Origin: an uncultured Bacteroidales bacterium
GTDB taxonomy: Bacteria > Bacteroidota > Bacteroidia > Bacteroidales > FEN-979
Reading direction: 5' to 3'
DNA: 64,000 bases
NCBI GenBank assembly: GCA_903887775.1
Contig: CAISRB010000010.1
Coordinates: 1 to 64,000, forward strand
Positions 1 to 64,000 of the stretch are shown in pieces (position 1 is the stretch's first letter; each line of letters begins with the position of its first letter). A model generated the notes under the pieces. It was not told the origin of the DNA. It made no database searches and saw nothing but the letters and a program-made list of their open reading frames with translations. The position numbers and the translations under genes were made by a program.

Positions 1-113
1 TTACTGCTTCTGAATACCGTCATGCGAGGCCTGTCAGGTGTCCCTTGTACGATTTTACGTATCCTGTGCTTGATCCTGAACCTGCGAAATACTTTTTTAT
101 TACTGGTAGCCAT
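1..113 (-). CDS. rplR: 50S ribosomal protein L18, N-terminal part (cut by window edge)
   Basis: Only the first 37 codons are present; the gene runs off the left end of the window. Translation from the ATG at 113 gives a start rich in Lys and Arg, with RIKHRIRKIVQGTPDRPR then MTVFRS, which matches the L18 N-terminus that binds 5S rRNA. It follows rplF by 30 nt in the usual spc order (L6 then L18). The fragment is short, so the call rests on this motif and on gene order together. Confidence 0.88.
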   Translation of the reverse strand, partial: MATSNKKVFRRFRIKHRIRKIVQGTPDRPRMTVFRSS

Positions 114-143
114 TCTGTTATGATTTTTATCTTTTGTTGAATA

Positions 144-701
144 TTATGCTCCTGCAGCGGATTTTCCGGCTTTCTTCTTGATTTCTTCTCCCTGGAATCG
201 GATACCTTTGCCTTTATATGGTTCCGGCTTGCGAAATGAGCGGATCTTGGCAGCAACCTGGCCAATTAACTGTTTGTCGTGTGATTTGAGTATGATAGTT
301 GGGTTTTTACCTTTTTCGGCAGTTGTCTGCACCGAAACTTCAACAGGCACTTCCAGTATCAGGTTATGTGAGAATCCCAGGGAAAGTTCCAGCGCCTGGC
401 CAGTTGCCTGGGCTTTGTATCCCACGCCGACCATTTCCTGGATAATGGTATATCCTTCGCTTACTCCTTTGATCATGTTGAACAGTAAAGACCTGTAAAG
501 ACCATGCTTTGAACGCTCATCCTTAGCATCAGTCCCCCTTTGAACAAACGCTTTACCGTCTTCAACCTTTATTGTTATTTTCGGGTCAATCAGCTGACTG
601 AGTTCACCGAGTTTACCTTTTACGGTAACCAGGTTGGCATCTGATACAGTTATCTGTATGCCGTCTGGTATTGCTATGGGAAGTTTTCCAATTCTTGACA
701 T
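144..701 (-). CDS. rplF: 50S ribosomal protein L6
   Basis: L6 binds 23S rRNA near the sarcin-ricin loop and the factor-binding site. The 185-residue product begins MSRIGKLPI, the family start, and has the two tandem alpha/beta repeats; the second ends in the conserved EPYKGKGI segment (about residues 160-167), followed by a basic tail. Length is normal. It lies between rpsH and rplR in the spc part of the operon, 16 nt after rpsH. Confidence 0.97.
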   Translation of the reverse strand: MSRIGKLPIAIPDGIQITVSDANLVTVKGKLGELSQLIDPKITIKVEDGKAFVQRGTDAKDERSKHGLYRSLLFNMIKGVSEGYTIIQEMVGVGYKAQATGQALELSLGFSHNLILEVPVEVSVQTTAEKGKNPTIILKSHDKQLIGQVAAKIRSFRKPEPYKGKGIRFQGEEIKKKAGKSAAGA

Positions 702-717
702 ATACTGAACCTCCTGA

Positions 718-1116
718 TTAACTAATGTAACATAAAACCTCGCCGCCGATTTTCTTCGTACGCGCTTCTTTATCGGTCATAACTCCCTGTGAAGTGGAAA
801 GGATTGCAATTCCAAGCCCGTTCAGTACACGCGGCAGATTGTCGCAATCGACATATTTCCTGAGACCAGGTTTCGAAACCCTGACCAGGGAGTTCAAAGC
901 AGAAAGCTTAGTGACCGGATGGTACTTCAAAGCTATCTTGATGCTACCCGGGCGAGGTTCATTTTCGACCTTGTAATTCAGGATATACCCCTTTTCGAAA
1001 AGGATATGGGTGATATCTTCCTTGATTTTTGATTTCGGGATTTCTACTACCCGATGGTTTGCCATCACGGCATTCCTTATTCTTGTCAAATAATCTGCAA
1101 TGGGATCAGTAACCAT
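718..1116 (-). CDS. rpsH: 30S ribosomal protein S8
   Basis: S8 is a primary 16S rRNA binder of the central domain and, in Escherichia coli, the translational repressor of the spc operon. The 132-residue product starts MVTDPIADYLTRIRNA, the classic S8 N-terminus, and ends with the conserved STSQGVMTDKEARTKKIGGE region before a CYIS tail. Length is typical. It sits between rpsN (36 nt upstream) and rplF. Whether S8 autoregulates here cannot be judged. Confidence 0.98.
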   Translation of the reverse strand: MVTDPIADYLTRIRNAVMANHRVVEIPKSKIKEDITHILFEKGYILNYKVENEPRPGSIKIALKYHPVTKLSALNSLVRVSKPGLRKYVDCDNLPRVLNGLGIAILSTSQGVMTDKEARTKKIGGEVLCYIS

Positions 1117-1152
1117 TTTATTCTATTTCTTTTTGTTAATATTCTATTCAAA

Positions 1153-1422
1153 TTACCAGCTGGCTTTCTTTACTCCGGGGATCAGGCCCTTGTTTGCCAT
1201 TTCGCGGAAGTTGATACGCGATATCCCGAAGAGTCTCATATAGCCCTTAGGCCTGCCGGTGAGTTTGCAACGGTTGTGCAGACGAACCGGAGAGGCGTTT
1301 TTGGGAAGCTTCTGGAGGGCGATATAATCGCCGGCATCTTTCAAAGCTTTACGCTTTGCAGCGTATTTTGAAACAAGACGTTCTCTTTTAACCTCCCTGG
1401 ATTTAATGGATTCTTTTGCCAT
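1153..1422 (-). CDS. rpsN: 30S ribosomal protein S14, zinc-independent form
   Basis: S14 helps assemble the 30S head. The reading frame is open from 1452, but the ATG at 1422 ([16 protein letters not shown]) is preferred: it gives the normal 89-residue protein and avoids running into rplE, which ends at 1427. The C-terminus holds the conserved [18 protein letters not shown] segment. It has one Cys and no paired CXXC motifs, so this is the zinc-free long form. No second zinc-type S14 copy is in the window. Confidence 0.96.
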
Positions 1423-1426
1423 ATTA

Positions 1427-1978
1427 TTATCTTGTTTTAAATGGTATTCCAAATTCTTTTAGCAGTGCCATAGCCTCACGGTCGGTGCGGGCAGTGGTCA
1501 CAAAAGTTATATCCAGACCGTTGATTCTGGTAACTTTATCGATGTCAATCTCAGGAAAAATGATCTGTTCGGTAATACCGACAGTATAATTACCCCGACC
1601 ATCAAAGCCTTTGTCATTCACGCCACGAAAGTCGCGTACACGAGGCAATGCAACGGAAATTAAACGGTCAAGAAATTCATACATCCGTTCCCCCCGCAAG
1701 GTCACCCTGGCTCCTATTGGATTTCCTTTTCTTAATTTGAAATTCGAAATATCCTTCCTGGATTTCGTAGGTACTGCCTTTTGCCCGGTAATGAGGGTCA
1801 TTTCGCTCAATCCGTTCTCAATGAATTTGCGGTCGGTGTTGGCGATACCCAAACCCTGGTTCAGGCAGATCTTGCTGATTCTGGGAACCTGCATATGGTT
1901 CTTGTAGCTGAACTGACTCATTAATGCAGGAACAACGTCCTTCTGATATTTTTCCTTTAATCTCGGTATGTAAGCCAT
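1427..1978 (-). CDS. rplE: 50S ribosomal protein L5
   Basis: L5 binds 5S rRNA and contributes to the bridge with the 30S head. The 183-residue product begins [19 protein letters not shown] and carries the family block [20 protein letters not shown] (about residues 65-84), then [20 protein letters not shown]. Length and order (L24, L5, S14) are standard. Its start codon overlaps the rplX stop by one base, so the two are probably translationally coupled. Confidence 0.98.
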
Positions 1979-2301
1979 TACTTTATTACCTCCCCTGATT
2001 TTTTAGAATAACGAACCAATTTCCCGGTTTTACTGTCAACTTTCTTTCCTTTACGGGTAGGTTTCCCTGTGTTATCAACAACTTTCAGGTTTGAAATATG
2101 AACCGGGGCTTCTTTCTTCACGATCCCGCCCTGCGGGCTCTTAGCGTTGGGTTTCGTATGTTTTGAAACCATGTTCACGCCTTCCACGATAGCCAATTCT
2201 TTTTCGATTTTGACATTCAGCACCTTTCCTTGCTGGCCTCTGGAATCGCCTGTAATAACCATCACTGTATCACCTTTGCGGATATGTAATTTCTTCTGCA
2301 T
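1978..2301 (-). CDS. rplX: 50S ribosomal protein L24
   Basis: L24 is an assembly initiator of the 50S subunit. The 107-residue product has a KOW motif near the N-terminus ([19 protein letters not shown], residues about 9-27), followed by the typical [14 protein letters not shown] block. The C-terminus is basic. It lies 12 nt after rplN and shares one base with rplE at its stop. Start [11 protein letters not shown] is the only sensible choice for the KOW fold. Confidence 0.97.
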
Positions 2302-2313
2302 GGTAGAATTCTG

Positions 2314-2682
2314 TTATAGCACTTCGGGTGCCAATGAAACTATTTTCATAAACTGTTTTTCGCGGAGTTCGCGTGCAACCGGTCCAAAGATACGGGTGCC
2401 GATAAGCTCTCCTGCATTATTCAGCAGTACAACTGCATTATCATCAAAGCTGATGTATGATCCATCAGCACGGCGGATTTCCTTCTTGGTGCGAACAACC
2501 ACAGCTTTGGACACCGTTCCTTTTTTGATATTGCCTGAAGGCAATGCGTTTTTCACGGTTACAACGATACGGTCGCCTACCGAGGCATAACGTTTACGGG
2601 TTCCGCCGAGTACCTTTATACAAAGTACCTCCTTTGCGCCACTGTTATCTGCTACTGTTAATCTTGACTCTTGCTGTATCAT
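2314..2682 (-). CDS. rplN: 50S ribosomal protein L14
   Basis: L14 lies at the subunit interface and forms an intersubunit bridge. The product is 122 residues, the exact usual length, starting [21 protein letters not shown] and ending [19 protein letters not shown], both diagnostic. It is two nucleotides downstream of rpsQ and 12 nt upstream of rplX, the standard S17-L14-L24 order. Confidence 0.99.
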
Positions 2683-2684
2683 GG

Positions 2685-2942
2685 CTATTTAACCTTTTCA
2701 ATGATTTCGACAAGTCTCCAACACTTATTCTTACTTATAGGCCGGGTTTCGGCAATAATGACTTTATCGCCTTCGCTGGTCTCTTTCTTTTCATCATGAG
2801 CCATAAAGCGTGAAGACTTCTTGACGTATTTTCCGTATTTCGGATGTTTTACTTTACGCTCGACCTCAACAACAATGGATTTCTCCATTTTATTACTGAC
2901 CACAATCCCGGTCTTTTCCTTTCTGAGTTTTCTGCTTTCCAT
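2685..2942 (-). CDS. rpsQ: 30S ribosomal protein S17
   Basis: S17 binds 16S rRNA helices in the 5' domain. The 85-residue product shows the OB-fold pattern [19 protein letters not shown], then [18 protein letters not shown] and the [16 protein letters not shown] block near the C-terminus. Length is typical. It begins three nucleotides after the rpmC stop, so it is tightly packed in the operon. Confidence 0.98.
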
Positions 2943-2945
2943 AAG

Positions 2946-3167
2946 TTATTGCTTTACAGGCTTTACGATTTTTTCACCACCAATGACACGGCGACGCAAT
3001 TCAGTTTCAAGGCGTGCAATGGTTTTGCGATATGCCTTGATCTTATTTGGGTTTTCCAGTGGGGAAACGGCATGGTTGAGTTTCAGCTTCGAAAGCTGTC
3101 TTTTTTCCTCGTCCAGTCTTTCGACAATTTCACCGGATGTTAATTCTCTGACTACTTTTTGTTCCAT
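2946..3167 (-). CDS. rpmC: 50S ribosomal protein L29
   Basis: L29 sits at the peptide exit tunnel next to L23, where nascent-chain factors dock. The 73-residue protein is two predicted helices: RELTSGEIVERLDEEKRQLS and a second with the conserved ENPNKIKAYRKTIARLETEL. Length is normal. It is 44 nt downstream of rplP, a slightly larger gap than most in this operon. Confidence 0.96.
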   Translation of the reverse strand: MEQKVVRELTSGEIVERLDEEKRQLSKLKLNHAVSPLENPNKIKAYRKTIARLETELRRRVIGGEKIVKPVKQ

Positions 3168-3211
3168 TTCTTTCAGTTTTAATCTGCGATAGCTTCAGGC
3201 TTTTTTACAAT

Positions 3212-3640
3212 TTACGCTTGATCTTCTGCATAATCGCGGCGCTTGACAGTTTTACAGGCTACCGGCATTTTCTGGGCGCCGAGGCGTAAAGCCTCTTTTG
3301 CCACGGCTTCAGGTACGCCGTCGATCTCAAACATAATGCGTCCCGGGGTGACCCTGGCTACGAAATATTCGGGAGCTCCCTTTCCTTTACCCATACGGAC
3401 TTCCGCTGGTTTCTTCGTCACCGGTTTATCGGGGAAGATACGGATCCATATCTGACCTTCACGTTTCATATGACGGGTTATGGCCTGACGGGCTGCCTCT
3501 ATCTGACGGCCGGTGATCCATGCTTCTTCCAGAGTTTTGATACCGAAAGAGCCGAATGCAAGCTGATGGCCGCGCTGGGCGTTGCCCTTCATCTTCCCCT
3601 TCTGCTGTTTTCTGTACTTAGTCTTCTTTGGCTGTAACAT
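3212..3640 (-). CDS. rplP: 50S ribosomal protein L16
   Basis: L16 organises the A-site tRNA region of the 50S subunit. The 142-residue product begins [19 protein letters not shown], the diagnostic L16 start, and contains [20 protein letters not shown] and the [15 protein letters not shown] loop that approaches the peptidyl transferase centre (about residues 82-96). Length is typical. It follows rpsC by 30 nt. Confidence 0.98.
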
Positions 3641-3670
3641 TATTCAGGTATATTATTGTTATTCAACTTT

Positions 3671-4414
3671 TTATTTTCTGAAACGTGGTTTTCCACCTCC
3701 TCCGGGCCTCGGACTTCCGCCACCTTTGGGGCCGCCATGCTGTGAAGGCTTCAACTTAGTTGTGGCAACGCTGGGAACCAATTCAGGCCTGCCGTAAATT
3801 TCACCCTTGCAAATCCACACTTTGATACCGATACGGCCATAGGTTGTATGAGCTTCTGCTGTCGCATAGTCAATGTCGGCACGGAATGTATGCAAAGGAA
3901 TACGCCCTTCTTTATACTGCTCCCTGCGTGCCATTTCTGCTCCGCCCAGCCTGCCCGAGATCATGATCTTGATCCCTTCTGCCCCTATACGCATTGCCGA
4001 AGCAATCGAGGTCTTAATAGCCCTTCGGTATGAGATCCGGCCTTCGATCTGGCTTGCAACGGTATTGGCTACTATAACTGAATCCAGCTCAGGACGCTTG
4101 ATCTCAGAAATATTGATCTGGATCTCCTTCTTCGTAATCTTCTTCAGCTCTTCCTTCAGTTTGTCAACTTCCTGTCCGCCTTTACCGATAATGATACCTG
4201 GTCTTGCAGTATGAATAGTCACTGTCACAAGCTTCAGTGTGCGTTCAATGACAATCTTCGAAATGCCGGCCTTTGAAAGACGTGCATGCAGATACTTGCG
4301 GATCTTATCATCTTCGACAAGTTTACTTTCGAAGGATTTTCCGCCAAACCAGTTGGAATCCCAGCCGCGGATGATGCCTAAACGGTTAGCAATCGGATTG
4401 GTTTTTTGTCCCAT
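3671..4414 (-). CDS. rpsC: 30S ribosomal protein S3
   Basis: S3 forms part of the mRNA entry channel and its helicase activity. The 247-residue protein starts [20 protein letters not shown], has the KH motif [14 protein letters not shown] (about residues 74-87) and the C-domain block [24 protein letters not shown]. The tail after residue 220 is rich in Gly, Pro and Lys. It lies between rplV and rplP as expected. Confidence 0.98.
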
Positions 4415-4438
4415 TAAATAGTCCCTTTAAAATTATTT

Positions 4439-4879
4439 CTATTTACTTTCATTTGTTTCTTCTTCAACCACCTCTTCAACTTCCTGGTTCGCTGAACCCA
4501 GGATAATCGTGATATGGTTGGAACGCTTACGAATCCTGTGGGCACGTCCCTGAGGAGCTGTGTTGATGCGTTTCAGGGTTCGCCCGACATCAACTTTGAT
4601 CTCCTGGACGAACAGGTCGGCATCTTCTATGCGCAATCCTTCATTTTTCAATTGCCAGTTGGCAATTGCAGAAAGCAGAAGCTTACGCATTTTCTCTGCC
4701 GGCTGCTTGCTTGTATTTTTAAGGACATGCAGGGCCAATTCCACTTTCTTGCCGCGGATCAGGTCAGCAACCAATCTTGCTTTACGCGGGGAGGTAGGAT
4801 TATTCTGAAGACACGCAATAGCTGTCTTCTTCTTAGCTTCCTTTCTGTTCTCGGCTTTAGTACGACTTTTGACTCCCAT
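4439..4879 (-). CDS. rplV: 50S ribosomal protein L22
   Basis: L22 contacts all 23S rRNA domains and its loop lines the exit tunnel. The 146-residue protein has the core SPRKARLVADLIRGKKVELAL, then the beta hairpin region DVGRTLKRINTAPQGRAHRI with the RKRSNHITIIL C-terminal block. It has a basic extension of about 28 residues at the N-terminus and an acidic tail (VEEVVEEETNESK). The core is complete. Confidence 0.97.
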   Translation of the reverse strand: MGVKSRTKAENRKEAKKKTAIACLQNNPTSPRKARLVADLIRGKKVELALHVLKNTSKQPAEKMRKLLLSAIANWQLKNEGLRIEDADLFVQEIKVDVGRTLKRINTAPQGRAHRIRKRSNHITIILGSANQEVEEVVEEETNESK

Positions 4880-4895
4880 AATCTATATTTTTCCT

Positions 4896-5174
4896 TTATT
4901 TCTTTCCTTTATCTTTATTTCCGGCATGCCCCCTGAAAATACGGGTTGGGGCAAACTCACCAAGTTTATGGCCGACCATGTTCTCAGTAACATAAACAGG
5001 GATAAACTTATTCCCGTTATGAACGGCGATGGTAAGCCCGACAAAATCCGGAGAAATTACGGAACCCCTCGACCAGGTCTTGATGACGGTCTTTTTCTTG
5101 GTTTCCACAGCATCCTGGACTTTCTTTTCAAGCTTATAGTGGATAAAAGGGCCTTTTTTAAGCGATCTGCTCAT
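4896..5174 (-). CDS. rpsS: 30S ribosomal protein S19
   Basis: S19 lies in the 30S head near the tRNA sites. The 92-residue product begins [11 protein letters not shown] and carries [40 protein letters not shown] and the end [13 protein letters not shown]. All blocks and the length match the family. It is 18 nt downstream of rplB. Confidence 0.99.
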
Positions 5175-5192
5175 AATCTTATTGATTAGCTG

Positions 5193-6017
5193 TTACTTTT
5201 TCCGTTTTTCAATGATATACTGGTTCGACTGTTTTTTCTTCGAACGGGTCTTGTAGCCCTTTGCAGGCATACCCTTGCGGGAACGCGGGTGTCCGCCTGA
5301 AGCGCGACCTTCACCACCTCCCATGGGATGATCAACCGGGTTCATGGCAACGCCGCGGTTTCTTGGCCTGCGCCCTAACCAGCGTTTGCGGCCGGCTTTA
5401 CCGTGTTTCTCAAGGCTGTGGTCTGTATTCGAAACCATACCGATGGTAGCCTTGCAGGTCTGAAGTATCATACGTGTCTCGCCTGAAGGCATCTTTAATA
5501 TGGCAAACTTGCCGTCGCGCGACATAAGCTGAGCATAAGCGCCAGCCGAACGGACCATCTTGGCACCCTGTCCGGGACGTAATTCCACGTTGTGAATCAC
5601 AGTACCAAAAGGTATCTCACTAAGGAATAAGGTGTTTCCTATTTCAGGAGGAATTCCTTTCCCTGAAAGGACCGTCTGGCCCACTTTTAAACCATGAGGG
5701 GCAACGATATACCGCTTCTCACCGTCTTTATAAGTGATGAGGGCAATCCTTGCAGTCCGGTTAGGGTCATACTCAATGCTCTTCACCAAACCGGGAATGT
5801 CGTCCTTATCCCGTTTGAAATCAATCATCCGGTAAACCTGTTTATGACCACCACCCATATAACGCATGGTCATTCTTCCCTGGTTGTTTCTTCCTCCGGT
5901 TTTACGTGTAGGAGCCAGCAGGCTCTTCTCGGGGGTCATCGAGGTGATGTCATCATACGAACTGATCACTTTAAACCTCTGACCGGGTGTTGTTGGTTTG
6001 TATTTCTTAAGCGCCAT
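5193..6017 (-). CDS. rplB: 50S ribosomal protein L2
   Basis: L2 is essential for subunit joining and supports peptidyl transfer. The 274-residue protein has the N-terminal block [19 protein letters not shown], the central [20 protein letters not shown], and the highly conserved [20 protein letters not shown] (about residues 226-245), including the His equivalent to E. coli His229. Length is normal. It starts three nucleotides after the rplW stop. Confidence 0.99.
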
Positions 6018-6020
6018 TTT

Positions 6021-6311
6021 TTAGATATTGCTGTAAAAATCAATAGTTTCGCCTTTTGCCAATGTTACGATGGCCTTCTTTCTTGAAGAACTCCTTCCGG
6101 AGATCACACCGCTCTTCGTGTACCGGCTTTTTTTCTTTCCAAAAACGACCATTGTGCTGATCGATTCAACTTCAACTCCGTACAGGTCCTTAATTGCCTT
6201 CCTGATCTGAAGTTTATTTGCCTTGCGGTCTACAAAGAAACCATACCTGTTCAGGGTTTCTCCCTGCCGGGTCATCTTCTCCGTAATGATAGGCTTAATA
6301 ATAATTCTCAT
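6021..6311 (-). CDS. rplW: 50S ribosomal protein L23
   Basis: L23 sits at the tunnel exit and is the docking site for trigger factor and SRP. The 96-residue product starts with IIIKPIITEKM, then YGFFVDRKANKLQIRKAIKDLYGVEVESI, the usual L23 core. Length is normal. It follows rplD by 20 nt. Confidence 0.97.
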   Translation of the reverse strand: MRIIIKPIITEKMTRQGETLNRYGFFVDRKANKLQIRKAIKDLYGVEVESISTMVVFGKKKSRYTKSGVISGRSSSRKKAIVTLAKGETIDFYSNI

Positions 6312-6331
6312 CGTTTTATCGAATAAATTGT

Positions 6332-6961
6332 TTAATTCTGATGAATCTTTACAATTTCAGGAACTGAGCTCTCAGTCATTAATACCTGTTTTGCATCAAG
6401 AATTTCATAGGTGTTCAGGTCAGCAGTGCGGACAATTTTTACCCGCTTCAGGTTTCTGGCAGCAAGTAAAAGATTGTCATCCGGTGCATTTACAACTACC
6501 AGTGTCTTTTTGCCGGTGAGCTGAAAATTCTTCAGCAGTTCGGAAAAATTCTTAGTCTTCGGTGAATCGAAAGTAAAATCTTCAAGCACGACCAGGTTGC
6601 TTTCCTTCACTTTGTAACTAAGTGCAGATATGCGTGCAAGCTTCTTCAGTTTCTTATTCAGTTTGAAATTATAATCCCTTGGCTGAGGGCCGAAAACCCT
6701 TGCTCCTCCGCGGAATAAAGGACTCTTTATGCTTCCTTTACGGGAACCACCGGTTCCTTTCTGGCGGTGCAGTTTCTTCGTACTGCCCGAAATCATAGAC
6801 TTTTCGAGTGTAGCATGAGTTCCCTGACGCTGATTCGCCATATGCTGCTTGACATCCAGATAAATGGCATGATCATTGGGCTCAATCCCGAAAACCGTAT
6901 CATCCAATGTGACTTTACGGCCGGTTTCTGTTCCTTGAATATTGAATATTTTTATTTCCAT
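6332..6961 (-). CDS. rplD: 50S ribosomal protein L4
   Basis: L4 has a globular domain on the subunit surface and an extended loop that lines the exit tunnel. The 209-residue protein shows the loop sequence [32 protein letters not shown] at about residues 68-99, followed by the globular fold ending PEIVKIHQN. In E. coli L4 represses the S10 operon; no S10-type leader structure was recognised here. Its start overlaps the rplC stop by 10 nt. Confidence 0.98.
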
Positions 6962-7581
6962 CTCTCTATAATTACATATGCACCATTAGGTCCGGGAATT
7001 GCTCCTTTAACGAGAACAAGATTTTTTTCCAGAATTATCTTTAAAATCTGAAGGTTAAGAACCTTCACACGGTTTCCTCCCATACGGCCTGCCATTCTTA
7101 AACCAGGCCATACCCTTGAAGGCCATGAAGATGCGCCTACCGAACCAGGGGCCCGGAGTCGGTCATGCTGTCCGTGTGTCTTTTCGCCGACACCGTGAAA
7201 ATGATGCCTCTTGACAACACCCTGAAAACCTTTTCCTTTCGATGTACCTACAACGTCGATATATTCACCCTCCACAAAGATGTCAACCTTGAGAATATCC
7301 CCGAACACTTTCTGATGGTCAGGTTCAAAACGAGTAAATTCAGCAACAACTTTCTTGGGAGTGATTCCTGCTTTTTTAAAATGCCCGAGCTCGGCTTTTG
7401 TAGTATATTTTTCCTTCTTATCCTCAAAAGCAAGCTGGATGGCATCATAACCTTCTTTTTCCTTGGATCGGATCTGTGTAACAACACAGGGACCTGCCTC
7501 AATGACAGTACAGGGAATATTTTTCCCGTTTGCATCATAGATGCTGGTCATACCGACTTTCTTTCCAATTAATCCAGACAT
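6952..7581 (-). CDS. rplC: 50S ribosomal protein L3
   Basis: L3 is a primary assembly protein whose loop reaches the peptidyl transferase centre. The 209-residue protein starts [20 protein letters not shown] and holds the loop [20 protein letters not shown] followed by [20 protein letters not shown] and MAGRMG. The residues around the E. coli Gln150 methylation site are different here (SSWPSR), which is common outside Proteobacteria as far as I recall. Its stop overlaps the rplD start. Confidence 0.98.
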
Positions 7582-7628
7582 TTCTTACGATTTTTTCGTT
7601 AGATTCAAATACAATTATACCTTGATGA

Positions 7629-7934
7629 TCACACCTTGATTTCAACTTCCACGCCTGAAGGAAGTTCCAGCTTCATCAGTGCATCGATTGTCTTCGATGT
7701 CGTGCTGTAAATATCCAGCATGCGTTTATAAGTGCAGAGCTGGAACTGTTCCCTGGATTTCTTGTTCACAAAAGTCGAGCGTAAAACAGTGAAGATCTTC
7801 TTGTCAGTGGGCAAAGGAATCGGGCCGCTAACCACAGCTCCGGTAGCCTTAACTGTTTTTACGATTTTCTCTGCTGATTTGTCAACCAGGTTGTAATCGT
7901 AAGACTTCAGTTTTATTCTAATTCTCTGGCTCAT
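7629..7934 (-). CDS. rpsJ: 30S ribosomal protein S10 (NusE)
   Basis: S10 is a head protein of the 30S subunit and, as NusE, part of transcription antitermination complexes. The 101-residue product begins [20 protein letters not shown] and has [20 protein letters not shown] and the [12 protein letters not shown] segment. Length is typical. It starts nine nucleotides after the fusA stop, so str and S10 operons are joined. Confidence 0.98.
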
Positions 7935-7942
7935 ATAAATGA

Positions 7943-10045
7943 TTAATATACAGGCACGTAGCCTCTGATTTTAAATAACACTTCGTTCATAACATCCTGT
8001 GGGGTGGCCGCATACTGCAAAAACTCCAGCATGCAGGTTGCCCTTCCGCTGGTGATGCTTCTCAGGGTGGTTACATACCCGAACATTTCTGCCAGGGGCA
8101 CTCTACCATGAATAACTGCATTTCCGATACGGGAATCAACATGTTCGACATGTCCCCGGCGTTTATGCAGGTCGCTGGTAACTTCACCCATGCTTTCATT
8201 CGGGGTGATTATCTCAAAGCGCATGATGGGTTCCATCAGCACAGCTTTAGCTTTTTTCGTAGCTTCCCTGAAGGCAATGCCTGCAGCGATCTGGAATGAT
8301 AACGCATCGGAGTCCACACTGTGAAAAGCGCCGTCGAGTAATCTGACTTTAATGCTTTCCATCGGAAAACCGATGACAGGGCCGTTAGACATACCTGACT
8401 TAAGGCCTTTTTCAATAGCCGGGATAAACTCCCTGGGGATATTCCCGCCCTTCACGTCATTGATGAATTGAAGACCCTTGACACCCTTATCAGCGGGTGA
8501 AACCTCAATTGAAAGATCTGCAAAACGGCCTTTCCCACCACTCTGTTTTTTATATACCTCGTGGTGCATCACTGAATTGATAATAGCTTCCTTGTATGCA
8601 ACCTGAGGGTTTCCGCGGTTCACTTCAACATTGAATTCCCGCCTCATCCTGTCGGCAATGATATCCAGGTGAAGTTCTCCCATCCCGCTGATCACTGTCT
8701 GGCCTGTTTCTTCATCAATTTTTACCTTGAAGGTGGGATCTTCTTCGGCCATTTTATGCAACACATTGGCCAGTTTCTCAACGTCATCCTGAGTCTTAGG
8801 CTCAATGGCCATATTGATAACGGGTTCCGGAAAACTCATCGTCTCAAGCATAACAGGATGCTTGAGGTCGCAGAGCGTATCCCCCGTATGAATTTCTTTA
8901 AATCCGACTGCAACGCCGATTTCTCCTGCCTCAATGTGCTTCAGGGGTATCTGCTTGTTCGCATGCATCTGCATAATGCGCAGCAATCTTTCTTTTTTAT
9001 CGGTATTTACATTTAAGACTACTTCGCCTGCATTGAGGGAGCCGGAATAAACACGGAAAAAAGCGATCCTGCCAACAAAAGGGTCAGTGGCAATTTTGAA
9101 TGCCAGGGCTGAAAAAGGTTCTTCAGGGTCGGGATGACGCTCTTCCTCTTTCTCAGTGTAAGGATTGATGCCCTTAATGGCAGGCATATCGTATGGTGAA
9201 GGAAGGAACTTAACAATGCTGTCAATCAGGGTCTGAACACCTTTATTTTTAAATGAAGCTCCGCAGATGACGGGTGTGATACGGTTCTGAATGGTCGCTT
9301 TACGCACCTGGACGATGATATCTTCTTCAGTTATTGTATCAGGACTTTTAACAAATTTATGAAGCAGTTCCTCGCTTTCCTCAGCCGCTCCTTCAATAAG
9401 CATGCCGCGGTATTTGCGAACCAGTTCTTTCATATCCTCAGGTACCGGAATTTCAAAATATTCCTTGCCGAGTGATACATCATCCCATGAATAGGCTTTT
9501 CCCGAGATCAGGTCGACGATACCCACGAAGTTTTCTTCAGCTCCGATCGGAAGCTGGACAGGTACGGGTTTTGCACCGAGTTTCTCCCTGATCTGTTCAA
9601 TGACCCTGAAAAAATCGGCTCCTGTGCGGTCCATTTTGTTTACGTAACTGAGACGGGGAACATGATATTTGTCAGCCTGTTTCCAAACAGTTTCCGATTG
9701 AGGCTCAACTCCCCCGACTGCGCAGAATAAAGCAACGGCTCCGTCAAGTACCCTCAGTGATCTCTCCACTTCAACCGTGAAATCAACATGCCCGGGAGTA
9801 TCAATGATATTGATACGGTATTGCTGACTGTTAAAATCCCAATATACTGTTGTTGCGGCCGAGGTAATCGTAATTCCGCGTTCCTGCTCCTGGACCATCC
9901 AGTCCATCGTGGCAGTACCGTCATGAACCTCGCCCATTTTATAATTGATCCCCGTATAATACAATATACGCTCGGTAGTAGTCGTCTTACCGGCGTCGAT
10001 ATGAGCCATAATGCCAATGTTGCGTGTATTTTCCAGGCCGGGCAT
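7943..10045 (-). CDS. fusA: Elongation factor G
   Basis: EF-G is the GTPase that drives tRNA-mRNA translocation and, with RRF, ribosome recycling. The 700-residue protein has the G1 loop [14 protein letters not shown] near the N-terminus, switch [10 protein letters not shown], and [11 protein letters not shown] (G4 motif NKMD). Domains II-V follow, with the domain IV region about residues 480-610. Length is full. It is embedded between rpsG and rpsJ, the standard str order. Only one EF-G gene is in the window, so it is taken as the main translocase. Confidence 0.98.
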
Positions 10046-10081
10046 TATATTATATATTGTATAGGGTTAAGTTTAATTATA

Positions 10082-10549
10082 TTAAAATCTGAAATGTGAA
10101 AATGCTTTGTTGGCTTCTGCCATACGATGCGTATCTTCTTTTCTTTTGAAAGCAGCGCCTTCTTCTTTATAAGCAGCCATGATCTCCGATGCCAGTTTAT
10201 GCGCCATGCTTTTTTCGTGGCGTTTCCTTGCATATCCAACCAGTGATTTCATTCCGATTGAACTTTTACGTGAAGGCCTGATCTCGGAGGGGATCTGAAA
10301 AGTTGCGCCTCCGATACGGCGGCTGCGTACCTCAACAGATGGAGTTACGTTAGCCAGGGCTTTCTTGAAAACCTCTAAGCCGTCCTCCTTCGTCTTTTCG
10401 CTGACAATGTCAATTGCCTCGTAGAAGATGTCATAAGACTGGTTTTTCTTTCCGCTGAACATCATGTTATTCACAAACTTTGTAACCAGGGTATCGCTGA
10501 ACCTGGGGTCCGGAATAATAAGCCTTTTCTTTGGTCTTGATTTTCTCAT
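10082..10549 (-). CDS. rpsG: 30S ribosomal protein S7
   Basis: S7 nucleates assembly of the 30S head and lines the E site. The 155-residue product starts [19 protein letters not shown], includes [17 protein letters not shown] (about residues 74-90) and ends in the helical C-terminus [13 protein letters not shown]. Length is normal. It lies 23 nt after rpsL and 36 nt before fusA. Confidence 0.98.
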
Positions 10550-10572
10550 ATGCGCTTAAATAACAGCTTTGA

Positions 10573-10956
10573 TTATGCTTTCTTTTCTTTGGGTTTCTTC
10601 GCGCCATACTTTGAACGGCGTTGCTTGCGTCCTTCAACACCTGATGTATCGAGGGCGCCACGGATAATATGATAACGAACGCCGGGGAGATCCTTAACAC
10701 GACCCCCGCGGATCATCACGATAGAGTGTTCCTGAAGATTATGACCTTCACCCGGAATGTAAGCGTTCACTTCCTTCCCGTTGGTCAGACGAACACGTGC
10801 AACTTTACGCATTGCTGAATTGGGCTTTTTGGGAGTGGTTGTGTAAACCCTCACGCATACACCGCGACGCTGGGGACATGAATCAAGGGCAGGAGCTTTA
10901 CTCTTGTCCGTCAATTTGTGTCTTCCTTTACGAACCAATTGCGAAATTGTAGGCAT
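10573..10956 (-). CDS. rpsL: 30S ribosomal protein S12
   Basis: S12 sits at the decoding centre and controls fidelity. The 127-residue protein starts [12 protein letters not shown] and has [20 protein letters not shown] and [20 protein letters not shown]. The Lys residues whose mutation gives streptomycin resistance in other bacteria (in KKPNS and in RVKDLPG) are both wild type, so streptomycin resistance by this route is not predicted. It is the first gene of the superoperon, behind a leader of about 220 nt. Confidence 0.98.
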
Positions 10957-11180
10957 ATTGAAATGTTTAAATTCTTTTCAAATATTGTGACGCTAAAACC
11001 GGCGCCTGTAAAGAAGGATATGGGCTTTTAAATATAAAAGGAGAGCTGTATTTCAGAGAGACTTTTTCATTGCAGCCGACGTTCCGGCTGCTGTTGAAAC
11101 CTATAGATGTCTCGCTTTGTCAGGTTTCCTTACTATTTTCGGCTTGGTATCCCCTCAAAAACCAAAACTGATTTTTGAGG
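10957..11180 (-). promoter_or_regulatory. Structured 5' leader of the str-S10-spc superoperon
   Basis: The stretch between the promoter and rpsL has no gene on either strand. Three stems are visible. At the extreme 5' end, 11152-11161 pairs with 11172-11181 (10 bp, CCCTCAAAAA with its complement). A second pairs 11096-11102 with 11122-11128 (GAAACCT/AGGTTTC). A third is a 7-bp GC-rich hairpin, 11072-11078 with 11085-11091, loop ACGTTC. None is followed by a T-run, so they do not look like terminators. A ribosomal-protein autoregulatory leader is plausible but not shown. Confidence 0.5.
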
Positions 11181-11183
11181 GTG

Positions 11184-11213
11184 CAAAATTACAAATCTTT
11201 TTCTTTCAAACAA
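11184..11213 (-). promoter_or_regulatory. Promoter of the ribosomal superoperon (Bacteroidota type)
   Basis: On the minus strand there is a -7 box TAATTTTG at 11191-11184 and a -33 TTG at 11213-11211, with a 19-nt spacer. This fits the Bacteroidota primary sigma consensus TTG-N17-20-TAnnTTTG. Transcription should begin near 11177, directly at the first leader stem. Confidence 0.75.
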
Positions 11214-11379
11214 GAGAATTAATGATTTTTTTACAAACTGTCCTGAAATTATTGTAAAAAATCCAATTTCCCACTATAACAAACTGATATTGAATTCATA
11301 CATTGAGCATTGTACATCGTACATTTTTTTCGTGGATGACATCCGCAGAAACAGAAAACAGATGGCAAACAGGAAAATG
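11214..11379. other. AT-rich intergenic gap without a recognised gene
   Basis: Between the superoperon promoter and the end of the methyltransferase gene, no open frame is supported. The only structure seen is a short imperfect repeat GTACATC/GTACATT near 11312-11326, of the same 7-bp style as the arrays elsewhere in the window. Confidence 0.4.
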
Positions 11380-12123
11380 TCAGAATTTATTCCTGATAAT
11401 TATTACAGTGGATTCCATATCAGGAAGAACAGCCATTCCCTCAGGGATAGTTTTGCAAAATTCATCAACTGCTTTCAATACGCCTTCCCATTTACTATTG
11501 TAATCATGGACAAGGATGACCCCGCCCGGACTGAGCCGGGGGTAAAAAAATTCCAGACCTGCCTTTGTAGGGTTGTACAGATCGGCATCAATATTGACCA
11601 GGGCGAACTTTTCATGCACCAGCTTTATGGCCGAAGCGGGAAAATACCCCGGATGGATCATCACGTTCCGGTTACCGCCAATGTCTGCAATTACCTTATT
11701 TATATTGGTATCGGCAAAATTGCTGGTCGAATACGTTGCAGCTTCTCCTTTTTCAACAGTAAGGTCCTGGTCCTTAAACCCTTCGAAGGTGTCAAAAAGA
11801 TGAAATCTCCTCCCGGGGTCCATATGATGGATAACCTTTGCACTATCTCCCTGATATACTCCAAGTTCTGCAAAGGCCCCGGGCACTCCTTCTTTATTAA
11901 GTCTTTCGACCTGGAACCACCAGTTGAAAAAACGGACCTTGTCGGGGTAATTCCTTTCAAGCCTGATCAGGATCTTTGACAAGCGTCCTTCCTTCCCGGC
12001 ATTCTTCCACAAGGCAGGTTTGTAATTCCTGTCAAACAGCACATCCCACATATACCTCATAAAAAGAATCAGGACCAGGATGATAAGGGAATAGTTAATG
12101 ATCTGAAAGACTGAAGGGTTCAT
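11380..12123 (-). CDS. Membrane-anchored TylF/MycF-type SAM-dependent methyltransferase
   Basis: The 247-residue product has one predicted N-terminal membrane helix (about residues 8-24, INYSLIILVLILFMRYMW) followed by a class I methyltransferase domain of the TylF (macrocin O-methyltransferase) family. Visible motifs: AELGVYQGDSAKVIHHM (SAM-binding glycine motif, about residues 83-99), HLFDTFEGF, VNIDADLY with acidic metal or SAM ligands, and VHDYNSKW. TylF proteins methylate sugar hydroxyls; many bacterial homologues sit in surface-sugar loci, but no glycosyltransferase is adjacent here, so the substrate is unknown. It starts 130 nt downstream of the LruC gene stop, beyond a terminator, and may be transcribed separately. 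Confidence 0.8.
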   Translation of the reverse strand: MNPSVFQIINYSLIILVLILFMRYMWDVLFDRNYKPALWKNAGKEGRLSKILIRLERNYPDKVRFFNWWFQVERLNKEGVPGAFAELGVYQGDSAKVIHHMDPGRRFHLFDTFEGFKDQDLTVEKGEAATYSTSNFADTNINKVIADIGGNRNVMIHPGYFPASAIKLVHEKFALVNIDADLYNPTKAGLEFFYPRLSPGGVILVHDYNSKWEGVLKAVDEFCKTIPEGMAVLPDMESTVIIIRNKF

Positions 12124-12185
12124 TTATTTATTCTACGGATAGTGTATTTCTTTGTAAAAATAAGGATAAACAGCAAACGAGGAGA

Positions 12186-12222
12186 CAAAAAAAGAAGCCA
12201 CCCTTTTGAGGCGGCCTCTTTA
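12186..12222 (-). terminator. Rho-independent terminator after the LruC lipoprotein gene
   Basis: Read on the minus strand, an 11-bp stem with two G-U pairs (AAGAGGCCGCC with GGTGGCTTCTT) closes a short loop around TCAAAAGG and is followed by a run of seven T. It lies about 30 nt after the stop at 12254. The loop core resembles the terminator at 14578-14616. Confidence 0.8.
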
Positions 12223-12253
12223 AACCAAAAGCGGAGATTAAATATACATAAGT

Positions 12254-14410
12254 TTATTGATGCCAGATATAGGCTGAATTCCTGTATCCAGGCAAATTCT
12301 TGTACCAGTCTGCGTGCAGCAGTCCGTCGCTTTGCGCCCATGCTGCAAAGTAAGTATAGGCATCGATAACGCATGCTTTCTCCCAGGGATAATCAAAATC
12401 GACCGGAATATTCAGAGCCCAGGGAAGATTGTTGCTGGTCTTATAATATCTTCCGAGCCCGGGAATACTGTTATCATCGCCGGTACCAAAATAGGAGCAG
12501 TTAACTGCTTTCGATGTAGGTACGTAATTGGGGAGATGGATCTCCGCAACGCGTTCCATATTCCTGATAAGGAAAGGATTATACGGAGGTGTCCCAAGAG
12601 CTGTGGTCAGCATCGGATTGGTCAGGTGGACATTCAGAGTTACGACATCCGAGGTGCCCACAGGCGCCCCTACGACAGTATTGAAGAACATGCCCCCAAC
12701 CTGATGGATCACATTGGCCGCATTGTCAAAAGCGATGATGACAGCCTTCGACTGCCCGCTTTCTGTACCGTTTGCGCTGAGTGTAATGTAACTGTATTTC
12801 AGGTTATACCCTGTAACCGATGCAATATCGGAAGGAAGGAGATTATCAAACTGAATGCCGAACCCGTTCTGATAGGCGGCGCCTACGGCTTTGACAGTCA
12901 ATTCAATAGTAATGTCCGTGACCTTATTCTGGTTGTTCGTTATCAGCTTGAACTTATAAGCCATCACAAGGTCATTGAGGTCATAGTCTCCTTTTGCAGG
13001 CCAGAGGTCTTCATAGACAGCCGTTCCGGTCCAGGTATTATCAACAGGAGGCGGGGGTGGCGTCGGCGGAGTATTACCCTCCGGATTACATTCAGTGACA
13101 CTGATGGTGTTTACAATATGAGAAAAACTGACAAAAGTAGCTCCGCCCGTAAAGTTTGAAGGCCCTCCTGATACAAGTGTACCTGTTGTCTGGGCACACT
13201 CGATAGGTCCCGTGATCACATTGGGGCCGTCAAAACGCAGGTTGCCTGATACCTTGACCTCGTTACGTGTGCCAAAACCCTGGATATCATTATTCATCCT
13301 CAGATCTGTGGTTGAGATCATCGAGCCGTTATATAATTTCATGAAACCGCTTCCCTGGATAAAGGTTTCGAGATAAACTTTAAGATACCCGGTATTATTG
13401 GTGAACTGGCAGTTATTCAGATGGAAAGTACCATGAACGATAATGGAACAATCATTCGTCACGGTGCTATTGTTGCAGTTCAACTCGCCGAAGACTTCAA
13501 TAGTGCCGTTATTGGTGACGGCGTTGATCAGATTCCAGTGGCTGTTGATAGTAAGCAGTCCTGAATTCACAAGGTTACCGTTGTTCCCGTTCATATTATA
13601 CTGTCCGTAAACAGTCATTGTCCCGAAATTCTGAACAAGATCCTGGGGCGTAAAAGTACCGGCAATATGGCAGGTACCCCAATTGGTGAATGTGGAATTA
13701 TCATTTTTTGAAACCGTGACCGGACTTCCGGCAGAACCTATAACTCCTGTGGAACTTACAATGAGGTAACTTTTGGGTTTATTATTCCCGTTCTGGCCCA
13801 TATCTACAGATCCGGTAAATATGCCGCAAATCTGTAATGTACCATCTGTAATGGTAACGTTACCGGAATAGGATCCTGTAACATACCAGGTATGTCCGTC
13901 ATTAATAGTCTTGGGCGTGCTGCCACTGAGCGTAAACGGAGCTGTGGCTGCGCTGCAATCAGGGCCACCCAGATTAAGGTTTTTATTTACCGGGGTCTTA
14001 AAGGTATATGACATGTTCTCGCTTACCGGCATGGTTACGATCTGTTTCTGCCCGTTATAAGGAGTCAGCTGAATGAACAGCTGATCTGCTGCTGTCGGGA
14101 TCCTGATCTTTGCAATCAAAGGAAAGTTGTTTCCGGCAAATCCCTGAAATGCGATGGCTCCGTTATTTGACGGATTCTCAAGGTAAACTGAAACATCATT
14201 ATACTGGTACGAGACAGTTGGAATATCCACACCTATATTAAGTGTAACCTCCCTGGTCGTTTCCCAATTAAAGGTAGAGGAGACCTTCAGGTCATCCATC
14301 GATTTCACCTTCGCAACAGGATCCTGTGCTGCGATATCCTTACGGCATCCCGACAAAATCAATGAGGCTGCAGCAAGAAAAACCGAAAAAATTATAAGTT
14401 TTGTTTTCAT
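12254..14410 (-). CDS. LruC/DUF4842-domain surface lipoprotein
   Basis: The 718-residue product has a lipoprotein signal (lipobox LILSGC, lipidated Cys22) followed by RKD, consistent with the Bacteroidota surface-export signal. Residues about 35-140 form a small N-terminal domain (SMDDLKVSSTFNWETTREV) shared with the short lipoprotein at 18239-18625. Residues about 150-440 are Asn/Thr/Gly-rich and repetitive (strings such as LVNSGLLTINSHWNLINAV and NNGTIEVFGELN), which looks like a right-handed beta-helix. A proline hinge (TPPTPPPPP) leads to the LruC domain (about 465-718), with VYEDLWPAKGDYDLNDLVM and the end LPGYRNSAYIWHQ. Function of LruC domains is not known to me; a surface or adhesive role is inference. 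Confidence 0.82.
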   Translation of the reverse strand: MKTKLIIFSVFLAAASLILSGCRKDIAAQDPVAKVKSMDDLKVSSTFNWETTREVTLNIGVDIPTVSYQYNDVSVYLENPSNNGAIAFQGFAGNNFPLIAKIRIPTAADQLFIQLTPYNGQKQIVTMPVSENMSYTFKTPVNKNLNLGGPDCSAATAPFTLSGSTPKTINDGHTWYVTGSYSGNVTITDGTLQICGIFTGSVDMGQNGNNKPKSYLIVSSTGVIGSAGSPVTVSKNDNSTFTNWGTCHIAGTFTPQDLVQNFGTMTVYGQYNMNGNNGNLVNSGLLTINSHWNLINAVTNNGTIEVFGELNCNNSTVTNDCSIIVHGTFHLNNCQFTNNTGYLKVYLETFIQGSGFMKLYNGSMISTTDLRMNNDIQGFGTRNEVKVSGNLRFDGPNVITGPIECAQTTGTLVSGGPSNFTGGATFVSFSHIVNTISVTECNPEGNTPPTPPPPPVDNTWTGTAVYEDLWPAKGDYDLNDLVMAYKFKLITNNQNKVTDITIELTVKAVGAAYQNGFGIQFDNLLPSDIASVTGYNLKYSYITLSANGTESGQSKAVIIAFDNAANVIHQVGGMFFNTVVGAPVGTSDVVTLNVHLTNPMLTTALGTPPYNPFLIRNMERVAEIHLPNYVPTSKAVNCSYFGTGDDNSIPGLGRYYKTSNNLPWALNIPVDFDYPWEKACVIDAYTYFAAWAQSDGLLHADWYKNLPGYRNSAYIWHQ

Positions 14411-14577
14411 AAGTTTGAGGTTAACGGATTGTCATCAGTTTAATCCTGATTATTCTCCAAAATCATATGTAAAATTATGATTTACAATATGTTAAGTCAA
14501 TCTCAAATTGGTAAGTGTGGACCGCTCCGGGGTAAGTGTTGCCAGGTATTTCGTAAATGGAGCCGCATTTTTAAAAT
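14411..14577. other. Intergenic gap upstream of the LruC lipoprotein gene
   Basis: This gap should carry the promoter of the 12254-14410 gene, because a terminator precedes it. No clean TAnnTTTG box was found; the nearest match on the minus strand is TATGATTTTG close to 14460. No gene is supported. Confidence 0.3.
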
Positions 14578-14616
14578 AAAAGAAGAGGCTGCCCTTTTGA
14601 GACAGCCTCTTCTTTT
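14578..14616 (-). terminator. Strong hairpin terminator between two envelope genes
   Basis: A perfect 14-bp stem (14578-14591 with 14603-14616, AAAAGAAGAGGCTG) closes an 11-nt loop. It ends in a T-run on the minus strand and lies 30 nt after the stop of the gene at 14646-16124. An A-run on the other side means it could work in both directions. Confidence 0.85.
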
Positions 14617-14645
14617 CAGATTTAATTTACAATACTCTAGGTTGA

Positions 14646-16124
14646 TCAGGGGTCAAGCCTGATAAACATAGTCTGTATCGTCGGGTTTGGGGCATTGCCC
14701 GGAGTACCTGTCGGGATGAAAACAACTGCAGCCCATCCGCCGGTCGGGACCTTATACCCGCTGCCGTATGTATTGGCATCGTTTTTCATCTGGGTCATCA
14801 CCGCGGATACATTAGGCACACCGCCTGAGGCAACACCATTCCATGCCGGAGATTCAAGTAACCATAATGCACCCTGGAGATCGTACCAATGATAGCCTGG
14901 ATACCAGTCAAGATGGTTCAACAACCAGTTGTATTTGTCCCATGGCCTGGTTTGAGCAAAAGCCGGGAGCAGTGCAGGATATAATGATGAAAAAACGTCC
15001 ATGTTGTAATTTGTCCCAACAATGATATTGGTCTCGTGGTCACAGCACCAGGATTCATAGGTTTGGTTAACAATTTCATACCCTGGAGCGACATTGGTAA
15101 GGCTTGCATCTACATAACCGCCCATTGAACCGGGAGCCCAACCTCCGTTAATAGTATATGTGGCCGTGCTCGGAAGATTGATCCACGGAGGTAATACATA
15201 ATCGGCATTGGGATTACAATAGCCAATCGAGAAATCGAGAACGCCATCATTGTTCTGGGGAATAACATTGCCATCAGTAGTGGTCCAGCTTGTGAAGTAA
15301 ACATAGTCAAACCCGGCACCTTTCCTGACTTTTACATAAAGCTTGAATTCGAAAATGTCGGGAATTCCGCTACGGTCAGCATACAGTACCTTAAGAGGCT
15401 GTCCTTCACCATTCCAGGCTTCATTGTTAAAAGTATTCATAAAAATAGTGTTCCTGTAGACATCAATTTTGAATATGGCCGGGAGGTCAAGCTGTATATG
15501 GTTCGATTGTAAGAGATATGGAGAACCCGGAATTGAATAGTCTGCTATGCTTTTAATACAAAGGTCGCCAAAGAAGGGTTGTTCGCGGACAGTGACCTGT
15601 TCGATCTGAAAGTAGGTAAAGCCGAAACTGGAATAGTTGCTTGCCTGGTAGCATACTGCTTCAATCGGGAGTTGGGTCTTTTTGAAAGCCTCCACATTGA
15701 ATGAAATAGCCGTGGGCGAAGAAACATATTGCTCGTAAGGTGAACCTGTGTGAGGCGCTGCCGAAAGCATTACATCATCGCTGGGGTCATTAGGGGTCTG
15801 GTTATCACTCCAGATCGTAAATTCATTCAGCGTATGTATGCCCGGCGACAGCTGAATAGTATTCGTAAATGGAGCGCCATTCACATAAAACACATCGATT
15901 TTATGCTCGATACCGTCAATGGTAGCCTTTACATAATTTGCTGTCTGAGAGAAGCAGTCGGTACTGGCCGTGGATTTCAGCCCTCCGGTATGGCCGGGAG
16001 CAATGGAGAAGCTAACGCCCTGCAATACTTGCTGGGAATTAGTTGTTGTGGTTTTTGATTTGTTACAACTTAACATTGCAAGTGTCAAACAAATCACTGT
16101 CAAAATTAAAGTTAACTTTTTCAT
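14646..16124 (-). CDS. Lipoprotein with a possible C-terminal thioester-type domain
   Basis: The 492-residue product has a lipoprotein signal (lipobox AMLSC, Cys20). Residues about 40-320 show no family I recognise; they are beta-rich and contain FTYFQIEQVTV and FEFKLYVKVRKGAGFDYVYF. The last 170 residues contain YESWCCDHE (Cys360, Cys361), YNWLLNHL, YDLQGALWLLE (Gln417) and a closing GYKVPTGGWAAVVFIP. This order, a Cys after an aromatic and then a hydrophobic-Q-x-x-hydrophobic-W motif, is what thioester (TED-type) surface domains show. It sits 51 nt after the LruC gene 16176-18227, so the two are probably cotranscribed. No clear acidic surface-export signal follows the Cys. Confidence 0.6.
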   Translation of the reverse strand: MKKLTLILTVICLTLAMLSCNKSKTTTTNSQQVLQGVSFSIAPGHTGGLKSTASTDCFSQTANYVKATIDGIEHKIDVFYVNGAPFTNTIQLSPGIHTLNEFTIWSDNQTPNDPSDDVMLSAAPHTGSPYEQYVSSPTAISFNVEAFKKTQLPIEAVCYQASNYSSFGFTYFQIEQVTVREQPFFGDLCIKSIADYSIPGSPYLLQSNHIQLDLPAIFKIDVYRNTIFMNTFNNEAWNGEGQPLKVLYADRSGIPDIFEFKLYVKVRKGAGFDYVYFTSWTTTDGNVIPQNNDGVLDFSIGYCNPNADYVLPPWINLPSTATYTINGGWAPGSMGGYVDASLTNVAPGYEIVNQTYESWCCDHETNIIVGTNYNMDVFSSLYPALLPAFAQTRPWDKYNWLLNHLDWYPGYHWYDLQGALWLLESPAWNGVASGGVPNVSAVMTQMKNDANTYGSGYKVPTGGWAAVVFIPTGTPGNAPNPTIQTMFIRLDP

Positions 16125-16175
16125 TTGTTCATGTTTTGGTTGATGATTGATTTCTTTGTGGATATATGTTGATTG

Positions 16176-18227
16176 TTACTGATGAACGTAGATATTCGAT
16201 GTATTTCGGTAACCGGGTTTGTCCATATACCAGTCCTGGTATAACAGACCCCCGCTGGTCACCCATTCGACAAAATGATTGTATGTGTTGATGATATCAA
16301 TACCCTCGTACGGATAAGCAAAGCTTTCATAGGTGCTGATAGCCCAGGGAGTGTTATCTGAACTTTTATAATACTTATGGGCTGCCGGATCTGTTTTGTC
16401 GTTGCAGGAGCCAAACAGGTTCGAACCTGCGAGGCTTGTAGGGGGATAATCAGGCAGATGGACTTCACGGCTTCTGTCAAATCCCAGAAAGATGAAAGGA
16501 TTGAAATTCTCAATATTTATTGCTGACATCTGGTAGGTCGGGCTGTTAAAGGTTATGTGGATTGTTACAGTTGCAGGGGTGACATAAGCACAGCCGGGGG
16601 TGGTATTAACGCCGGTACCGCAACCCGGATTTGGCATCAGGTCAAAGAAATCATCAAAAACGATGACCGTGGGGACTGTCTGTCCATTTTCTAATCCATG
16701 GCTGTTAAGCGATATGATCCAATTGGAAAGATGGGATCCCGTTACCGTCATAGTTGCAGGGTCGACGTTATTGGTCGGGATCTGGAATCCAAAACCATTA
16801 TGATAATATGCGCCGGAAGCCCTGAGAACGAATGTTCCGATAATCTCAACGACATTGTTATTATGGTCGGTAATGGTGTTGAAGCGGTAATCCATAACGA
16901 CATCATTAAAGTCATAGTCTCCCTTGCAAGGCCACAGGTCTTCATAGGCCAGTGTAGAATAACCAACTGCGGGGAAAGGATTATTAAAACAGCGGGTAGG
17001 ATCGTTGGGATAATCATCTACATTATCGGGGCATCCGTCGCAATCCATATCCCCCGGGCATCCGCCTCCCCCATTTACAACAACGGTAATAATTGCCGAA
17101 GAACAGAGAGAATTGACGTCACAGACTGTATAATGGATTGTTGCAGTCCCGGTATAACCGTTAGCCGGAGTGAAAGTTACTATCCCTGCAGGAGTTTTTG
17201 TAAATACCCCGACTGCAGGAAGAGGAGCCGTTCCCGGCACAAATGTCACAGAAGAAGGAACAAGAGCTCCCGATCCTGGTATATCATTCAGAAGTATGCT
17301 GATGTTAACAGGAGTGTTAAGGACCGTTGTTGCATTGTCGTTTACTGCTACAGGAGGCTGAATAATCGCGCCATTCACTGTAACTGAGATGTTGGCAGTA
17401 CTGCATAAACTGTTTAAATCGCACACTCTGTATTGTATCGTTGCAAGACCGGTAAAACCCGTAACCGGAGTAAATGTGACGGCGCCTGTGACCGGGTTCA
17501 CTGTAAATGTTCCCACTGTTGCAGGGTTAGGCTGGGTTCCTGGTATAAATGCCACCGATGATGGCACCAGGGCTGTTGATCCGGCTACGTCATTGGAAAG
17601 CACATTCAGCGTAACAGGAGTATTAAGGGGAGTCGTGGCATTATCATCGTGAGCGGTAGGCCCTGTAGGTGCCCCGCCACCACAATCGGTATTATAGCAA
17701 GTCATTACACTCTGGAAATCTGCAGCAGCAAATGATGCAAGCTGGAGTAAAGCTCCGGCCCTGGCCGAGACCTGCTGAGCCTGAAATGCCCCGGTAAGTT
17801 TGTACGTTATTGTGAATACGCCTGCAACCCCGTTTCCTATCCCGCTGATTCCCTCAATCCTGAATCCGTCCCAGGGGTCTCCTGGCAATGTCGGGCCGGC
17901 ATTGATACTGGTAAAAGTCATTCCACCGTAAAGAATACTTACTGAAATGTTTGAATAGGTACCGGCAGCTGCCTGAACTGAAAAGCGGGAAATGGCCGGA
18001 CAGCTTATTCCGTCACAACCATTGTGTTCAACCCTGAGTGTAATGGTATGAGAATGATCCGGTTCATTGCAAACCACTGATGTGAGCGTGGTTGAATACC
18101 CGCCTCCATTGCTTTTATAAAGGTCGCAAACAGTTTTTAGCTGGGCAAAACTGAATTGCGGTAGCATCATTACAATGATAAGTGTTACCGAAAACCTGAT
18201 TGCGAGGAAATTACTTATTGTTTTCAT
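16176..18227 (-). CDS. Secreted LruC/DUF4842 protein with two Ig-like repeats
   Basis: The 683-residue product has a type I signal peptide (cleavage likely after FSFA, about residue 28). Residues about 30-185 form a Cys-containing N-terminal domain. Two tandem cadherin/VCBS-like repeats follow (about 192-385), each with DNATT.LNTPV, a central LPSSV.F.PGT block and an ending CDLNSLCS or CDVNSLCS. A short Asp/Cys-rich, possibly calcium-binding segment (CPGDMDCDGCPDNVDDYPND) leads to the LruC domain (about 420-683, YEDLWPCKGDYDFNDVVMDY to PGYRNTSNIYVHQ). It has no lipobox and no type IX sorting domain. The upstream lipoprotein ends 12 nt before its start, suggesting partnership. Confidence 0.82.
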   Translation of the reverse strand: MKTISNFLAIRFSVTLIIVMMLPQFSFAQLKTVCDLYKSNGGGYSTTLTSVVCNEPDHSHTITLRVEHNGCDGISCPAISRFSVQAAAGTYSNISVSILYGGMTFTSINAGPTLPGDPWDGFRIEGISGIGNGVAGVFTITYKLTGAFQAQQVSARAGALLQLASFAAADFQSVMTCYNTDCGGGAPTGPTAHDDNATTPLNTPVTLNVLSNDVAGSTALVPSSVAFIPGTQPNPATVGTFTVNPVTGAVTFTPVTGFTGLATIQYRVCDLNSLCSTANISVTVNGAIIQPPVAVNDNATTVLNTPVNISILLNDIPGSGALVPSSVTFVPGTAPLPAVGVFTKTPAGIVTFTPANGYTGTATIHYTVCDVNSLCSSAIITVVVNGGGGCPGDMDCDGCPDNVDDYPNDPTRCFNNPFPAVGYSTLAYEDLWPCKGDYDFNDVVMDYRFNTITDHNNNVVEIIGTFVLRASGAYYHNGFGFQIPTNNVDPATMTVTGSHLSNWIISLNSHGLENGQTVPTVIVFDDFFDLMPNPGCGTGVNTTPGCAYVTPATVTIHITFNSPTYQMSAINIENFNPFIFLGFDRSREVHLPDYPPTSLAGSNLFGSCNDKTDPAAHKYYKSSDNTPWAISTYESFAYPYEGIDIINTYNHFVEWVTSGGLLYQDWYMDKPGYRNTSNIYVHQ

Positions 18228-18238
18228 CCTTACAAGAT

Positions 18239-18625
18239 TTAAAATGAATGAACAACCCGGTTGTTTTCAATTTTCAGGATATATGAAACTCCGTTTACAA
18301 CGAATGTCAGTTCCTGAGTGTAGTTCGGGATTGTTATTGCAGTATTATAAGCCTGGTTTGCTGCCAGCAATGCTTTTTGATAAACAATTCCGGAACTGGA
18401 TTTGATCACAAGTGATGACCTGACCGTCGCTGTAAGCTGCAGTTCCACTTTCTGAGTGGTCTTCCAGTTGAAATCAGAAGAGGCTTTCATATCGCTCATC
18501 GATTTCATTTGTGAGGGCTGATCAGGTGAGATATCCTTGATGTCTTTTTTGCAGCTGAACATTATTAGTAATATAATTATTAATAATGAAGACCCTAACT
18601 TATTCAGATTTGATTTCATAGTCAA
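18239..18625 (-). CDS. Short lipoprotein related to the N-terminus of the LruC lipoprotein
   Basis: The 128-residue product has a lipoprotein signal with lipobox MFSC (Cys25) followed by KKD, a likely surface-export signal. The next block, MKSMSDMKASSDFNWKTTQKV, matches VKSMDDLKVSSTFNWETTRE of the 718-residue LruC lipoprotein. The rest is a short beta-rich domain ending NRVVHSF. In-frame starts are at 18625 and 18619 (MTMKSN); the first is used here. It is the first gene of the run and has a -7 box about 30 nt upstream. It may anchor or pair with the secreted LruC protein that follows. Confidence 0.72.
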   Translation of the reverse strand: MTMKSNLNKLGSSLLIIILLIMFSCKKDIKDISPDQPSQMKSMSDMKASSDFNWKTTQKVELQLTATVRSSLVIKSSSGIVYQKALLAANQAYNTAITIPNYTQELTFVVNGVSYILKIENNRVVHSF

Positions 18626-18654
18626 AATGGATTAAGGACACTTTACACTGCTCG

Positions 18655-18662
18655 CAAAATTA
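18655..18662 (-). promoter_or_regulatory. -7 promoter box for the LruC gene run
   Basis: TAATTTTG on the minus strand, identical to the ribosomal promoter box. Predicted transcription start is near 18648, giving a leader of about 23 nt. No good -33 TTG is seen at the usual distance. Confidence 0.5.
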
Positions 18663-18796
18663 TGTCAATCAAAATGTTAAGTAAAGTAAGAATTAGTATC
18701 TGTCGCAATAATTGATGCAAGTGTGGATAGTTATTAAGTAAATGTGTTATGTTGTTAAATTTTACCGGGAGACGGCAGGCCTATACCGGATTCCAT

Positions 18797-18804
18797 TACC
18801 TTTG
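18797..18804 (+). promoter_or_regulatory. -7 promoter box for uvrD/pcrA
   Basis: TACCTTTG lies 14 nt before the ATG at 18819. Transcription would start near 18811, so the leader would be only about 8 nt. The -33 element is not evident. Confidence 0.5.
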
Positions 18805-18818
18805 TCCCCATTGAAAGT

Positions 18819-21167
18819 ATGTCGGAAATCCTAGAAAAACTTAATGAAGCCCAGCGCCAGGCCGTCGTTGCAACCGAAGGACCTGTGATGGTTATTGCCG
18901 GTGCCGGATCCGGAAAAACCAGGGTGCTTACCTACAGGGTTGCTTATTTGCTGGAACTTGGAGTTGATCCTTTTCATATCCTGGCTTTGACTTTCACTAA
19001 CAAAGCGTCAAGGGAGATGACCGCAAGGATCATGGCGCTTGTCGGCAACAGTGAAGCAAAAAACGTATGGATGGGGACATTTCACTCGGTTTTTGCCCGG
19101 GTGCTTCGTATTGAAGGACATCGTCTCGGTTATCCTTCCAACTATACGATATACGACTCGGACGATTCAAAGAGGGTCATCCGAAACCTGATCAAAGAGA
19201 ATACCCTGGATGAAAAACTTTACCAGCCGGGGTATGTGGCCCAGAGAATTTCGGCCGCAAAAACAAGCCTGATATCTGCCGATGAGTACGAGTCCAATCC
19301 TGAAATACAGGAATATGATAATGCTGCCGGGAAACCACTCACAGGCAAACTTTATATGCAATACCGCAGCCGTCTGATGCGCTCATCGGCTATGGATTTT
19401 GATGATCTTTTGTTCAATATGAACATTCTTCTTCGTGATTTCCCTGATGTGCTCATCAAATACCAGCAGAAGTTCAAATATATACTTGTCGACGAATACC
19501 AGGATACAAACTATGCACAATACCTCATTGTCAAAAAACTTGCCGCGAACAATGAAAATATCTGTGTTGTTGGGGATGATGCACAAAGCATTTATGGTTT
19601 CAGGGGAGCGAATATTCAGAACATCCTGAATTTCAAAAGCGATTATCCTGATTATAAGGTATTTAAACTTGAGCAGAATTACCGTTCGACGAAGACGATA
19701 GTGGAAGCAGCCAACAACGTCATCCTCAACAATAAAAACCAGATATTCAAAGAGGTATGGACAGACAATGACGAAGGATCGAAAATCACTTTGCTTCATG
19801 CTTCAACTGATAATGAAGAAGGCAACCTGGTAGCCCAGGCCATCTTTGAACACAAGATGAACCAGCAGCTTCCAAACTCATCCTTTGCAATACTATACCG
19901 GACAAACTCCCAGTCGAGGATTATGGAGGAAGCTCTCCGCAAACTGAATATTCCCTGCAGGATTTACGGTGGTGTCTCATTTTACCAGAGAAAAGAAATA
20001 AAAGACATGCTGGCCTACTACAGGCTGGCGGTCAATCCACGGGATGAAGATGCACTTCTGCGTGTAATTAACTTTCCGGCGCGGGGAATTGGCAAAACGA
20101 CAGTCGAAAAGCTGATCGTACTTGCCGATGAATTTAAGAAAAGTCTTTTCGACCTGATAGAGAGCCCCCCTTCAACAGTCAGGTTCCCGGAAAGCACCTG
20201 GGCCAAAGTCACCGGCTTTATCACTATGATTAAAAGCTTCGGTGCCCTCCTGAAAACGAAAAATGCCTTTGAGATGGCAAAGCATATTGCAGCTTCTTCA
20301 GGTCTCATCAAAGAACTGCATGAAGATAAAACGCCTGAAGGGGTAAGCCGTTTCGAGAATTTGGAGGAACTTTTTAACGCTGTTAAAGAGTTTACCGAAA
20401 CTCCCAGGACCAACCCGGAGACCGGTGAGATCGAGGAAAATGTGGTAAGGACGCTGGATGAATTTCTTCAGGATGTTGCTCTCCTTACCGATGCTGATTT
20501 CGGCGATAAGGATGACACAGACCGGGTGATGCTGATGACCGTCCATTCGGCCAAAGGACTTGAATTCCCGTATGTTTTTGTGGTTGGGCTGGAAGAAAAC
20601 CTGTTCCCGTCAATCCAGTCCCTGAATTCGAGGACCGACCTTGAAGAGGAACGAAGACTGTTTTATGTAGCTCTCACAAGGGCCCAGGTCAAACTGTCAA
20701 TTGCATATGCCGAAAACCGTTATCGCTGGGGAAACCTTACCGTATGCGAGCCCAGCCGGTTTATCAGCGAGATCCCTGAAAAGCTTATCGATTTCCCAAA
20801 ACGTTCACAACCTAAAAAAGAAAGTTTTATTTCGTCGGATAACTTTTCAAATATGCTTGAGGGTCTGAACCTGCCGCCCAGGAAGTTCGCAGCCCAGACC
20901 CCTCAGAAATCACCCCTTCAGCAAAACCCGAAATTGCCGCCTCCAAAACCATTCCTGCCTCCTGTAGATCCTGCAATTTCTTCTTTGCCTCCATCCGAAA
21001 TTGAAGATATTCAGACAGGCATGGATGTTCAGCATGAACGTTTCGGAAAAGGAAAAGTCGTTGCGATTGAGGGGATTGGCCCGAATAAAAAAGCAACGGT
21101 TTTTTTCTCAGGCATTGGCCAGAAACAGCTTCTCCTGAAATTCGCCAGACTGAGAATAGCCGAATAA
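18819..21167 (+). CDS. pcrA: UvrD/PcrA-type ATP-dependent DNA helicase
   Basis: A superfamily 1A 3'-5' helicase used in nucleotide excision repair and in clearing replication or recombination intermediates. The 782-residue protein has the Q-motif LNEAQRQAV, Walker A AGAGSGKTRVLTYR (about residues 27-40), motif II VDEYQDTN, motif III GDDAQSIYGFRGA, and motif VI VALTRAQ. A Pro/Gln-rich linker (about 690-725) leads to a C-terminal Tudor-like domain (VQHERFGKGKVVAIEGIG) typical of PcrA/UvrD. Length is slightly long for the family because of the linker. Its stop overlaps the promoter of the next gene. Confidence 0.95.
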   Translation: MSEILEKLNEAQRQAVVATEGPVMVIAGAGSGKTRVLTYRVAYLLELGVDPFHILALTFTNKASREMTARIMALVGNSEAKNVWMGTFHSVFARVLRIEGHRLGYPSNYTIYDSDDSKRVIRNLIKENTLDEKLYQPGYVAQRISAAKTSLISADEYESNPEIQEYDNAAGKPLTGKLYMQYRSRLMRSSAMDFDDLLFNMNILLRDFPDVLIKYQQKFKYILVDEYQDTNYAQYLIVKKLAANNENICVVGDDAQSIYGFRGANIQNILNFKSDYPDYKVFKLEQNYRSTKTIVEAANNVILNNKNQIFKEVWTDNDEGSKITLLHASTDNEEGNLVAQAIFEHKMNQQLPNSSFAILYRTNSQSRIMEEALRKLNIPCRIYGGVSFYQRKEIKDMLAYYRLAVNPRDEDALLRVINFPARGIGKTTVEKLIVLADEFKKSLFDLIESPPSTVRFPESTWAKVTGFITMIKSFGALLKTKNAFEMAKHIAASSGLIKELHEDKTPEGVSRFENLEELFNAVKEFTETPRTNPETGEIEENVVRTLDEFLQDVALLTDADFGDKDDTDRVMLMTVHSAKGLEFPYVFVVGLEENLFPSIQSLNSRTDLEEERRLFYVALTRAQVKLSIAYAENRYRWGNLTVCEPSRFISEIPEKLIDFPKRSQPKKESFISSDNFSNMLEGLNLPPRKFAAQTPQKSPLQQNPKLPPPKPFLPPVDPAISSLPPSEIEDIQTGMDVQHERFGKGKVVAIEGIGPNKKATVFFSGIGQKQLLLKFARLRIAE

Positions 21168-21171
21168 GTTG

Positions 21172-21179
21172 TATCTTTG
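21172..21179 (+). promoter_or_regulatory. -7 promoter box for the DUF4290-murA operon
   Basis: TATCTTTG begins five nucleotides after the uvrD stop and 16 nt before the next ATG (21195). The predicted transcription start, near 21186, supports the ATG at 21195 over the in-frame ATG at 21177. Confidence 0.55.
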
Positions 21180-21194
21180 CTCAAATTTTTAACA

Positions 21195-21827
21195 ATGGAA
21201 TATAATACCACGCGTGACCAGATGGTCATTCCCGAATATGGAAGAAATGTGCAGAAGATGATACAGTACCTCTGCACCATTGACGACAAGGAACGCAGGA
21301 CTAAAGCTGCAAACTTCGTGATTAATGTTATGGGGCAGCTCTATCCTGCTGCTAAAGAAACATCCGACTTCAAACATAAACTTTGGGATCATATGTACAT
21401 CATCTCTGACTTTAAACTTGATGTTGATGCTCCTTATCCCCCTCCCCCTCCCTTATCTACAAGCCTCAAACCCGAAAAGCTGCAGTATCATGATAAGGGA
21501 ATTGAGTTCCGTCATTACGGCAAAAATATCGCATTGATGCTCGAAAAGGCTGTTGACTATGCTGATGGTCCTGAGAAAGATTCCTTAATTCATGCCATTG
21601 CCCAGCACATGAAAAAATCTTACCTTAACTGGAACCGTGAATCAGTTGATGATGAGCTTATTGAGATACATCTTGACCAGTTATCGAAAGGCAGGGCCAA
21701 ACTGAAACAGGATTTCAAATTTCAGCATACCAATGAAATTCTTGGATTAAATAAAAAAAGAAAACCGTTCCGGCCTAATCCAAACGGCAAGTATAATCCA
21801 AGGAACAGGAACCGGCCCCAGCAATGA
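21195..21827 (+). CDS. DUF4290 protein of unknown function
   Basis: The 210-residue product starts MEYNTTRDQMVIPEYGRNVQ, the hallmark of DUF4290, a family that I know only from Bacteroidota. It is mostly helical (about 1-60 and 115-180), with a proline-rich break (PYPPPPPLS, about residues 80-90) and a very basic, Asn/Arg/Pro-rich tail (KRKPFRPNPNGKYNPRNRNR). Its stop overlaps the murA start in ATGA, so the two are translationally coupled; that pairing suggests a link to the cell envelope, but no activity is known to me. The start at 21195 is preferred on the promoter position. Confidence 0.85.
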   Translation: MEYNTTRDQMVIPEYGRNVQKMIQYLCTIDDKERRTKAANFVINVMGQLYPAAKETSDFKHKLWDHMYIISDFKLDVDAPYPPPPPLSTSLKPEKLQYHDKGIEFRHYGKNIALMLEKAVDYADGPEKDSLIHAIAQHMKKSYLNWNRESVDDELIEIHLDQLSKGRAKLKQDFKFQHTNEILGLNKKRKPFRPNPNGKYNPRNRNRPQQ

Positions 21828-23131
21828 GTTCTTTCGAGATCAACGGAAGCAGGCGGCTTGAAGGGGAAATCACCCCCCAGGGAGCAAAAAATGAAGCCCT
21901 TCAGGTGATCTGTGCCTGCCTTCTGACCAGCGAAAAGGTTACGATCCACAATATACCCGACATCAAGGATGTTAACAAACTCATTGAACTCCTTGTTACA
22001 TTGGGAGTTAAAGTCGGGAAGTCGGGTTCTTCAGTCACATTTGAGGCAGGAGAGGTCAAATTCGATTTCCTGCAAACAAAAGAATTCCGTGAAAAGGTTG
22101 GCAGTCTTCGTGGTTCGATCATGATACTCGGACCGATGCTTGCACGTTTCAAAAAGGGTTTCGTTTACCTTCCGGGCGGTGATAAAATAGGCCGGAGACG
22201 GCTGGATACACATTTTACAGGTCTTGGCAAATTAGGGGCAAAGTTCTCATACAACTCTGAGGATAATTTATACAGCGTGGAAGCCCCTGAACTGAAGGGG
22301 ACTTACATGCTTCTTGATGAAGCTTCCGTGACAGGCACTGCCAATATTGTTATGGCATCTGTTCTTGCCCGCGGCACAACCACCATATTCAATGCAGCCT
22401 GTGAGCCCTATATTTCCCAGCTCTGCTTAATGCTCACCCGGATGGGTGCAAAAATCAAAGGTATCGGGTCCAACCTTCTTACAATTGAAGGTGTGGAAAA
22501 ACTCGGGGCTTGCGAGCACACTTTACTGTCGGACATGATAGAGGTCGGAAGCTTTATAGGTCTTGCGGCAATGACCGGTTCCGAAGTCACTATTAAGAAT
22601 GCAGGCATCCGGCACCTGGGATTGATTCCTGATGTATTCAGAAGTCTCGGCATCAAGCTAATGTTCAATGGTGACGATATTATCATCAGAAGGCAGGACT
22701 TCTATGAAGTCGAGTCTTTTATGGATGGTTCTATTATGACCATTGCCGACGCACCCTGGCCGGGATTCACCCCTGACCTCATCAGTATTGTGCTTGTCGT
22801 TGCCACTCAGGCCAGGGGCAGCGTGCTCATCCATCAGAAGATGTTTGAAAGCAGGCTGTTTTTTGTTGATAAACTCATTGATATGGGGGCAAAGATCATC
22901 CTTTGCGATCCTCACCGGGCTACTGTCATTGGCCTGGACCATAAGTATCCTTTAAAGGGTATCAGGATGTCGTCCCCCGATATCAGGGCAGGTGTTGCCC
23001 TGCTTATTGCTGCGCTTTCAGCCCAGGGGAAAAGTATCATCGATAATATTGAACAAATCGACCGAGGCTACCAGAATATTGATGTCAGGCTTCAGAACCT
23101 GGGAGCTGATATCAAACGAATAAATTCCTGA
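21824..23131 (+). CDS. murA: UDP-GlcNAc enolpyruvyl transferase (MurA) with Asp at the active-site Cys
   Basis: MurA transfers enolpyruvate from PEP to UDP-GlcNAc, the first committed step of peptidoglycan synthesis. The 435-residue protein has GAKNEAL (Lys22 region, substrate binding), the catalytic loop YLPGGDKIGRRRLDTHF, and the EPSP-synthase-like inside-out barrel to the end DIKRINS. In E. coli the loop is PGGCAIG with the fosfomycin-reactive Cys115; here the residue is Asp120 (codon 22181-22183, GAT). Asp at this place keeps activity and gives intrinsic fosfomycin resistance in Mycobacterium and Chlamydia. The gene is complete and otherwise normal. Confidence 0.96.
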   Translation: MSSFEINGSRRLEGEITPQGAKNEALQVICACLLTSEKVTIHNIPDIKDVNKLIELLVTLGVKVGKSGSSVTFEAGEVKFDFLQTKEFREKVGSLRGSIMILGPMLARFKKGFVYLPGGDKIGRRRLDTHFTGLGKLGAKFSYNSEDNLYSVEAPELKGTYMLLDEASVTGTANIVMASVLARGTTTIFNAACEPYISQLCLMLTRMGAKIKGIGSNLLTIEGVEKLGACEHTLLSDMIEVGSFIGLAAMTGSEVTIKNAGIRHLGLIPDVFRSLGIKLMFNGDDIIIRRQDFYEVESFMDGSIMTIADAPWPGFTPDLISIVLVVATQARGSVLIHQKMFESRLFFVDKLIDMGAKIILCDPHRATVIGLDHKYPLKGIRMSSPDIRAGVALLIAALSAQGKSIIDNIEQIDRGYQNIDVRLQNLGADIKRINS

Positions 23132-23167
23132 CATTTTGGCGCAGAAACCCCTTTGGCAGATTTTTTG
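23129..23167 (+). promoter_or_regulatory. Bipartite motif upstream of grpE shared with htpG
   Basis: TGACATTTTGGC (23129-23140) is followed after 13 nt by TGGCAGATTTTTTG (23154-23167). The same 12-mer and a related second half occur before htpG at 41878-41915. In the second half, GG is followed ten nucleotides later by G, the spacing of a sigma-54 -24/-12 promoter. The 12-mer overlaps the murA stop codon. Confidence 0.55.
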
Positions 23168-23205
23168 ATAGAAGTCCGTGAATTCTGATGAATTATCATA
23201 TTACT

Positions 23206-23787
23206 ATGTCTAAAAAAGAACACAAAGAAGAAAAAGGAAAAACACAGGACATCCCTCCTGCAGAAGTCGAAACGGCAAAGCCTGAAACCGATGGTAATTC
23301 CCGAAGCATCCCTGTTACAGGAGGGGAAACCGGAAACCAGGAACCGGAAGACCTTGCCGGGAAACTGGATGATCTCAACGACAAATATCTCAGGTTGTAT
23401 TCCGATTTTGACAACTACCGCCGGCGTAACCTGAAAGAAATTGGTGATATCCGGAAAAACGCTTCCGAGGATGTGGTTATAAAATTACTTCCGGTTTTGG
23501 ATGATTTTGAAAGAGCTATCAAAGCTTTCGATGCAACTGATAATGCCCTTGGATTAAAAGAAGGGATCCTCCTGATATTCAACAAATTTATGACTATTCT
23601 GTCAAATCAGGGCCTGGAACAGATGAGAACGGTGGGTGAAACTTTTAATACCGATTTTCATGAAGCTATCACTAACATACCAGCGATCAGCGAAGTAATG
23701 AAAAACAAGGTTGTTGACGAGATTGAGAAAGGTTACCTGCTGAACGGGAAAGTCATAAGGTATGCGAAAGTGGTGGTAGGGTCATAG
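23206..23787 (+). CDS. grpE: Nucleotide exchange factor GrpE
   Basis: GrpE releases ADP from DnaK and so works with DnaJ, which follows 58 nt downstream. From the ATG at 23206 the protein has 193 residues; an ATG six codons earlier (23188) is also possible. The N-terminal 55 residues are charged and disordered. The long helix (LDDLNDKYLRLYSDFDNYRRR) and the C-terminal beta domain (DFHEAITNIP then VVDEIEKGYLLNGKVIRYAKVVVG) are diagnostic. The upstream bipartite motif suggests stress control. Confidence 0.95.
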   Translation: MSKKEHKEEKGKTQDIPPAEVETAKPETDGNSRSIPVTGGETGNQEPEDLAGKLDDLNDKYLRLYSDFDNYRRRNLKEIGDIRKNASEDVVIKLLPVLDDFERAIKAFDATDNALGLKEGILLIFNKFMTILSNQGLEQMRTVGETFNTDFHEAITNIPAISEVMKNKVVDEIEKGYLLNGKVIRYAKVVVGS

Positions 23788-23808
23788 GATTTACGATTTA
23801 CGATTTAC
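23788..23808 (+). repeat. Three copies of the heptamer GATTTAC
   Basis: Three perfect 7-bp units fill part of the short gap between grpE and dnaJ. The same heptamer (as CGTAAAT on the other strand) forms the outer ends of the inverted repeats around prfA. Confidence 0.8.
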
Positions 23809-23845
23809 GAATCAGGGAATATAAGCCAAGAACCAAAAACCCAGA

Positions 23846-25009
23846 ATGTCCAAAAGAGATTTTTACGAAATACTTGAAGTAAATAAAAACGCTTCTCCCG
23901 AAGAGCTGAAAAAAGCTTACCGTCAGCAGGCAATCCGTTTTCATCCGGATAAAAACCCCGGGGATAAAGCATCAGAGGAGAAATTCAAGGAGGCAGCCGA
24001 GGCTTATGAAATCCTCAGTGATCCTGACAAACGCCAGAGATACGACCAATACGGCCATGCAGGACTCGGCAACGGGGGAGGCTTTCAAGGCTACGGGGGA
24101 GGAATGAACATGGAAGATATCTTCCGTCATTTCGGCGACATTTTCGGCGGTGGTTTTGACGATCCTTTTTCATCCTTTTTCGGCGGAGGCGGCAGAAGAG
24201 GAGGTCGTACGGTAAACAAGGGATCCAACCTTCGGGTCAGGGTCAAGTTAAACCTGGAGGAAATCGCTCATGGCGTTGAAAAGAAAATAAAGGTCAACAA
24301 ATACGTTTCCTGCACCAGCTGTCGCGGCACAGGGGCAAAAAGCGGCAGCGCCTTCCAGACCTGCTCAACCTGCAAAAGTTCCGGGCATGTAACCCGGGTA
24401 ACATCTACATTTATTGGTCAGATGCAAACAACATCCACCTGCCCGCACTGCGGAGGGGAAGGAAAAATAATTACTGACAAATGCCTTGAGTGTGCGGGAA
24501 ACGGGATCGTAAAAGGAGAAGAAGTTATAACGATCAAAATACCTGCCGGCGTTGGGGAGGGCATGCAGCTTTCGATGAGCGGAAAGGGGAATTCAGCGGC
24601 CAGGGACGGAGTTGCAGGCGATCTCCTGATACAGATAGAAGAAATTAAACACCCGGAACTGATCAGGGACGGGAATAACCTCTTATTTAACCAGTATATA
24701 TCAATTCCGGAAGCGGCTTTAGGTTCAACTGCTGAGATCCCCGGAATTGATGGAAAGATTAAACTCAAAATTGAGCCCGGAACACAGGGGGGCAGGATCA
24801 TCCGCCTCAAAGGCAAGGGTTTACCGAGTGTCAACTCATACGAAGGTAAAGGCGACCTGCTTATCACAATCCATGTATGGACCCCGAAAGTACTGTCGAA
24901 GGAAGAAAAATCACTGCTCGAAAAACTGGCAAAATCTGCTAACTTTGTACCTAACCCTACTGAAAAGGAAAAAGGTTTTTTCTCTAAAATGAAAGATATT
25001 TTCGAATAA
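23846..25009 (+). CDS. dnaJ: Chaperone DnaJ
   Basis: DnaJ delivers clients to DnaK and stimulates its ATPase. The 387-residue protein has a J domain with the HPD motif (FHPDKNPG, about residues 32-39), a Gly/Phe-rich stretch (about 70-125), four zinc-binding CXXCXGXG-type repeats ([32 protein letters not shown], about 153-220) and C-terminal substrate-binding domains. All parts of a type I DnaJ are present. It is cotranscribed with grpE; dnaK is not in the window. Confidence 0.97.
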
Positions 25010-25034
25010 AATCGCAAATCGTAACTCCCTTCCC

Positions 25035-25973
25035 ATGGAATTATTTTCGTCACTGAATGTCTCAAAACAATTTTCAGGCCATAAGGCTTTGGATAAAGTC
25101 AGTATCAGCATCCCTGAAGGCAGTATCTTTGGATTGCTGGGTCCGAACGGGGCTGGGAAAACAACATTCATTCGAATCATAAACCAGATCATCGCCCCTG
25201 ATGAAGGGCAACTCTTTTATAATGGCAGAGAACTGAAGCCCAATGATATATATAACATCGGCTACCTTCCTGAGGAACGCGGACTGTATAAAAAAATGAC
25301 CGTTGGCGAGCAGTCAATGTACCTGGCCCAGCTGAAAGGACTTAGCAAAGTGGAGGCTCACAAAAGACTGACTTACTGGTTTGCAAGATTTGAGATGAGC
25401 TCATGGTGGAATAAAAAAGTCGAGGAACTTTCAAAAGGCATGCAGCAAAAGGTGCAGTTCCTCATCACTATTATCCATGAGCCCGGGCTGCTTATCTTCG
25501 ATGAGCCTTTCAGCGGTTTCGATCCTATCAATGCAAGTATGCTCAAAGACGAAATAATTGCCCAGAGAGACAAAGGAGCGACTATAATTTTTTCAACCCA
25601 CAATATGGCCTCGGTGGAAGAACTTTGCGATCATATTGCCCTGATCAACAATGCAAGAGTCGTTTTGGCCGGACCGGTTAGAGATATTAAAAAGGCTTAT
25701 AAGACAAGTACTTATGAAATATCCTTCAATAGTTTCCCGGGTGAGCTGAACGATATACTGCCATCAGCCTTCACTATTATAAAAGAATGGAATGATCATG
25801 ATCTCAGGATGGCTACCATCAGGATCCCGGCCGATTCGGGCCCAAATCAACTGATCTCATCCCTGCTGCCGAATGTTACCCTGCATTCATTCAGTGAACT
25901 GATTCCCAGCATGAACGATATATTCATCAGGGTTGTGACCGAAAATAAAAACGAAACTGTTTTGCAACTGTGA
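25035..25973 (+). CDS. ABC transporter ATP-binding protein (NatA-like)
   Basis: The 312-residue protein is the ATPase of an ABC-2 exporter. Walker A is GPNGAGKTTF (about residues 36-45), the signature is LSKGMQQKVQ, and Walker B is LLIFDEPFSGFDP, with the switch His in FSTHNMAS. The last 80 residues are the DUF4162-type C-terminal extension of NatA/YhaQ-like proteins. The permease gene begins two nucleotides after its stop. NatAB exports sodium in Bacillus, but the substrate here cannot be read from sequence. Confidence 0.92.
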   Translation: MELFSSLNVSKQFSGHKALDKVSISIPEGSIFGLLGPNGAGKTTFIRIINQIIAPDEGQLFYNGRELKPNDIYNIGYLPEERGLYKKMTVGEQSMYLAQLKGLSKVEAHKRLTYWFARFEMSSWWNKKVEELSKGMQQKVQFLITIIHEPGLLIFDEPFSGFDPINASMLKDEIIAQRDKGATIIFSTHNMASVEELCDHIALINNARVVLAGPVRDIKKAYKTSTYEISFNSFPGELNDILPSAFTIIKEWNDHDLRMATIRIPADSGPNQLISSLLPNVTLHSFSELIPSMNDIFIRVVTENKNETVLQL

Positions 25974-25974
25974 T

Positions 25975-27351
25975 ATGCATAAAATAATCCTGATCATCAA
26001 GCGTGAATATCTGACCAGGGTCAGAAAAAAGTCGTTTCTCGTAATGACCATCCTCGGCCCCCTGCTTATGGCAGCAATCGTTATCGTGCCCGTTTACATG
26101 GCAACGAGGGGGAACGAATTGAAAACAGTTGCCGTTATAGACCAAACGGGTTTTTTCTTCGAGAAGTTCAAGGATACCGATAACATCAAATTTCATTACC
26201 TGGTCAGCGACATCGCCTCGGCTAAGGCAAATTTCAGAAAAAGCGGGGATTATGCACTTTTATTCATCCCCAGGACCGAAGTCAGCATACCCACAAATGC
26301 CATCCTGTATGGAGAAAACAATGTATCGATCAATGTAATAAGTTATATCAGGAATGTAATGACGAAGAAGGTCGAGGACATGAAGCTGGAAGCCAAGCTT
26401 AAAGACCTTCAAACCGACAAGAAAAATCCTTTGAATGTCGAAGATATCCTTCGTTCGGTAAAAACCGTCATAGATGTCAATACAATCAAGATCACGGATG
26501 AAGGAAAAGAAGAAAAAAGCTATACCGAGATCAGCATGGTCCTTGGCACATTTGCAGGAATCCTGATTTACTTCTTCATCTTTATGTTCGGTTCCCAGGT
26601 CATGAGGGGAGTTATTGAAGAAAAAACCAACCGTATTATTGAAGTGATCATTTCATCGGTTAAACCTTTCGAACTGATGATGGGTAAAATAGTCGGAGTC
26701 GGACTTGTAGGCCTTACTCAGTTCCTCCTTTGGGTCATCCTGACATTTGGCATAGTAACCGTTGCCACTTCCACTTTTACGTCGAAAGGATCAACCAAAC
26801 ATTCTGCTGAGCAAAGCATCGTGCAGAACGCAGCCAGGTATAATCCCGACAACCTGCCCCTGCCCGATTCTGCAACATCAAAAAAATATCAGAATGAAGG
26901 TGCCAGCGAAATTTTCGCAGCTCTCAGTTCTGTTAACTTCCCCGTTATGATCGGAGCCTTTGTGTTTTTCTTTCTGTTTGGCTACCTTATGTACGGCTCG
27001 TTGTTTGCTGCGATTGGCGGTGCGGTTGACAGTGAAGCCGATACACAGCAATTTATGCTGCCAATCACCGTACCACTCATACTTTCCATTGTCATGATGC
27101 AGTATTTCATTCAGGATCCTTCCGGCCAGGTTGCTTTCTGGTTTTCAGTCTTTCCGCTTACTGCCCCGGTGGCTATGATGATCAGGATTCCGTTTGGAGT
27201 GCCTTACTGGCAGGTTGCCCTTTCAATGGGCATACTTATCCTTGCTTTCCTTGGTACAACCTGGATGGCTGCAAAAATATACCGTACCGGGATATTAATG
27301 TATGGGAAGAAGGTGTCATACAGAGAGTTGTGGAAGTGGCTGAGATATTAA
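25975..27351 (+). CDS. ABC-2 type permease (NatB/YhaP-like)
   Basis: The 458-residue product begins with a cytoplasmic KREYLTRVRKKSFLVMTI motif and a first membrane helix (about residues 22-44), then a large extracytoplasmic region (about 45-185), and five or so further helices. VMRGVIEEKTNRIIEVIISSVKPFELMMGKIVGVGLVGL is the coupling region typical of NatB-like permeases. A hydrophilic insert rich in Ser and Asn lies at about 262-315. With the ATPase before it, it should form a dimeric exporter. Substrate unknown. Confidence 0.9.
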   Translation: MHKIILIIKREYLTRVRKKSFLVMTILGPLLMAAIVIVPVYMATRGNELKTVAVIDQTGFFFEKFKDTDNIKFHYLVSDIASAKANFRKSGDYALLFIPRTEVSIPTNAILYGENNVSINVISYIRNVMTKKVEDMKLEAKLKDLQTDKKNPLNVEDILRSVKTVIDVNTIKITDEGKEEKSYTEISMVLGTFAGILIYFFIFMFGSQVMRGVIEEKTNRIIEVIISSVKPFELMMGKIVGVGLVGLTQFLLWVILTFGIVTVATSTFTSKGSTKHSAEQSIVQNAARYNPDNLPLPDSATSKKYQNEGASEIFAALSSVNFPVMIGAFVFFFLFGYLMYGSLFAAIGGAVDSEADTQQFMLPITVPLILSIVMMQYFIQDPSGQVAFWFSVFPLTAPVAMMIRIPFGVPYWQVALSMGILILAFLGTTWMAAKIYRTGILMYGKKVSYRELWKWLRY

Positions 27352-27517
27352 AAGCGAAAAGCGAAAGGCGAAAAGCGAAATAATTTCGCTTCTTGCCTTT
27401 CGCCTTTCGCCTTTCGCTTCTCGCCTTTCGCTTCTCGCCTTTCGCTTCTCGCTTCTCGCCTTTTGCCTTTCGCCTTTCGCTTCTCGCCTTTCGCTTCTCG
27501 CTTTTCGCCTTTCGCCT
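27352..27517. repeat. Heptamer array TTTCGCC/TTTCGCT between convergent genes
   Basis: About 30 bp in AAGCGAAA orientation are followed by about 130 bp of the reverse orientation, with units CGCCTTT, CGCTTCT and CGCTTTT, almost all 7 bp. The two orientations can pair into a long hairpin that could end transcription from both sides. The array fills the gap between the ABC permease stop and the stop of the deoxyhypusine-synthase-like gene. A closely related pair lies at 60380-60461. Confidence 0.85.
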
Positions 27518-28552
27518 TTATTTATCCAACATTTTGGTCCATTCGTATTTTTTACGCTTTACCCAGTCTTTCCTGTGATACACATAGCTTATTATCAGGG
27601 GTAACACGCTGGTAGCCTCTGCATAAACCATCTGTTCAAAAACCGTTTCCACTTTACCCCAGGAGGCTGCTTCCTTCAGTGTGGAACTCGAACATGCACC
27701 ATCGCGGGGATCAGCTACGGTAATCTGGACTGCATACTTATGCATACCGACTTCTTTACCTAGGACTTCAGCGCAAATAACAGTATCCTGTACAAAATTC
27801 TTCGGCACTCCGCCCCCGATCATAAAAAGCCCGGAAGATTTTGAAGCCATTTTGATTTTTGTAAGTTCAAGGAAATCCTTTACCGAGTCAATGGAAACAT
27901 GTCCCTTTGGGTTTTCCCATTGGTGGGCAACCAGTCCGAAACCGGCGCTCGAGTCACTGAAAGCCGGGCAGAATATAGGTACATTATGTTCATAAGCCAC
28001 TTGTACCAGGCTGTCTTTTTTCTTCGAATTCTTAACCAGCCATTTACCCATCTCACGGATAAACTCACGGGAAGAATAGGGACGTTTTTCGAGAGTATCA
28101 GCGATTTTCTTTATAGTCATATCACAATGCTGAAGCTCTTCCTCATCAATATACGTGTCGTAAATCCTGTCGATATAATGCTTGCGGAGATCCTTGTCAT
28201 CGGCTGTCGATATACCCTTATAATGCTTATAACCAAGAGCTTCAAAGAAATCCATATCAACTATTGTTGCTCCAGTGGCAATGATGGCATCCACCATATT
28301 GTTTTTCACCATATCCACGTAAACCTGCATACACCCACCGGCACTGGTGCTGCCGGCAATGGTTAAAAAAACCGTGCAGCCTTTATCGTTTATCATCCGG
28401 TTCAGAATGTCGGCTGCAGTAGCAGTATCCCTTGAAGTAAACGACATTTCGCGCATTGAATCAATAATGGGAGTCGAATCAAATGATTTGATGTCAATAT
28501 GCCTGATTATGTTCTTCAGGTATTTCTTCTTTTGAATGGATTTCTTTGCCAT
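27518..28552 (-). CDS. Deoxyhypusine-synthase-family enzyme, probably in polyamine metabolism
   Basis: The 344-residue protein belongs to the deoxyhypusine synthase family, which transfers an aminobutyl group from spermidine through NAD and a Lys imine. Visible motifs are AGSTSAGGCMQVYVD (about residues 67-81), ATGATIVDMDFFEALGY, FCPAFSDSS, FMIGGGVPKNF, and DPRDGACSSSTLKEAASWGK, with the catalytic Lys at residue 300 (codon 27653-27655). Bacteria lack the eIF5A substrate, and bacterial members are known as homospermidine synthases. It follows an arginine decarboxylase gene by 45 nt, so a polyamine role is likely; the exact product is unproven. Confidence 0.85.
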   Translation of the reverse strand: MAKKSIQKKKYLKNIIRHIDIKSFDSTPIIDSMREMSFTSRDTATAADILNRMINDKGCTVFLTIAGSTSAGGCMQVYVDMVKNNMVDAIIATGATIVDMDFFEALGYKHYKGISTADDKDLRKHYIDRIYDTYIDEEELQHCDMTIKKIADTLEKRPYSSREFIREMGKWLVKNSKKKDSLVQVAYEHNVPIFCPAFSDSSAGFGLVAHQWENPKGHVSIDSVKDFLELTKIKMASKSSGLFMIGGGVPKNFVQDTVICAEVLGKEVGMHKYAVQITVADPRDGACSSSTLKEAASWGKVETVFEQMVYAEATSVLPLIISYVYHRKDWVKRKKYEWTKMLDK

Positions 28553-28597
28553 AATTAAGGGATGTTATTTATTCCTGATTCCGGACTGCAAAGGTAA

Positions 28598-29989
28598 TTA
28601 ATACCCCAGAATTTTCAGCATCGATTTATAACTCTGTTCTTTCGAAAATAATTTAGTATATGTTTCATCATTTTCATCGAGGTCAATCAGCACATGTTTA
28701 GGCGCCGGGATCAGGCAATGCTGTATTCCTCCGTAACCTCCAAGTGATTCCTGGTACGCTCCTGTATGAAACATCCCGATATACAGCGGAGGGTCCGTCG
28801 AAAATTTTGGAAGGAAAACAGCATTCGTATGGCCTTCTGCATTATAATAATCCTCACTGTCGCAAGTAAGCCCGCCAAGAAAGACCCTTTCGTATTCGGA
28901 ATCCCAGTTGTTTATTGCAAGTAAAATGAATTTCTGGTTGATAGCCCAGGTATCGGGAAGTGTGGTGATGAATGAACTATCGATCATATCCCAGGCTTCA
29001 CGGTCATTTTGTTTCTTCTGATCTACAACGCTGAAAAGTATTGCACCGGATTCACCTACTGTAAAAGAACCGAATTCAGTAAATATATCCGGTTCCGGAA
29101 CTTCGTTTTTCTCACAGATGTTCTTGATCTGTGCTGTAATCTCTTCGGCCATGTATTCATAGTCATAACTGAACTCCAGCGAGTTTTTAATAGGGAACCC
29201 TCCTCCGATATTCAGACCCGTAAGTTCAGGGCATACTTTTTTAAGTTCACAGTAGACCGATACTGATTTGTTCAACTCATTCCAGTAATAAGCTGTATCC
29301 TTAATGCCCGTATTGATAAAAAAGTGAAGCATTTTAAGCTCAAAATTTGGATTATCTTTAAGCTTTTCCATATAAAAAGGAAGAATGTCATTATACCTGA
29401 TACCCAGTCTTGAAGTATAAAAATCAAACTTGGGTTCTTCTTCAGAAGCTATTCTGATGCCTACTTTCATTTTGGTTTTCAGATAAGGCTCGTATTTATC
29501 GATCTCAAGTAAACTGTCCAATACAGCAATGGTATTCGAAAAACCATTATTTACGAGGCTGATCATATTCTCAATATACTGCGGGCGTTTAAAACCATTG
29601 CATATAATGTAGTTTTCCTTTTTTACAAAACCTCTTTTGTACAAATCTTCAATAATGGGCATGTCGAAGGCCGATGAAGTTTCAATATGCACCTCGTTTT
29701 TCAGAACTTCTTCGAGTACAAAACTGAAATGACTGCTCTTTGTACAATAACAATAATGATAATCACCCTGGTAATCAACTTTTGCCATTGCGACATTAAA
29801 AAGACGTTTAGCCTTCTGGATTTGCTGGCTTATCTTCGGAAGATAAGTAATTCTCAGGGGAGTTCCATACTGTTTAATGATGTCCATTAATGAAACTTTA
29901 TGAAAATGTAACTCATTTTCAATCACTTCAAACGCAGATTGCGGAAACTCAAAAGTCTGATCAACCAGATCACTGTATTTGATTTTCAT
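28598..29989 (-). CDS. speA: Arginine decarboxylase-type PLP enzyme (alanine-racemase fold)
   Basis: The 463-residue protein is a fold-type III PLP decarboxylase resembling the short arginine decarboxylases of Bacteroidota. The likely PLP Lys is Lys84 in HYCYCTKSSHFSF. Other motifs are HIETSSAFDMPI, ICNGFKR, MLHFFINTG, GLNIGGGFPIK (phosphate-binding Gly loop), TEFGSFTVGESG and the late GMFHTGAYQESLGGYGG. It would make agmatine from arginine. A diaminopimelate- or related decarboxylase is less likely given the pairing with the deoxyhypusine-synthase-like gene. No agmatinase gene is nearby. Confidence 0.82.
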   Translation of the reverse strand: MKIKYSDLVDQTFEFPQSAFEVIENELHFHKVSLMDIIKQYGTPLRITYLPKISQQIQKAKRLFNVAMAKVDYQGDYHYCYCTKSSHFSFVLEEVLKNEVHIETSSAFDMPIIEDLYKRGFVKKENYIICNGFKRPQYIENMISLVNNGFSNTIAVLDSLLEIDKYEPYLKTKMKVGIRIASEEEPKFDFYTSRLGIRYNDILPFYMEKLKDNPNFELKMLHFFINTGIKDTAYYWNELNKSVSVYCELKKVCPELTGLNIGGGFPIKNSLEFSYDYEYMAEEITAQIKNICEKNEVPEPDIFTEFGSFTVGESGAILFSVVDQKKQNDREAWDMIDSSFITTLPDTWAINQKFILLAINNWDSEYERVFLGGLTCDSEDYYNAEGHTNAVFLPKFSTDPPLYIGMFHTGAYQESLGGYGGIQHCLIPAPKHVLIDLDENDETYTKLFSKEQSYKSMLKILGY

Positions 29990-30066
29990 ATTAGAGTTGT
30001 TAGATGTAAGTAACTTACTTTATCTCTTTTTACTCAATGTAACTCACTTATGTTTCATTTTCTATG

Positions 30067-30074
30067 CAAAAGTA
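30067..30074 (-). promoter_or_regulatory. -7 promoter box for the polyamine gene pair
   Basis: TACTTTTG on the minus strand, about 77 nt before the decarboxylase start. The -33 element is weak. The gap to 30154 is shared with the divergent gene on the plus strand. Confidence 0.45.
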
Positions 30075-30106
30075 AAATAACATTTTCGTATATTTTAATA
30101 AATTAA

Positions 30107-30114
30107 TAAATTTG
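30107..30114 (+). promoter_or_regulatory. -7 promoter box for the helical unknown gene
   Basis: TAAATTTG lies 39 nt before the ATG at 30154, in the divergent gap. A TTTTCG about 19 nt upstream is a poor -33 match. Confidence 0.4.
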
Positions 30115-30153
30115 ATGGTTCCTGAAGGTATTTAATATTTAGCAACAATTATC

Positions 30154-30726
30154 ATGGGCAGTAATCCCCGGCCAATCAAAGACAACCGGCTTCGTGAAGA
30201 GCTGAAAAAGATCATCAATTCCTCTAAGGGGAGGAAGCATACCGACTACTTGGTTGAAATTCTCAGGACACATCCGGAATGGCATGATTGTCTTTTGGAT
30301 ATCTATTTATCGGACGAAGAACCGTTCAGCCGAAGACTTGTATGGGCTATTGACCTGTATTCGATGGAAAATACCGGAATAGTAACCCCTTATCTGGAAA
30401 CTATCGCCAAAATGCTGCCATTGTTCAGCCATGACGGATTAAGGCGGCATTCCCTGCATATTTTATCACGCTTCCCTCTTCCGGAAACAGAATTAGGCAG
30501 CCTGACGAGCATCTGTTTCGACTGGTTGATGAAGCCGGGTTATCCTGCAGCTATTAAAGTACATTGTATGGAAATACTGTATCATATTTCATTAAGCGTG
30601 CCTGAAATAAGCAAGGAACTTTCTGAATGTATAGAATTTCGCCTGAATGAAGAAACACCCGGCTTTAAAAACCGGGGCCTGAAGATCCTGAAAAACATAT
30701 CTTTGCAGCCGGGAGGAAAAAGTTAA
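30154..30726 (+). CDS. Small helical (HEAT-like) protein of unknown function
   Basis: I do not recognise a characterised family. The 190-residue product has no signal peptide and is nearly all helical, with repeating hydrophobic helix pairs (for example VTPYLETIAKMLPLF, LRRHSLHILSRF, AIKVHCMEILYHIS and GLKILKNIS), which suggests a HEAT or Armadillo-like scaffold. Such short proteins are commonly misnamed adenylosuccinate lyase in Bacteroidota databases; no lyase signature is visible. It is followed 49 nt later by a small secreted protein. Confidence 0.6.
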   Translation: MGSNPRPIKDNRLREELKKIINSSKGRKHTDYLVEILRTHPEWHDCLLDIYLSDEEPFSRRLVWAIDLYSMENTGIVTPYLETIAKMLPLFSHDGLRRHSLHILSRFPLPETELGSLTSICFDWLMKPGYPAAIKVHCMEILYHISLSVPEISKELSECIEFRLNEETPGFKNRGLKILKNISLQPGGKS

Positions 30727-30775
30727 AAGCTTTTTTACCGGTAAAAATATTTAACCTAAGCAAAATTCCGATTTT

Positions 30776-31210
30776 ATGAAAAAGTTTATTCGCCTTTTAC
30801 CCAGGTTTATTTCGCTGTCAATTTGCTTTTGGGTCATTTCACAGGGTCAATCTCAGATCATTTTCAGAAACAATCATAATGCCCAGGTATACGTAGCTAT
30901 GTGCCGTTATGTTGCCAGTGGAGGGTATTGGATGACGTCGGGCTGGTACACGATAGGAACGGGCGGTGAACGACTTGTTTTTGACATAATCTCACCATTG
31001 GACACCATTGGCTATTGGGCTATGACAACCATTTCCGAAGAAAAATTTGAAGGCAAAAAGAACCTTATCGTAAATGATGATTCAAAATTCGTGGTAAAGT
31101 ATGCCGACAAGCCTCAAACTGCTGGTCAAAACCCGAATTACAGCTGGCGTAAATTCATATTGCTCCGTCTTCCTCCGGGAACAACAAAAGGCACTATCTC
31201 TCTCAAGTAA
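30776..31210 (+). CDS. Small secreted protein resembling DUF1036
   Basis: The 144-residue product has an N-terminal signal peptide (about residues 1-27, ending GQSQ). The mature part has FRNNHNAQVYVAMCRY, then MTSGWYTIGTGGERLVFD and a WAMTTISEEKFEGKKNLIV strand region. The pattern of a residue-poor beta sandwich with GW-x-x-I-x-x-G is like DUF1036, which occurs in small periplasmic proteins of unknown role. The match is by eye only. Confidence 0.55.
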   Translation: MKKFIRLLPRFISLSICFWVISQGQSQIIFRNNHNAQVYVAMCRYVASGGYWMTSGWYTIGTGGERLVFDIISPLDTIGYWAMTTISEEKFEGKKNLIVNDDSKFVVKYADKPQTAGQNPNYSWRKFILLRLPPGTTKGTISLK

Positions 31211-31253
31211 AAGATAATTCAATCCACCCCTTTTATTTTTCGAGGAAAAGTTC

Positions 31254-31261
31254 TAATTTTG
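31254..31261 (+). promoter_or_regulatory. -7 promoter box for secDF
   Basis: TAATTTTG followed by CACCCTC, almost the same as the ribosomal promoter (TAATTTTGCACCCTC on its strand). It lies 49 nt before the secDF ATG. Confidence 0.55.
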
Positions 31262-31310
31262 CACCCTCTAAAAAATCAGACAATAATTATCTTAATTAAA
31301 TTTTAACCTC

Positions 31311-34300
31311 ATGCAGAATAAAGGCGCTGTACAGCTATTTGCGATCATATTCGGTTTAGTTTGTTTGTTCCAGTTGTCGTTTACCTTTATCAGTTACCGG
31401 TATTCGATGAAAGCTGATGATTACGCCAATGCCCCCGTTGGAAAAGAACTGGCAGTTAAATTAGCCAGGGGCGATCAGGCCCGCCTGGAATATATCACCG
31501 ATTCCATTATCCGTTCCAGGTCTGAATATTTTAACGATTCGATGGCTAATGTCGATGTGTATAATATCCTTCTCAAGAAGTATACCCTGAAGGATGTAAG
31601 AGAACGGGAAATCAACCTCGGTCTTGACCTCAAGGGAGGTATGAACGTTACGATGGCCGTTTCAGTTCCTGAAGTGATACGCGCACTCTCGGGTTACAGC
31701 CAGGACCCCACCTTTAACAAGGCCCTCCAGCTGGCTATCCAGAAAGAGAAGAATAGTACATCTGATTTTGTGGACCTGTTCTCGGAATCATTTAAACAGG
31801 TGGATCCGAATGCAAAACTTGCAGCCATTTTCAACACTGTTGAATTAAAAGACAAGATCAACTTCAACACAACGAATGCTGAGGTTATCAAAGTGATCCG
31901 TGATGAAACGAATGGAGCGATTGACCGGACATATCATATCCTCACAACCCGTATTGACCGTTTTGGTGTTGTTCAGCCCAACATCCAGAAGCTTCAGACA
32001 GCAGGCCGTATCCTGATCGAATTGCCTGGTATCAAAGATCCCGAGCGTGTTCGTAAACTTTTACAGGGAACTGCACAACTTGAATTCTGGGAAACATACC
32101 AGTTTACCCAGCTGCATCCCTATCTGACAGAAGCCAATAAAAGGCTTGCTGCTATCATGAGCACCGGGGGAGATACCATTAAAAGTGATTCGGCAAAAAC
32201 TGAAACTTTACAAACTGCAAAAAGCCCAGGCAAGCAACCTGAACTATCAGCAAAGAAATCAGCCGTTAAGGAAAAAATTGCCTCTGCGAAGAAAGACAGT
32301 GCCAAAAAGGATACCTCAGGCGCAAATGCATTATTGAAGCAGCTGGGCAAAGATACTTCGAAGGGCTCGGCCATGAACAAGAAAGTGGAAACCGAACAGT
32401 GGATGAAGAACAATCCGTTATTTGCGGTGCTTGCCATGAATATTTACCAGACGAAAGATGGGCAGTACCAGGCAGGCCAGAACGCACTTGTCGGGAGAGC
32501 TATGATCAAGGATACAGCCAAGGTCAATTATATGCTTCGTCTTGTAAAACATCTCTTCCCCAGGGACCTGAAGCTCGCATGGACCGTTAAGCCCGGCGAT
32601 GAGGCCAAAGACGTTCTATCTCTCGTTGCTCTCAAGGTGACTTCCAGGGATGGTTCACCCGCACTCGGTGGTGATGTGATCACTTCTGCCCGTCAGGACT
32701 ATGACCAGAACGGAAGAGTTGAAGTTTCGATGTCGATGAACGGGGAAGGCGCCCGTATCTGGAAAAGACTCACTGGTGACAACATCGGAAAGCAGATCGC
32801 TATCGTTCTCGATGGTTATGTTTACAGTTTTCCCAATGTAAACGGGGAGATACCCAACGGGATGTCATCCATCTCGGGAGGGAGTATGACGGTTGAAGAA
32901 GCCCAGGACCTTGCAAACATCCTTAAAGCCGGTAAACTCCCGGCCCCTGCCCGAATCGTACAGGAAGAAGTGGTAGGCCCTTCACTGGGTAATGAATCAA
33001 TCCACAGAGGTCTTATATCATTTATCATCGCCTTTATCGGGGTTCTTCTTTATATGTCGCTGTACTACAGGGGTGCCGGCCACGTTGCCGATATCGCACT
33101 TTTTTGCAACGTTTTCTTCCTCTTCGGTGTTCTTGCATCGATCGGAGCCGTGCTGACCCTCCCCGGTATTGCAGGTATCGTACTGACCCTTGCTATGGCA
33201 GTCGACTCGAACGTTATCATCTACGAACGTATGCGTGAGGAGATGCGGGCCGGGAAAGGCATGAGGCTTGTCGTGAAAGACGGTTTCAAACACGCACTTT
33301 CGGCCATCATCGACGGTCACGTTACAACAATCCTTACCGGTATCGTGCTTTACATCTTCGGTTCAGGACCTATCCAGGGTTTTGCAACCACCCTGGTCAT
33401 CGGTCTTCTCCTTTCGCTGTTCACCTCGATCTTTATTGCCAGGCTTGTCTTTGAATGGATGCTCGACAAGAATATGACCATCACAACAGGCTACAAATGG
33501 AGCCAGAATTTGTTCCAGAACACGAAGATCAATTTTATCGGCCTCCGTTACAAGATGTACATCCTGTCTATCGCCATCATCATCCCGGGCATCATTTCGA
33601 TCTTTATCCGCGGTCTTGATCCAGGCCTTGACTTTACCGGTGGCCGCAGCTATGTGGTACGTTTCGACGAGCCTGTAAAAACATCGGACTTACGTGAATC
33701 TCTTGGAAAAGTCTTCAAGGAATATCCTGAAGTAAAGACCTTTGGTCCAAACAACCAGGTCAAGATCACAACCAAGTTCATGATCAATGAGCGTACACAG
33801 CAGGCCGACTCCTTAGTCAACCTCAGGCTCTATGAAGGGACCAGGAGCTTCTACAAGACCCCGATCACGTTTAAAGAATTCAAGTCGGGTGAGCCCAAGA
33901 AGGCAATCGGTGAAATGAGCTCGCAGCGAGTTGACCCCACAATCAGTTATGCCCTTATCTGGCAGGCTGTAATGGCTGTATTCTTCTCCCTCATTATTAT
34001 ATTTATTTACATAGCACTGAGGTTTAAGAACTGGCAGTTTGGTTTAGGCGGTGTGGTATCGCTCTTCCATGACACACTCATCATAATCACCATGTTTACC
34101 CTGTTCCATGGCATTCTTCCGTTCAGCATGGAAGTTGACCAGCAGTTCATCGCTGCACTTCTTACAATTATCGGGTATTCGATTATGGATACGGTTATCA
34201 TCTTCGACAGGATCCGTGAATACAGGGGATTGTATCCCAAACGCGACCTGGCCGACAATATCAACGGTGCTATCAATTCAACCCTTGGACGAACCATTAA

Positions 34301-34511
34301 CACATCCGGAGTCACCCTGGTTGTACTGATTGTTATTTTCATCTTTGGTGGTGAAGTTCTCCGCGGGTTCACTTTTGCTCTTCTCGTCGGAGTTATCTCC
34401 GGGACTTATTCGTCGGTTTTCAATGCAACCCCGGTTGCCTATGATATTCTGATGGCCCAGAAACGCCGCAAGGAAAAGAAAGAGCTTGAAGCAAAAGGAA
34501 AATCAAAGTAA
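31311..34511 (+). CDS. secDF: Fused protein translocase subunit SecDF
   Basis: SecD and SecF use the proton gradient to help the Sec channel export proteins. Here they are one 1066-residue polypeptide. The SecD half has an N-terminal helix, the D1 motif VREREINLGLDLKGGMNVTM (about residues 95-115), and late helices with AVDSNVIIYERMREEMRAGK. A Lys/Ser/Ala-rich insert (about 285-365) breaks the periplasmic part, a feature seen in other Bacteroidota. The SecF half begins near 745 with GLDPGLDFTGGRSYVVRF and has MDTVIIFDRIRE. Both halves look intact. Confidence 0.97.
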   Translation: MQNKGAVQLFAIIFGLVCLFQLSFTFISYRYSMKADDYANAPVGKELAVKLARGDQARLEYITDSIIRSRSEYFNDSMANVDVYNILLKKYTLKDVREREINLGLDLKGGMNVTMAVSVPEVIRALSGYSQDPTFNKALQLAIQKEKNSTSDFVDLFSESFKQVDPNAKLAAIFNTVELKDKINFNTTNAEVIKVIRDETNGAIDRTYHILTTRIDRFGVVQPNIQKLQTAGRILIELPGIKDPERVRKLLQGTAQLEFWETYQFTQLHPYLTEANKRLAAIMSTGGDTIKSDSAKTETLQTAKSPGKQPELSAKKSAVKEKIASAKKDSAKKDTSGANALLKQLGKDTSKGSAMNKKVETEQWMKNNPLFAVLAMNIYQTKDGQYQAGQNALVGRAMIKDTAKVNYMLRLVKHLFPRDLKLAWTVKPGDEAKDVLSLVALKVTSRDGSPALGGDVITSARQDYDQNGRVEVSMSMNGEGARIWKRLTGDNIGKQIAIVLDGYVYSFPNVNGEIPNGMSSISGGSMTVEEAQDLANILKAGKLPAPARIVQEEVVGPSLGNESIHRGLISFIIAFIGVLLYMSLYYRGAGHVADIALFCNVFFLFGVLASIGAVLTLPGIAGIVLTLAMAVDSNVIIYERMREEMRAGKGMRLVVKDGFKHALSAIIDGHVTTILTGIVLYIFGSGPIQGFATTLVIGLLLSLFTSIFIARLVFEWMLDKNMTITTGYKWSQNLFQNTKINFIGLRYKMYILSIAIIIPGIISIFIRGLDPGLDFTGGRSYVVRFDEPVKTSDLRESLGKVFKEYPEVKTFGPNNQVKITTKFMINERTQQADSLVNLRLYEGTRSFYKTPITFKEFKSGEPKKAIGEMSSQRVDPTISYALIWQAVMAVFFSLIIIFIYIALRFKNWQFGLGGVVSLFHDTLIIITMFTLFHGILPFSMEVDQQFIAALLTIIGYSIMDTVIIFDRIREYRGLYPKRDLADNINGAINSTLGRTINTSGVTLVVLIVIFIFGGEVLRGFTFALLVGVISGTYSSVFNATPVAYDILMAQKRRKEKKELEAKGKSK

Positions 34512-34541
34512 TCCGGCAGTCCGGAACACTCTTTAATATGT

Positions 34542-34576
34542 AAAAAAGGCTGACCCTGATCAGGGCAGCCTTTTTT
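34542..34576 (+). terminator. Terminator after secDF
   Basis: A hairpin with outer stem AAAAGGCTG/CAGCCTTTT and inner CCCTGATCAGGG, followed by a T-run. An A-run on the left makes it potentially bidirectional. It lies about 30 nt after the secDF stop. Confidence 0.85.
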
Positions 34577-34607
34577 ATTTCAGGACGGAAGGAATTACAC
34601 TTTTCTG

Positions 34608-34615
34608 TATATTTG
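34608..34615 (+). promoter_or_regulatory. -7 promoter box for the PorE-like gene
   Basis: TATATTTG overlaps the upstream in-frame ATG at 34613, so that ATG should not be transcribed. Transcription would begin near 34622, which supports the ATG at 34646. Confidence 0.5.
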
Positions 34616-34645
34616 TGCGTTATTCCAGCTAATAATATTCCTGTA

Positions 34646-37096
34646 ATGCATCCGAAAAGCCTTATTGTTTTTATAGTCACCTTTTTGTTTTTCACCTTTC
34701 CGGTCGTTGCACAGAATAAAGCCACCAGAGCTGCCGATGATGCATTTACCGACCAGATGTATTTCACCGCACTCCAGAAATACCAGAAAGCATCTTCAAA
34801 AGTCAAGAAGAACAAGGCTGAACGTGACAGGATCACCTTCCGCATAGCTGAGTGTTACAGGATGATGAATAATACGAAGAAAGCCGAGACTGCTTACAAA
34901 CGGCTTCTGAATAACGTTAAATTTATCAAAGATGAACCCCGGGTACTTCTTTACTATGCCAATGCGTTGAAGGCTAACGGCAATTACGATGAAGCTATCA
35001 AGCAATACCAGGCTTATAAAGACCTGGCTCCCAAAGACTCAAAAGGTGAGCAGGGGATTGAGACCTGCAAACTTGCGAAGGAATGGATCGCCAGCCCCAC
35101 AAAATATACCGTTAAATGGGAAAAAGCGCTGAATTCGAAAGAAGACGATTTTGCCCCTGCCTATGCTGATAAAAAATACGGGTCCATTATTTTCACCTCC
35201 GACAGGGATGCTTCAAAAGGAAAGGATTTGGATAACTGGACAGGCTTAAAATTTTCAGACCTTTACCTGTCGAGGAAGGACCGTAAAAACGAATGGAGCA
35301 AGCCTGTTCTTGCCGATCAGGCCGGAATGATAAACACCAATGCAAACGATGGGGTTGGGCAGTTTGATCCGAAATTCATACATTTTTATTTTACCCGCTG
35401 CTACAATGACTCCAGAAAGAAGAACGGTTGCCAGATCTTCATGAGCAGCCGTACAGGCAGTAAAAACTGGGGAGATCCTGAAAAGATCGAGCTGGGAGGC
35501 GACAGTGCGAGCATATACGGACATCCTTCAGTTTCAAATGCAGATGTTATTTATTTTTCAGCAGAAATCCCGGGAGGAGCCGGAGGGAAAGACATCTGGA
35601 GGGCAAGTAAAAAAAGCGGGAAATGGGTTAAAGAAAACCTGGGCCCTCTTATTAATACCCCGGGTAACGAATTATTCCCGTTTATCAGGGATGACAGCAT
35701 CCTTTACTTTGCTTCTGACGGACTTCCGGGAATGGGTGGCATGGACATTTTCCGCTCTGTTTATTCGAAGGGAAAATGGAGCACCCCCGAGAACATGAAA
35801 TCTCCTATAAATTCCCCGGCCGACGATCTGTCGATAGTCTTTAATGCCGAAGAATCCGAAGAAGGGCTGTTTACTTCGAACCGGCCGGGAGGCAAGGGAA
35901 GAGATGATATATACTCCTTCGTCATACCTCCTATTTATTACACCCTGGAAGGAACCGTGACCGACGACCGTTCATTATTGCCTGTTCAGGGCGCTGAAGT
36001 CAGGGCTGTCGGTACAAACGGCCGTACGTTTAAATATACAACCGACGAAAAAGGTCACTACAGCTTTAATAAAATGCAGATCAATGCAAACACCACATAC
36101 GATATTCTGGTTACGAAGAAAGATTATTTTAACGAAAAAGGCCGTGAAACCACGGTTGGTTTGGAAAAAAGCAAAGACCTCACAAGGAACTTTGTCATGA
36201 AGCCGATTCCGAAAAAGCCTGTTGTTCTGCCCGATATCCTTTATGACCTTGCGAAATGGGACCTTAAGCCCCAGTACCAGGATTCGCTCCAGGGACTTAT
36301 TGAAACCCTTGATGCCAATGAGAACATTGTCATAGAACTTGCCGCTTACACTGATTCCCGCGACACTGAAGAACGAAATGACATCCTGTCACAAAAACGT
36401 GCGCAAAGTGTCGTTGATTATCTCATCTCAAGAGGTATTGATCCTGACCGGCTGGTTGCAAAAGGTTACGGTGAAAGAGTTCCCAGGACACTCTCGAGGG
36501 ACTTTACAAGGGAAGGTTACACCTTTATTGCAGGAACAGTGCTGTCCGACTCAGTCATCAACCTGCTCCCGAATGTTGCTGTGAAGGAAGCTGCACATCA
36601 GCTGAACCGCCGTACAGAATTCACTGTACTGAGAAACGATTTTATACCTAAAACCACACCTTCGAAGACCCCGGTTACAGCCAGGATCGAAGTGGTTATA
36701 GCCCCTGAAGTAAACGGCACAGCATTGAGCAAACTCAAGGATGGGTCATATTCAGGTTTTTGCTTTATCAATGGAATAAGTACTGAGTTTATTTATGATC
36801 CGGCCGAAAAAGATATGTTCATTACTTCCGCATACGCGTTTACCCTGCTTAAAGATGGAGTAATAGATAAAAACGACTTTGAAGGCGATGCCTCGAAACT
36901 GATCCAGGAAAAGGCCATCAGTGAAAAAGCCGTGATCACGCTGAAAGAAGTACGTATTGCGAAGAACACCGTCAGGGATCTTAAAGTAATTGTAAACTCC
37001 AAGATCCATGGCAGCTTTGAGTTTGGCACCAATAACATGAAAAAATTCGGTAATTTCCATATCGATGATCAAAAGGGACAGCTGATCTTTGATTGA
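34646..37096 (+). CDS. PorE-like OmpA-family protein with a degenerate retropepsin-like C-terminal domain
   Basis: The 816-residue protein has a signal peptide ending near residue 23 (FPVVAQ). The order TPR repeats (about 30-150), PD40-type propeller (about 165-440, repeats such as GKDIWRASKK, GGMDIFRSVYS and GRDDIYSF), a carboxypeptidase-regulatory-like domain (about 447-530) and an OmpA peptidoglycan-binding domain (about 540-670, ELAAYTDSRDTEERN then AAHQLNRRTEF) is that of PorE, a type IX secretion component. Unusually, a further 130 residues follow. They resemble a clan AA aspartic protease (AYAFTLLKDGVIDKNDFEG; GTNNMKKFGNFHID), but the catalytic DTG is Asp718-Pro-Ala. The start is chosen from the promoter and signal peptide. 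Other TPR-OmpA paralogues exist in Bacteroidota, so PorE is not certain. Confidence 0.8.
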   Translation: MHPKSLIVFIVTFLFFTFPVVAQNKATRAADDAFTDQMYFTALQKYQKASSKVKKNKAERDRITFRIAECYRMMNNTKKAETAYKRLLNNVKFIKDEPRVLLYYANALKANGNYDEAIKQYQAYKDLAPKDSKGEQGIETCKLAKEWIASPTKYTVKWEKALNSKEDDFAPAYADKKYGSIIFTSDRDASKGKDLDNWTGLKFSDLYLSRKDRKNEWSKPVLADQAGMINTNANDGVGQFDPKFIHFYFTRCYNDSRKKNGCQIFMSSRTGSKNWGDPEKIELGGDSASIYGHPSVSNADVIYFSAEIPGGAGGKDIWRASKKSGKWVKENLGPLINTPGNELFPFIRDDSILYFASDGLPGMGGMDIFRSVYSKGKWSTPENMKSPINSPADDLSIVFNAEESEEGLFTSNRPGGKGRDDIYSFVIPPIYYTLEGTVTDDRSLLPVQGAEVRAVGTNGRTFKYTTDEKGHYSFNKMQINANTTYDILVTKKDYFNEKGRETTVGLEKSKDLTRNFVMKPIPKKPVVLPDILYDLAKWDLKPQYQDSLQGLIETLDANENIVIELAAYTDSRDTEERNDILSQKRAQSVVDYLISRGIDPDRLVAKGYGERVPRTLSRDFTREGYTFIAGTVLSDSVINLLPNVAVKEAAHQLNRRTEFTVLRNDFIPKTTPSKTPVTARIEVVIAPEVNGTALSKLKDGSYSGFCFINGISTEFIYDPAEKDMFITSAYAFTLLKDGVIDKNDFEGDASKLIQEKAISEKAVITLKEVRIAKNTVRDLKVIVNSKIHGSFEFGTNNMKKFGNFHIDDQKGQLIFD

Positions 37097-37099
37097 CCT

Positions 37100-38269
37100 A
37101 TGAGCGATAAGTCGAGATATGATAAGAGAGGTGTATCGTCTCAAAAAGAAGATGTTCACTCGGCTATAAAAGATATTGACAAGGGGATTTTCCCAAAAGC
37201 TTTCTGTAAAATAATTCCTGATATACTCGGGGGCGATGAAGCCTGGTGCAACATTATGCATGCCGATGGAGCAGGCACCAAATCATCTCTCGCTTACATA
37301 TACTGGAAAGAAACCGGCGATCTGTCGGTTTGGAAGGGAATTGCACAGGATGCCATTGTGATGAATCTCGATGACCTGCTTTGTGTAGGTGCAACTGACA
37401 ATATTCTTCTTTCTTCAACGATCGGAAGGAACAAACACCTGATCCCGGGTGAAGTGATTGCAGAGATCATCGCCGGCACTGAAGAGTTCCTTGCCTTAAT
37501 GCGCTCCCACGGCATCGGTATCTGGTCAACAGGAGGGGAGACTGCCGATATTGGTGACCTGGTGCGGACAATCGTTGTAGATTCCACTGTCTGCTGCCGG
37601 ATGAGGCGCACCGAGGTCATAGATAATTCCCGTATCCAGGAGGGTGATGTGATTGTCGGACTGGCATCATTCGGGCAAACTTCCTATGAAAAAGAATATA
37701 ACGCTGGTATGGGCAGTAACGGGCTGACGTCCGCCCGGCATGACGTTTTTCGTAAGGAACATGCAGGCTTATTCCCCGAAAGCTTTGATCCGGCAATTCC
37801 CCACGACCTTGTTTATTCGGGGAAAAAAAACCTGACAGATCCTTCGGAAATCCCCGGAATAAACATCGGGAAACTATTGCTCTCACCTACACGGACCTAT
37901 GCTCCCGTAATTAAATTGATTCTTGGCAATTTCAAAAAAGACATTCATGGTATAATTCACTGCAGTGGAGGGGGGCAAACGAAGGTCTTACATTTTACAG
38001 GGAATCAACATATTGTCAAGAACAATCTTTTCCCCACCCCTCCCCTTTTCCGCCTGATACAGGAACAGTCCGGAACTGACTGGAAAGAGATGTACAGGGT
38101 ATTCAACATGGGGCATCGTATGGAATTATACGTCACAAAGTCTGTAGCCGACAGCCTTATTGAGATTGCCTCCTCCTTCCAACTCGAAGCCAGGATCATA
38201 GGGCATGTCGGGAAATCCGGGTCACCCAGGCTTACAGTTGTATCGGAACACGGGGAGTTTTGCTACTGA
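37100..38269 (+). CDS. purM: Phosphoribosylformylglycinamidine cyclo-ligase (AIR synthetase)
   Basis: PurM makes aminoimidazole ribonucleotide in step five of purine synthesis. The 389-residue protein shows MHADGAGTKSSLAY (about residues 53-66), the DDLLCVGA segment, the STGGETADIGDLVRTIVVD loop and IIHCSGGGQTKVLHF. It is longer than E. coli PurM (about 345), as the Bacteroidota form usually is. It starts three nucleotides after the PorE-like stop, so the two are probably cotranscribed even though unrelated in function. Confidence 0.92.
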   Translation: MSDKSRYDKRGVSSQKEDVHSAIKDIDKGIFPKAFCKIIPDILGGDEAWCNIMHADGAGTKSSLAYIYWKETGDLSVWKGIAQDAIVMNLDDLLCVGATDNILLSSTIGRNKHLIPGEVIAEIIAGTEEFLALMRSHGIGIWSTGGETADIGDLVRTIVVDSTVCCRMRRTEVIDNSRIQEGDVIVGLASFGQTSYEKEYNAGMGSNGLTSARHDVFRKEHAGLFPESFDPAIPHDLVYSGKKNLTDPSEIPGINIGKLLLSPTRTYAPVIKLILGNFKKDIHGIIHCSGGGQTKVLHFTGNQHIVKNNLFPTPPLFRLIQEQSGTDWKEMYRVFNMGHRMELYVTKSVADSLIEIASSFQLEARIIGHVGKSGSPRLTVVSEHGEFCY

Positions 38270-38296
38270 AGTACCACGGCAGGATGTAAGACATGC

Positions 38297-38418
38297 GATT
38301 TACGATTTACGTTCAACTCAGCTGAATTGCGTAGCAATCACGAATACCCCGAGAAAATTAATAATTTCATGAGTAAATGAGCACACAATTGAAAAAAACA
38401 ATTGGTGCGAATAATTAC
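38297..38418 (+). repeat. 122-bp inverted repeat, left copy (upstream of prfA)
   Basis: Its reverse complement matches 39664-39785 at 113 of 122 positions without gaps. The pair encloses only prfA and a short array. Each copy ends in two GATTTAC heptamers on the outer side, and holds inner palindromes such as CAATTG-N7-CAATTG. No coding potential or transposase is present. Confidence 0.9.
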
Positions 38419-38427
38419 GGTGTTCGA

Positions 38428-38497
38428 TCTAACGCAATAACGCCATAACGCTAAACGCGGAACGCAATAACGTTGAACGCATTAACGCCATAACGCT
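38428..38497 (+). repeat. AACGCNNT short tandem array before prfA
   Basis: About nine imperfect units of 7 or 8 bp (AACGCAAT, AACGCCAT, AACGCTA, AACGCGG, AACGTTG) lie between the inverted repeat and the prfA promoter. Confidence 0.75.
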
Positions 38498-38505
38498 ATT
38501 TTTAC

Positions 38506-38513
38506 TACCTTTG
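38506..38513 (+). promoter_or_regulatory. -7 promoter box for prfA
   Basis: TACCTTTG followed by CACCCC, 26 nt before the prfA ATG. It lies just after the AACGC array, so the array takes the place of the -33 region. Confidence 0.5.
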
Positions 38514-38539
38514 CACCCCTGAAAGAGGAGTAGTACACC

Positions 38540-39610
38540 ATGGTAGATAAACTGGAAGCAATAAAACTGAAGTTCGATGACATTCAGAAGCAAATGAGCG
38601 AGCCTGATATTGTCAGTGATATGAAACGTTATATCAAACTGAACAAGGATTACAAGGAGCTTCAGCCTATCATGGACGCCTATGAGCGTTATAAGAATAT
38701 TCTTGCGAATCTTGAACATGCAAAAGAGATCCTGTACAATGAGAAAGATGAGGAATTCCGGGCTATGGCGAAGGAAGAACTCGAGACACTAAACAACGAA
38801 AAGGAGAAACTGGAAGAAGAAGTCAGGCTGATGCTTATCCCCGTTGATCCTCAGGACGGGAAAAACGCTGTCGTCGAGATCCGTGCGGGAACCGGGGGGG
38901 ATGAGGCCAGTATTTTCGCAGGCGATCTTTATCGGATGTATTCAAAATACTGTGAAAACCGCCGGTGGAAAATCGAACTGATTGATTTTTCCGAAGGTAC
39001 AATGGGTGGATTTAAAGAAATTATTTTCAATGTCATCGGCGAGGGTGCATATGGCCAGATGAAATATGAATCGGGGGTTCACCGGGTACAGCGTGTGCCC
39101 CAGACGGAGACCCAGGGCCGTGTGCATACTTCTGCTGCGACTGTAGCTGTGCTGCCCGAGGCTGATGAATTTGATGTGGAAGTCAAACCGAGCGATGTTC
39201 GCAAAGACACTTTCTGCTCCTCGGGTCCGGGCGGGCAGTCTGTAAATACAACATATTCGGCAATCCGCCTGACCCATGTACCCTCGGGTATAGTAGTCAG
39301 CTGCCAGGATGAGAAATCCCAGATGAAGAATTTTGAAAAGGCCATGAAAGTGCTCCGGACACGACTTTACGAGATGGAACATCAGAAATATCTCGATGAG
39401 ATCTCAAAAAAGCGTAAAACCATGGTATCAACCGGAGACCGCTCTGCAAAAATACGTACTTATAATTATGCCCAGAGCCGGGTTACCGACCACCGTATCA
39501 ATATGACCATTTACAACCTTCCTGTGGTGCTTGACGGAGATGTGCAACCCCTGATCGATGCGCTTCAGCTGGCCGAGAATGCAGAAAGGCTGAAAGAAGC
39601 GGTAAGTTAA
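38540..39610 (+). CDS. prfA: Peptide chain release factor 1
   Basis: RF1 reads UAA and UAG and triggers peptide release. The 356-residue protein has the anticodon-type motif PQT (in [17 protein letters not shown]1 has PxT where RF2 has SPF) and the catalytic GGQ in [15 protein letters not shown] (about residues 230-240). The [16 protein letters not shown] block is also conserved. Length is normal. The whole gene lies between the arms of a 122-bp inverted repeat. Confidence 0.97.
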
Positions 39611-39611
39611 A

Positions 39612-39670
39612 AGATGTACAATGTACAATGTACAAATAGGTCAACATTTGTAATTTGTAATTTGTAATTA
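39612..39670 (+). repeat. Heptamer arrays GTACAAT and TTGTAAT after prfA
   Basis: Three GTACAAT-type units (39612-39636) and three TTGTAAT units (39643-39670) of 7 bp run into the right inverted repeat. Confidence 0.75.
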
Positions 39671-39785
39671 TTCGCACCAATTGTTTATTTCAGTTGTGTG
39701 CTCATTTACTCATGAAATTATTAATTTTCTTAGTGTATTCGTCATTGCTTCGCAATTCAGCAGAGCTGAACGTAAATCGTAAATC
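39664..39785 (-). repeat. 122-bp inverted repeat, right copy (downstream of prfA)
   Basis: This is the partner of 38297-38418 in the opposite orientation. It differs at nine positions. Its outer end has three CGTAAAT heptamers (39771-39791) that stop three nucleotides before the pyrF ATG, so the pyrF start region is part of the repeat edge. Confidence 0.9.
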
Positions 39786-39794
39786 GTAAATCCC

Positions 39795-40625
39795 ATGACC
39801 CGAGAAGAGCTTATTAACCTCATTCGCCGGAAAAATTCCTTCCTCTGTATCGGCCTTGATACCGATATCAGCAAAATACCCCAGCATATGAAGTCGCTGG
39901 AAGATCCCATCTTCGGGTTCAACAAAGCAATCATCGATGCAACCATTGACCTCGCAGTGGCGTACAAACCTAACTTCGCATTTTACGAATGCTACGGGGT
40001 AAAAGGCTGGGAAAGCCTTACAAAGACCATTAATTATATTAATGAAAAATACCCGGGCCAGGCCTTTACCATTGCCGATGCCAAGCGCGGGGATATCGGC
40101 AACACCTCCCAGCAATATGCCAGGGCTGTGTTCGATAAAGCTTCATCAGGACTGGAATTTGATGCAGTCACCGTTGCTCCTTACATGGGAGAAGATTCCG
40201 TTAAGCCTTTCCTCTTGTACCCTTCGAAATGGATCATTGTGCTTGCCCTGACCTCAAACAAAGGAGCCGGAGATTTCCAGTTCTTCTCAAACCAGGATAC
40301 AAGACTGTTTGAACAGGTCCTGCTTAAATCAAAACAATGGGGGAACCAGGATAATATGATGTATGTAGTAGGCGCAACGAAGGCAGATATGTTAACCGAT
40401 ATCAGGAAGATAGTTCCCGATCATTTCCTTCTTGTTCCGGGTATAGGTGCACAGGGTGGAAGCCTTCAGGAAGTTGCAAAATACGGCCTGACAAAAGACT
40501 GCGGATTGCTTGTAAATTCAAGCCGCAATATCATTTATGCGTCACCAGGAGCTGACTTTGCTGAAAAAGCAAGGGAAGAAGCAGAAAAAATGCAGAAAGA
40601 AATGTCGGTATTATTACACCCTTGA
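39795..40625 (+). CDS. pyrF: Orotidine 5'-phosphate decarboxylase (type 2)
   Basis: PyrF makes UMP from OMP. The 276-residue protein is the longer type 2 form. It has [14 protein letters not shown] at the N-terminus, the catalytic [15 protein letters not shown] (about residues 95-109), [10 protein letters not shown], and the phosphate loop VPGIGAQGG. The ATG lies immediately after the inverted-repeat edge; no -7 box was seen close by, so it may be read from prfA. Confidence 0.94.
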
Positions 40626-40642
40626 TCGCTTATCACTTTTCA

Positions 40643-40733
40643 CTCATGCCTCATGCCTCATGCCTCATGGCTCATGGCTCATGGCTCATGGCTCATGGCT
40701 CATGGCTCATGGCTCATGGCTCATGGCTCATGG
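40643..40733 (+). repeat. Thirteen-copy heptamer array CTCATGC/CTCATGG
   Basis: Three CTCATGC units are followed by ten perfect CTCATGG units, 91 bp in all. The array fills the gap between the convergent pyrF and ilvE genes. The perfect copies suggest recent slippage growth. Confidence 0.95.
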
Positions 40734-40744
40734 CTATTCTCTCA

Positions 40745-41764
40745 TCACTCCACGACTGTGATCCACCCATACTTATCAGCGGCCTTTCCGTCCTGAATAT
40801 CACGGAGTATCGTATAGAGTTTTAAACAAACCTGGCCTGCCTTTCCATCCTTGCAATACTGAAAAACCTTTTCTGTATCCCGGTCATGAATGGAGCCGAT
40901 CGGTGATATAACAGCAGCAGTTCCGCATGCTCCAACCTCATCAAATTCAGCAAGTTCCTCAACAGAAACAGGCCTGAGTTCCACGAGCATGCCAATGTCC
41001 TGGGCGATCGTTCGCAACGACATATTGGTTATTGACGGAAGTATGGAATGGGAATTCGGGGTGATGTATGTATTACCCTTGATCCCGAAAAAGTTTGCGG
41101 GACCGGCTTCGTCTATATATTTCTTTTCCTTTGCATCCAGGAATATACAGGATGCAAACCCTTCGGCATGGGCACGTACACCAGCACGCAGGCTCGCAGC
41201 ATAGTTACCTCCGACCTTGATATGTCCGGTCCCCAAAGGGGCTGCACGGTCATAATCCCTGACGATCTGCATCTTGACCGGGTTGAAGCCTTCCTTGAAA
41301 TACGGGCCGACAGGGCCGACAAAGATCAGGAACATGTATTCACGGGCCGGTTTTACACCAACCTCAGGGCCAGTCCCTATAAGCAGGGGACGGATGTATA
41401 AAGACGCTCCTTCTCCGTAAGGCGGGATATATTTCTTATTCAGCTGAACAACTTTCACTACAGCCTCCCGAAACATTTCCAATGGGATTTCAGGCATAAT
41501 AAGGCCAACTGCAGAATTGTTTATCCGTTTGCAGTTTTCCTCAAGCCTGAAAATCCGGATCTTCCCGTCAACACCGGTAAAGGCTTTAAGGCCCTCAAAA
41601 GCTTCCTGTCCGTAATGCAGGCAGGTCGCTGCCATATGCATGTTAATGTATTCCGAGTCGGTGACTTCCAGAGGACTCCACTTGCCATCTTTCCAGTTTG
41701 AACGTACATTGTAATCGGTCTTGAAATAACCGAAAGGTAAATTCTTCCAATCTGTCGTAGTCAT
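40745..41764 (-). CDS. ilvE: Branched-chain amino acid aminotransferase
   Basis: A fold-type IV PLP enzyme that interconverts Leu, Ile and Val with their keto acids. The 339-residue protein has HYGQEAFEGLKAF (about residues 51-63), RPLLIGTGPEVGV, the PLP Lys in GTGHIKVGGNYAASL, and DEVGACGTAAVISPIG. Length and motifs fit the long BCAT2-like form. On the minus strand TATATTTA about 50 nt upstream is a weak -7 candidate. Confidence 0.95.
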   Translation of the reverse strand: MTTTDWKNLPFGYFKTDYNVRSNWKDGKWSPLEVTDSEYINMHMAATCLHYGQEAFEGLKAFTGVDGKIRIFRLEENCKRINNSAVGLIMPEIPLEMFREAVVKVVQLNKKYIPPYGEGASLYIRPLLIGTGPEVGVKPAREYMFLIFVGPVGPYFKEGFNPVKMQIVRDYDRAAPLGTGHIKVGGNYAASLRAGVRAHAEGFASCIFLDAKEKKYIDEAGPANFFGIKGNTYITPNSHSILPSITNMSLRTIAQDIGMLVELRPVSVEELAEFDEVGACGTAAVISPIGSIHDRDTEKVFQYCKDGKAGQVCLKLYTILRDIQDGKAADKYGWITVVE

Positions 41765-41877
41765 ATAAGTAGTTTTAAGTGTTAGTTTTCAGCATCAAAG
41801 ACTCTGTAAATATAGAAAAATAATTTTCACAGGTATCAGGACCTATCAAAATTTTTAATACCAGGAAATAAGCGGCT

Positions 41878-41915
41878 TGACATTTTGGCAGAATTTAACA
41901 ATGGCATATGCTTTG
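41878..41915 (+). promoter_or_regulatory. Bipartite motif upstream of htpG shared with grpE
   Basis: TGACATTTTGGC (41878-41889), a 12-nt spacer, then TGGCATATGCTTTG (41902-41915). The 12-mer is identical to that before grpE and the second half matches at 11 of 14 positions. GG and G are ten nucleotides apart, as in sigma-54 promoters. The predicted start leaves a leader of roughly 85 nt to the ATG at 42011. Confidence 0.55.
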
Positions 41916-42010
41916 TGTTAAGAGGCAAAGCTTACCGGCCTCTGGCTAATACTGAATAAGACATCCGGCGAAGCCGAAAATAAAAATAATCAACTAAAAC
42001 ACCGAATCCT

Positions 42011-43912
42011 ATGCAGAAAGGTAAAATCAACGTTCAGACTGAGAACATTTTCCCCATTATCAAGAAATTCCTGTATTCGGAGCATGAGATTTTCCTGCGG
42101 GAACTCATTTCGAATGCTGTTGACGCAACCCAGAAATTAAAAACCCTTGCTTCGATGGGAAAGTTTAACGGGGAGCTGGGAGACCTGACCATAGAAGTTA
42201 AAGTCAACCCGAAAAGAAAGACTATTTCGGTGAAAGACAAGGGAATCGGCATGAATGCGGAGGAAGTTGATAAATACATCAACCAGATCGCGTTTTCGAG
42301 CGCCGAGGAGTTTATCAGCCAGTTCAAGACCAAATCGGAAGCTGAAATGAATGCCATCATAGGTCATTTTGGCCTTGGTTTTTACTCAAGCTTTATGGTT
42401 TCCGACAAGGTTGTGATCCATACAAAAACATATAAGACCGAAGGCGATACGAAGCCGGTGCTCTGGGAATGTGACGGCAGCCCCGATTACACGATGGATG
42501 AGAGCAAGAAGAAAGACCGTGGAACCGAGATCATATTGCATATTGCAGATGACTCAAAGGATTACCTTGAAGAGTACAAGATCCTCGAAATACTGAAGAA
42601 ATACTGCAAATTCCTGCCGGTGCCAATTCATTTCGGCAGTGAAAAAACATGGGAAAAAGTTCCCGGCGAAAAGGACGAAAAAGGCAAAGACAAGGAAATC
42701 GAAATCGAAAAGCCAAGGATCATCAACAATACTGATCCTTTATGGAAGAAGAAACCGATTGACCTGAAGGACGAGGATTATAAGAGTTTTTATCGCGAAC
42801 TGTATCCCTATACCTTCGAAGAACCTTTATTCCATATTCACCTGAATGTAGACTATCCTTTCAACCTGACGGGAATACTGTATTTCCCGAAAGTGAAGAA
42901 AACACTGGAAGTCCAGAAGAATAAGATCCAGCTCTATAGCAACCAGGTTTTTGTTACTGATTCGGTGGAAGGCATTGTCCCCGAATTTCTTACACTTCTC
43001 CATGGAGTGCTTGATTCCCCGGATATTCCGCTGAATGTATCACGTTCATACCTGCAGTCTGATCCCAATGTGAAGAAGATCAGCAATCATATTACGAAGA
43101 AAGTGGCCGATAAACTCGAAACCATTTTCAAGGAGAACCGTCCTGATTTTGAAGCCAAATGGGACGACATCAAGGTGTTTATCGAATATGGGATTATATC
43201 GGAGCCTGACTTTTTCGACAGGGCGAAGAAATTCTGTCTTTTCAAGAACAGTGAAGCAAAGTATTTCACTTTCGAGGAATATGAAAATAAAATAAAGAAT
43301 AACCAGAAAGACAAGAACGGGAATCTCATATATCTATATACCAGCAATGCCGAAGAACAATTCAGCTTCATCGATGCCGTGAAGGACAGGGGTTATGATG
43401 TATTATTGCTGGATGGCATTATTGATACCCATTTTGTTAATACACTGGAGCAGAAATTCGAAAAATCCAGGTTTACCCGTATTGATTCCAACACGGTGGA
43501 TAAACTCATCGAAAAAGAGGATGCATTGCCTTCAAAACTCAATGAAGAGCAGCAGAAAGCCCTGAAGGAAATGATGGAAAAGCAGGTCGACAAGGAGAAA
43601 TTCACTGTTCTCCTTGAAAGCCTGAGCGAGAAAGAAGCTCCACTGCTGATCACCCAGGATGAGTTTATGAGAAGAATGAAAGATATGAGTGCGCTTGGAG
43701 GGGGTTATGGCTTTATGGGTACTATGCCCGAAAAGTACAACCTCGTGGTTAATTCGAATCATCCGAAAATTGGCAGGATGCTCCTTGAACCCGACGGGGG
43801 AAAACAGGCGGAAACCATAAGGCAGCTGTTTGACCTGGCTATGCTTGCCCAGAATCTCCTGAAAGGGAAAGACCTGGCTGAATTTATAAAACGCAACATT
43901 GAGAATGTTTAA
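42011..43912 (+). CDS. htpG: Molecular chaperone HtpG (Hsp90)
   Basis: HtpG is the bacterial Hsp90, an ATP-driven dimeric chaperone. The 633-residue protein has the GHKL ATP-binding motifs ELISNAVDATQKL (about residues 33-45), VKDKGIGMNAEEV, and GHFGLGFYSSFMV (about 117-129), the middle domain with NVSRSYLQ, and a C-terminal dimerisation part ending in DLAEFIKRNIENV. No eukaryotic MEEVD tail is present. It is a single gene with its own upstream motif shared with grpE. Confidence 0.97.
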   Translation: MQKGKINVQTENIFPIIKKFLYSEHEIFLRELISNAVDATQKLKTLASMGKFNGELGDLTIEVKVNPKRKTISVKDKGIGMNAEEVDKYINQIAFSSAEEFISQFKTKSEAEMNAIIGHFGLGFYSSFMVSDKVVIHTKTYKTEGDTKPVLWECDGSPDYTMDESKKKDRGTEIILHIADDSKDYLEEYKILEILKKYCKFLPVPIHFGSEKTWEKVPGEKDEKGKDKEIEIEKPRIINNTDPLWKKKPIDLKDEDYKSFYRELYPYTFEEPLFHIHLNVDYPFNLTGILYFPKVKKTLEVQKNKIQLYSNQVFVTDSVEGIVPEFLTLLHGVLDSPDIPLNVSRSYLQSDPNVKKISNHITKKVADKLETIFKENRPDFEAKWDDIKVFIEYGIISEPDFFDRAKKFCLFKNSEAKYFTFEEYENKIKNNQKDKNGNLIYLYTSNAEEQFSFIDAVKDRGYDVLLLDGIIDTHFVNTLEQKFEKSRFTRIDSNTVDKLIEKEDALPSKLNEEQQKALKEMMEKQVDKEKFTVLLESLSEKEAPLLITQDEFMRRMKDMSALGGGYGFMGTMPEKYNLVVNSNHPKIGRMLLEPDGGKQAETIRQLFDLAMLAQNLLKGKDLAEFIKRNIENV

Positions 43913-43927
43913 AACTGTAAATTTCAC

Positions 43928-43935
43928 TATATTTA
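43928..43935 (+). promoter_or_regulatory. Possible -7 box for the lemA-TPM operon
   Basis: TATATTTA, one base off the TAnnTTTG consensus, 78 nt before lemA. Weak without a -33 element. Confidence 0.3.
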
Positions 43936-44013
43936 CGTCCAATAATCCTTTAAGTAATCTTTAGGGGTCGGTAAGACGGCCCGTAAAATCATTAATAACC
44001 AAAAATAATAACT

Positions 44014-44610
44014 ATGAAACTTAGTAAAGGTTGGATCATTCTGATCGTGGTTGTTCTGGCAATATTGCTTCTTTTCTCATCGGGCAGCCGCTCATATAAC
44101 AACCTGGTAACGAAAGACCAGGTCGTTCAGCAGCAGTGGGCTCAGGTTGAGAACGTATACCAGCGCCGTTCGGACCTTATTCCGAACCTGGTGAACACGG
44201 TCAAAGGCGTTGCAAACTTTGAGCAGAAAACCCTCACCGACGTGATCGAGGCAAGGGCTAATGCTACCAGGGTAACGATCAGCCCTAAAAATCTGGACGA
44301 AGCCTCCATTCAAAAATTTCAGTCTGCCCAGGACAATCTCAGTTCGACCTTATCCAGGCTTATGATGGTTACCGAGAATTATCCCCAGCTGAAAGCCACT
44401 CAGAATTTCAGCGAACTCCAGGCCCAGCTTGAAGGAACCGAAAACAGGATCACTGTTGAGCGCATGAAGTTCAATGAGGTGGTGCAGGATTACAATGTGC
44501 TGGTAAAGAGATTCCCATCGAATATCTATGCAGGCATGTTCGGATTCAAGGAAAAGGCATTTTTCAAAGCCGTTCAGGGTGCTGAGAAAGCTCCCGAAGT
44601 AAAGTTCTGA
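44014..44610 (+). CDS. lemA: LemA family membrane protein
   Basis: The 198-residue product has one N-terminal membrane helix (about residues 6-24, WIILIVVVLAILLLFSS) and an extended helical domain. The family marks are YNNLVTKDQVVQQQWAQVENVYQRRSDLIPNLVNTVKG and the ending RFPSNIYAGMFGFKEKAFF. LemA function is not settled. In many bacteria it is next to TPM-domain proteins, as here, which suggests the three products act together at the membrane. Confidence 0.93.
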   Translation: MKLSKGWIILIVVVLAILLLFSSGSRSYNNLVTKDQVVQQQWAQVENVYQRRSDLIPNLVNTVKGVANFEQKTLTDVIEARANATRVTISPKNLDEASIQKFQSAQDNLSSTLSRLMMVTENYPQLKATQNFSELQAQLEGTENRITVERMKFNEVVQDYNVLVKRFPSNIYAGMFGFKEKAFFKAVQGAEKAPEVKF

Positions 44611-44680
44611 TAAAGGCAAAAACACTGCGGCAGGCCCCGTAAGAGGCCTGCCTGCATTACAGTGTTTAAAACATAAAATC

Positions 44681-45127
44681 ATGGGCATAACAGTAAGGGA
44701 CTTCTTCAGCCCGGAACAGCAAAAAGCAATAACAAAAGCCATTGCGGAAGCAGAACACCAAACCTCCGGCGAGATCCGCGTTCATATTGAGAACTCCCTG
44801 AAAGGGGATGTCCTCGACCGTGCAGCTTATCTTTTCAGGACGCTCGGCATGAGTAAAACAGAACTCAGAAACGGGGTGCTGATCTACCTGACGGTGAACA
44901 GCAGGCAGTTTGCCATTCTTGGTGATAGCGGCATTCACAAAATGGTACCTGAAAACTTCTGGGATAAGATCAAACATCAGATGCTTGCCGATTTCAGGGA
45001 AAATAAATTCACCGAAGGGCTAATCTCAGCCATCTCCTCTACAGGAGAACAGCTGAAAAAGCATTTCCCTTATATGGTAAATGACAAGAACGAACTTCCC
45101 GATGAGATCTCTTTCGGTAAAAATTAA
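44681..45127 (+). CDS. TPM-domain protein, soluble short form
   Basis: The 148-residue product is a single TPM domain (formerly DUF477) without a signal peptide. It has FFSPEQQKAITKAIAEAEHQTSGEIRVHIE (about residues 6-35), NGVLIYLTVNSRQFAILGDSGI and ISSTGEQLKKHFP. TPM domains bind metals in some members, and one plant member is a phosphatase involved in photosystem II repair; the role in bacteria is open. It lies between lemA and the membrane-bound TPM protein. Confidence 0.88.
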   Translation: MGITVRDFFSPEQQKAITKAIAEAEHQTSGEIRVHIENSLKGDVLDRAAYLFRTLGMSKTELRNGVLIYLTVNSRQFAILGDSGIHKMVPENFWDKIKHQMLADFRENKFTEGLISAISSTGEQLKKHFPYMVNDKNELPDEISFGKN

Positions 45128-45137
45128 GCCTGCGACC

Positions 45138-45932
45138 ATGAAAACACTGAGAACTTATTCTTTATTCCTTCTGATTGTATTGTCATTACCAGTATTTGCG
45201 CAGGATATTCCCGACAGGCCCTCCCCTCCCAGACTGGTTAACGATTATACCGGCACTCTGTCAGCTGATCAGGTTGCAGCGCTTGAACGCAAACTCGTTG
45301 CATTCAACGACTCAACTTCAACCCAGATTGCAGTGGTTTTTGTCAAGTCGCTTAATGGTTATGACAAAGCCGACTACACTTACCGCCTGGCTGAGAAATG
45401 GGGAGTCGGGCAAAAAGGGAAAAATAACGGCGCAGTTATTCTTGTCAAACCAAAAACCGGCTCGGAAAAGGGTGATGCCTATCTTGTTTCCGGCTATGGT
45501 TTGGAAGACGTCATTCCCGATGCCATTTGCAAAAGGATTGTTGATAATGAAATGATCCCCCGTTTCACCCAGGGGGATTATTACGGCGGCATTGATGCTG
45601 CCACAACGGTCATCATAGATCTTGCAAAGGGGAAATATTCAGCTGAACAGTATTCGAAAAAACATGATGCAGGTCCCGTAGGGCTTATCGTCCCGGTGAT
45701 CATTCTGCTGGTGGTTCTTTTTGCTATTCGTGCAAGCAGGGCAAGTTCCCATTCGGTAGGAAAAAGCCTGCCCTGGTGGATGGCTTTATGGATGCTTGGT
45801 TCCTCGGGAGGCGGGCACAGCGGAAGCTGGGGCAACTTCTCGGGAGGTTCCGGCTTTGGCGGAGGAGGCGGCGGCTTTGGAGGCTTTGGAGGTGGAAGCT
45901 TCGGCGGAGGCGGCGCCGGCGGAAGCTGGTAA
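45138..45932 (+). CDS. Membrane-anchored TPM-domain protein with Gly-rich tail
   Basis: The 264-residue product starts at the ATG 45138, chosen because MKTLRTYSLFLLIVLSLPVFAQ is a clear signal peptide; the longer frame from 45081 overlaps the previous gene. The TPM domain (about residues 37-160) contains LVNDYTGTLSADQVAALERKL, NGAVILVKPK and YLVSGYGLEDVIPDA. A membrane helix follows (about 188-207), then a tail of mostly Gly, Ser and Phe ending GGAGGSW. This is the YgcG-like layout often next to LemA. Confidence 0.9.
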   Translation: MKTLRTYSLFLLIVLSLPVFAQDIPDRPSPPRLVNDYTGTLSADQVAALERKLVAFNDSTSTQIAVVFVKSLNGYDKADYTYRLAEKWGVGQKGKNNGAVILVKPKTGSEKGDAYLVSGYGLEDVIPDAICKRIVDNEMIPRFTQGDYYGGIDAATTVIIDLAKGKYSAEQYSKKHDAGPVGLIVPVIILLVVLFAIRASRASSHSVGKSLPWWMALWMLGSSGGGHSGSWGNFSGGSGFGGGGGGFGGFGGGSFGGGGAGGSW

Positions 45933-45934
45933 AC

Positions 45935-46414
45935 TTACCTCAGCTGGTCTGTTTCAGACCGGGGTTTAATTTCGATGCTCTTAACTTCTTCAAGGGTGAT
46001 AAAACCGCCCTTATTCCCAAAATTGTTAAGCACATAATTGATCACGGCAACCGCATCTTCTTTCGTGTTAACCTGGGGCGTCATTTCCTGTGTATACTTT
46101 TTCCCGTTAACTGTCATTTCTATTTTTGAACCGTTCAGCGTCTGTGCAACAGCCCTGCTTTTATCAGCCAGAAGATAGTCTGAATTGGCCAATGGAGGAA
46201 ATATAAATTCAACACCTGTTCCGTTGGGCTGGTGGCAAATTATGCACTTTGTCTTAAAGATCTCCTCGCCTTTAGGCATCATTGCCTTTATTTCGGCAGG
46301 CAAAGAAACGCCGGCAGCTTTTTGGCCGGCCTCAGGCTGGCTGCCGCTCCCGCAGGAAGAAAGAATAATACCTGCCACACAAACTGAAAGGGAAAGATTG
46401 GCAATTCGTTCCAT
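45935..46414 (-). CDS. c-type cytochrome lipoprotein
   Basis: From the ATG at 46414 the product has 159 residues and a lipoprotein signal (MERIANLSLSVCVAGIILSSC). The longer frame to 46486 adds no signal features. One heme motif CIICH is present (in FKTKCIICHQPNGTGVEF), with a likely axial Met in YTQEMTPQ and the closing helix AVAVINYVLNNFGN. This is a class I monoheme cytochrome, an electron carrier on the periplasmic face. No oxidase or dehydrogenase partner is adjacent. It is divergent from the next gene. Confidence 0.87.
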   Translation of the reverse strand: MERIANLSLSVCVAGIILSSCGSGSQPEAGQKAAGVSLPAEIKAMMPKGEEIFKTKCIICHQPNGTGVEFIFPPLANSDYLLADKSRAVAQTLNGSKIEMTVNGKKYTQEMTPQVNTKEDAVAVINYVLNNFGNKGGFITLEEVKSIEIKPRSETDQLR

Positions 46415-46568
46415 AGTCCGGAATTTGGGTTTGATTAGTAAGCTTACTGAGTGTAAAATTAACGTCATTTGTGAAAATACCATCATCTGTTCCTGATGAT
46501 ATTTTGCATGATGGCTCTTTTAGTCTGTCAGATCCGGGCTGTCATTCATTTCCGGGTCTTTTTTTTTG

Positions 46569-46576
46569 TACTTTTG
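46569..46576 (+). promoter_or_regulatory. -7 promoter box for the T9SS-secreted protein
   Basis: TACTTTTG is 24 nt before the TTG start at 46600. Transcription would start near 46583, well inside the longer ATG-initiated frame from 46471, which therefore cannot be the coding start. Confidence 0.55.
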
Positions 46577-46599
46577 CTCTTCAAAAACCCCCATTCCAA

Positions 46600-49500
46600 T
46601 TGAAAAAACTATTTCTTTTTGTCATCCTTTTGTTCGTCCTGGGAAAACCGCTTGCCGTAGTATCCCAGAGTTTGAAAAACGATTCAGCGAGCTATCCGTA
46701 CTGGGTTGAAATGATGCAGGACCCGAATGCAAATTTTTTCCGGACCCAGAGGGCCTTTAATCTTTACTGGAAAGACAGAAAAATAACAAAAGGATGCGGA
46801 TGGAAAGTTTTCAAACGCTGGGAATATATGATGCAGAGCCGTATCAATCCCGACGGTTCAATTCCAGCGCCTGATGCCACATTTAACGCTTATAAGGCTT
46901 TTTCATCCACGAAGCGGTCCCTGACCGGCAATTGGATTTCACTTGGCCCATCCGCGATCCCTTCTCCCGGACCGGCCGGGTACGAAGGCCTTGGCCGCTT
47001 AAATACCATTGCTTTCCATCCTTCAGATCCAAATACATTTTATGTTGGCGCCCCTTCAGGAGGTTTTTGGTATACTAATGATGGCGGGCAAACCTGGTTA
47101 ACATCGACCGATAACCTGCCAACACTTGGTGTTTCGGCAATTATTGTTGACTATTCAAATCCTAATACTATTTTGATTGGCACAGGTGACAGGGATGCAG
47201 GTGATGCTCCCGGAATGGGCGTATTCAGGAGTATTGACGGAGGCCTTACCTGGGCTTCTTCAAAAGCCGGGATGAGCAATGTAACCGTCGGCCATATGTT
47301 ACAGCATCCCGCACATCCCCTTATCATGCTGGCAGCAACCAGCGGAGGTATCTACCGGTCTGTTGACGGAGGTGAGAACTGGACAAAATCGAAAAGCGGG
47401 AATTTCAAGGATATTCAATTCAATCCCAATAATCCTGATATTGTTTATGCAGCTTCAGGCCCGGATTTTTATCGCTCTGCTGATAATGGTATGACCTTTA
47501 TAAAAATCACATCCGGCCTGTCAGGCGGGCAGCGAGGCGTGATCGGTGTATCTGCTGCCAGTCCCGCTTACGTCTATTTCCTCGTATCGAACGGGGCAAG
47601 CGGGTATCAGGGCTTGTACCGTTCGACCGATGCAGGCCTTACGTTTACCACACGTTCAACTTCTCCCAATATCCTCGATGGGTCATGTGACGGTTCCAAC
47701 ACAGGCGGACAGGGCTGGTATGACCTTGCACTGGCAGTAAATCCTTTAGATGCCGAAATGATATATGTAGGTGGTGTGGATGTATGGAAATCATCGAACG
47801 GAGGAACAACATGGTCGATTAATTCTCACTGGTACGGCGGATGCAGTGTTCCTTCGGTTCACGCCGACTGCCATTTCCTGACCTACTCCCCGGTCAATGG
47901 AACCCTGTATGCCTGTAATGACGGAGGCCTTTGGGGTACGGAAAACAGTGGAATTTCGTGGATTTATTACACCGAAACAATGACCATCGGCCAGATATAT
48001 AAGCTCGGTGTAGCCCAGACAGTAAAGAACAAGGTTATCAATGGCTTTCAGGATAACGGCACCTATACCTATACTGCAAATGGCTGGCTTGCAACCGGCG
48101 GAGGCGATGGCATGGAATGTGCGGTTGATTATACAAATGCGGCCTATACCTATTATACAATTTACTGGGGAGATATTTTCCGTAAATATAATAACAACGG
48201 TGAGGTTCATATTGCCGGTAACGGCGTGAGCGGGATTACCGAAAGCGGAAATTGGGTCACACCTTTCATCCTGAGCAAGTCAAATCACCGCAGAATGTTT
48301 GCAGGGTACATCAATGTATGGAGAGCCGGCAACGTACTCCCGGGAGGCAGTATTCATTTCGAACAGATCTCCAATATCCTTAGAAGCAGCGACAACACCT
48401 ACATGGCAGTTATTGAGCAATCAGCCGCCGACAGTAATGTCCTTTATGCGGCACGTTCCGACAATAAACTGTTCAGATCGGATAACTGCCTGAGCACAAA
48501 CCCGACCTGGACCAACCTTACAGGTTTTTTACCCGCAGTCTCTACGGCAACATCCCTGGCCGCTCATCCGACAGAACCTAATACTATTTACATGACTGAA
48601 GGAACCAAAGTATTCAAATCAACAACGAAAGGAACATCATGGACAGATATTACAGGTAACCTTCCGGGAGTTCATATCAGTTCAATAGTATATTACAGGA
48701 ATGCGAACGAGGGTCTGTATGTTGGTACGGATGCCGGTGTTTATTACAAGGATGCTTTCACGAACGGATGGATATCTTTCAGTGAAGGCCTTCCTGCCAA
48801 CGGAAGGATCACAGAACTTGAAATCTATTACGACAAGGATTCCGTCTCACAGGACGCAATCAGGGCCTGTTCATACGGGAGAGGCTTATGGGGCTCCGAT
48901 TTATACCATGCACCCGTTACAGCCGATTTCTCGGCAAACCACACAACAATTCCCACAGGCTGCTCAATAAATTTCACAGATCTCTCTGCCGGCGTGCCCA
49001 CCAATTGGAGCTGGTCTTTTCAGGGCGCTACACCTGACGTATCAACAGTGAAAAATCCTCAGGGAATCACTTATAACACACCTGGCACTTATTCGGTTGA
49101 ACTTCAATGCTGGAACGGACTTTCCCAGGACATTATCACTAAAACAGCTTATATCACGGTAAGTGGAACCATTCTGCCTGCTGTTGACTTTACTTCCAAT
49201 AAACAGGCCCTCTGCCTTGGGGATACAGTAAAGTTCACCGATCTTACACAATATTGCCCGAATGCCTGGGCCTGGCAATTCACTCCGGATGCCATCAGCT
49301 ATGTGAATGGCAGTAGCAGAAACAGTCAAAACCCCGAAGTTGTTTTCAATACAATCGGACCTTATGATGTCAAACTCTCTGCTGCCAATGATGTCGGTCA
49401 AAGCTTCCTGAAAAAAACATCCTATATTTTCAACGGGGGCTATAATGTCCCTTTTATTGAAAATTTCAACGGGGGATTCAGTCCTCATAACTGGACTGTT

Positions 49501-50289
49501 GTAAATCCCGACTTTGATATGACCTGGGATACGATTACGGTAGCGGGAGTATCATCCGGTGGTAAAGCGGCATGGATGAATTTCTTCAATTATAATTCCC
49601 CGAATAAACGCGATCAGATGATCAGCCCGCCTCTTTTGATGCCCTCCTCTCCTCCGGTTGTTCTGACTTTCAGGCATGCCTACGCACAGAGGTATTCACT
49701 CAAAGATTCACTGATCATTAAGATCTCGGAGGACTGCGGACTAACATGGACCCGGCTCTGGGCCATGGGACCCGATGGCACACCGTTGACTTTCGTGACA
49801 TCTGCTCCTGCAATTGATTCTTTCGTCCCTCAGAGTTCCGACGAATGGTGCGGAGGATCATACGGGGTTAACTGTTATGAGATCGATCTTCAGAACTATC
49901 TGGGAAAGCCGGATGTCATGCTGATGCTTGAATCATTTACCGGGAACGGGAATAATCTTTATGTTACCGATATTGGCGTGCAGGGTGAAGTTGGCATTGT
50001 CAAACATTTACCGGAACAAGATGGTATAGGTATATATCCCAATCCTTCAAACGGCATTTTTACAGTTGAATGCAAACAATGCAGGGAAGTTCAGCATATA
50101 AGCGTGATTTCAGAAGTTGGCCTCGAAGTATTTGCAAAAAATATTCCTGAAAACAAACAGCCATTGAAAGAGACAATCGACCTGAGCGGCCTTGCAAAAG
50201 GAATTTATTTTATACGCCTGACCGGAAATAATGACATAAAGGTCGGGAAACTTCTTATAATCGAGGGAAATTCCGGCGTTCAGAATTAA
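46600..50289 (+). CDS. Large T9SS-secreted BNR/VPS10-propeller and PKD protein with TTG start
   Basis: From the TTG at 46600 the product has 1229 residues and begins with a good signal peptide (MKKLFLFVILLFVLGKPLAV, about residues 1-23). Residues about 115-770 form sortilin/BNR-type propellers with repeated SxDxGxTW motifs (SIDGGLTWASS, SVDGGENWTKS, STDAGLTFTTR, SSNGGTTWSIN). Two PKD domains follow (about 772-860 and 865-955), then a jelly-roll or MAM-like region (ENFNGGFSPHNWTVVNPDF). The last 80 residues are a type A sorting domain (IGIYPNPSNGIFTVE to AKGIYFIRLTG), so it should be exported by T9SS and fixed to the surface. Substrate unknown. An ATG start at 46471 would place the signal peptide internally. 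Confidence 0.86.
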   Translation: MKKLFLFVILLFVLGKPLAVVSQSLKNDSASYPYWVEMMQDPNANFFRTQRAFNLYWKDRKITKGCGWKVFKRWEYMMQSRINPDGSIPAPDATFNAYKAFSSTKRSLTGNWISLGPSAIPSPGPAGYEGLGRLNTIAFHPSDPNTFYVGAPSGGFWYTNDGGQTWLTSTDNLPTLGVSAIIVDYSNPNTILIGTGDRDAGDAPGMGVFRSIDGGLTWASSKAGMSNVTVGHMLQHPAHPLIMLAATSGGIYRSVDGGENWTKSKSGNFKDIQFNPNNPDIVYAASGPDFYRSADNGMTFIKITSGLSGGQRGVIGVSAASPAYVYFLVSNGASGYQGLYRSTDAGLTFTTRSTSPNILDGSCDGSNTGGQGWYDLALAVNPLDAEMIYVGGVDVWKSSNGGTTWSINSHWYGGCSVPSVHADCHFLTYSPVNGTLYACNDGGLWGTENSGISWIYYTETMTIGQIYKLGVAQTVKNKVINGFQDNGTYTYTANGWLATGGGDGMECAVDYTNAAYTYYTIYWGDIFRKYNNNGEVHIAGNGVSGITESGNWVTPFILSKSNHRRMFAGYINVWRAGNVLPGGSIHFEQISNILRSSDNTYMAVIEQSAADSNVLYAARSDNKLFRSDNCLSTNPTWTNLTGFLPAVSTATSLAAHPTEPNTIYMTEGTKVFKSTTKGTSWTDITGNLPGVHISSIVYYRNANEGLYVGTDAGVYYKDAFTNGWISFSEGLPANGRITELEIYYDKDSVSQDAIRACSYGRGLWGSDLYHAPVTADFSANHTTIPTGCSINFTDLSAGVPTNWSWSFQGATPDVSTVKNPQGITYNTPGTYSVELQCWNGLSQDIITKTAYITVSGTILPAVDFTSNKQALCLGDTVKFTDLTQYCPNAWAWQFTPDAISYVNGSSRNSQNPEVVFNTIGPYDVKLSAANDVGQSFLKKTSYIFNGGYNVPFIENFNGGFSPHNWTVVNPDFDMTWDTITVAGVSSGGKAAWMNFFNYNSPNKRDQMISPPLLMPSSPPVVLTFRHAYAQRYSLKDSLIIKISEDCGLTWTRLWAMGPDGTPLTFVTSAPAIDSFVPQSSDEWCGGSYGVNCYEIDLQNYLGKPDVMLMLESFTGNGNNLYVTDIGVQGEVGIVKHLPEQDGIGIYPNPSNGIFTVECKQCREVQHISVISEVGLEVFAKNIPENKQPLKETIDLSGLAKGIYFIRLTGNNDIKVGKLLIIEGNSGVQN

Positions 50290-50309
50290 ATATTCCTGCA
50301 ACCCTGACA

Positions 50310-51017
50310 ATGAACCTGTTTTTCAGCAATATTATTGAAGGCCAACTTATCAGGCTCGATGAGGTCGAATCAAAGCATTGCCTCAAAGTACTGAGGCTTC
50401 AAAAACACGACGCCATTCATATAACCGACGGGAAGGGAAATCTTTACGAAGCAGAAATCTCAGATACAGGATCACAGATGGTCGAAGCAACAATCATAAA
50501 AACCACTGTAATCCCTGCCAAACGTAATTTCAGGCTTCATATAGCTATGGCCCCAACTAAAAATTCAGACCGTTTTGAGTGGTTTGTTGAAAAAGCCACA
50601 GAAATTGGAATAGATGAGATCAGCCCGGTTTTCTGCGATCATTCGGAAAGAAACAAAGTCAACAATGAAAGGCTGCAAAAAATTCTGATTTCGGCGATGA
50701 AACAATCACTCAAAACGCAATTGCCCTGTCTGAATGAAGCAATCTTATTTAAAAACTTCATTGCCATGCCCCATACGGGCATCAAGCTCATTGCAAGCTG
50801 CCTCAACGGCAAGGAACAGGAAATACAGCATGCCTGCACCAGGGGGAATGAAGCAACAGTTCTGATCGGGCCTGAAGGCGATTTTTCGGAACAGGAAATC
50901 GAAGCTGCAGTTAAAGCAGGTTTTATACCGGTAAGCCTTGGCGAAAGCAGGCTGAGGACTGAAACAGCAGGGATATACGTAACAGCAGTTATAAACCTGA
51001 TTAACAGAAGTTTATAG
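50310..51017 (+). CDS. rsmE: 16S rRNA (uracil-1498-N3)-methyltransferase
   Basis: RsmE methylates U1498 of 16S rRNA. The 235-residue protein has an N-terminal PUA-like domain (about residues 1-70, SKHCLKVLRLQKHDAIHITDG) and a SPOUT domain with the trefoil knot: LIGPEGDFSEQEIEAA (about 190-205) and SLGESRLRTETAGIYV. The block FVEKATEIGIDEISPV is also typical. It follows the T9SS protein gene by 20 nt and is probably cotranscribed with it. Confidence 0.94.
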   Translation: MNLFFSNIIEGQLIRLDEVESKHCLKVLRLQKHDAIHITDGKGNLYEAEISDTGSQMVEATIIKTTVIPAKRNFRLHIAMAPTKNSDRFEWFVEKATEIGIDEISPVFCDHSERNKVNNERLQKILISAMKQSLKTQLPCLNEAILFKNFIAMPHTGIKLIASCLNGKEQEIQHACTRGNEATVLIGPEGDFSEQEIEAAVKAGFIPVSLGESRLRTETAGIYVTAVINLINRSL

Positions 51018-51024
51018 GGCGATC

Positions 51025-51705
51025 GTGATGACACAACCCATGATGAAAAACCGGAGTAAAATTTTATTGTTATGCATCCTGGCTTTCCCCTTCACATCAT
51101 TTTCGCAGGCTTCATACCAGATAGCTCTCCTGAAATACAATGGAGGGGGTGATTGGTACGCCAATCCAACCTCCCTTCCAAACCTTGTCAAATTTGCGAA
51201 TAAAAATCTTCAAACCAACATCAGCGAGGAGATTGCGACTATTGAAGCCGGGAATCCGGAGATCATGAATTATCCGTTTATTCATATGACAGGACATGGT
51301 AACGTGGTTTTCTCTGAGCAGGAAGCCCGGAACCTGAGAAAATACTTATTGGCAGGCGGTTTTCTGCATATCGACGACAATTACGGAATAGATAAGTTCA
51401 TCAGGCCGCAGTTAAAAAAAATATTCCCTGAGCTTGATCTCATTGAGTTACCTTTTTCTTACCCCATCTATCATCAGAAGTATGAGTTCCCGTCAGGATT
51501 ACCCAAAATACACGAGCACGACGGAAAACCCCCTCAGGGTTTCGGTTTGATCTGGGAAGGCCGGTTAATGGTGTTTTATTCCTATGAATGCGACCTGGGC
51601 GACGGATGGGAAGACCAGGAAGTGCACCACGACAGTGAACCTACGAGACTTAAAGCATTACAGATGGGGAGTAATCTTCTCAGTTACGTTTTCACTCTTA
51701 AGTAA
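51025..51705 (+). CDS. Secreted DUF4159 protein
   Basis: The 226-residue product has a signal peptide (cleavage near FTSFSQ); start at 51025 or at the Met six codons later (51043) gives the same mature protein. The DUF4159 domain fills the rest: ALLKYNGGGDWYANPTSLPNLV, MTGHGNVVFSEQEARNLRKYL, GGFLHIDDNYGID and LKALQMGSNLLSYVFTL. The fold is thought to resemble a glutamine-amidotransferase-like domain, but no activity is known to me. It precedes the Hdr-like operon by 25 nt. Confidence 0.86.
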   Translation: MMTQPMMKNRSKILLLCILAFPFTSFSQASYQIALLKYNGGGDWYANPTSLPNLVKFANKNLQTNISEEIATIEAGNPEIMNYPFIHMTGHGNVVFSEQEARNLRKYLLAGGFLHIDDNYGIDKFIRPQLKKIFPELDLIELPFSYPIYHQKYEFPSGLPKIHEHDGKPPQGFGLIWEGRLMVFYSYECDLGDGWEDQEVHHDSEPTRLKALQMGSNLLSYVFTLK

Positions 51706-51715
51706 TCTTTTTTTA

Positions 51716-51723
51716 TACCTTTA
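51716..51723 (+). promoter_or_regulatory. Possible own promoter of the Hdr-like operon (leaderless)
   Basis: TACCTTTA, one base off consensus, lies 7 nt before the ATG at 51731. Transcription would begin at or next to the ATG, giving a leaderless mRNA. Confidence 0.35.
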
Positions 51724-51730
51724 CTTCCAT

Positions 51731-52444
51731 ATGGGAGCTTTATACGAAAAACTGAGGAAGGATATACGTTTTGTTGAGGGCCTTAAGGCATGTCTTAACT
51801 GCGGAACATGCACGGCAATATGTCCGGCTGCAGAATTCTACAATTACCAGCCCCGGAAACTGGTCGACATTCTTCAGACCCGGGATGATGAAAAAATCGA
51901 GGAGCTGCTTAAAAGTGATACCATCTGGTACTGCGGCGAGTGTATGTCATGTGTTACCCGTTGTCCGAGGAATAACGCACCCGGGCTTCTGATCACTGCG
52001 TTGCGGTCATTATCCCAGGAAATGGGGTATTTTGTCGAATCCGAAAAGGGGCGTCAGCAGCTTGCCATTAAAAGAACCGTCGGCCACTGGATACTGAAAT
52101 ACGGATATTGCCTGTATCCTTCCCAGATCACACCCGAAAACCATCCCGAGCAGGGACCTGTATGGGAATGGGAATTCCAGAACCTTGAAAAGGTCATGGA
52201 ACGGCTTGGAGCCAACTATCAGAAGGCCGGCCCAGGCGTGCTCAGGGCTATCCCTCAGGAAGATCTTGATGAAATAAAAAAAATCTTTGATGAAACCGGA
52301 GGCACATCAAGGTTTGAAAAAATAGAATCCTTTTCAAGGCAGAAAGCTGAAGAAATGGGGATTCAGCTTGACGACAGCCTTCAGAACGACTATATCAAAC
52401 ACATTTATACTGCTGTCAATAAAGACCATACTACCGAATCATGA
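51731..52444 (+). CDS. HdrC-like iron-sulfur protein (first gene of an Hdr-like operon)
   Basis: From the ATG at 51731 the product has 237 residues (the frame is open upstream to 51584, but that part overlaps DUF4159). It has two [4Fe-4S] motifs: CLNCGTCTAICPA (about residues 22-34) and CGECMSCVTRCPR (about 67-79). These are as in HdrC, which passes electrons between the HdrA flavin and HdrB. The C-terminal 130 residues, with RTVGHWILKYGYCLYPSQITPE, are a longer extension than in methanogen HdrC. Its stop overlaps the HdrB-like start by four bases. Confidence 0.82.
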   Translation: MGALYEKLRKDIRFVEGLKACLNCGTCTAICPAAEFYNYQPRKLVDILQTRDDEKIEELLKSDTIWYCGECMSCVTRCPRNNAPGLLITALRSLSQEMGYFVESEKGRQQLAIKRTVGHWILKYGYCLYPSQITPENHPEQGPVWEWEFQNLEKVMERLGANYQKAGPGVLRAIPQEDLDEIKKIFDETGGTSRFEKIESFSRQKAEEMGIQLDDSLQNDYIKHIYTAVNKDHTTES

Positions 52445-53508
52445 AGCTCGAAGGGAAACGTCTGATCTGGAATGAATACCAGAAAGAAATCGCTGACGAT
52501 AACTACTTTTATGTACGAAGCTGTGTAAGGCAGAATTTCTTTCCTGCGGCCGAAAAAACTTTTCTCCGCTATATGAAGGAATTCGGGAAGAATGTTTTTG
52601 AGAATCCCTCCCATACAACCTGTTCAGGAATCGGATACCATTCCGATATTGTCCCGATCGAGACCGCCATGACCATGGTAGCCAGGCAGTTTGCATTGAT
52701 GACCGAGTCTGGTTATGAGAATTTTGTCACTTCCTGCATCACGAGTTTTGGCCTTTATACTGAAATACTTGACACCTGGCATCATTTTCCTGAGATTGAA
52801 GAAAAAATCAGGGTTCACCTTAGAAATGCCACGGGCAGGGAGTTTGTCAAACCCAAAAATCTTGCCCACGCAAGTGATGTGACTTTTAAACTCAGGAAGG
52901 AAATCAGCAAAGCCGGGAAATACAGGCTTGTCAACCAGAATACGGGAGAACCCATCCGTGTGGTTGAGCACATTGGATGTCATTATTCGAGGATGTTTCC
53001 GAGCAAAGGTGTCGGTGGCGCCGAATACCCTTACGTTCTTGTGGGTATGATCGAAGAATGGGGAGGCGAAGTAATCGATTATCCGGAACGCAGGCATTGC
53101 TGCGGATTTGGGTTCAGGCAGTATCTGATCAAAGCAAACAGGGGGTATTCGATTTCTGCCTCAAAGAAAAAATTTGAGTCGATGAAGCCCTATAAACCAG
53201 AGCTGATTCTCACGAACTGTCCCGGCTGCCCCATGTTTCTTGACCGCTGGCAGTATACCATATCGGAAATGGAAGGTATCACCTATGGGGAAAAAGGTCA
53301 GGGCATCCCGGTCCTGACTTACGAGGAACTGGCAGGCCTTATCCTTGGCTATGATCCATGGGATCTTGGTTTACAGGTTCACCAGGTGCCTGTTGAACCA
53401 CTTTTGGATAAAATCGGGATACCCTATGATCCGGAACGTAAATTCCTCGATAAAGACGAAAATTCAATCGGGAAACCAAAATCTCCTTCATTTCTGAAAT
53501 TTTACTGA
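52441..53508 (+). CDS. HdrB-like protein with one intact and one decayed CCG domain
   Basis: The 355-residue product has the two-CCG layout of HdrB, the site of heterodisulfide reduction in methanogens. The second module is intact: IGCHYSR, RRHCCGFGFR and TNCPGCPMF. The first is not: Cys28 is present, but the middle CCG is TCSG (Cys61 only) and the last CxxC is CITS (Cys99 only). So at most one noncubane [4Fe-4S] cluster is expected. Arginine- and tyrosine-rich tail regions lack known motifs. It overlaps the HdrC start by ATGA and is one nucleotide from the HdrA-like gene. Confidence 0.82.
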   Translation: MKLEGKRLIWNEYQKEIADDNYFYVRSCVRQNFFPAAEKTFLRYMKEFGKNVFENPSHTTCSGIGYHSDIVPIETAMTMVARQFALMTESGYENFVTSCITSFGLYTEILDTWHHFPEIEEKIRVHLRNATGREFVKPKNLAHASDVTFKLRKEISKAGKYRLVNQNTGEPIRVVEHIGCHYSRMFPSKGVGGAEYPYVLVGMIEEWGGEVIDYPERRHCCGFGFRQYLIKANRGYSISASKKKFESMKPYKPELILTNCPGCPMFLDRWQYTISEMEGITYGEKGQGIPVLTYEELAGLILGYDPWDLGLQVHQVPVEPLLDKIGIPYDPERKFLDKDENSIGKPKSPSFLKFY

Positions 53509-53509
53509 A

Positions 53510-54580
53510 ATGGAAAACTCAGTGATTGTCATAGGCGGCGGAATTTCAGGAATGACAGCTGCCGGTATGCTTGCCCTGCAAGGCCTCAGTGTGACCCTTC
53601 TCGAGAAAGAAAAAGAGACAGGGGGACATCTGGCCCGATGGGACCGCTTGTTCCCCGACCGCAGGAAAGCTTCCGAGGTACTTGACTTTGCGAGGGAAGG
53701 CATGAAACGGGTTAACCTCGTCACCGGTGTTACTGTTACAGACATCAGCAGGCAGGGCCGGGAATTTACAGTGGTCATAAATTCCCCAATCCCTAACCCC
53801 CAATCCCCAACTCCCGATCACGAAACCGTTCTTAAAGCCAGGGCCCTGCTCCTGGCTACCGGGTTTGACCTCTTCGAAGCCAGAAAGAAAGAGGAGTACG
53901 GGTATGGTATTTATAACAACGTGATCACATCCGCAGACCTTGAAGACAGATTTAAACTGAAAAAAGGGATCCTCACATCTGAAGGGAAGATCCCTGCCCG
54001 TATCGGGATTGTTCACTGTGTGGGCTCAAGGGATGAGAAAGTCGGGAACCTTTATTGTTCAAAAGTTTGCTGTGTTACAGGCGTGAAGCAGGCTATTGAA
54101 CTGAAGGAAATGCTTCCTGCTGCGGAGGTTTTTAATTTTTACATGGACCTGCGGATGTTCGATCGCCACTTTGAAGAGCTTTATTATGAGGCCCAGCAAA
54201 AATGGAATGTCAATTTTATCAGGGGACGTCTTTCGGAATGTGCAGAAAACCCGGATGGCTCGATCATTGTCAAAACCGAAGACACCCTTACAGGGAAACC
54301 GTTCAAAATTACTGTTGACCTTCTTGTACTGCTCACCGGCTTTGTACCCGCCGGGAGTACAGGTGACATTGCCGGCATGCTGGGCCTGGTAACCGGGACC
54401 GACGGTTTTATCAATTCTGCCGACAGCCATATCATGAACAATTCGACCGATATACCCGGAGTTTTTGTTGCCGGTGCTGTTAAAGGGCCGATATCAATCG
54501 GTGAAGCCATCGCTGATGCCCGGGCTGCTGCCATCCAGCTCGCAATTTATCTAAACTCACCCACACCTGCTGATGATTGA
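53510..54580 (+). CDS. Short HdrA/QmoA-like flavoprotein
   Basis: The 356-residue product is an FAD protein with the dinucleotide motif VIVIGGGISGMTAAGMLALQG at its N-terminus, ALLLATGFDLFEA, and the HdrA-type cluster motif HCVGSRDEKVGNLYCSKVCC (about residues 168-187). It lacks the extra ferredoxin domains and N-terminal part of methanogen HdrA (about 650 residues) and is close to QmoA in size. FAD re-binding motif near the end is VFVAGAVKGPISIGEAIADA. A Pro-rich segment PIPNPQSPTP comes from a 7-bp DNA repeat (53784-53818) inside the frame. Bifurcation cannot be assumed. Confidence 0.82.
   Translation: MENSVIVIGGGISGMTAAGMLALQGLSVTLLEKEKETGGHLARWDRLFPDRRKASEVLDFAREGMKRVNLVTGVTVTDISRQGREFTVVINSPIPNPQSPTPDHETVLKARALLLATGFDLFEARKKEEYGYGIYNNVITSADLEDRFKLKKGILTSEGKIPARIGIVHCVGSRDEKVGNLYCSKVCCVTGVKQAIELKEMLPAAEVFNFYMDLRMFDRHFEELYYEAQQKWNVNFIRGRLSECAENPDGSIIVKTEDTLTGKPFKITVDLLVLLTGFVPAGSTGDIAGMLGLVTGTDGFINSADSHIMNNSTDIPGVFVAGAVKGPISIGEAIADARAAAIQLAIYLNSPTPADD
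53784..53818 (+). repeat. Heptamer array CCCCAAT inside the HdrA-like coding region
   Basis: Five 7-bp units (CCCCAAT, CCCTAAC, CCCCAAT, CCCCAAC, TCCCGAT) lie in frame and encode a Pro/Asn/Ser-rich linker. This matches the period of the intergenic arrays. Confidence 0.75.
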
Positions 54581-54905
54581 TTTCGGATATACAATAACAA
54601 AAGACAGGCAGCTCGATTATGACCGGGGCGATATGCGCTATTACAGGCTGGTGCAGTCCCTCGAACCTTCAGTGGATGTTTGCATGGAATGCGGAAGCTG
54701 CACCGCCACCTGCTCAGCCGGACAGTTTACTGAATTTAACATACGAAAAGCACATACCCTTATTCGCAGGGGGAATACAGAATCGATCAAAGCTGAACTT
54801 AGAAAATGTATGTTTTGCGGGAAATGCCAGCTGGTTTGCCCGAGGGGAGTGAACCTGAGAAACCTGATCCTGGCAATGAACAGGGCTATTGAATTACTTG
54901 GATGA
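54573..54905 (+). CDS. Second, short HdrC-like ferredoxin
   Basis: The 110-residue product has two [4Fe-4S] motifs, CMECGSCTATCSA (about residues 38-50) and CMFCGKCQLVCPR (about 76-88), and little else. It fits the N-terminal part of HdrC. The start overlaps the HdrA-like end by 8 nt and the stop overlaps the next start by 4 nt, so the gene is tightly bound into the operon. It may link the flavoprotein to the membrane subunit. Confidence 0.82.
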   Translation: MIDFGYTITKDRQLDYDRGDMRYYRLVQSLEPSVDVCMECGSCTATCSAGQFTEFNIRKAHTLIRRGNTESIKAELRKCMFCGKCQLVCPRGVNLRNLILAMNRAIELLG

Positions 54906-56752
54906 TAAAATTTAATTTATTCGTTCTGCCTTTCAGCCTGGGACTTATTTATGTAGTCTACAGCATTGTCATTCATTATTACAGATGGATAAAGAGCTTG
55001 CCGGCAGTCGACAAAGTCAAACTGGCAAACGGCCTTCGTACACCTTCAAAAGTCCTAGCCTCGCTGAAAGAAATTTTCCTTGAAGGTCTGATCCACCGAA
55101 AGCTGTGGAAAAGAAACCCTTTACTCGGATACATGCATATGAGTTTTGCCCTTGGGTGGTTTCTCCTCATTGTCATGGGGAACCTGGAATCGAGGATATA
55201 TCACGGAGCATATATCAATGCCCCCTATTACCCGATATTTCTGAAGTTTTTTATTCATGACCGCCTTGTACTGTTTTTTGAAATATTCACAGTTCCTGCG
55301 TTTTTCCGCTTCATCATGGACTTCCTTTTGCTTTTTGTCCTGAGCGGTTTAGGGCTTGCACTTATTAAAAGGAAACAGTCGCAATGGTTCGGGCTGAAAC
55401 GTACAACCAACCACAGTTTCTTCGACCGCGTTGCCTTATCCTGTTTATGGATGATCTTTCCGTTGAGGCTGCTCGCCGAAAGCTATACTGCAGGCTATTT
55501 CGGAGGCGGAGGAGGGTTTCTCACGCAGAACCTCGGGAACCTGCTGATAAAAATAAGCCCGGGCCCGGCTGAAAGTATTGCATATATTTTCTGGTGGTCA
55601 TATTCCCTGGCCCTTGGCCTGTTCTTTATCATGATGCCTTATTCACGGTATATGCATATCCCTTCGGAACTGCTACTGATTATTTTCAGGCATTGCGGCA
55701 TACAACCAAAAAAATGGGGTTCGAGCTTCTCTGATCTTGAATTACATTCATGTTCGCGCTGCGGTGTCTGTATCGATGCCTGCCAGTTGAATTTCGCCGC
55801 CGGGATCAGCGATATACAAGCCATTTATTTAATCAGGGGCCAAAGAGATCAGTATGTTCCCGAAAATATTGCGATGACCTGCATGCTATGCGGCCGTTGC
55901 CAGGAAGCCTGCCCTGTTGGTATCAAAGTCGATTTGTTGAGGCTTATTAAAAGGAGGGAAATCGGTTCGGGACAGGTTTCCGATTTTTCTTACCTAACCC
56001 AGAGCTATCCCGGTTTTGCCGAGGTGGTATATTTTGCCGGTTGCATGTCGCATCTCACACCCTCCATTCACATAGCAATGGAAGGGATATTCAGGGAAGC
56101 CGGCGTAGACTACCTTTTTGTGGACCGTGGCGGGAGCACCTGCTGCGGAAGACCATTAATGCTTGCCGGGAAAGACAAACAGTCAAACGAACTGATTGAA
56201 TTCAATAAAACCCTGATCCGCCAGACCAGGGCCCGGCTTCTTGTTACATCCTGCCCTATCTGTTATAAGGTTTTCCGCGAGGAATACAACCTCCCTATCA
56301 GGATACAGCACCATTCCCAATATATTCTCGAACTGGTCAGGGAAGGAAAGATCGCCTTACAGAGCCAGCACCGGAAAGTCGTTTATCACGATCCCTGCGA
56401 CCTGGGCAGAGGAGGCAATGTTTATGATGCACCCAGAGAACTTCTTCGTAAAATATCAGACCTGATGCCCGTTGAAAAAGAATGTGCCGATGCGCTCTGT
56501 TGCGGCGGAAGCCTCGGGCTGATGAATACAACACTTCAGAAAAAAGATGAGGTTACGCGTAATGCACTTCAATTCCTTCTTGCCGGCAATCCGGATATTC
56601 TTGTAACAGCCTGCCCCCTCTGCAAGAAAACCTTCGTGAAGCATTCTAAAACCGAGGTCAGGGATATCGCCGAACTGGTTCATGACGCAATTCCAGGCCG
56701 CCAGATCCGTAAAATCATGGATCCTCAAAAAGCTGAAGCTGCTATTCCTTAA
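54902..56752 (+). CDS. Membrane HdrE/HdrD-like fusion with two CCG domains
   Basis: The 616-residue product begins with about six membrane helices (to about residue 265). His residues in or near helices ([26 protein letters not shown]) could bind b-type heme. Then come two [4Fe-4S] motifs, [13 protein letters not shown] and [13 protein letters not shown], and two CCG domains, both complete: [25 protein letters not shown]; and [24 protein letters not shown]. This resembles HdrD joined to a cytochrome-b-like part, as in DsrMK/HmeCD-like menaquinol enzymes. Its end overlaps the valS end tail to tail by 11 nt. Confidence 0.82.
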
Positions 56753-59381
56753 TGGATCGTATCTGCCCGTTAAGAACATCAATCCTTGCCTCTGCATCCG
56801 CTTTTTTCTTCTTTTCAGCATCCACGACCTTTGGAGAGGCATTATTTACAAAGTTCGCATTGTCAAGCTTCTTCATGACCGTTATGAGAAACCCCTGCTG
56901 GTATTTCAGTTCTTCCTGAAGCTTGATAAGCTCTTCTTCATGGTTGACGTTTTGTGACAACGGGATGAAACATTCGGTGGTTCCCACGATAAAAGAAACC
57001 GAATCAGCTGGTTTGTCAGAGGAATACTGCAAGCCACCCAGGTTACAAAGTTTGACAATAACATCATCAAAGTTACCTGCGGGGCTTTTGTTTTTATCAC
57101 TGCGGATGAATACTGAGATCTGTTCCTTCACAGGGATGTTTTTCCCGGATCTTACCGTCCTGACCGACATCACCAGCTCGCTCACAAACTGGAATTCCCC
57201 GATCAGAGACTCATTGATTAAGCCGGCCTGAGGCATGCTCGCAAGCATTATGGATTCCTTGCCCGAATTATGCAGAACATGAAAGATCTCTTCGGTAAGA
57301 AATGGCATGAAAGGGTGCATCAGCCTGATCAGTTTTTCGAAAAAACCCAGGGTGGCATCATAGGTTTTGCTGTCGATCGGTTGCTGGTAAGCCGGTTTGA
57401 CCATCTCAAGATACCAGGCACAGAAATCGTCCCAAACCAGTTTATAAACATCTCTCAGAGCCTCCGAAAGCCTGTATTTACTGAATTGCTCGTTGATATC
57501 AATCAGGGCCTTATTCAGCACAGAATCAAACCATTCAACCGACACCTGGCCTGATTTTGGCTGATCGAGGTCTGCATCAACCGTCCATCCCCTCACAAGG
57601 CGCATGGCATTCCATACCTTGTTGCAGAAATTCCTTCCCTGTTCAATCAGGTTGTCATCATAAAGCAGATCATTCCCTGCAGGGGAACACAGCAACATTC
57701 CCATGCGCACCGCGTCGGCACCGTATTTCCTGATCAGTTCTATCGGTTCGGGTGAATTACCAAGCGATTTTGACATTTTCCTGCCCTGCTTGTCACGTAC
57801 AATCCCGGTAAAATAAACATTTCTGAACGGAACCTCTTTACGATATAAAAGTCCGGCCATGATCATCCTGGCAACCCAGAAAAAAATGATTTCGGGAGCG
57901 GTTACGAGGTCAACCGTAGGGTAATAATAGTTTATGTCCTGATTATCAGGCTTCCTGATACCATCAAATACCGATATGGGCCAGAGCCATGAGGAAAACC
58001 AGGTATCCATCACATCCTCATCCTGCTTAAGCTCATCCTGAGTGACCGGGGGTTGGGCTTTGGGGGTCAGGGACTCTGCTTTTCGAAGGGCTTCTTCACG
58101 GGTTTTGGCAACGACGAAACGGCCGTCGGGGAGATACCAAGCCGGTATCCTTTGCCCCCACAGAAGTTGCCTGGAGATACACCAGTCATTCACATTTTCC
58201 ATCCAGTGCCTGTACATATTCTTGTACTTGGCAGGATAAAATTGTACAGTGTCATTTTCCACAACCTCAAGAGCCGGCTGCGCAAGTTCCTTCATCTTCA
58301 TGAACCACTGAACCGAGATCCTGGGTTCAATCACTTCATCGGTCCTTTCCGAATATCCGACTTTGTTCGTATAATTTTCTATCCTGACCAGCTGGCCTGC
58401 GGCATCAAGATCCTTCACGATCCTGTTCCTTACCTTGAACCTGTTTTCTCCGATATATAACTGCGCCGCTTCGCTCAGTGTACCATCCGGGTTAAACGTA
58501 TCGATCACCTCGAGATTATACTTAAGCCCAAGGTTATAGTCGGTAATATCGTGTGCAGGAGTTACTTTTAATGCTCCGGTACCGAATTCCCTGTCAACAT
58601 ATTCATCAAATATCATGGGGACCGGGCGGTTGATCAGGGGGACAAGGATCTTTTTGCCCTTCAGATGCCTGTACCTTTCATCTTCGGGGTGAACACAGAT
58701 AGCAGTATCTCCCAATATCGTTTCAGGCCTGGTTGTAGCGATGGTGATCCATTCATCCTGGTTGCCTTCAACCCTGTATTTCACAAAATAAAGTTTCGAC
58801 TGGACTTCCTTGTAAATCACCTCCTCGTCTGAAACTGCTGTCAGGGCCTTCGGATCCCAGTTGATCATGCGGGCCCCGCGGTAGATGAATCCTTTTTGAT
58901 ACAGGTCAATAAATACATCTATCACCGACTCATAGCGGGCTTCATCCATCGTAAAGCAGGTTCTCTCCCAGTCACAGGAAGCCCCTAGTTTCTTTAACTG
59001 CTCAAGGATAATGCCTCCGTGTTTTTCCTTCCATTCCCAGGCATATTGTAAAAATTCTTCCCGGCTGAGGCTTGATTTGTCAATGCCCTGTTCCCTGAGT
59101 TTTGCCACAACCTTGGCTTCAGTTGCGATGGATGCATGGTCGGTTCCCGGGACCCAGCATGCATTTTTCCCAAGCATTCGCGCACGCCGGACAAGGATGT
59201 CCTGAATCGTGTTATTAAGCATATGGCCCATATGCAGAACGCCGGTAACGTTAGGAGGCGGAATCACAATGCAGTATGGTTCCCTGTCATCAGGAACTGA
59301 CCGGAACATATGGTTTTCCATCCAGAAAGCGTACCATTTCTCTTCAACTCCGGACGGGTCGTATTTAGAAGCAATTTCCAT
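56742..59381 (-). CDS. valS: Valyl-tRNA synthetase
   Basis: ValRS charges tRNA-Val and edits mischarged Thr. From the ATG at 59381 the product has 879 residues; an ATG nine codons upstream (59408) overlaps the -7 box and is rejected. [17 protein letters not shown] is the family start. The class I signatures are HMGH ([14 protein letters not shown], about residues 43-56) and KMSKS ([14 protein letters not shown]). The C-terminus carries the coiled-coil arm ([17 protein letters not shown] to [15 protein letters not shown]). The gene ends within the Hdr membrane gene. Confidence 0.96.
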
Positions 59382-59405
59382 GAGATGCTTTTTGCAATCA
59401 GGGCG

Positions 59406-59413
59406 CAAAGGTA
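59406..59413 (-). promoter_or_regulatory. -7 promoter box for valS
   Basis: TACCTTTG followed by CGCCC on the minus strand, 24 nt before the ATG at 59381. Transcription would start near 59399. Confidence 0.5.
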
Positions 59414-59435
59414 GGAAAAATCGGGAAGCTGAAAT

Positions 59436-60368
59436 TTAATGAAGCCTGCTTCTTTTCACAAGGTACGGCAGCAGTACATGGTCAAAGGTATCATTAATGT
59501 TGGCCTCAACAAGATCAATCTTATACTGGCCGCATCGGAGAATAAGATCCTTGCTGAATTTCTCAATCCTTGAAAGATATTGTTTCCTTACTTCTTCGGG
59601 AAAGAGCCTGATTTCCTGCCCCGACTCGAGGTCAATAAATTTATAGGGCCGGTTCTCATACTCAAAACCGAGTTCTTTCTTTTTATCAACGACATGGAAG
59701 AGGACGACTTCGTGCTTATTATGTTTCAGGTGCTGCAAAGCTGAGAACATTTCCTCAGTTTCTGCTGAATTCTCAAACATATCGCTGAAGATCAGAACCA
59801 GCGATCGCCTGTGGATCCTCTCTGCAAGTTCGTGGATAACCTGGGCCAGGGCGGTTTTTTTCCGGACTTCAGGAGAAACAGGATGCAGTAATTTCTCCAG
59901 CTGCTGGTAAAGGTATTTATAATGTACAGGACTTGATTTACATTGAGTATGAAGTTCAACAGTGTCTGAAAAGAAGCTTACACCGGCGGCATCATGCTGA
60001 CGCCTTAAAAGAAAAAGCAAGGCAGCGGTAAGGTAAATTGAGAAAATGATCTTGTTGGGATGCAGGATATCAGGTTTGCTGATGACCGGATAATACATTG
60101 AAGATGAGTTGTCGATAAACACCTGGCAGCGCAGGTTCGTTTCTTCTTCAAAGCGTTTGACATAGAGCCTGTCGCTTCTGCCGAAAAGCTTCCAGTCGAT
60201 ATTCCTGATCGACTCACCGGTATTGTAAAGCCTGTGTTCTGCAAACTCAACAGAAAACCCGTGAAAAGGGCTTTTATGAAGACCTGTTATAAACCCTTCA
60301 ACAACCTGCCTGGCAAGAAGTTCCAGTGAAGAATACTGTTCAAAATGGCTTTGGTCAAGGATGGGCAT
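59436..60368 (-). CDS. DUF58-domain protein with a VWA-like fold
   Basis: From the ATG at 60368 the product has 310 residues. The frame is open to 60437, but the extra N-terminus (FRFSPFAFRFSPF) is only translated from the 7-bp repeat, so the Met in MPILDQSHFEQ is preferred. DUF58 marks are RNIDWKLFGRSDRLYVKRFEEE (about residues 58-80), CQVFIDNSSSMYY (VWA MIDAS-like DxSxS) and LVLIFSDMFENSAE. Members usually work with a MoxR AAA ATPase, which is absent here. It is downstream of trxA. Confidence 0.85.
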   Translation of the reverse strand: MPILDQSHFEQYSSLELLARQVVEGFITGLHKSPFHGFSVEFAEHRLYNTGESIRNIDWKLFGRSDRLYVKRFEEETNLRCQVFIDNSSSMYYPVISKPDILHPNKIIFSIYLTAALLFLLRRQHDAAGVSFFSDTVELHTQCKSSPVHYKYLYQQLEKLLHPVSPEVRKKTALAQVIHELAERIHRRSLVLIFSDMFENSAETEEMFSALQHLKHNKHEVVLFHVVDKKKELGFEYENRPYKFIDLESGQEIRLFPEEVRKQYLSRIEKFSKDLILRCGQYKIDLVEANINDTFDHVLLPYLVKRSRLH

Positions 60369-60379
60369 GGGAAATGGTG

Positions 60380-60461
60380 AAAAGCGAAAAGCGAAAGGTG
60401 AAAAGCGAAATAAAATTGCGAAAGAAGAATCTGCCATTTTCGCCTTTCGCTTTTCGCTTTT
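60380..60461. repeat. Inverted AAAAGCG/CGCTTTT heptamer arms between trxA and the DUF58 gene
   Basis: The left arm (60380-60404) and right arm (60437-60461) can pair over 25 bp with one mismatch. The units are AAAAGCG, AAAGGTG and CGCCTTT, the same family as 27352-27517. The right arm abuts the trxA stop codon. Confidence 0.85.
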
Positions 60462-60778
60462 TAGATGTGTTTCTCTATCAAACTCTTATAGCTCGCCTTC
60501 GGGACTGCTCCAACCTGTTTATCTATTACTTCCCCGTTTTTAATATAAAGGACCGTCGGGATATTGCGTATTTTGTATTTTGCAGTGGTAACTGGATTTT
60601 CATCTACATTAAGCTCGCCTGCTACGATCCTGCCTTCATATTCAGTGGCCAGTTCATGTATGATAGGGCTCACCATACGACAAGGGCCGCACCATTCGGC
60701 AGAGAGATCAACAATAGCTAACTTATCGGATTTTTCAACCTTTTCAGCAAAATTGGAATCAGTGAATGTCTCAAACAT
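60461..60778 (-). CDS. trxA: Thioredoxin
   Basis: A 105-residue thioredoxin that keeps cytoplasmic thiols reduced. The active site is WCGPC (in LSAEWCGPCRMVSPI, about residues 29-33) and the cis-Pro is in RNIPTVLYIKNG. The ATG at 60778 is chosen; the one six codons earlier (60796) falls inside the -7 box. Length is normal. Confidence 0.95.
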   Translation of the reverse strand: MFETFTDSNFAEKVEKSDKLAIVDLSAEWCGPCRMVSPIIHELATEYEGRIVAGELNVDENPVTTAKYKIRNIPTVLYIKNGEVIDKQVGAVPKASYKSLIEKHI

Positions 60779-60793
60779 ATACGATTTTTTTTG

Positions 60794-60801
60794 CAAAATT
60801 A
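60794..60801 (-). promoter_or_regulatory. -7 promoter box for trxA
   Basis: TAATTTTG on the minus strand, 15 nt before the trxA ATG at 60778. Transcription would start near 60787. The box lies in the gap after dnaE, so trxA has its own promoter. Confidence 0.5.
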
Positions 60802-60817
60802 ATAAATCATTTCCATT

Positions 60818-63800
60818 TTATTCAGAAAGATGAAAACTGATCCCCGGAAAATCCGTAAGAGCCAGTACCACTTCTTTTGCGTTAACCCTGAATTTCTTCG
60901 AGGGAAGATCAATGTTGAATGCTTCCTCCGGGTCAACAACCCTAATCCTTAACTGGCATTTCCCCTTTTGTTTCCTGATCAGGGTGTGGATTTCATTAAC
61001 TGTATTGTCACTTAATCCGTTCACCGGTATAGTAAGTGTGAGTATTTTAGCATTTTTCTCAATGGCATCAGCAAGCAGGGAAACATGAAGCACCCTCAGG
61101 GTCAGCTGATCCGGATTATCATACCGGGGTTCAATTCTGACTTTAACAAGTACATGCTGTCCTTCTTCCATGAAATGCTTAAACCGGAGGTAGTCTTCCG
61201 AGAACAGGGAAACTGAAATAAAATCCACATAATCTTCAATGACAAAGGAGCCAAAAGGTTTGCCTGTTTTCCCTGTTTTATGGGTTGCACTGATCACGGT
61301 GCCGGCAAAGCTGATTTCTTTTCCCTTGAACGGGCGCAGATCTTCTTTCAGTTGTTCGGTGCTTACATTGCAGAAGTGATCGATCTCAAGTTTGAACTCA
61401 TCGAGCGGATGCCCGCTCATATAAAACCCTGTTATCTCCTTTTCATACCTGAGCTGCTCTATCCTTGACCATGGGGGACAATCGGGCAATTTGAGGTCGT
61501 CCATTTCTACCTGTTCTGCTTCTCCGAAAAGCGACTGCTGGGAGCTGTTCTGCCGCACATGGTATTCGGTTGCATGCTTTAACACACTTTCGAGGAAAGT
61601 AGATTCTTCCCCGTTCTGTTTGTAAAAAAGCTGTGCCCTGTGCATCCCTTCAAAACAATCAAAAGCCCCTGCCCTGGCAAGAGCTTCCATGCAACGTTTG
61701 TTGATATGATGCGATGACACACGTTTTGTAAAATCAAAAATGCTGATGAAGGGGCCGTTATTTTTTCTTTCTGCCGTGATTGCCATCACAGCAGCTTCTC
61801 CCACATTTTTTATGCCTGCCATTCCGAAACGGATCTCCCCTTTACGGTTCACGGTAAACCTCAGCTCGCTCTCGTTTACATCGGGGCCCAGTACCGAAAT
61901 TCCCATCCTCTTACATTCATCGAGAAAAAGAGTGATTTCCTTGAGATCGGAAAGGTTCCGGCTGAGTACTGCCGCCATGAATTCAGCAGGAAAATGGGCT
62001 TTGAGATAAGCCTGGCGGTAGGCTACGTATGCATAACAGGTGGAATGCGATTTATTGAAGGCATAATTCGCAAAAGCTTCCCAGTCCTTCCAGATCTTCG
62101 TGATCGTTTCCACTTTGATGCCGTTTTTCCTGCAGCCTTCGAAGAACTTGGGTTTGATCGTGTTCATCAGCTCTTCGATCTTCTTCCCTACTGCCTTTCG
62201 CAGGTTATCGGCCTCGCCCTTCGAAAATCCTGCAAGCTCCTGCGAAAGCAACATAAGCTGCTCCTGGTAAACGGTAATACCATAGGTGTCTTTAAGGTAT
62301 TTTTCCATGACAGGGATATCATATTCTATTTTTTCCCTGCCATGTTTACGGTTGATAAACCTCGGGATATATTCCATCGGGCCGGGCCTGTAAAGGGCGT
62401 TCATCGCGATCAGGTCCTCGATCACATTGGGTTTCAGTTCACGGAGGTATTTTTTCATGCCGTCCGACTCAAACTGGAAGATCCCGGTGGTTTTCCCCTG
62501 TGTGAACAGATCATAGGTATGCTGATCATCAAAAGGGATGGCTTCGATATCGAGGTCAATACCTTTTGACAATTTGATGTTGTCAATGGCCTCCTTGATG
62601 ATCGCAAGCGTTTTCAAGCCGAGGAAATCCATTTTAAGCATGCCCACCTTCTCGATAAATTCCCCGTCAAACTGGGTCAGCAGCAGATCCGACTCCTTAC
62701 TGGTCGCGATGGGGATGTAGTTCGTGAGATCTTCCCTGCCGATGATTATCCCGCAGGCATGAAGGCCGGTCTGCCTGATCGATCCTTCCAGTTCCTCGGC
62801 ATATTTTATTGTATCGGATACTAATTTGTTCGATGAAAGCTTCGCGGCTTTTAATTCAGGGACTTCTTCAATTGCGGCTTTCAGGGTGATGCCAGGCCTG
62901 GCGGGGATGAGTTTGGAAAGGGCATTCACCTGGTCTATCGGCATGCGGTGAACACGCCCGACATCCCTCAGAGCTCCTTTCGCAGCCATAGTCCCGAAGG
63001 TGATCACCTGGGCCACTTTATCATGACCGTATTTATTCTCCACCCATTTGAGCACCCTGTCCCTTCCGTCCTCATCAAAATCTATATCGATATCCGGTAA
63101 GGAGACCCGGTCGGGGTTCAGGAACCTTTCGAAAAGAAGGTTGTACTTCAGGGGATCCACATCGGTGATCCTGTTACAGAAAGCAACCACTGAACCTGCG
63201 GCCGATCCGCGCCCGGGACCTACGGCCACTCCCATGTCCCTTGCTGCGTTGAGAAAATCCTGTACAATGAGAAAGTACCCCGGGTATCCCATTTTCTTTA
63301 TCGTGGCAAGCTCAAAATCAATTCGTTCACGGATCTCTTCTGTTATTGCAGGATATCTCTTTTCAGCACCCTTGTATGTGAGGTACCTCAGGTATTCATC
63401 GGCATCGGTGAAGTTATCAGGAATGGAAAAATCGGGCATGATCGGTTTCCTGTTCAGGTCATACACCTCGATCTTATCCAATACTTCCATCGTGTTTTCA
63501 AGGGCTTCGGGGATATCGCTGAAAACAGCCTGCATTTCCTCCTGGCTTTTCAGCCATTCCTGCCCGGTATACCTTAAACGGTCGGGATCATCAATAAATT
63601 TCCCGGTATTCACACAGAGCAGGCGATCATGCATCTCTGCATCGGTCTCCTCAAGAAAATGAACGTCATTTGTTGCGATCAGCCTGATGCTGTGTTTTCC
63701 CGCAAGCTGAATCAGCACTTTTTCCACTTCAGCCTGCCTTTCATAAACGCTGGCATCACGCGTAAGATCAGTGATTTTATGCCTCATCAGTTCGAGGTAA

Positions 63801-64000
63801 AAATCATCGCCGAAAATTTCCCTGTATTCAAAAAGCGCAGTTTCGGCTTTTTTAATATTACCGGCCTGGATGGCTCTCGGGATTTCTCCTGCAAGGCAGG
63901 CCGAAGATGCAATCAGCCCGTCATGGTATTCCTCTAGTAATTGCTTGTCAATCCTGGGTTTATAATAAAACCCCTCAGTCCAGGATAAAGAGATAAGCTT
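60818..64000 (-). CDS. dnaE: DNA polymerase III alpha subunit, missing its N-terminus (cut by window edge)
   Basis: The catalytic subunit of the replicative polymerase. The frame stays open from 63787 to the window edge, giving 1060 residues without the first part. The fragment opens inside the PHP domain (KLISLSWTEGFYYKPRI). The polymerase active site is SLPDIDIDFDEDGRDRV, with GPGRGSAAGSVVAF before it. The fingers and helix-hairpin-helix regions follow, then an OB fold (ISFAGTVISATHKTGKTGKP) and the end FPGISFHLSE. No 3'-5' exonuclease domain is in the visible part, as expected for DnaE. Confidence 0.96.
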   Translation of the reverse strand, partial: KLISLSWTEGFYYKPRIDKQLLEEYHDGLIASSACLAGEIPRAIQAGNIKKAETALFEYREIFGDDFYLELMRHKITDLTRDASVYERQAEVEKVLIQLAGKHSIRLIATNDVHFLEETDAEMHDRLLCVNTGKFIDDPDRLRYTGQEWLKSQEEMQAVFSDIPEALENTMEVLDKIEVYDLNRKPIMPDFSIPDNFTDADEYLRYLTYKGAEKRYPAITEEIRERIDFELATIKKMGYPGYFLIVQDFLNAARDMGVAVGPGRGSAAGSVVAFCNRITDVDPLKYNLLFERFLNPDRVSLPDIDIDFDEDGRDRVLKWVENKYGHDKVAQVITFGTMAAKGALRDVGRVHRMPIDQVNALSKLIPARPGITLKAAIEEVPELKAAKLSSNKLVSDTIKYAEELEGSIRQTGLHACGIIIGREDLTNYIPIATSKESDLLLTQFDGEFIEKVGMLKMDFLGLKTLAIIKEAIDNIKLSKGIDLDIEAIPFDDQHTYDLFTQGKTTGIFQFESDGMKKYLRELKPNVIEDLIAMNALYRPGPMEYIPRFINRKHGREKIEYDIPVMEKYLKDTYGITVYQEQLMLLSQELAGFSKGEADNLRKAVGKKIEELMNTIKPKFFEGCRKNGIKVETITKIWKDWEAFANYAFNKSHSTCYAYVAYRQAYLKAHFPAEFMAAVLSRNLSDLKEITLFLDECKRMGISVLGPDVNESELRFTVNRKGEIRFGMAGIKNVGEAAVMAITAERKNNGPFISIFDFTKRVSSHHINKRCMEALARAGAFDCFEGMHRAQLFYKQNGEESTFLESVLKHATEYHVRQNSSQQSLFGEAEQVEMDDLKLPDCPPWSRIEQLRYEKEITGFYMSGHPLDEFKLEIDHFCNVSTEQLKEDLRPFKGKEISFAGTVISATHKTGKTGKPFGSFVIEDYVDFISVSLFSEDYLRFKHFMEEGQHVLVKVRIEPRYDNPDQLTLRVLHVSLLADAIEKNAKILTLTIPVNGLSDNTVNEIHTLIRKQKGKCQLRIRVVDPEEAFNIDLPSKKFRVNAKEVVLALTDFPGISFHLSE

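Follow-up and report, generated by a model that had tools for sequence, protein, structure and literature searches.

A five-gene operon encoding Hdr-type proteins was identified in the window, the whole 64,000-nucleotide stretch of DNA analyzed here from an uncultured Bacteroidales bacterium. Its gene content and order, the co-occurrence of its genes in other genomes, the conservation of cluster ligands and the position of its proteins in trees were established directly. On balance, we lean toward the view that its products form a membrane-anchored thiol/disulfide (or persulfide) oxidoreductase linked to menaquinone, and the HdrA and HdrB trees place its C1-B1-A core as sister to the sHdr core. 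No account of this Bacteroidales operon was recognized among the literature matches listed, in which subscription journals were scarcely covered.

Gene content of the operon

The five open reading frames were located on the forward strand and encoded HdrC1 (51731-52444), HdrB1 (52441-53508), HdrA (53510-54580), HdrC2 (54573-54905) and a membrane subunit (54902-56752), with overlaps at three of the four junctions and a 1-nt gap at the other. The frame of HdrC1 is open upstream to an ATG at 51584, and alignment with relatives supports the start at 51731. Searches against Pfam and NCBIfam assigned the products, in gene order, to HdrC, HdrB/CCG, HdrA-type flavoprotein, HdrC-like dicluster ferredoxin, and a protein containing Fer4_8 and two CCG domains, confirming the initial annotation of overlapping or nearly touching genes for HdrC, HdrB, a short HdrA, a second HdrC and a membrane fusion. 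Genes for RsmE (16S rRNA methyltransferase; 50310-51017) and a DUF4159 protein (51025-51705), both identified by Pfam, precede the operon on the same strand. Both lie outside the conserved unit, and the DUF4159 gene, separated from the operon by approximately 25 nt, is a neighbor in near relatives only. No gene for MvhD, Flx, hydrogenase or sulfur metabolism was seen by eye next to the operon, as had been stated before. A thioredoxin-like gene (60461-60796) was present on the opposite strand, 3.7 kb downstream, and several further such Hdr clusters were found elsewhere in the source genome. A promoter/terminator scan was uninformative, with fewer promoter-like sites than in shuffled sequences.

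HdrC1 was identified as an sHdrC1-like dicluster [4Fe-4S] protein based on a Fer4_8 domain, aligned cluster cysteines and the NCBIfam HdrC model (86.5 bits, far below the cut-off of 350); it shared 49.5% identity with the cyanobacterial C1 described below, and 28.7 and 26.7% with two sHdrC1 proteins. HdrB1 was identified by a CCG match (44 bits), alignment, tree position and an AF2 model, to which HdrB (7bkb/5odc) was structurally closest, and scored 131 bits against NCBIfam HdrB, below the cut-off of 450. The assignment as HdrB-like was refined in one respect: the first CCG site is decayed, with C28, C61 and C99 kept and two of the five ligand cysteines missing. The second site is complete (C180, C220, C221, C260, C263). 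HdrA is a short FAD protein with a CX12CX3CC cluster motif, recognized by its tree position and PDB matches including sHdrA (6tjr); the motif was present in 65 of 67 HdrA copies longer than 300 residues, and no ferredoxin domain was found in the operon HdrA by Pfam or PDB matches. HdrC2, a small dicluster ferredoxin (Fer4_9/Fer4_7 in Pfam), shared 31% identity with the cyanobacterial C2 and 24% with the C2 part of sHdrC2B2.

The last gene encodes an HdrED-like fusion of a membrane domain, two [4Fe-4S] domains and two complete CCG domains, as determined from Pfam, an alignment of 14 sequences, signature counts and tree position. Five to six hydrophobic segments occur within its first 245 residues. 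The membrane-domain histidines H65, H79 and H252 were invariant in the alignment, and so were all ten HdrD-type cysteines (14 of 14), which make up two complete sites of five cysteines each as in HdrDE: C381, C414, C415, C451 and C454 in site 1, and C499, C533, C534, C571 and C574 in site 2. Motifs were counted in the 62 membrane subunits longer than 520 residues, out of 69 in all. CCGRP, containing the CC of the first site, was found in all 62, and the remaining CCG-site motifs in 56 to 60 under strict patterns. The LGYMH-type histidine was present in 62 and R[YF][MT]HI in 59, while none carried His at position x of the SCPxC motifs.

Phylogeny, distribution and gene neighborhoods

In the HdrA tree, where QmoB covered just 14% of the alignment columns, the operon protein grouped with that of a cyanobacterium (support 100/97), and this group joined sHdrA (92/91); the corresponding values in a second HdrA tree were 100/99 and 96/89. 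The HdrB tree united operon, cyanobacterial and sHdrB1 sequences, separately from HdrB (100/99). The split between operon and cyanobacterium was weak (85/50 for the operon HdrA; 88/67 for the joint HdrB group). In the HdrB/CCG tree, where the meeting of long branches was flagged, row L125_C2B2 was untrimmed and no HdrDE sequences were included, the membrane subunits formed a clade (100/99) apart from HdrB-type proteins, with DsrK on a separate long branch. The operon HdrA and HdrB thus fell outside the characterized HdrABC, Qmo and DsrMK complexes and beside sHdr, which replaces the methanogen HdrABC and HdrDE of the initial annotation as the closest characterized system.

Among 247 Bacteroidales genomes, HdrB was found in 78, the membrane subunit in 77 and both in 76; in 68 of these 76, the two genes were in order on one strand. 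The genes are accordingly not scattered singly, as had been conceivable, and since their order was also kept in relatives, the arrangement did not arise by chance. HdrB was found alone in G484 (an orphan-type copy) and G661 (where the contig ends inside A), and the membrane subunit alone in G048, in which B is cut by a contig end. Strict stoichiometry of a complex is not guaranteed, because the two genes were on separate contigs in six genomes (G037, G547, G643, G519, G567 and G667), the order in G510 was C1-C2-DE-B-A, and the membrane subunit also preceded B in G611. The carriers included Butyricimonas and MAGs labeled Alistipes, and many are probably anaerobes, judging from record titles. 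A phylum-wide search of 395 genomes, few of them Bacteroidales, matched only 3 at E 1e-20: the source genome and two sHdr carriers.

Clustering of neighbors over 84 loci (L040-L123) ruled out fixed neighbor genes: the largest cluster covered 10 loci, those of DUF4159 and RsmE 8 and 7, respectively, and no family was widely recurrent. Among adjacent genes, no substrate or partner gene was consistently linked to the operon. Candidate partners were also sought in 34 hand-counted carriers, defined as genomes in which the short HdrA matched at E 3.9e-79 or lower. DsrC, which gave no match in 13 of them, was ruled out as an obligatory partner. LbpA/GcvH was likewise ruled out, because two near-complete carriers (G040 and G054) contained no GcvH-type match in the whole genome; this absence holds for these two only, and the other 32 contained one to five matches. 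Of twelve orphan copies, eight adjoin NifX/MinD-type genes and others Tus or thioredoxin genes, which hints at sulfur trafficking. Six copies were reassigned by hand, as the motif rule had put operon copies L074, L093, L094 and L099 in the orphan class and L208 and L210 in the operon class; the orphan class is therefore partly defined by being orphan. Labels such as Etf, thioredoxin and Tus were checked by Pfam in part and otherwise given by eye.

A menaquinone marker (menA or MqnC-type) was detected in 75 of the 78 HdrB genomes at loose thresholds, and in 57 above curated cut-offs. MqnC was added because menA was found in only 137 of the 247 genomes, was negative in the source genome, and lay below the cut-off in 7 of its 33 matches among HdrB genomes (26 above); menA also occurred in 104 of the 169 genomes lacking HdrB. 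The MqnC search covered the 45 HdrB genomes without menA, with 42 matches (31 above cut-off), and four menA-positive controls, with none. Neither marker matched in G037, G471 and G667. These markers are a consistency check only and do not discriminate.

Proposed function and alternative explanations

From the data described above, we infer complex formation, cofactors, an electron path and a thiol substrate. C1, B1 and A would form the core that is sister to that of sHdr, in which B1, with one complete noncubane-type CCG site, is likely to be the soluble thiol head, with FAD in A and the two ferredoxins (C1, C2) as electron carriers. The last subunit may function as a one-chain HdrED, whose complete two-cluster disulfide site, the second thiol-type site of the complex, would be connected to menaquinone through heme b and two [4Fe-4S] clusters. 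Electron flow is suggested, weakly, to run from thiol or persulfide to menaquinone. The thiol/disulfide-menaquinone complex of the initial annotation fits the complete, conserved set of HdrD-type cysteines, the conserved membrane histidines and the menaquinone markers, which are consistent with it but do not discriminate. The presence of two thiol-type sites in one complex is a point against the favored reading.

Relative to menaquinone, biological disulfides mostly have a more negative potential. The same complex acting in reverse, as a menaquinol-dependent reductase of disulfide, polysulfide or protein persulfide, would therefore require energy or a high-potential substrate, and seems unlikely to us even though the complete two-cluster site of the membrane subunit and the probably anaerobic nature of many carriers would suit it; the sequences themselves are silent on direction. 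The HdrA-family FAD domain with its cluster cysteines and the ferredoxin-like C1 and C2 would also be consistent with a flavin-based bifurcating or confurcating Hdr exchanging electrons among ferredoxin, thiol and menaquinone. This appears quite improbable, as the operon HdrA groups with sHdrA and is missing the ferredoxin domains that characterize bifurcating HdrA proteins, and the unit contains no MvhD, Flx, hydrogenase or formate dehydrogenase.

Genuine sHdr sulfur oxidation, with the lipoate-binding protein encoded elsewhere, would agree with the tree position of A and B and the common gene order C1-B1-A-C2, but we regard it as very improbable. The operon has no LbpA, sHdrC2B2 or sHdrB3, two carriers have no GcvH-type match at all, and the identity of C1, B and A to sHdr subunits (27-35%) is below the value of at least 40% used in one published sHdr screen (PMC12345210, excerpt). 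No sHdrH gene lies between A and C2, since these overlap, which is a weak point because the H query is a poor probe: it matched only at one sHdr locus (L124) and not even at the second (L125). An electron conduit of the EtfD/EMO or DsrMK type, fed by Etf or DsrC, shares the EMO/EtfD domain plan and the broad half of the CCG tree common to EMO, sHdrC2B2 and DsrK. Such a role is highly doubtful, given that no Etf-like gene was seen in the unit, the EtfD-type His was absent and CC kept in all 62 membrane subunits, DsrC was missing from over a third of the carriers, and EtfBA-like genes lie together with one for an EMO-type protein at a different locus of the genome (labels by eye).

More tentatively than the oxidoreductase reading that we favor, the operon might represent a further Hdr-type respiratory branch beside HdrABC, HdrDE and sHdr: a membrane complex of Bacteroidales that does not depend on lipoate and exchanges electrons, in one direction or the other, between a low-molecular thiol or protein-bound persulfide and menaquinone, with C1-B1 as an exchangeable thiol head reused by the orphan copies near NifX/MinD (orange-protein-like) and Tus/rhodanese/thioredoxin genes. 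If the favored reading is right, approximately one third of the sampled Bacteroidales (76 of 247), including cultured gut genera such as Butyricimonas, would hold an overlooked quinone-linked thiol enzyme, and the thiol partner of these anaerobes would become a directly testable question. The sHdr core would then be separable from lipoate-bound sulfur oxidation, and the operon would illustrate what an ancestral or sister form of the sHdr pathway could plausibly look like.

Comparison with known systems

QmoABC and DsrMK link an HdrA-like flavoprotein or a CCG protein to a membrane cytochrome. Neither HdrA nor the membrane subunit of the operon grouped inside Chlorobia-type QmoABC (L152) or DsrMK (L146, L147); the qmoC model gave 52 bits for C1 (cut-off 300) and was not listed for the membrane subunit, and the DsrK model gave 62 bits (cut-off 400).

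Heterodisulfide reductase is defined by heme b, Fe-S clusters and the reduction of CoM-S-S-CoB, and neither CoM nor CoB would be expected in Bacteroidales. Methanogen HdrDE has the same domain plan as the last operon subunit and likewise two complete CCG sites (PMC13083937, excerpt), whereas the operon version is one fused chain encoded with the HdrA/HdrB/HdrC core. EtfD/EMO (PDB 9ojn) is also a single chain with a membrane domain, two [4Fe-4S] and two CCG domains. EtfD has Thr and His ligands at two Hdr-type sites, and its cluster was called non-catalytic by the authors (same excerpt). These substitutions are absent from the operon membrane subunits, which have no linked etfAB, in contrast to the EMO-type protein of the same genome (L135), which lies beside EtfBA-like genes and reads CTGD and CPHC.

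Both sHdr types (L124, L125, PDB 6tjr) resemble the operon in the order C1-B1-A-(H)-C2-B2 and the short HdrA, and sHdrB1 has a similarly decayed first CCG site, with DTGC where the operon B1 keeps NCPGC. Unlike sHdr, the unit has a membrane subunit and lacks LbpA, B2/B3, Etf-like and lipoate genes. Type I is described as the core shdrC1B1AHC2B2 in one cluster, and type II as shdrC1B1AHB3 with etfAB (PMC11582611, excerpt). The operon has syntenic C1, B1 and A and a short C2, with the membrane fusion in place of soluble B2; neither B3 nor etfAB is present in it. Nearly all genomes with shdr genes also encode LbpA (PMC10332631, excerpt).

The nearest relative found outside Bacteroidota was a plasmid cluster of Picosynechococcus sp. 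PCC 7003 (NZ_CP016476.1; L137). The presence of hdr genes was also reported for another cyanobacterium, with no role assigned to them (PMC8002359, excerpt). The Picosynechococcus cluster differs in having a separate soluble B2, and an FAD oxidoreductase in place of the cytochrome b domain (best NCBIfam match, type III SQR, far below cut-off). It shares with the operon the order C1-B1-A-C2-B2 and the lack of any annotated lipoate-binding gene, in a 19-kb stretch, and its C1, B and A are 42-50% identical to the operon subunits.

Organization and conservation of the operon

The five genes form a unit on the forward strand, encoding an HdrC-like protein (C1; 51731-52444), an HdrB-like protein (B; 52441-53508), a short HdrA-like flavoprotein (A; 53510-54580), a dicluster ferredoxin of 110 residues (C2; 54573-54905), and a membrane protein of 616 residues (DE; 54902-56752), in which five to six hydrophobic segments are followed by Fer4_8 and two CCG domains. 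The five-gene Hdr-like operon of the initial annotation (51731-56752) was confirmed: its positions match the open reading frames and its labels agree with Pfam and NCBIfam, the NCBIfam scores being below the curated cut-offs of the models named. RsmE and DUF4159 genes lie directly upstream, a linkage that was rare (7/84 and 8/84 loci, respectively). A gene labelled thioredoxin-like by eye (60461-60796) is on the opposite strand. The DE gene overlaps by 11 bases a convergent ORF (56742-59408), a valine-tRNA ligase gene by appearance.

Operon-type short HdrA was found in 34 of 61 near genomes (E-value of 3.9e-79 or better, counted by hand; next matches 1.8e-49 or worse). A was followed by C2 and then DE in all 30 loci fetched, including that of the window; B was located upstream of A in 28, and DUF4159 preceded A in the other two. 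Among 247 genomes of the window's order, which its named relatives indicate to be Bacteroidales, B was detected in 78, the membrane subunit in 77, and both in 76. In the sole genome with the membrane subunit only (G048), a contig end cuts B; the two B-only genomes were G661, in which the contig ends inside A, and G484, which has an orphan-type copy (a copy away from A and DE). Of the 76 genomes with both, 68 had B ahead of DE on the same strand (median gap, 1408 bases), two showed a changed order, and six had the genes on separate contigs. At least 587 HdrB relatives were present in named genomes (best 80 kept); the genomes included Butyricimonas synergistica as well as MAGs carrying the labels Alistipes, Prolixibacteraceae, Rikenellaceae, and Lentimicrobiaceae. 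A search of 395 genomes of the phylum, few of them from the window's order, gave, at E 1e-20, only two distant matches beyond the genome of the window.

In two loci (L126 in G025 and L207 in G519), A-C2-DE occurred without adjoining C1-B, and B was on other contigs; the sole B found in G519 was an orphan-type copy adjoining thioredoxin-type genes. Three loci of one genus (L127 in G037, L201 in G643, and L216 in G547) contained a B-A pair with no C1, C2, or DE nearby, and DE was on another contig.

Cluster ligands and relationship to sHdr

Motifs of B were counted in 72 copies longer than 330 residues (of 73) from the loci of the best 80 relatives. Three cysteines remain in the first CCG site, which has a single C at the CC of HdrB (70/72; CC pattern, 0/72) and CxxS in place of CxxC (72/72). 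The second site is complete (NCPGC, 72/72; IGCHY, 72/72; CCGFGF-type, 70/72). By eye, B1 of the sulfur-oxidizing Hdr-like complex (sHdr) shows the same first-site decay and additionally has DTGC in the second site. HdrB structures were the best matches to an AlphaFold prediction for B, which had a mean pLDDT of 75 and was poor in stretches near the second site.

In the membrane subunit, both CCG sites were kept in all 14 aligned proteins, and strict patterns matched in 62/62 (first CC) and 56-60/62 (other motifs). The structure of EtfD, an Etf-linked membrane protein, is reported to have Thr at the position of an Hdr cysteine and a cluster that is non-catalytic owing to ligation by His (PMC13083937); both substitutions are absent from the window's family. 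In contrast to this family, a protein adjoining EtfBA-like genes in the window's own genome has CTGD and CPHC (L135). Two histidine motifs of the membrane part were conserved (62/62 and 59/62), as expected for predicted heme b ligands.

The operon shares ancestry with sHdr. C1, B, and A of the window showed 42-50% identity to proteins of a Picosynechococcus sp. PCC 7003 plasmid, compared with 27-35% to sHdr. This plasmid carries C1-B1-A-C2-B2 and an FAD oxidoreductase, whose nearest models were type III SQR, far below the cut-off; no lipoate-binding gene was annotated in the 19-kb stretch. In the HdrA tree, operon and cyanobacterial proteins grouped at 100/97, and sHdrA, represented among others by crystal structure 6tjr, joined them at 92/91, separate from methanogen HdrA, bacterial HdrA, and QmoA. 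When the Qmo rows of L152 were left out, the two values were 100/99 and 96/89. For HdrB, a single clade (100/99) separate from the HdrB rows united the operon proteins with cyanobacterial B1 and sHdrB1; within this clade, operon and cyanobacterium were joined at only 88/67. The membrane subunits formed their own clade (100/99) in a tree half shared with EMO, sHdrC2B2, and DsrK. Deep joins of the HdrB/CCG tree are tentative because the tree tool flagged long branches meeting.

The two distant phylum matches were sHdr-type clusters. L124 contains LbpA-like (lipoate-binding), C1, B1, A, H, and fused C2B2 genes together with a pair of Etf-like genes and one for an EMO-type membrane protein, and L125 has the same content but without a recognizable H; Etf was labelled by eye, and for several proteins of both loci the CCG, Fer4, and flavoprotein assignments were checked by domain search. 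In these type II sHdr-like clusters, the EMO-type protein (L124:3031-5070 and L125:1321-3426) follows the Etf-like genes, and the CCG tree places it as sister to the fused sHdrC2B2, suggesting that electrons could pass from Etf to quinone. On an Acidithiobacillus ferrooxidans plasmid (L138, NZ_CP040512.1), an sHdrB1-like gene is accompanied by a gene annotated as GcvH, a globin gene, and two genes for hemerythrin-domain proteins, and no further Hdr gene was annotated in the 21-kb stretch.

Menaquinone markers, carrier proteins, and orphan copies

Of the 78 B-carrying genomes of the order, 33 had a menA match (E 1e-15), which exceeded the curated cut-off in 26. MqnC-type matches (E 1e-30), searched for in the 45 menA-negative B genomes and four menA-positive controls (0/4), were found in 42 of the 45 (31 above the cut-off; counted by hand). 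Either marker occurred in 75 of the 78 at loose thresholds and in 57 at curated ones, and neither matched in G037, G471, and G667. MqnC of the window's genome was above the curated cut-off. Since menA was also present in 104 of 169 order genomes without B, these markers do not discriminate between carriers and non-carriers.

GcvH/LbpA-type proteins had one to five matches in each of 32 of the 34 carriers and none in G040 and G054, each of which carries all five operon genes. DsrC was found in the window's genome and had no match in 13 of the 34 carriers. Therefore, neither is a general partner.

Other Hdr-type clusters of the window's genome, with several or most labels assigned by eye, comprised grouped TusA-like, MvhD-like, HdrA/QmoA-like, and QmoC-like genes (L131, contig C30); DsrE-like, TusA-like, MvhD-like, and two HdrA-like genes (L132, contig C8), about 5-10 kb from a DsrC match; and an apparent NiFe hydrogenase with MvhD-like, HdrA-like, and QmoC-like genes (L133, contig C11).

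Twelve orphan C1-B or B copies were identified (L116, L130, L200, L202-L206, and L208-L211). Nine were second copies in genomes that also contained a linked operon copy, and L200 and L211 were the only B copies found in theirs (all genomes searched except that of L116). NifX-like, Mrp/MinD-type, or DUF134 genes were located within 7 kb of 8 of the 12, as labelled by tblastn with example proteins and partly checked with Pfam. TusA, a sulfur transporter, and rhodaneses were near L206 (Pfam), and a TrxR-like flavoprotein was near L200 and L209; L130 and L210 had none of these neighbors within the neighborhood searched. Among 90 operon-type loci, a class defined after hand reassignment and including three with C1-B and no A or DE nearby (L068, L081, and L215), NifX, Mrp, MinD, and DUF134 had no match, CoADR matched in three, and TrxR in one. 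The orphan C1-B copies are possibly linked to orange-protein-like systems. Their neighbors are the sole hint on substrate class, bearing mainly on the paralogue rather than the operon.

Proposed electron route and comparison with known complexes

The single complete cluster of B would exchange electrons, in either direction, with a thiol/disulfide, and C1, the FAD of A, and C2 would relay them. The membrane subunit may provide a second disulfide-type site and pass electrons through two [4Fe-4S] clusters and heme b to menaquinone. From general redox potentials, oxidation of a thiol or persulfide by menaquinone is the tentatively favoured direction. Among the open-access papers found by searching, we recognized no description of this Bacteroidales operon.

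The initial annotation had proposed a complex moving electrons between a thiol/disulfide partner and menaquinone, which is partly supported; the complex is proposed to work as a hybrid of HdrABC and HdrDE. It is sister to sHdr, and the operon lies outside the sHdr core as defined in the published description (PMC11582611). LbpA is near-universal in sHdr (PMC10332631), a pattern from which the operon departs.
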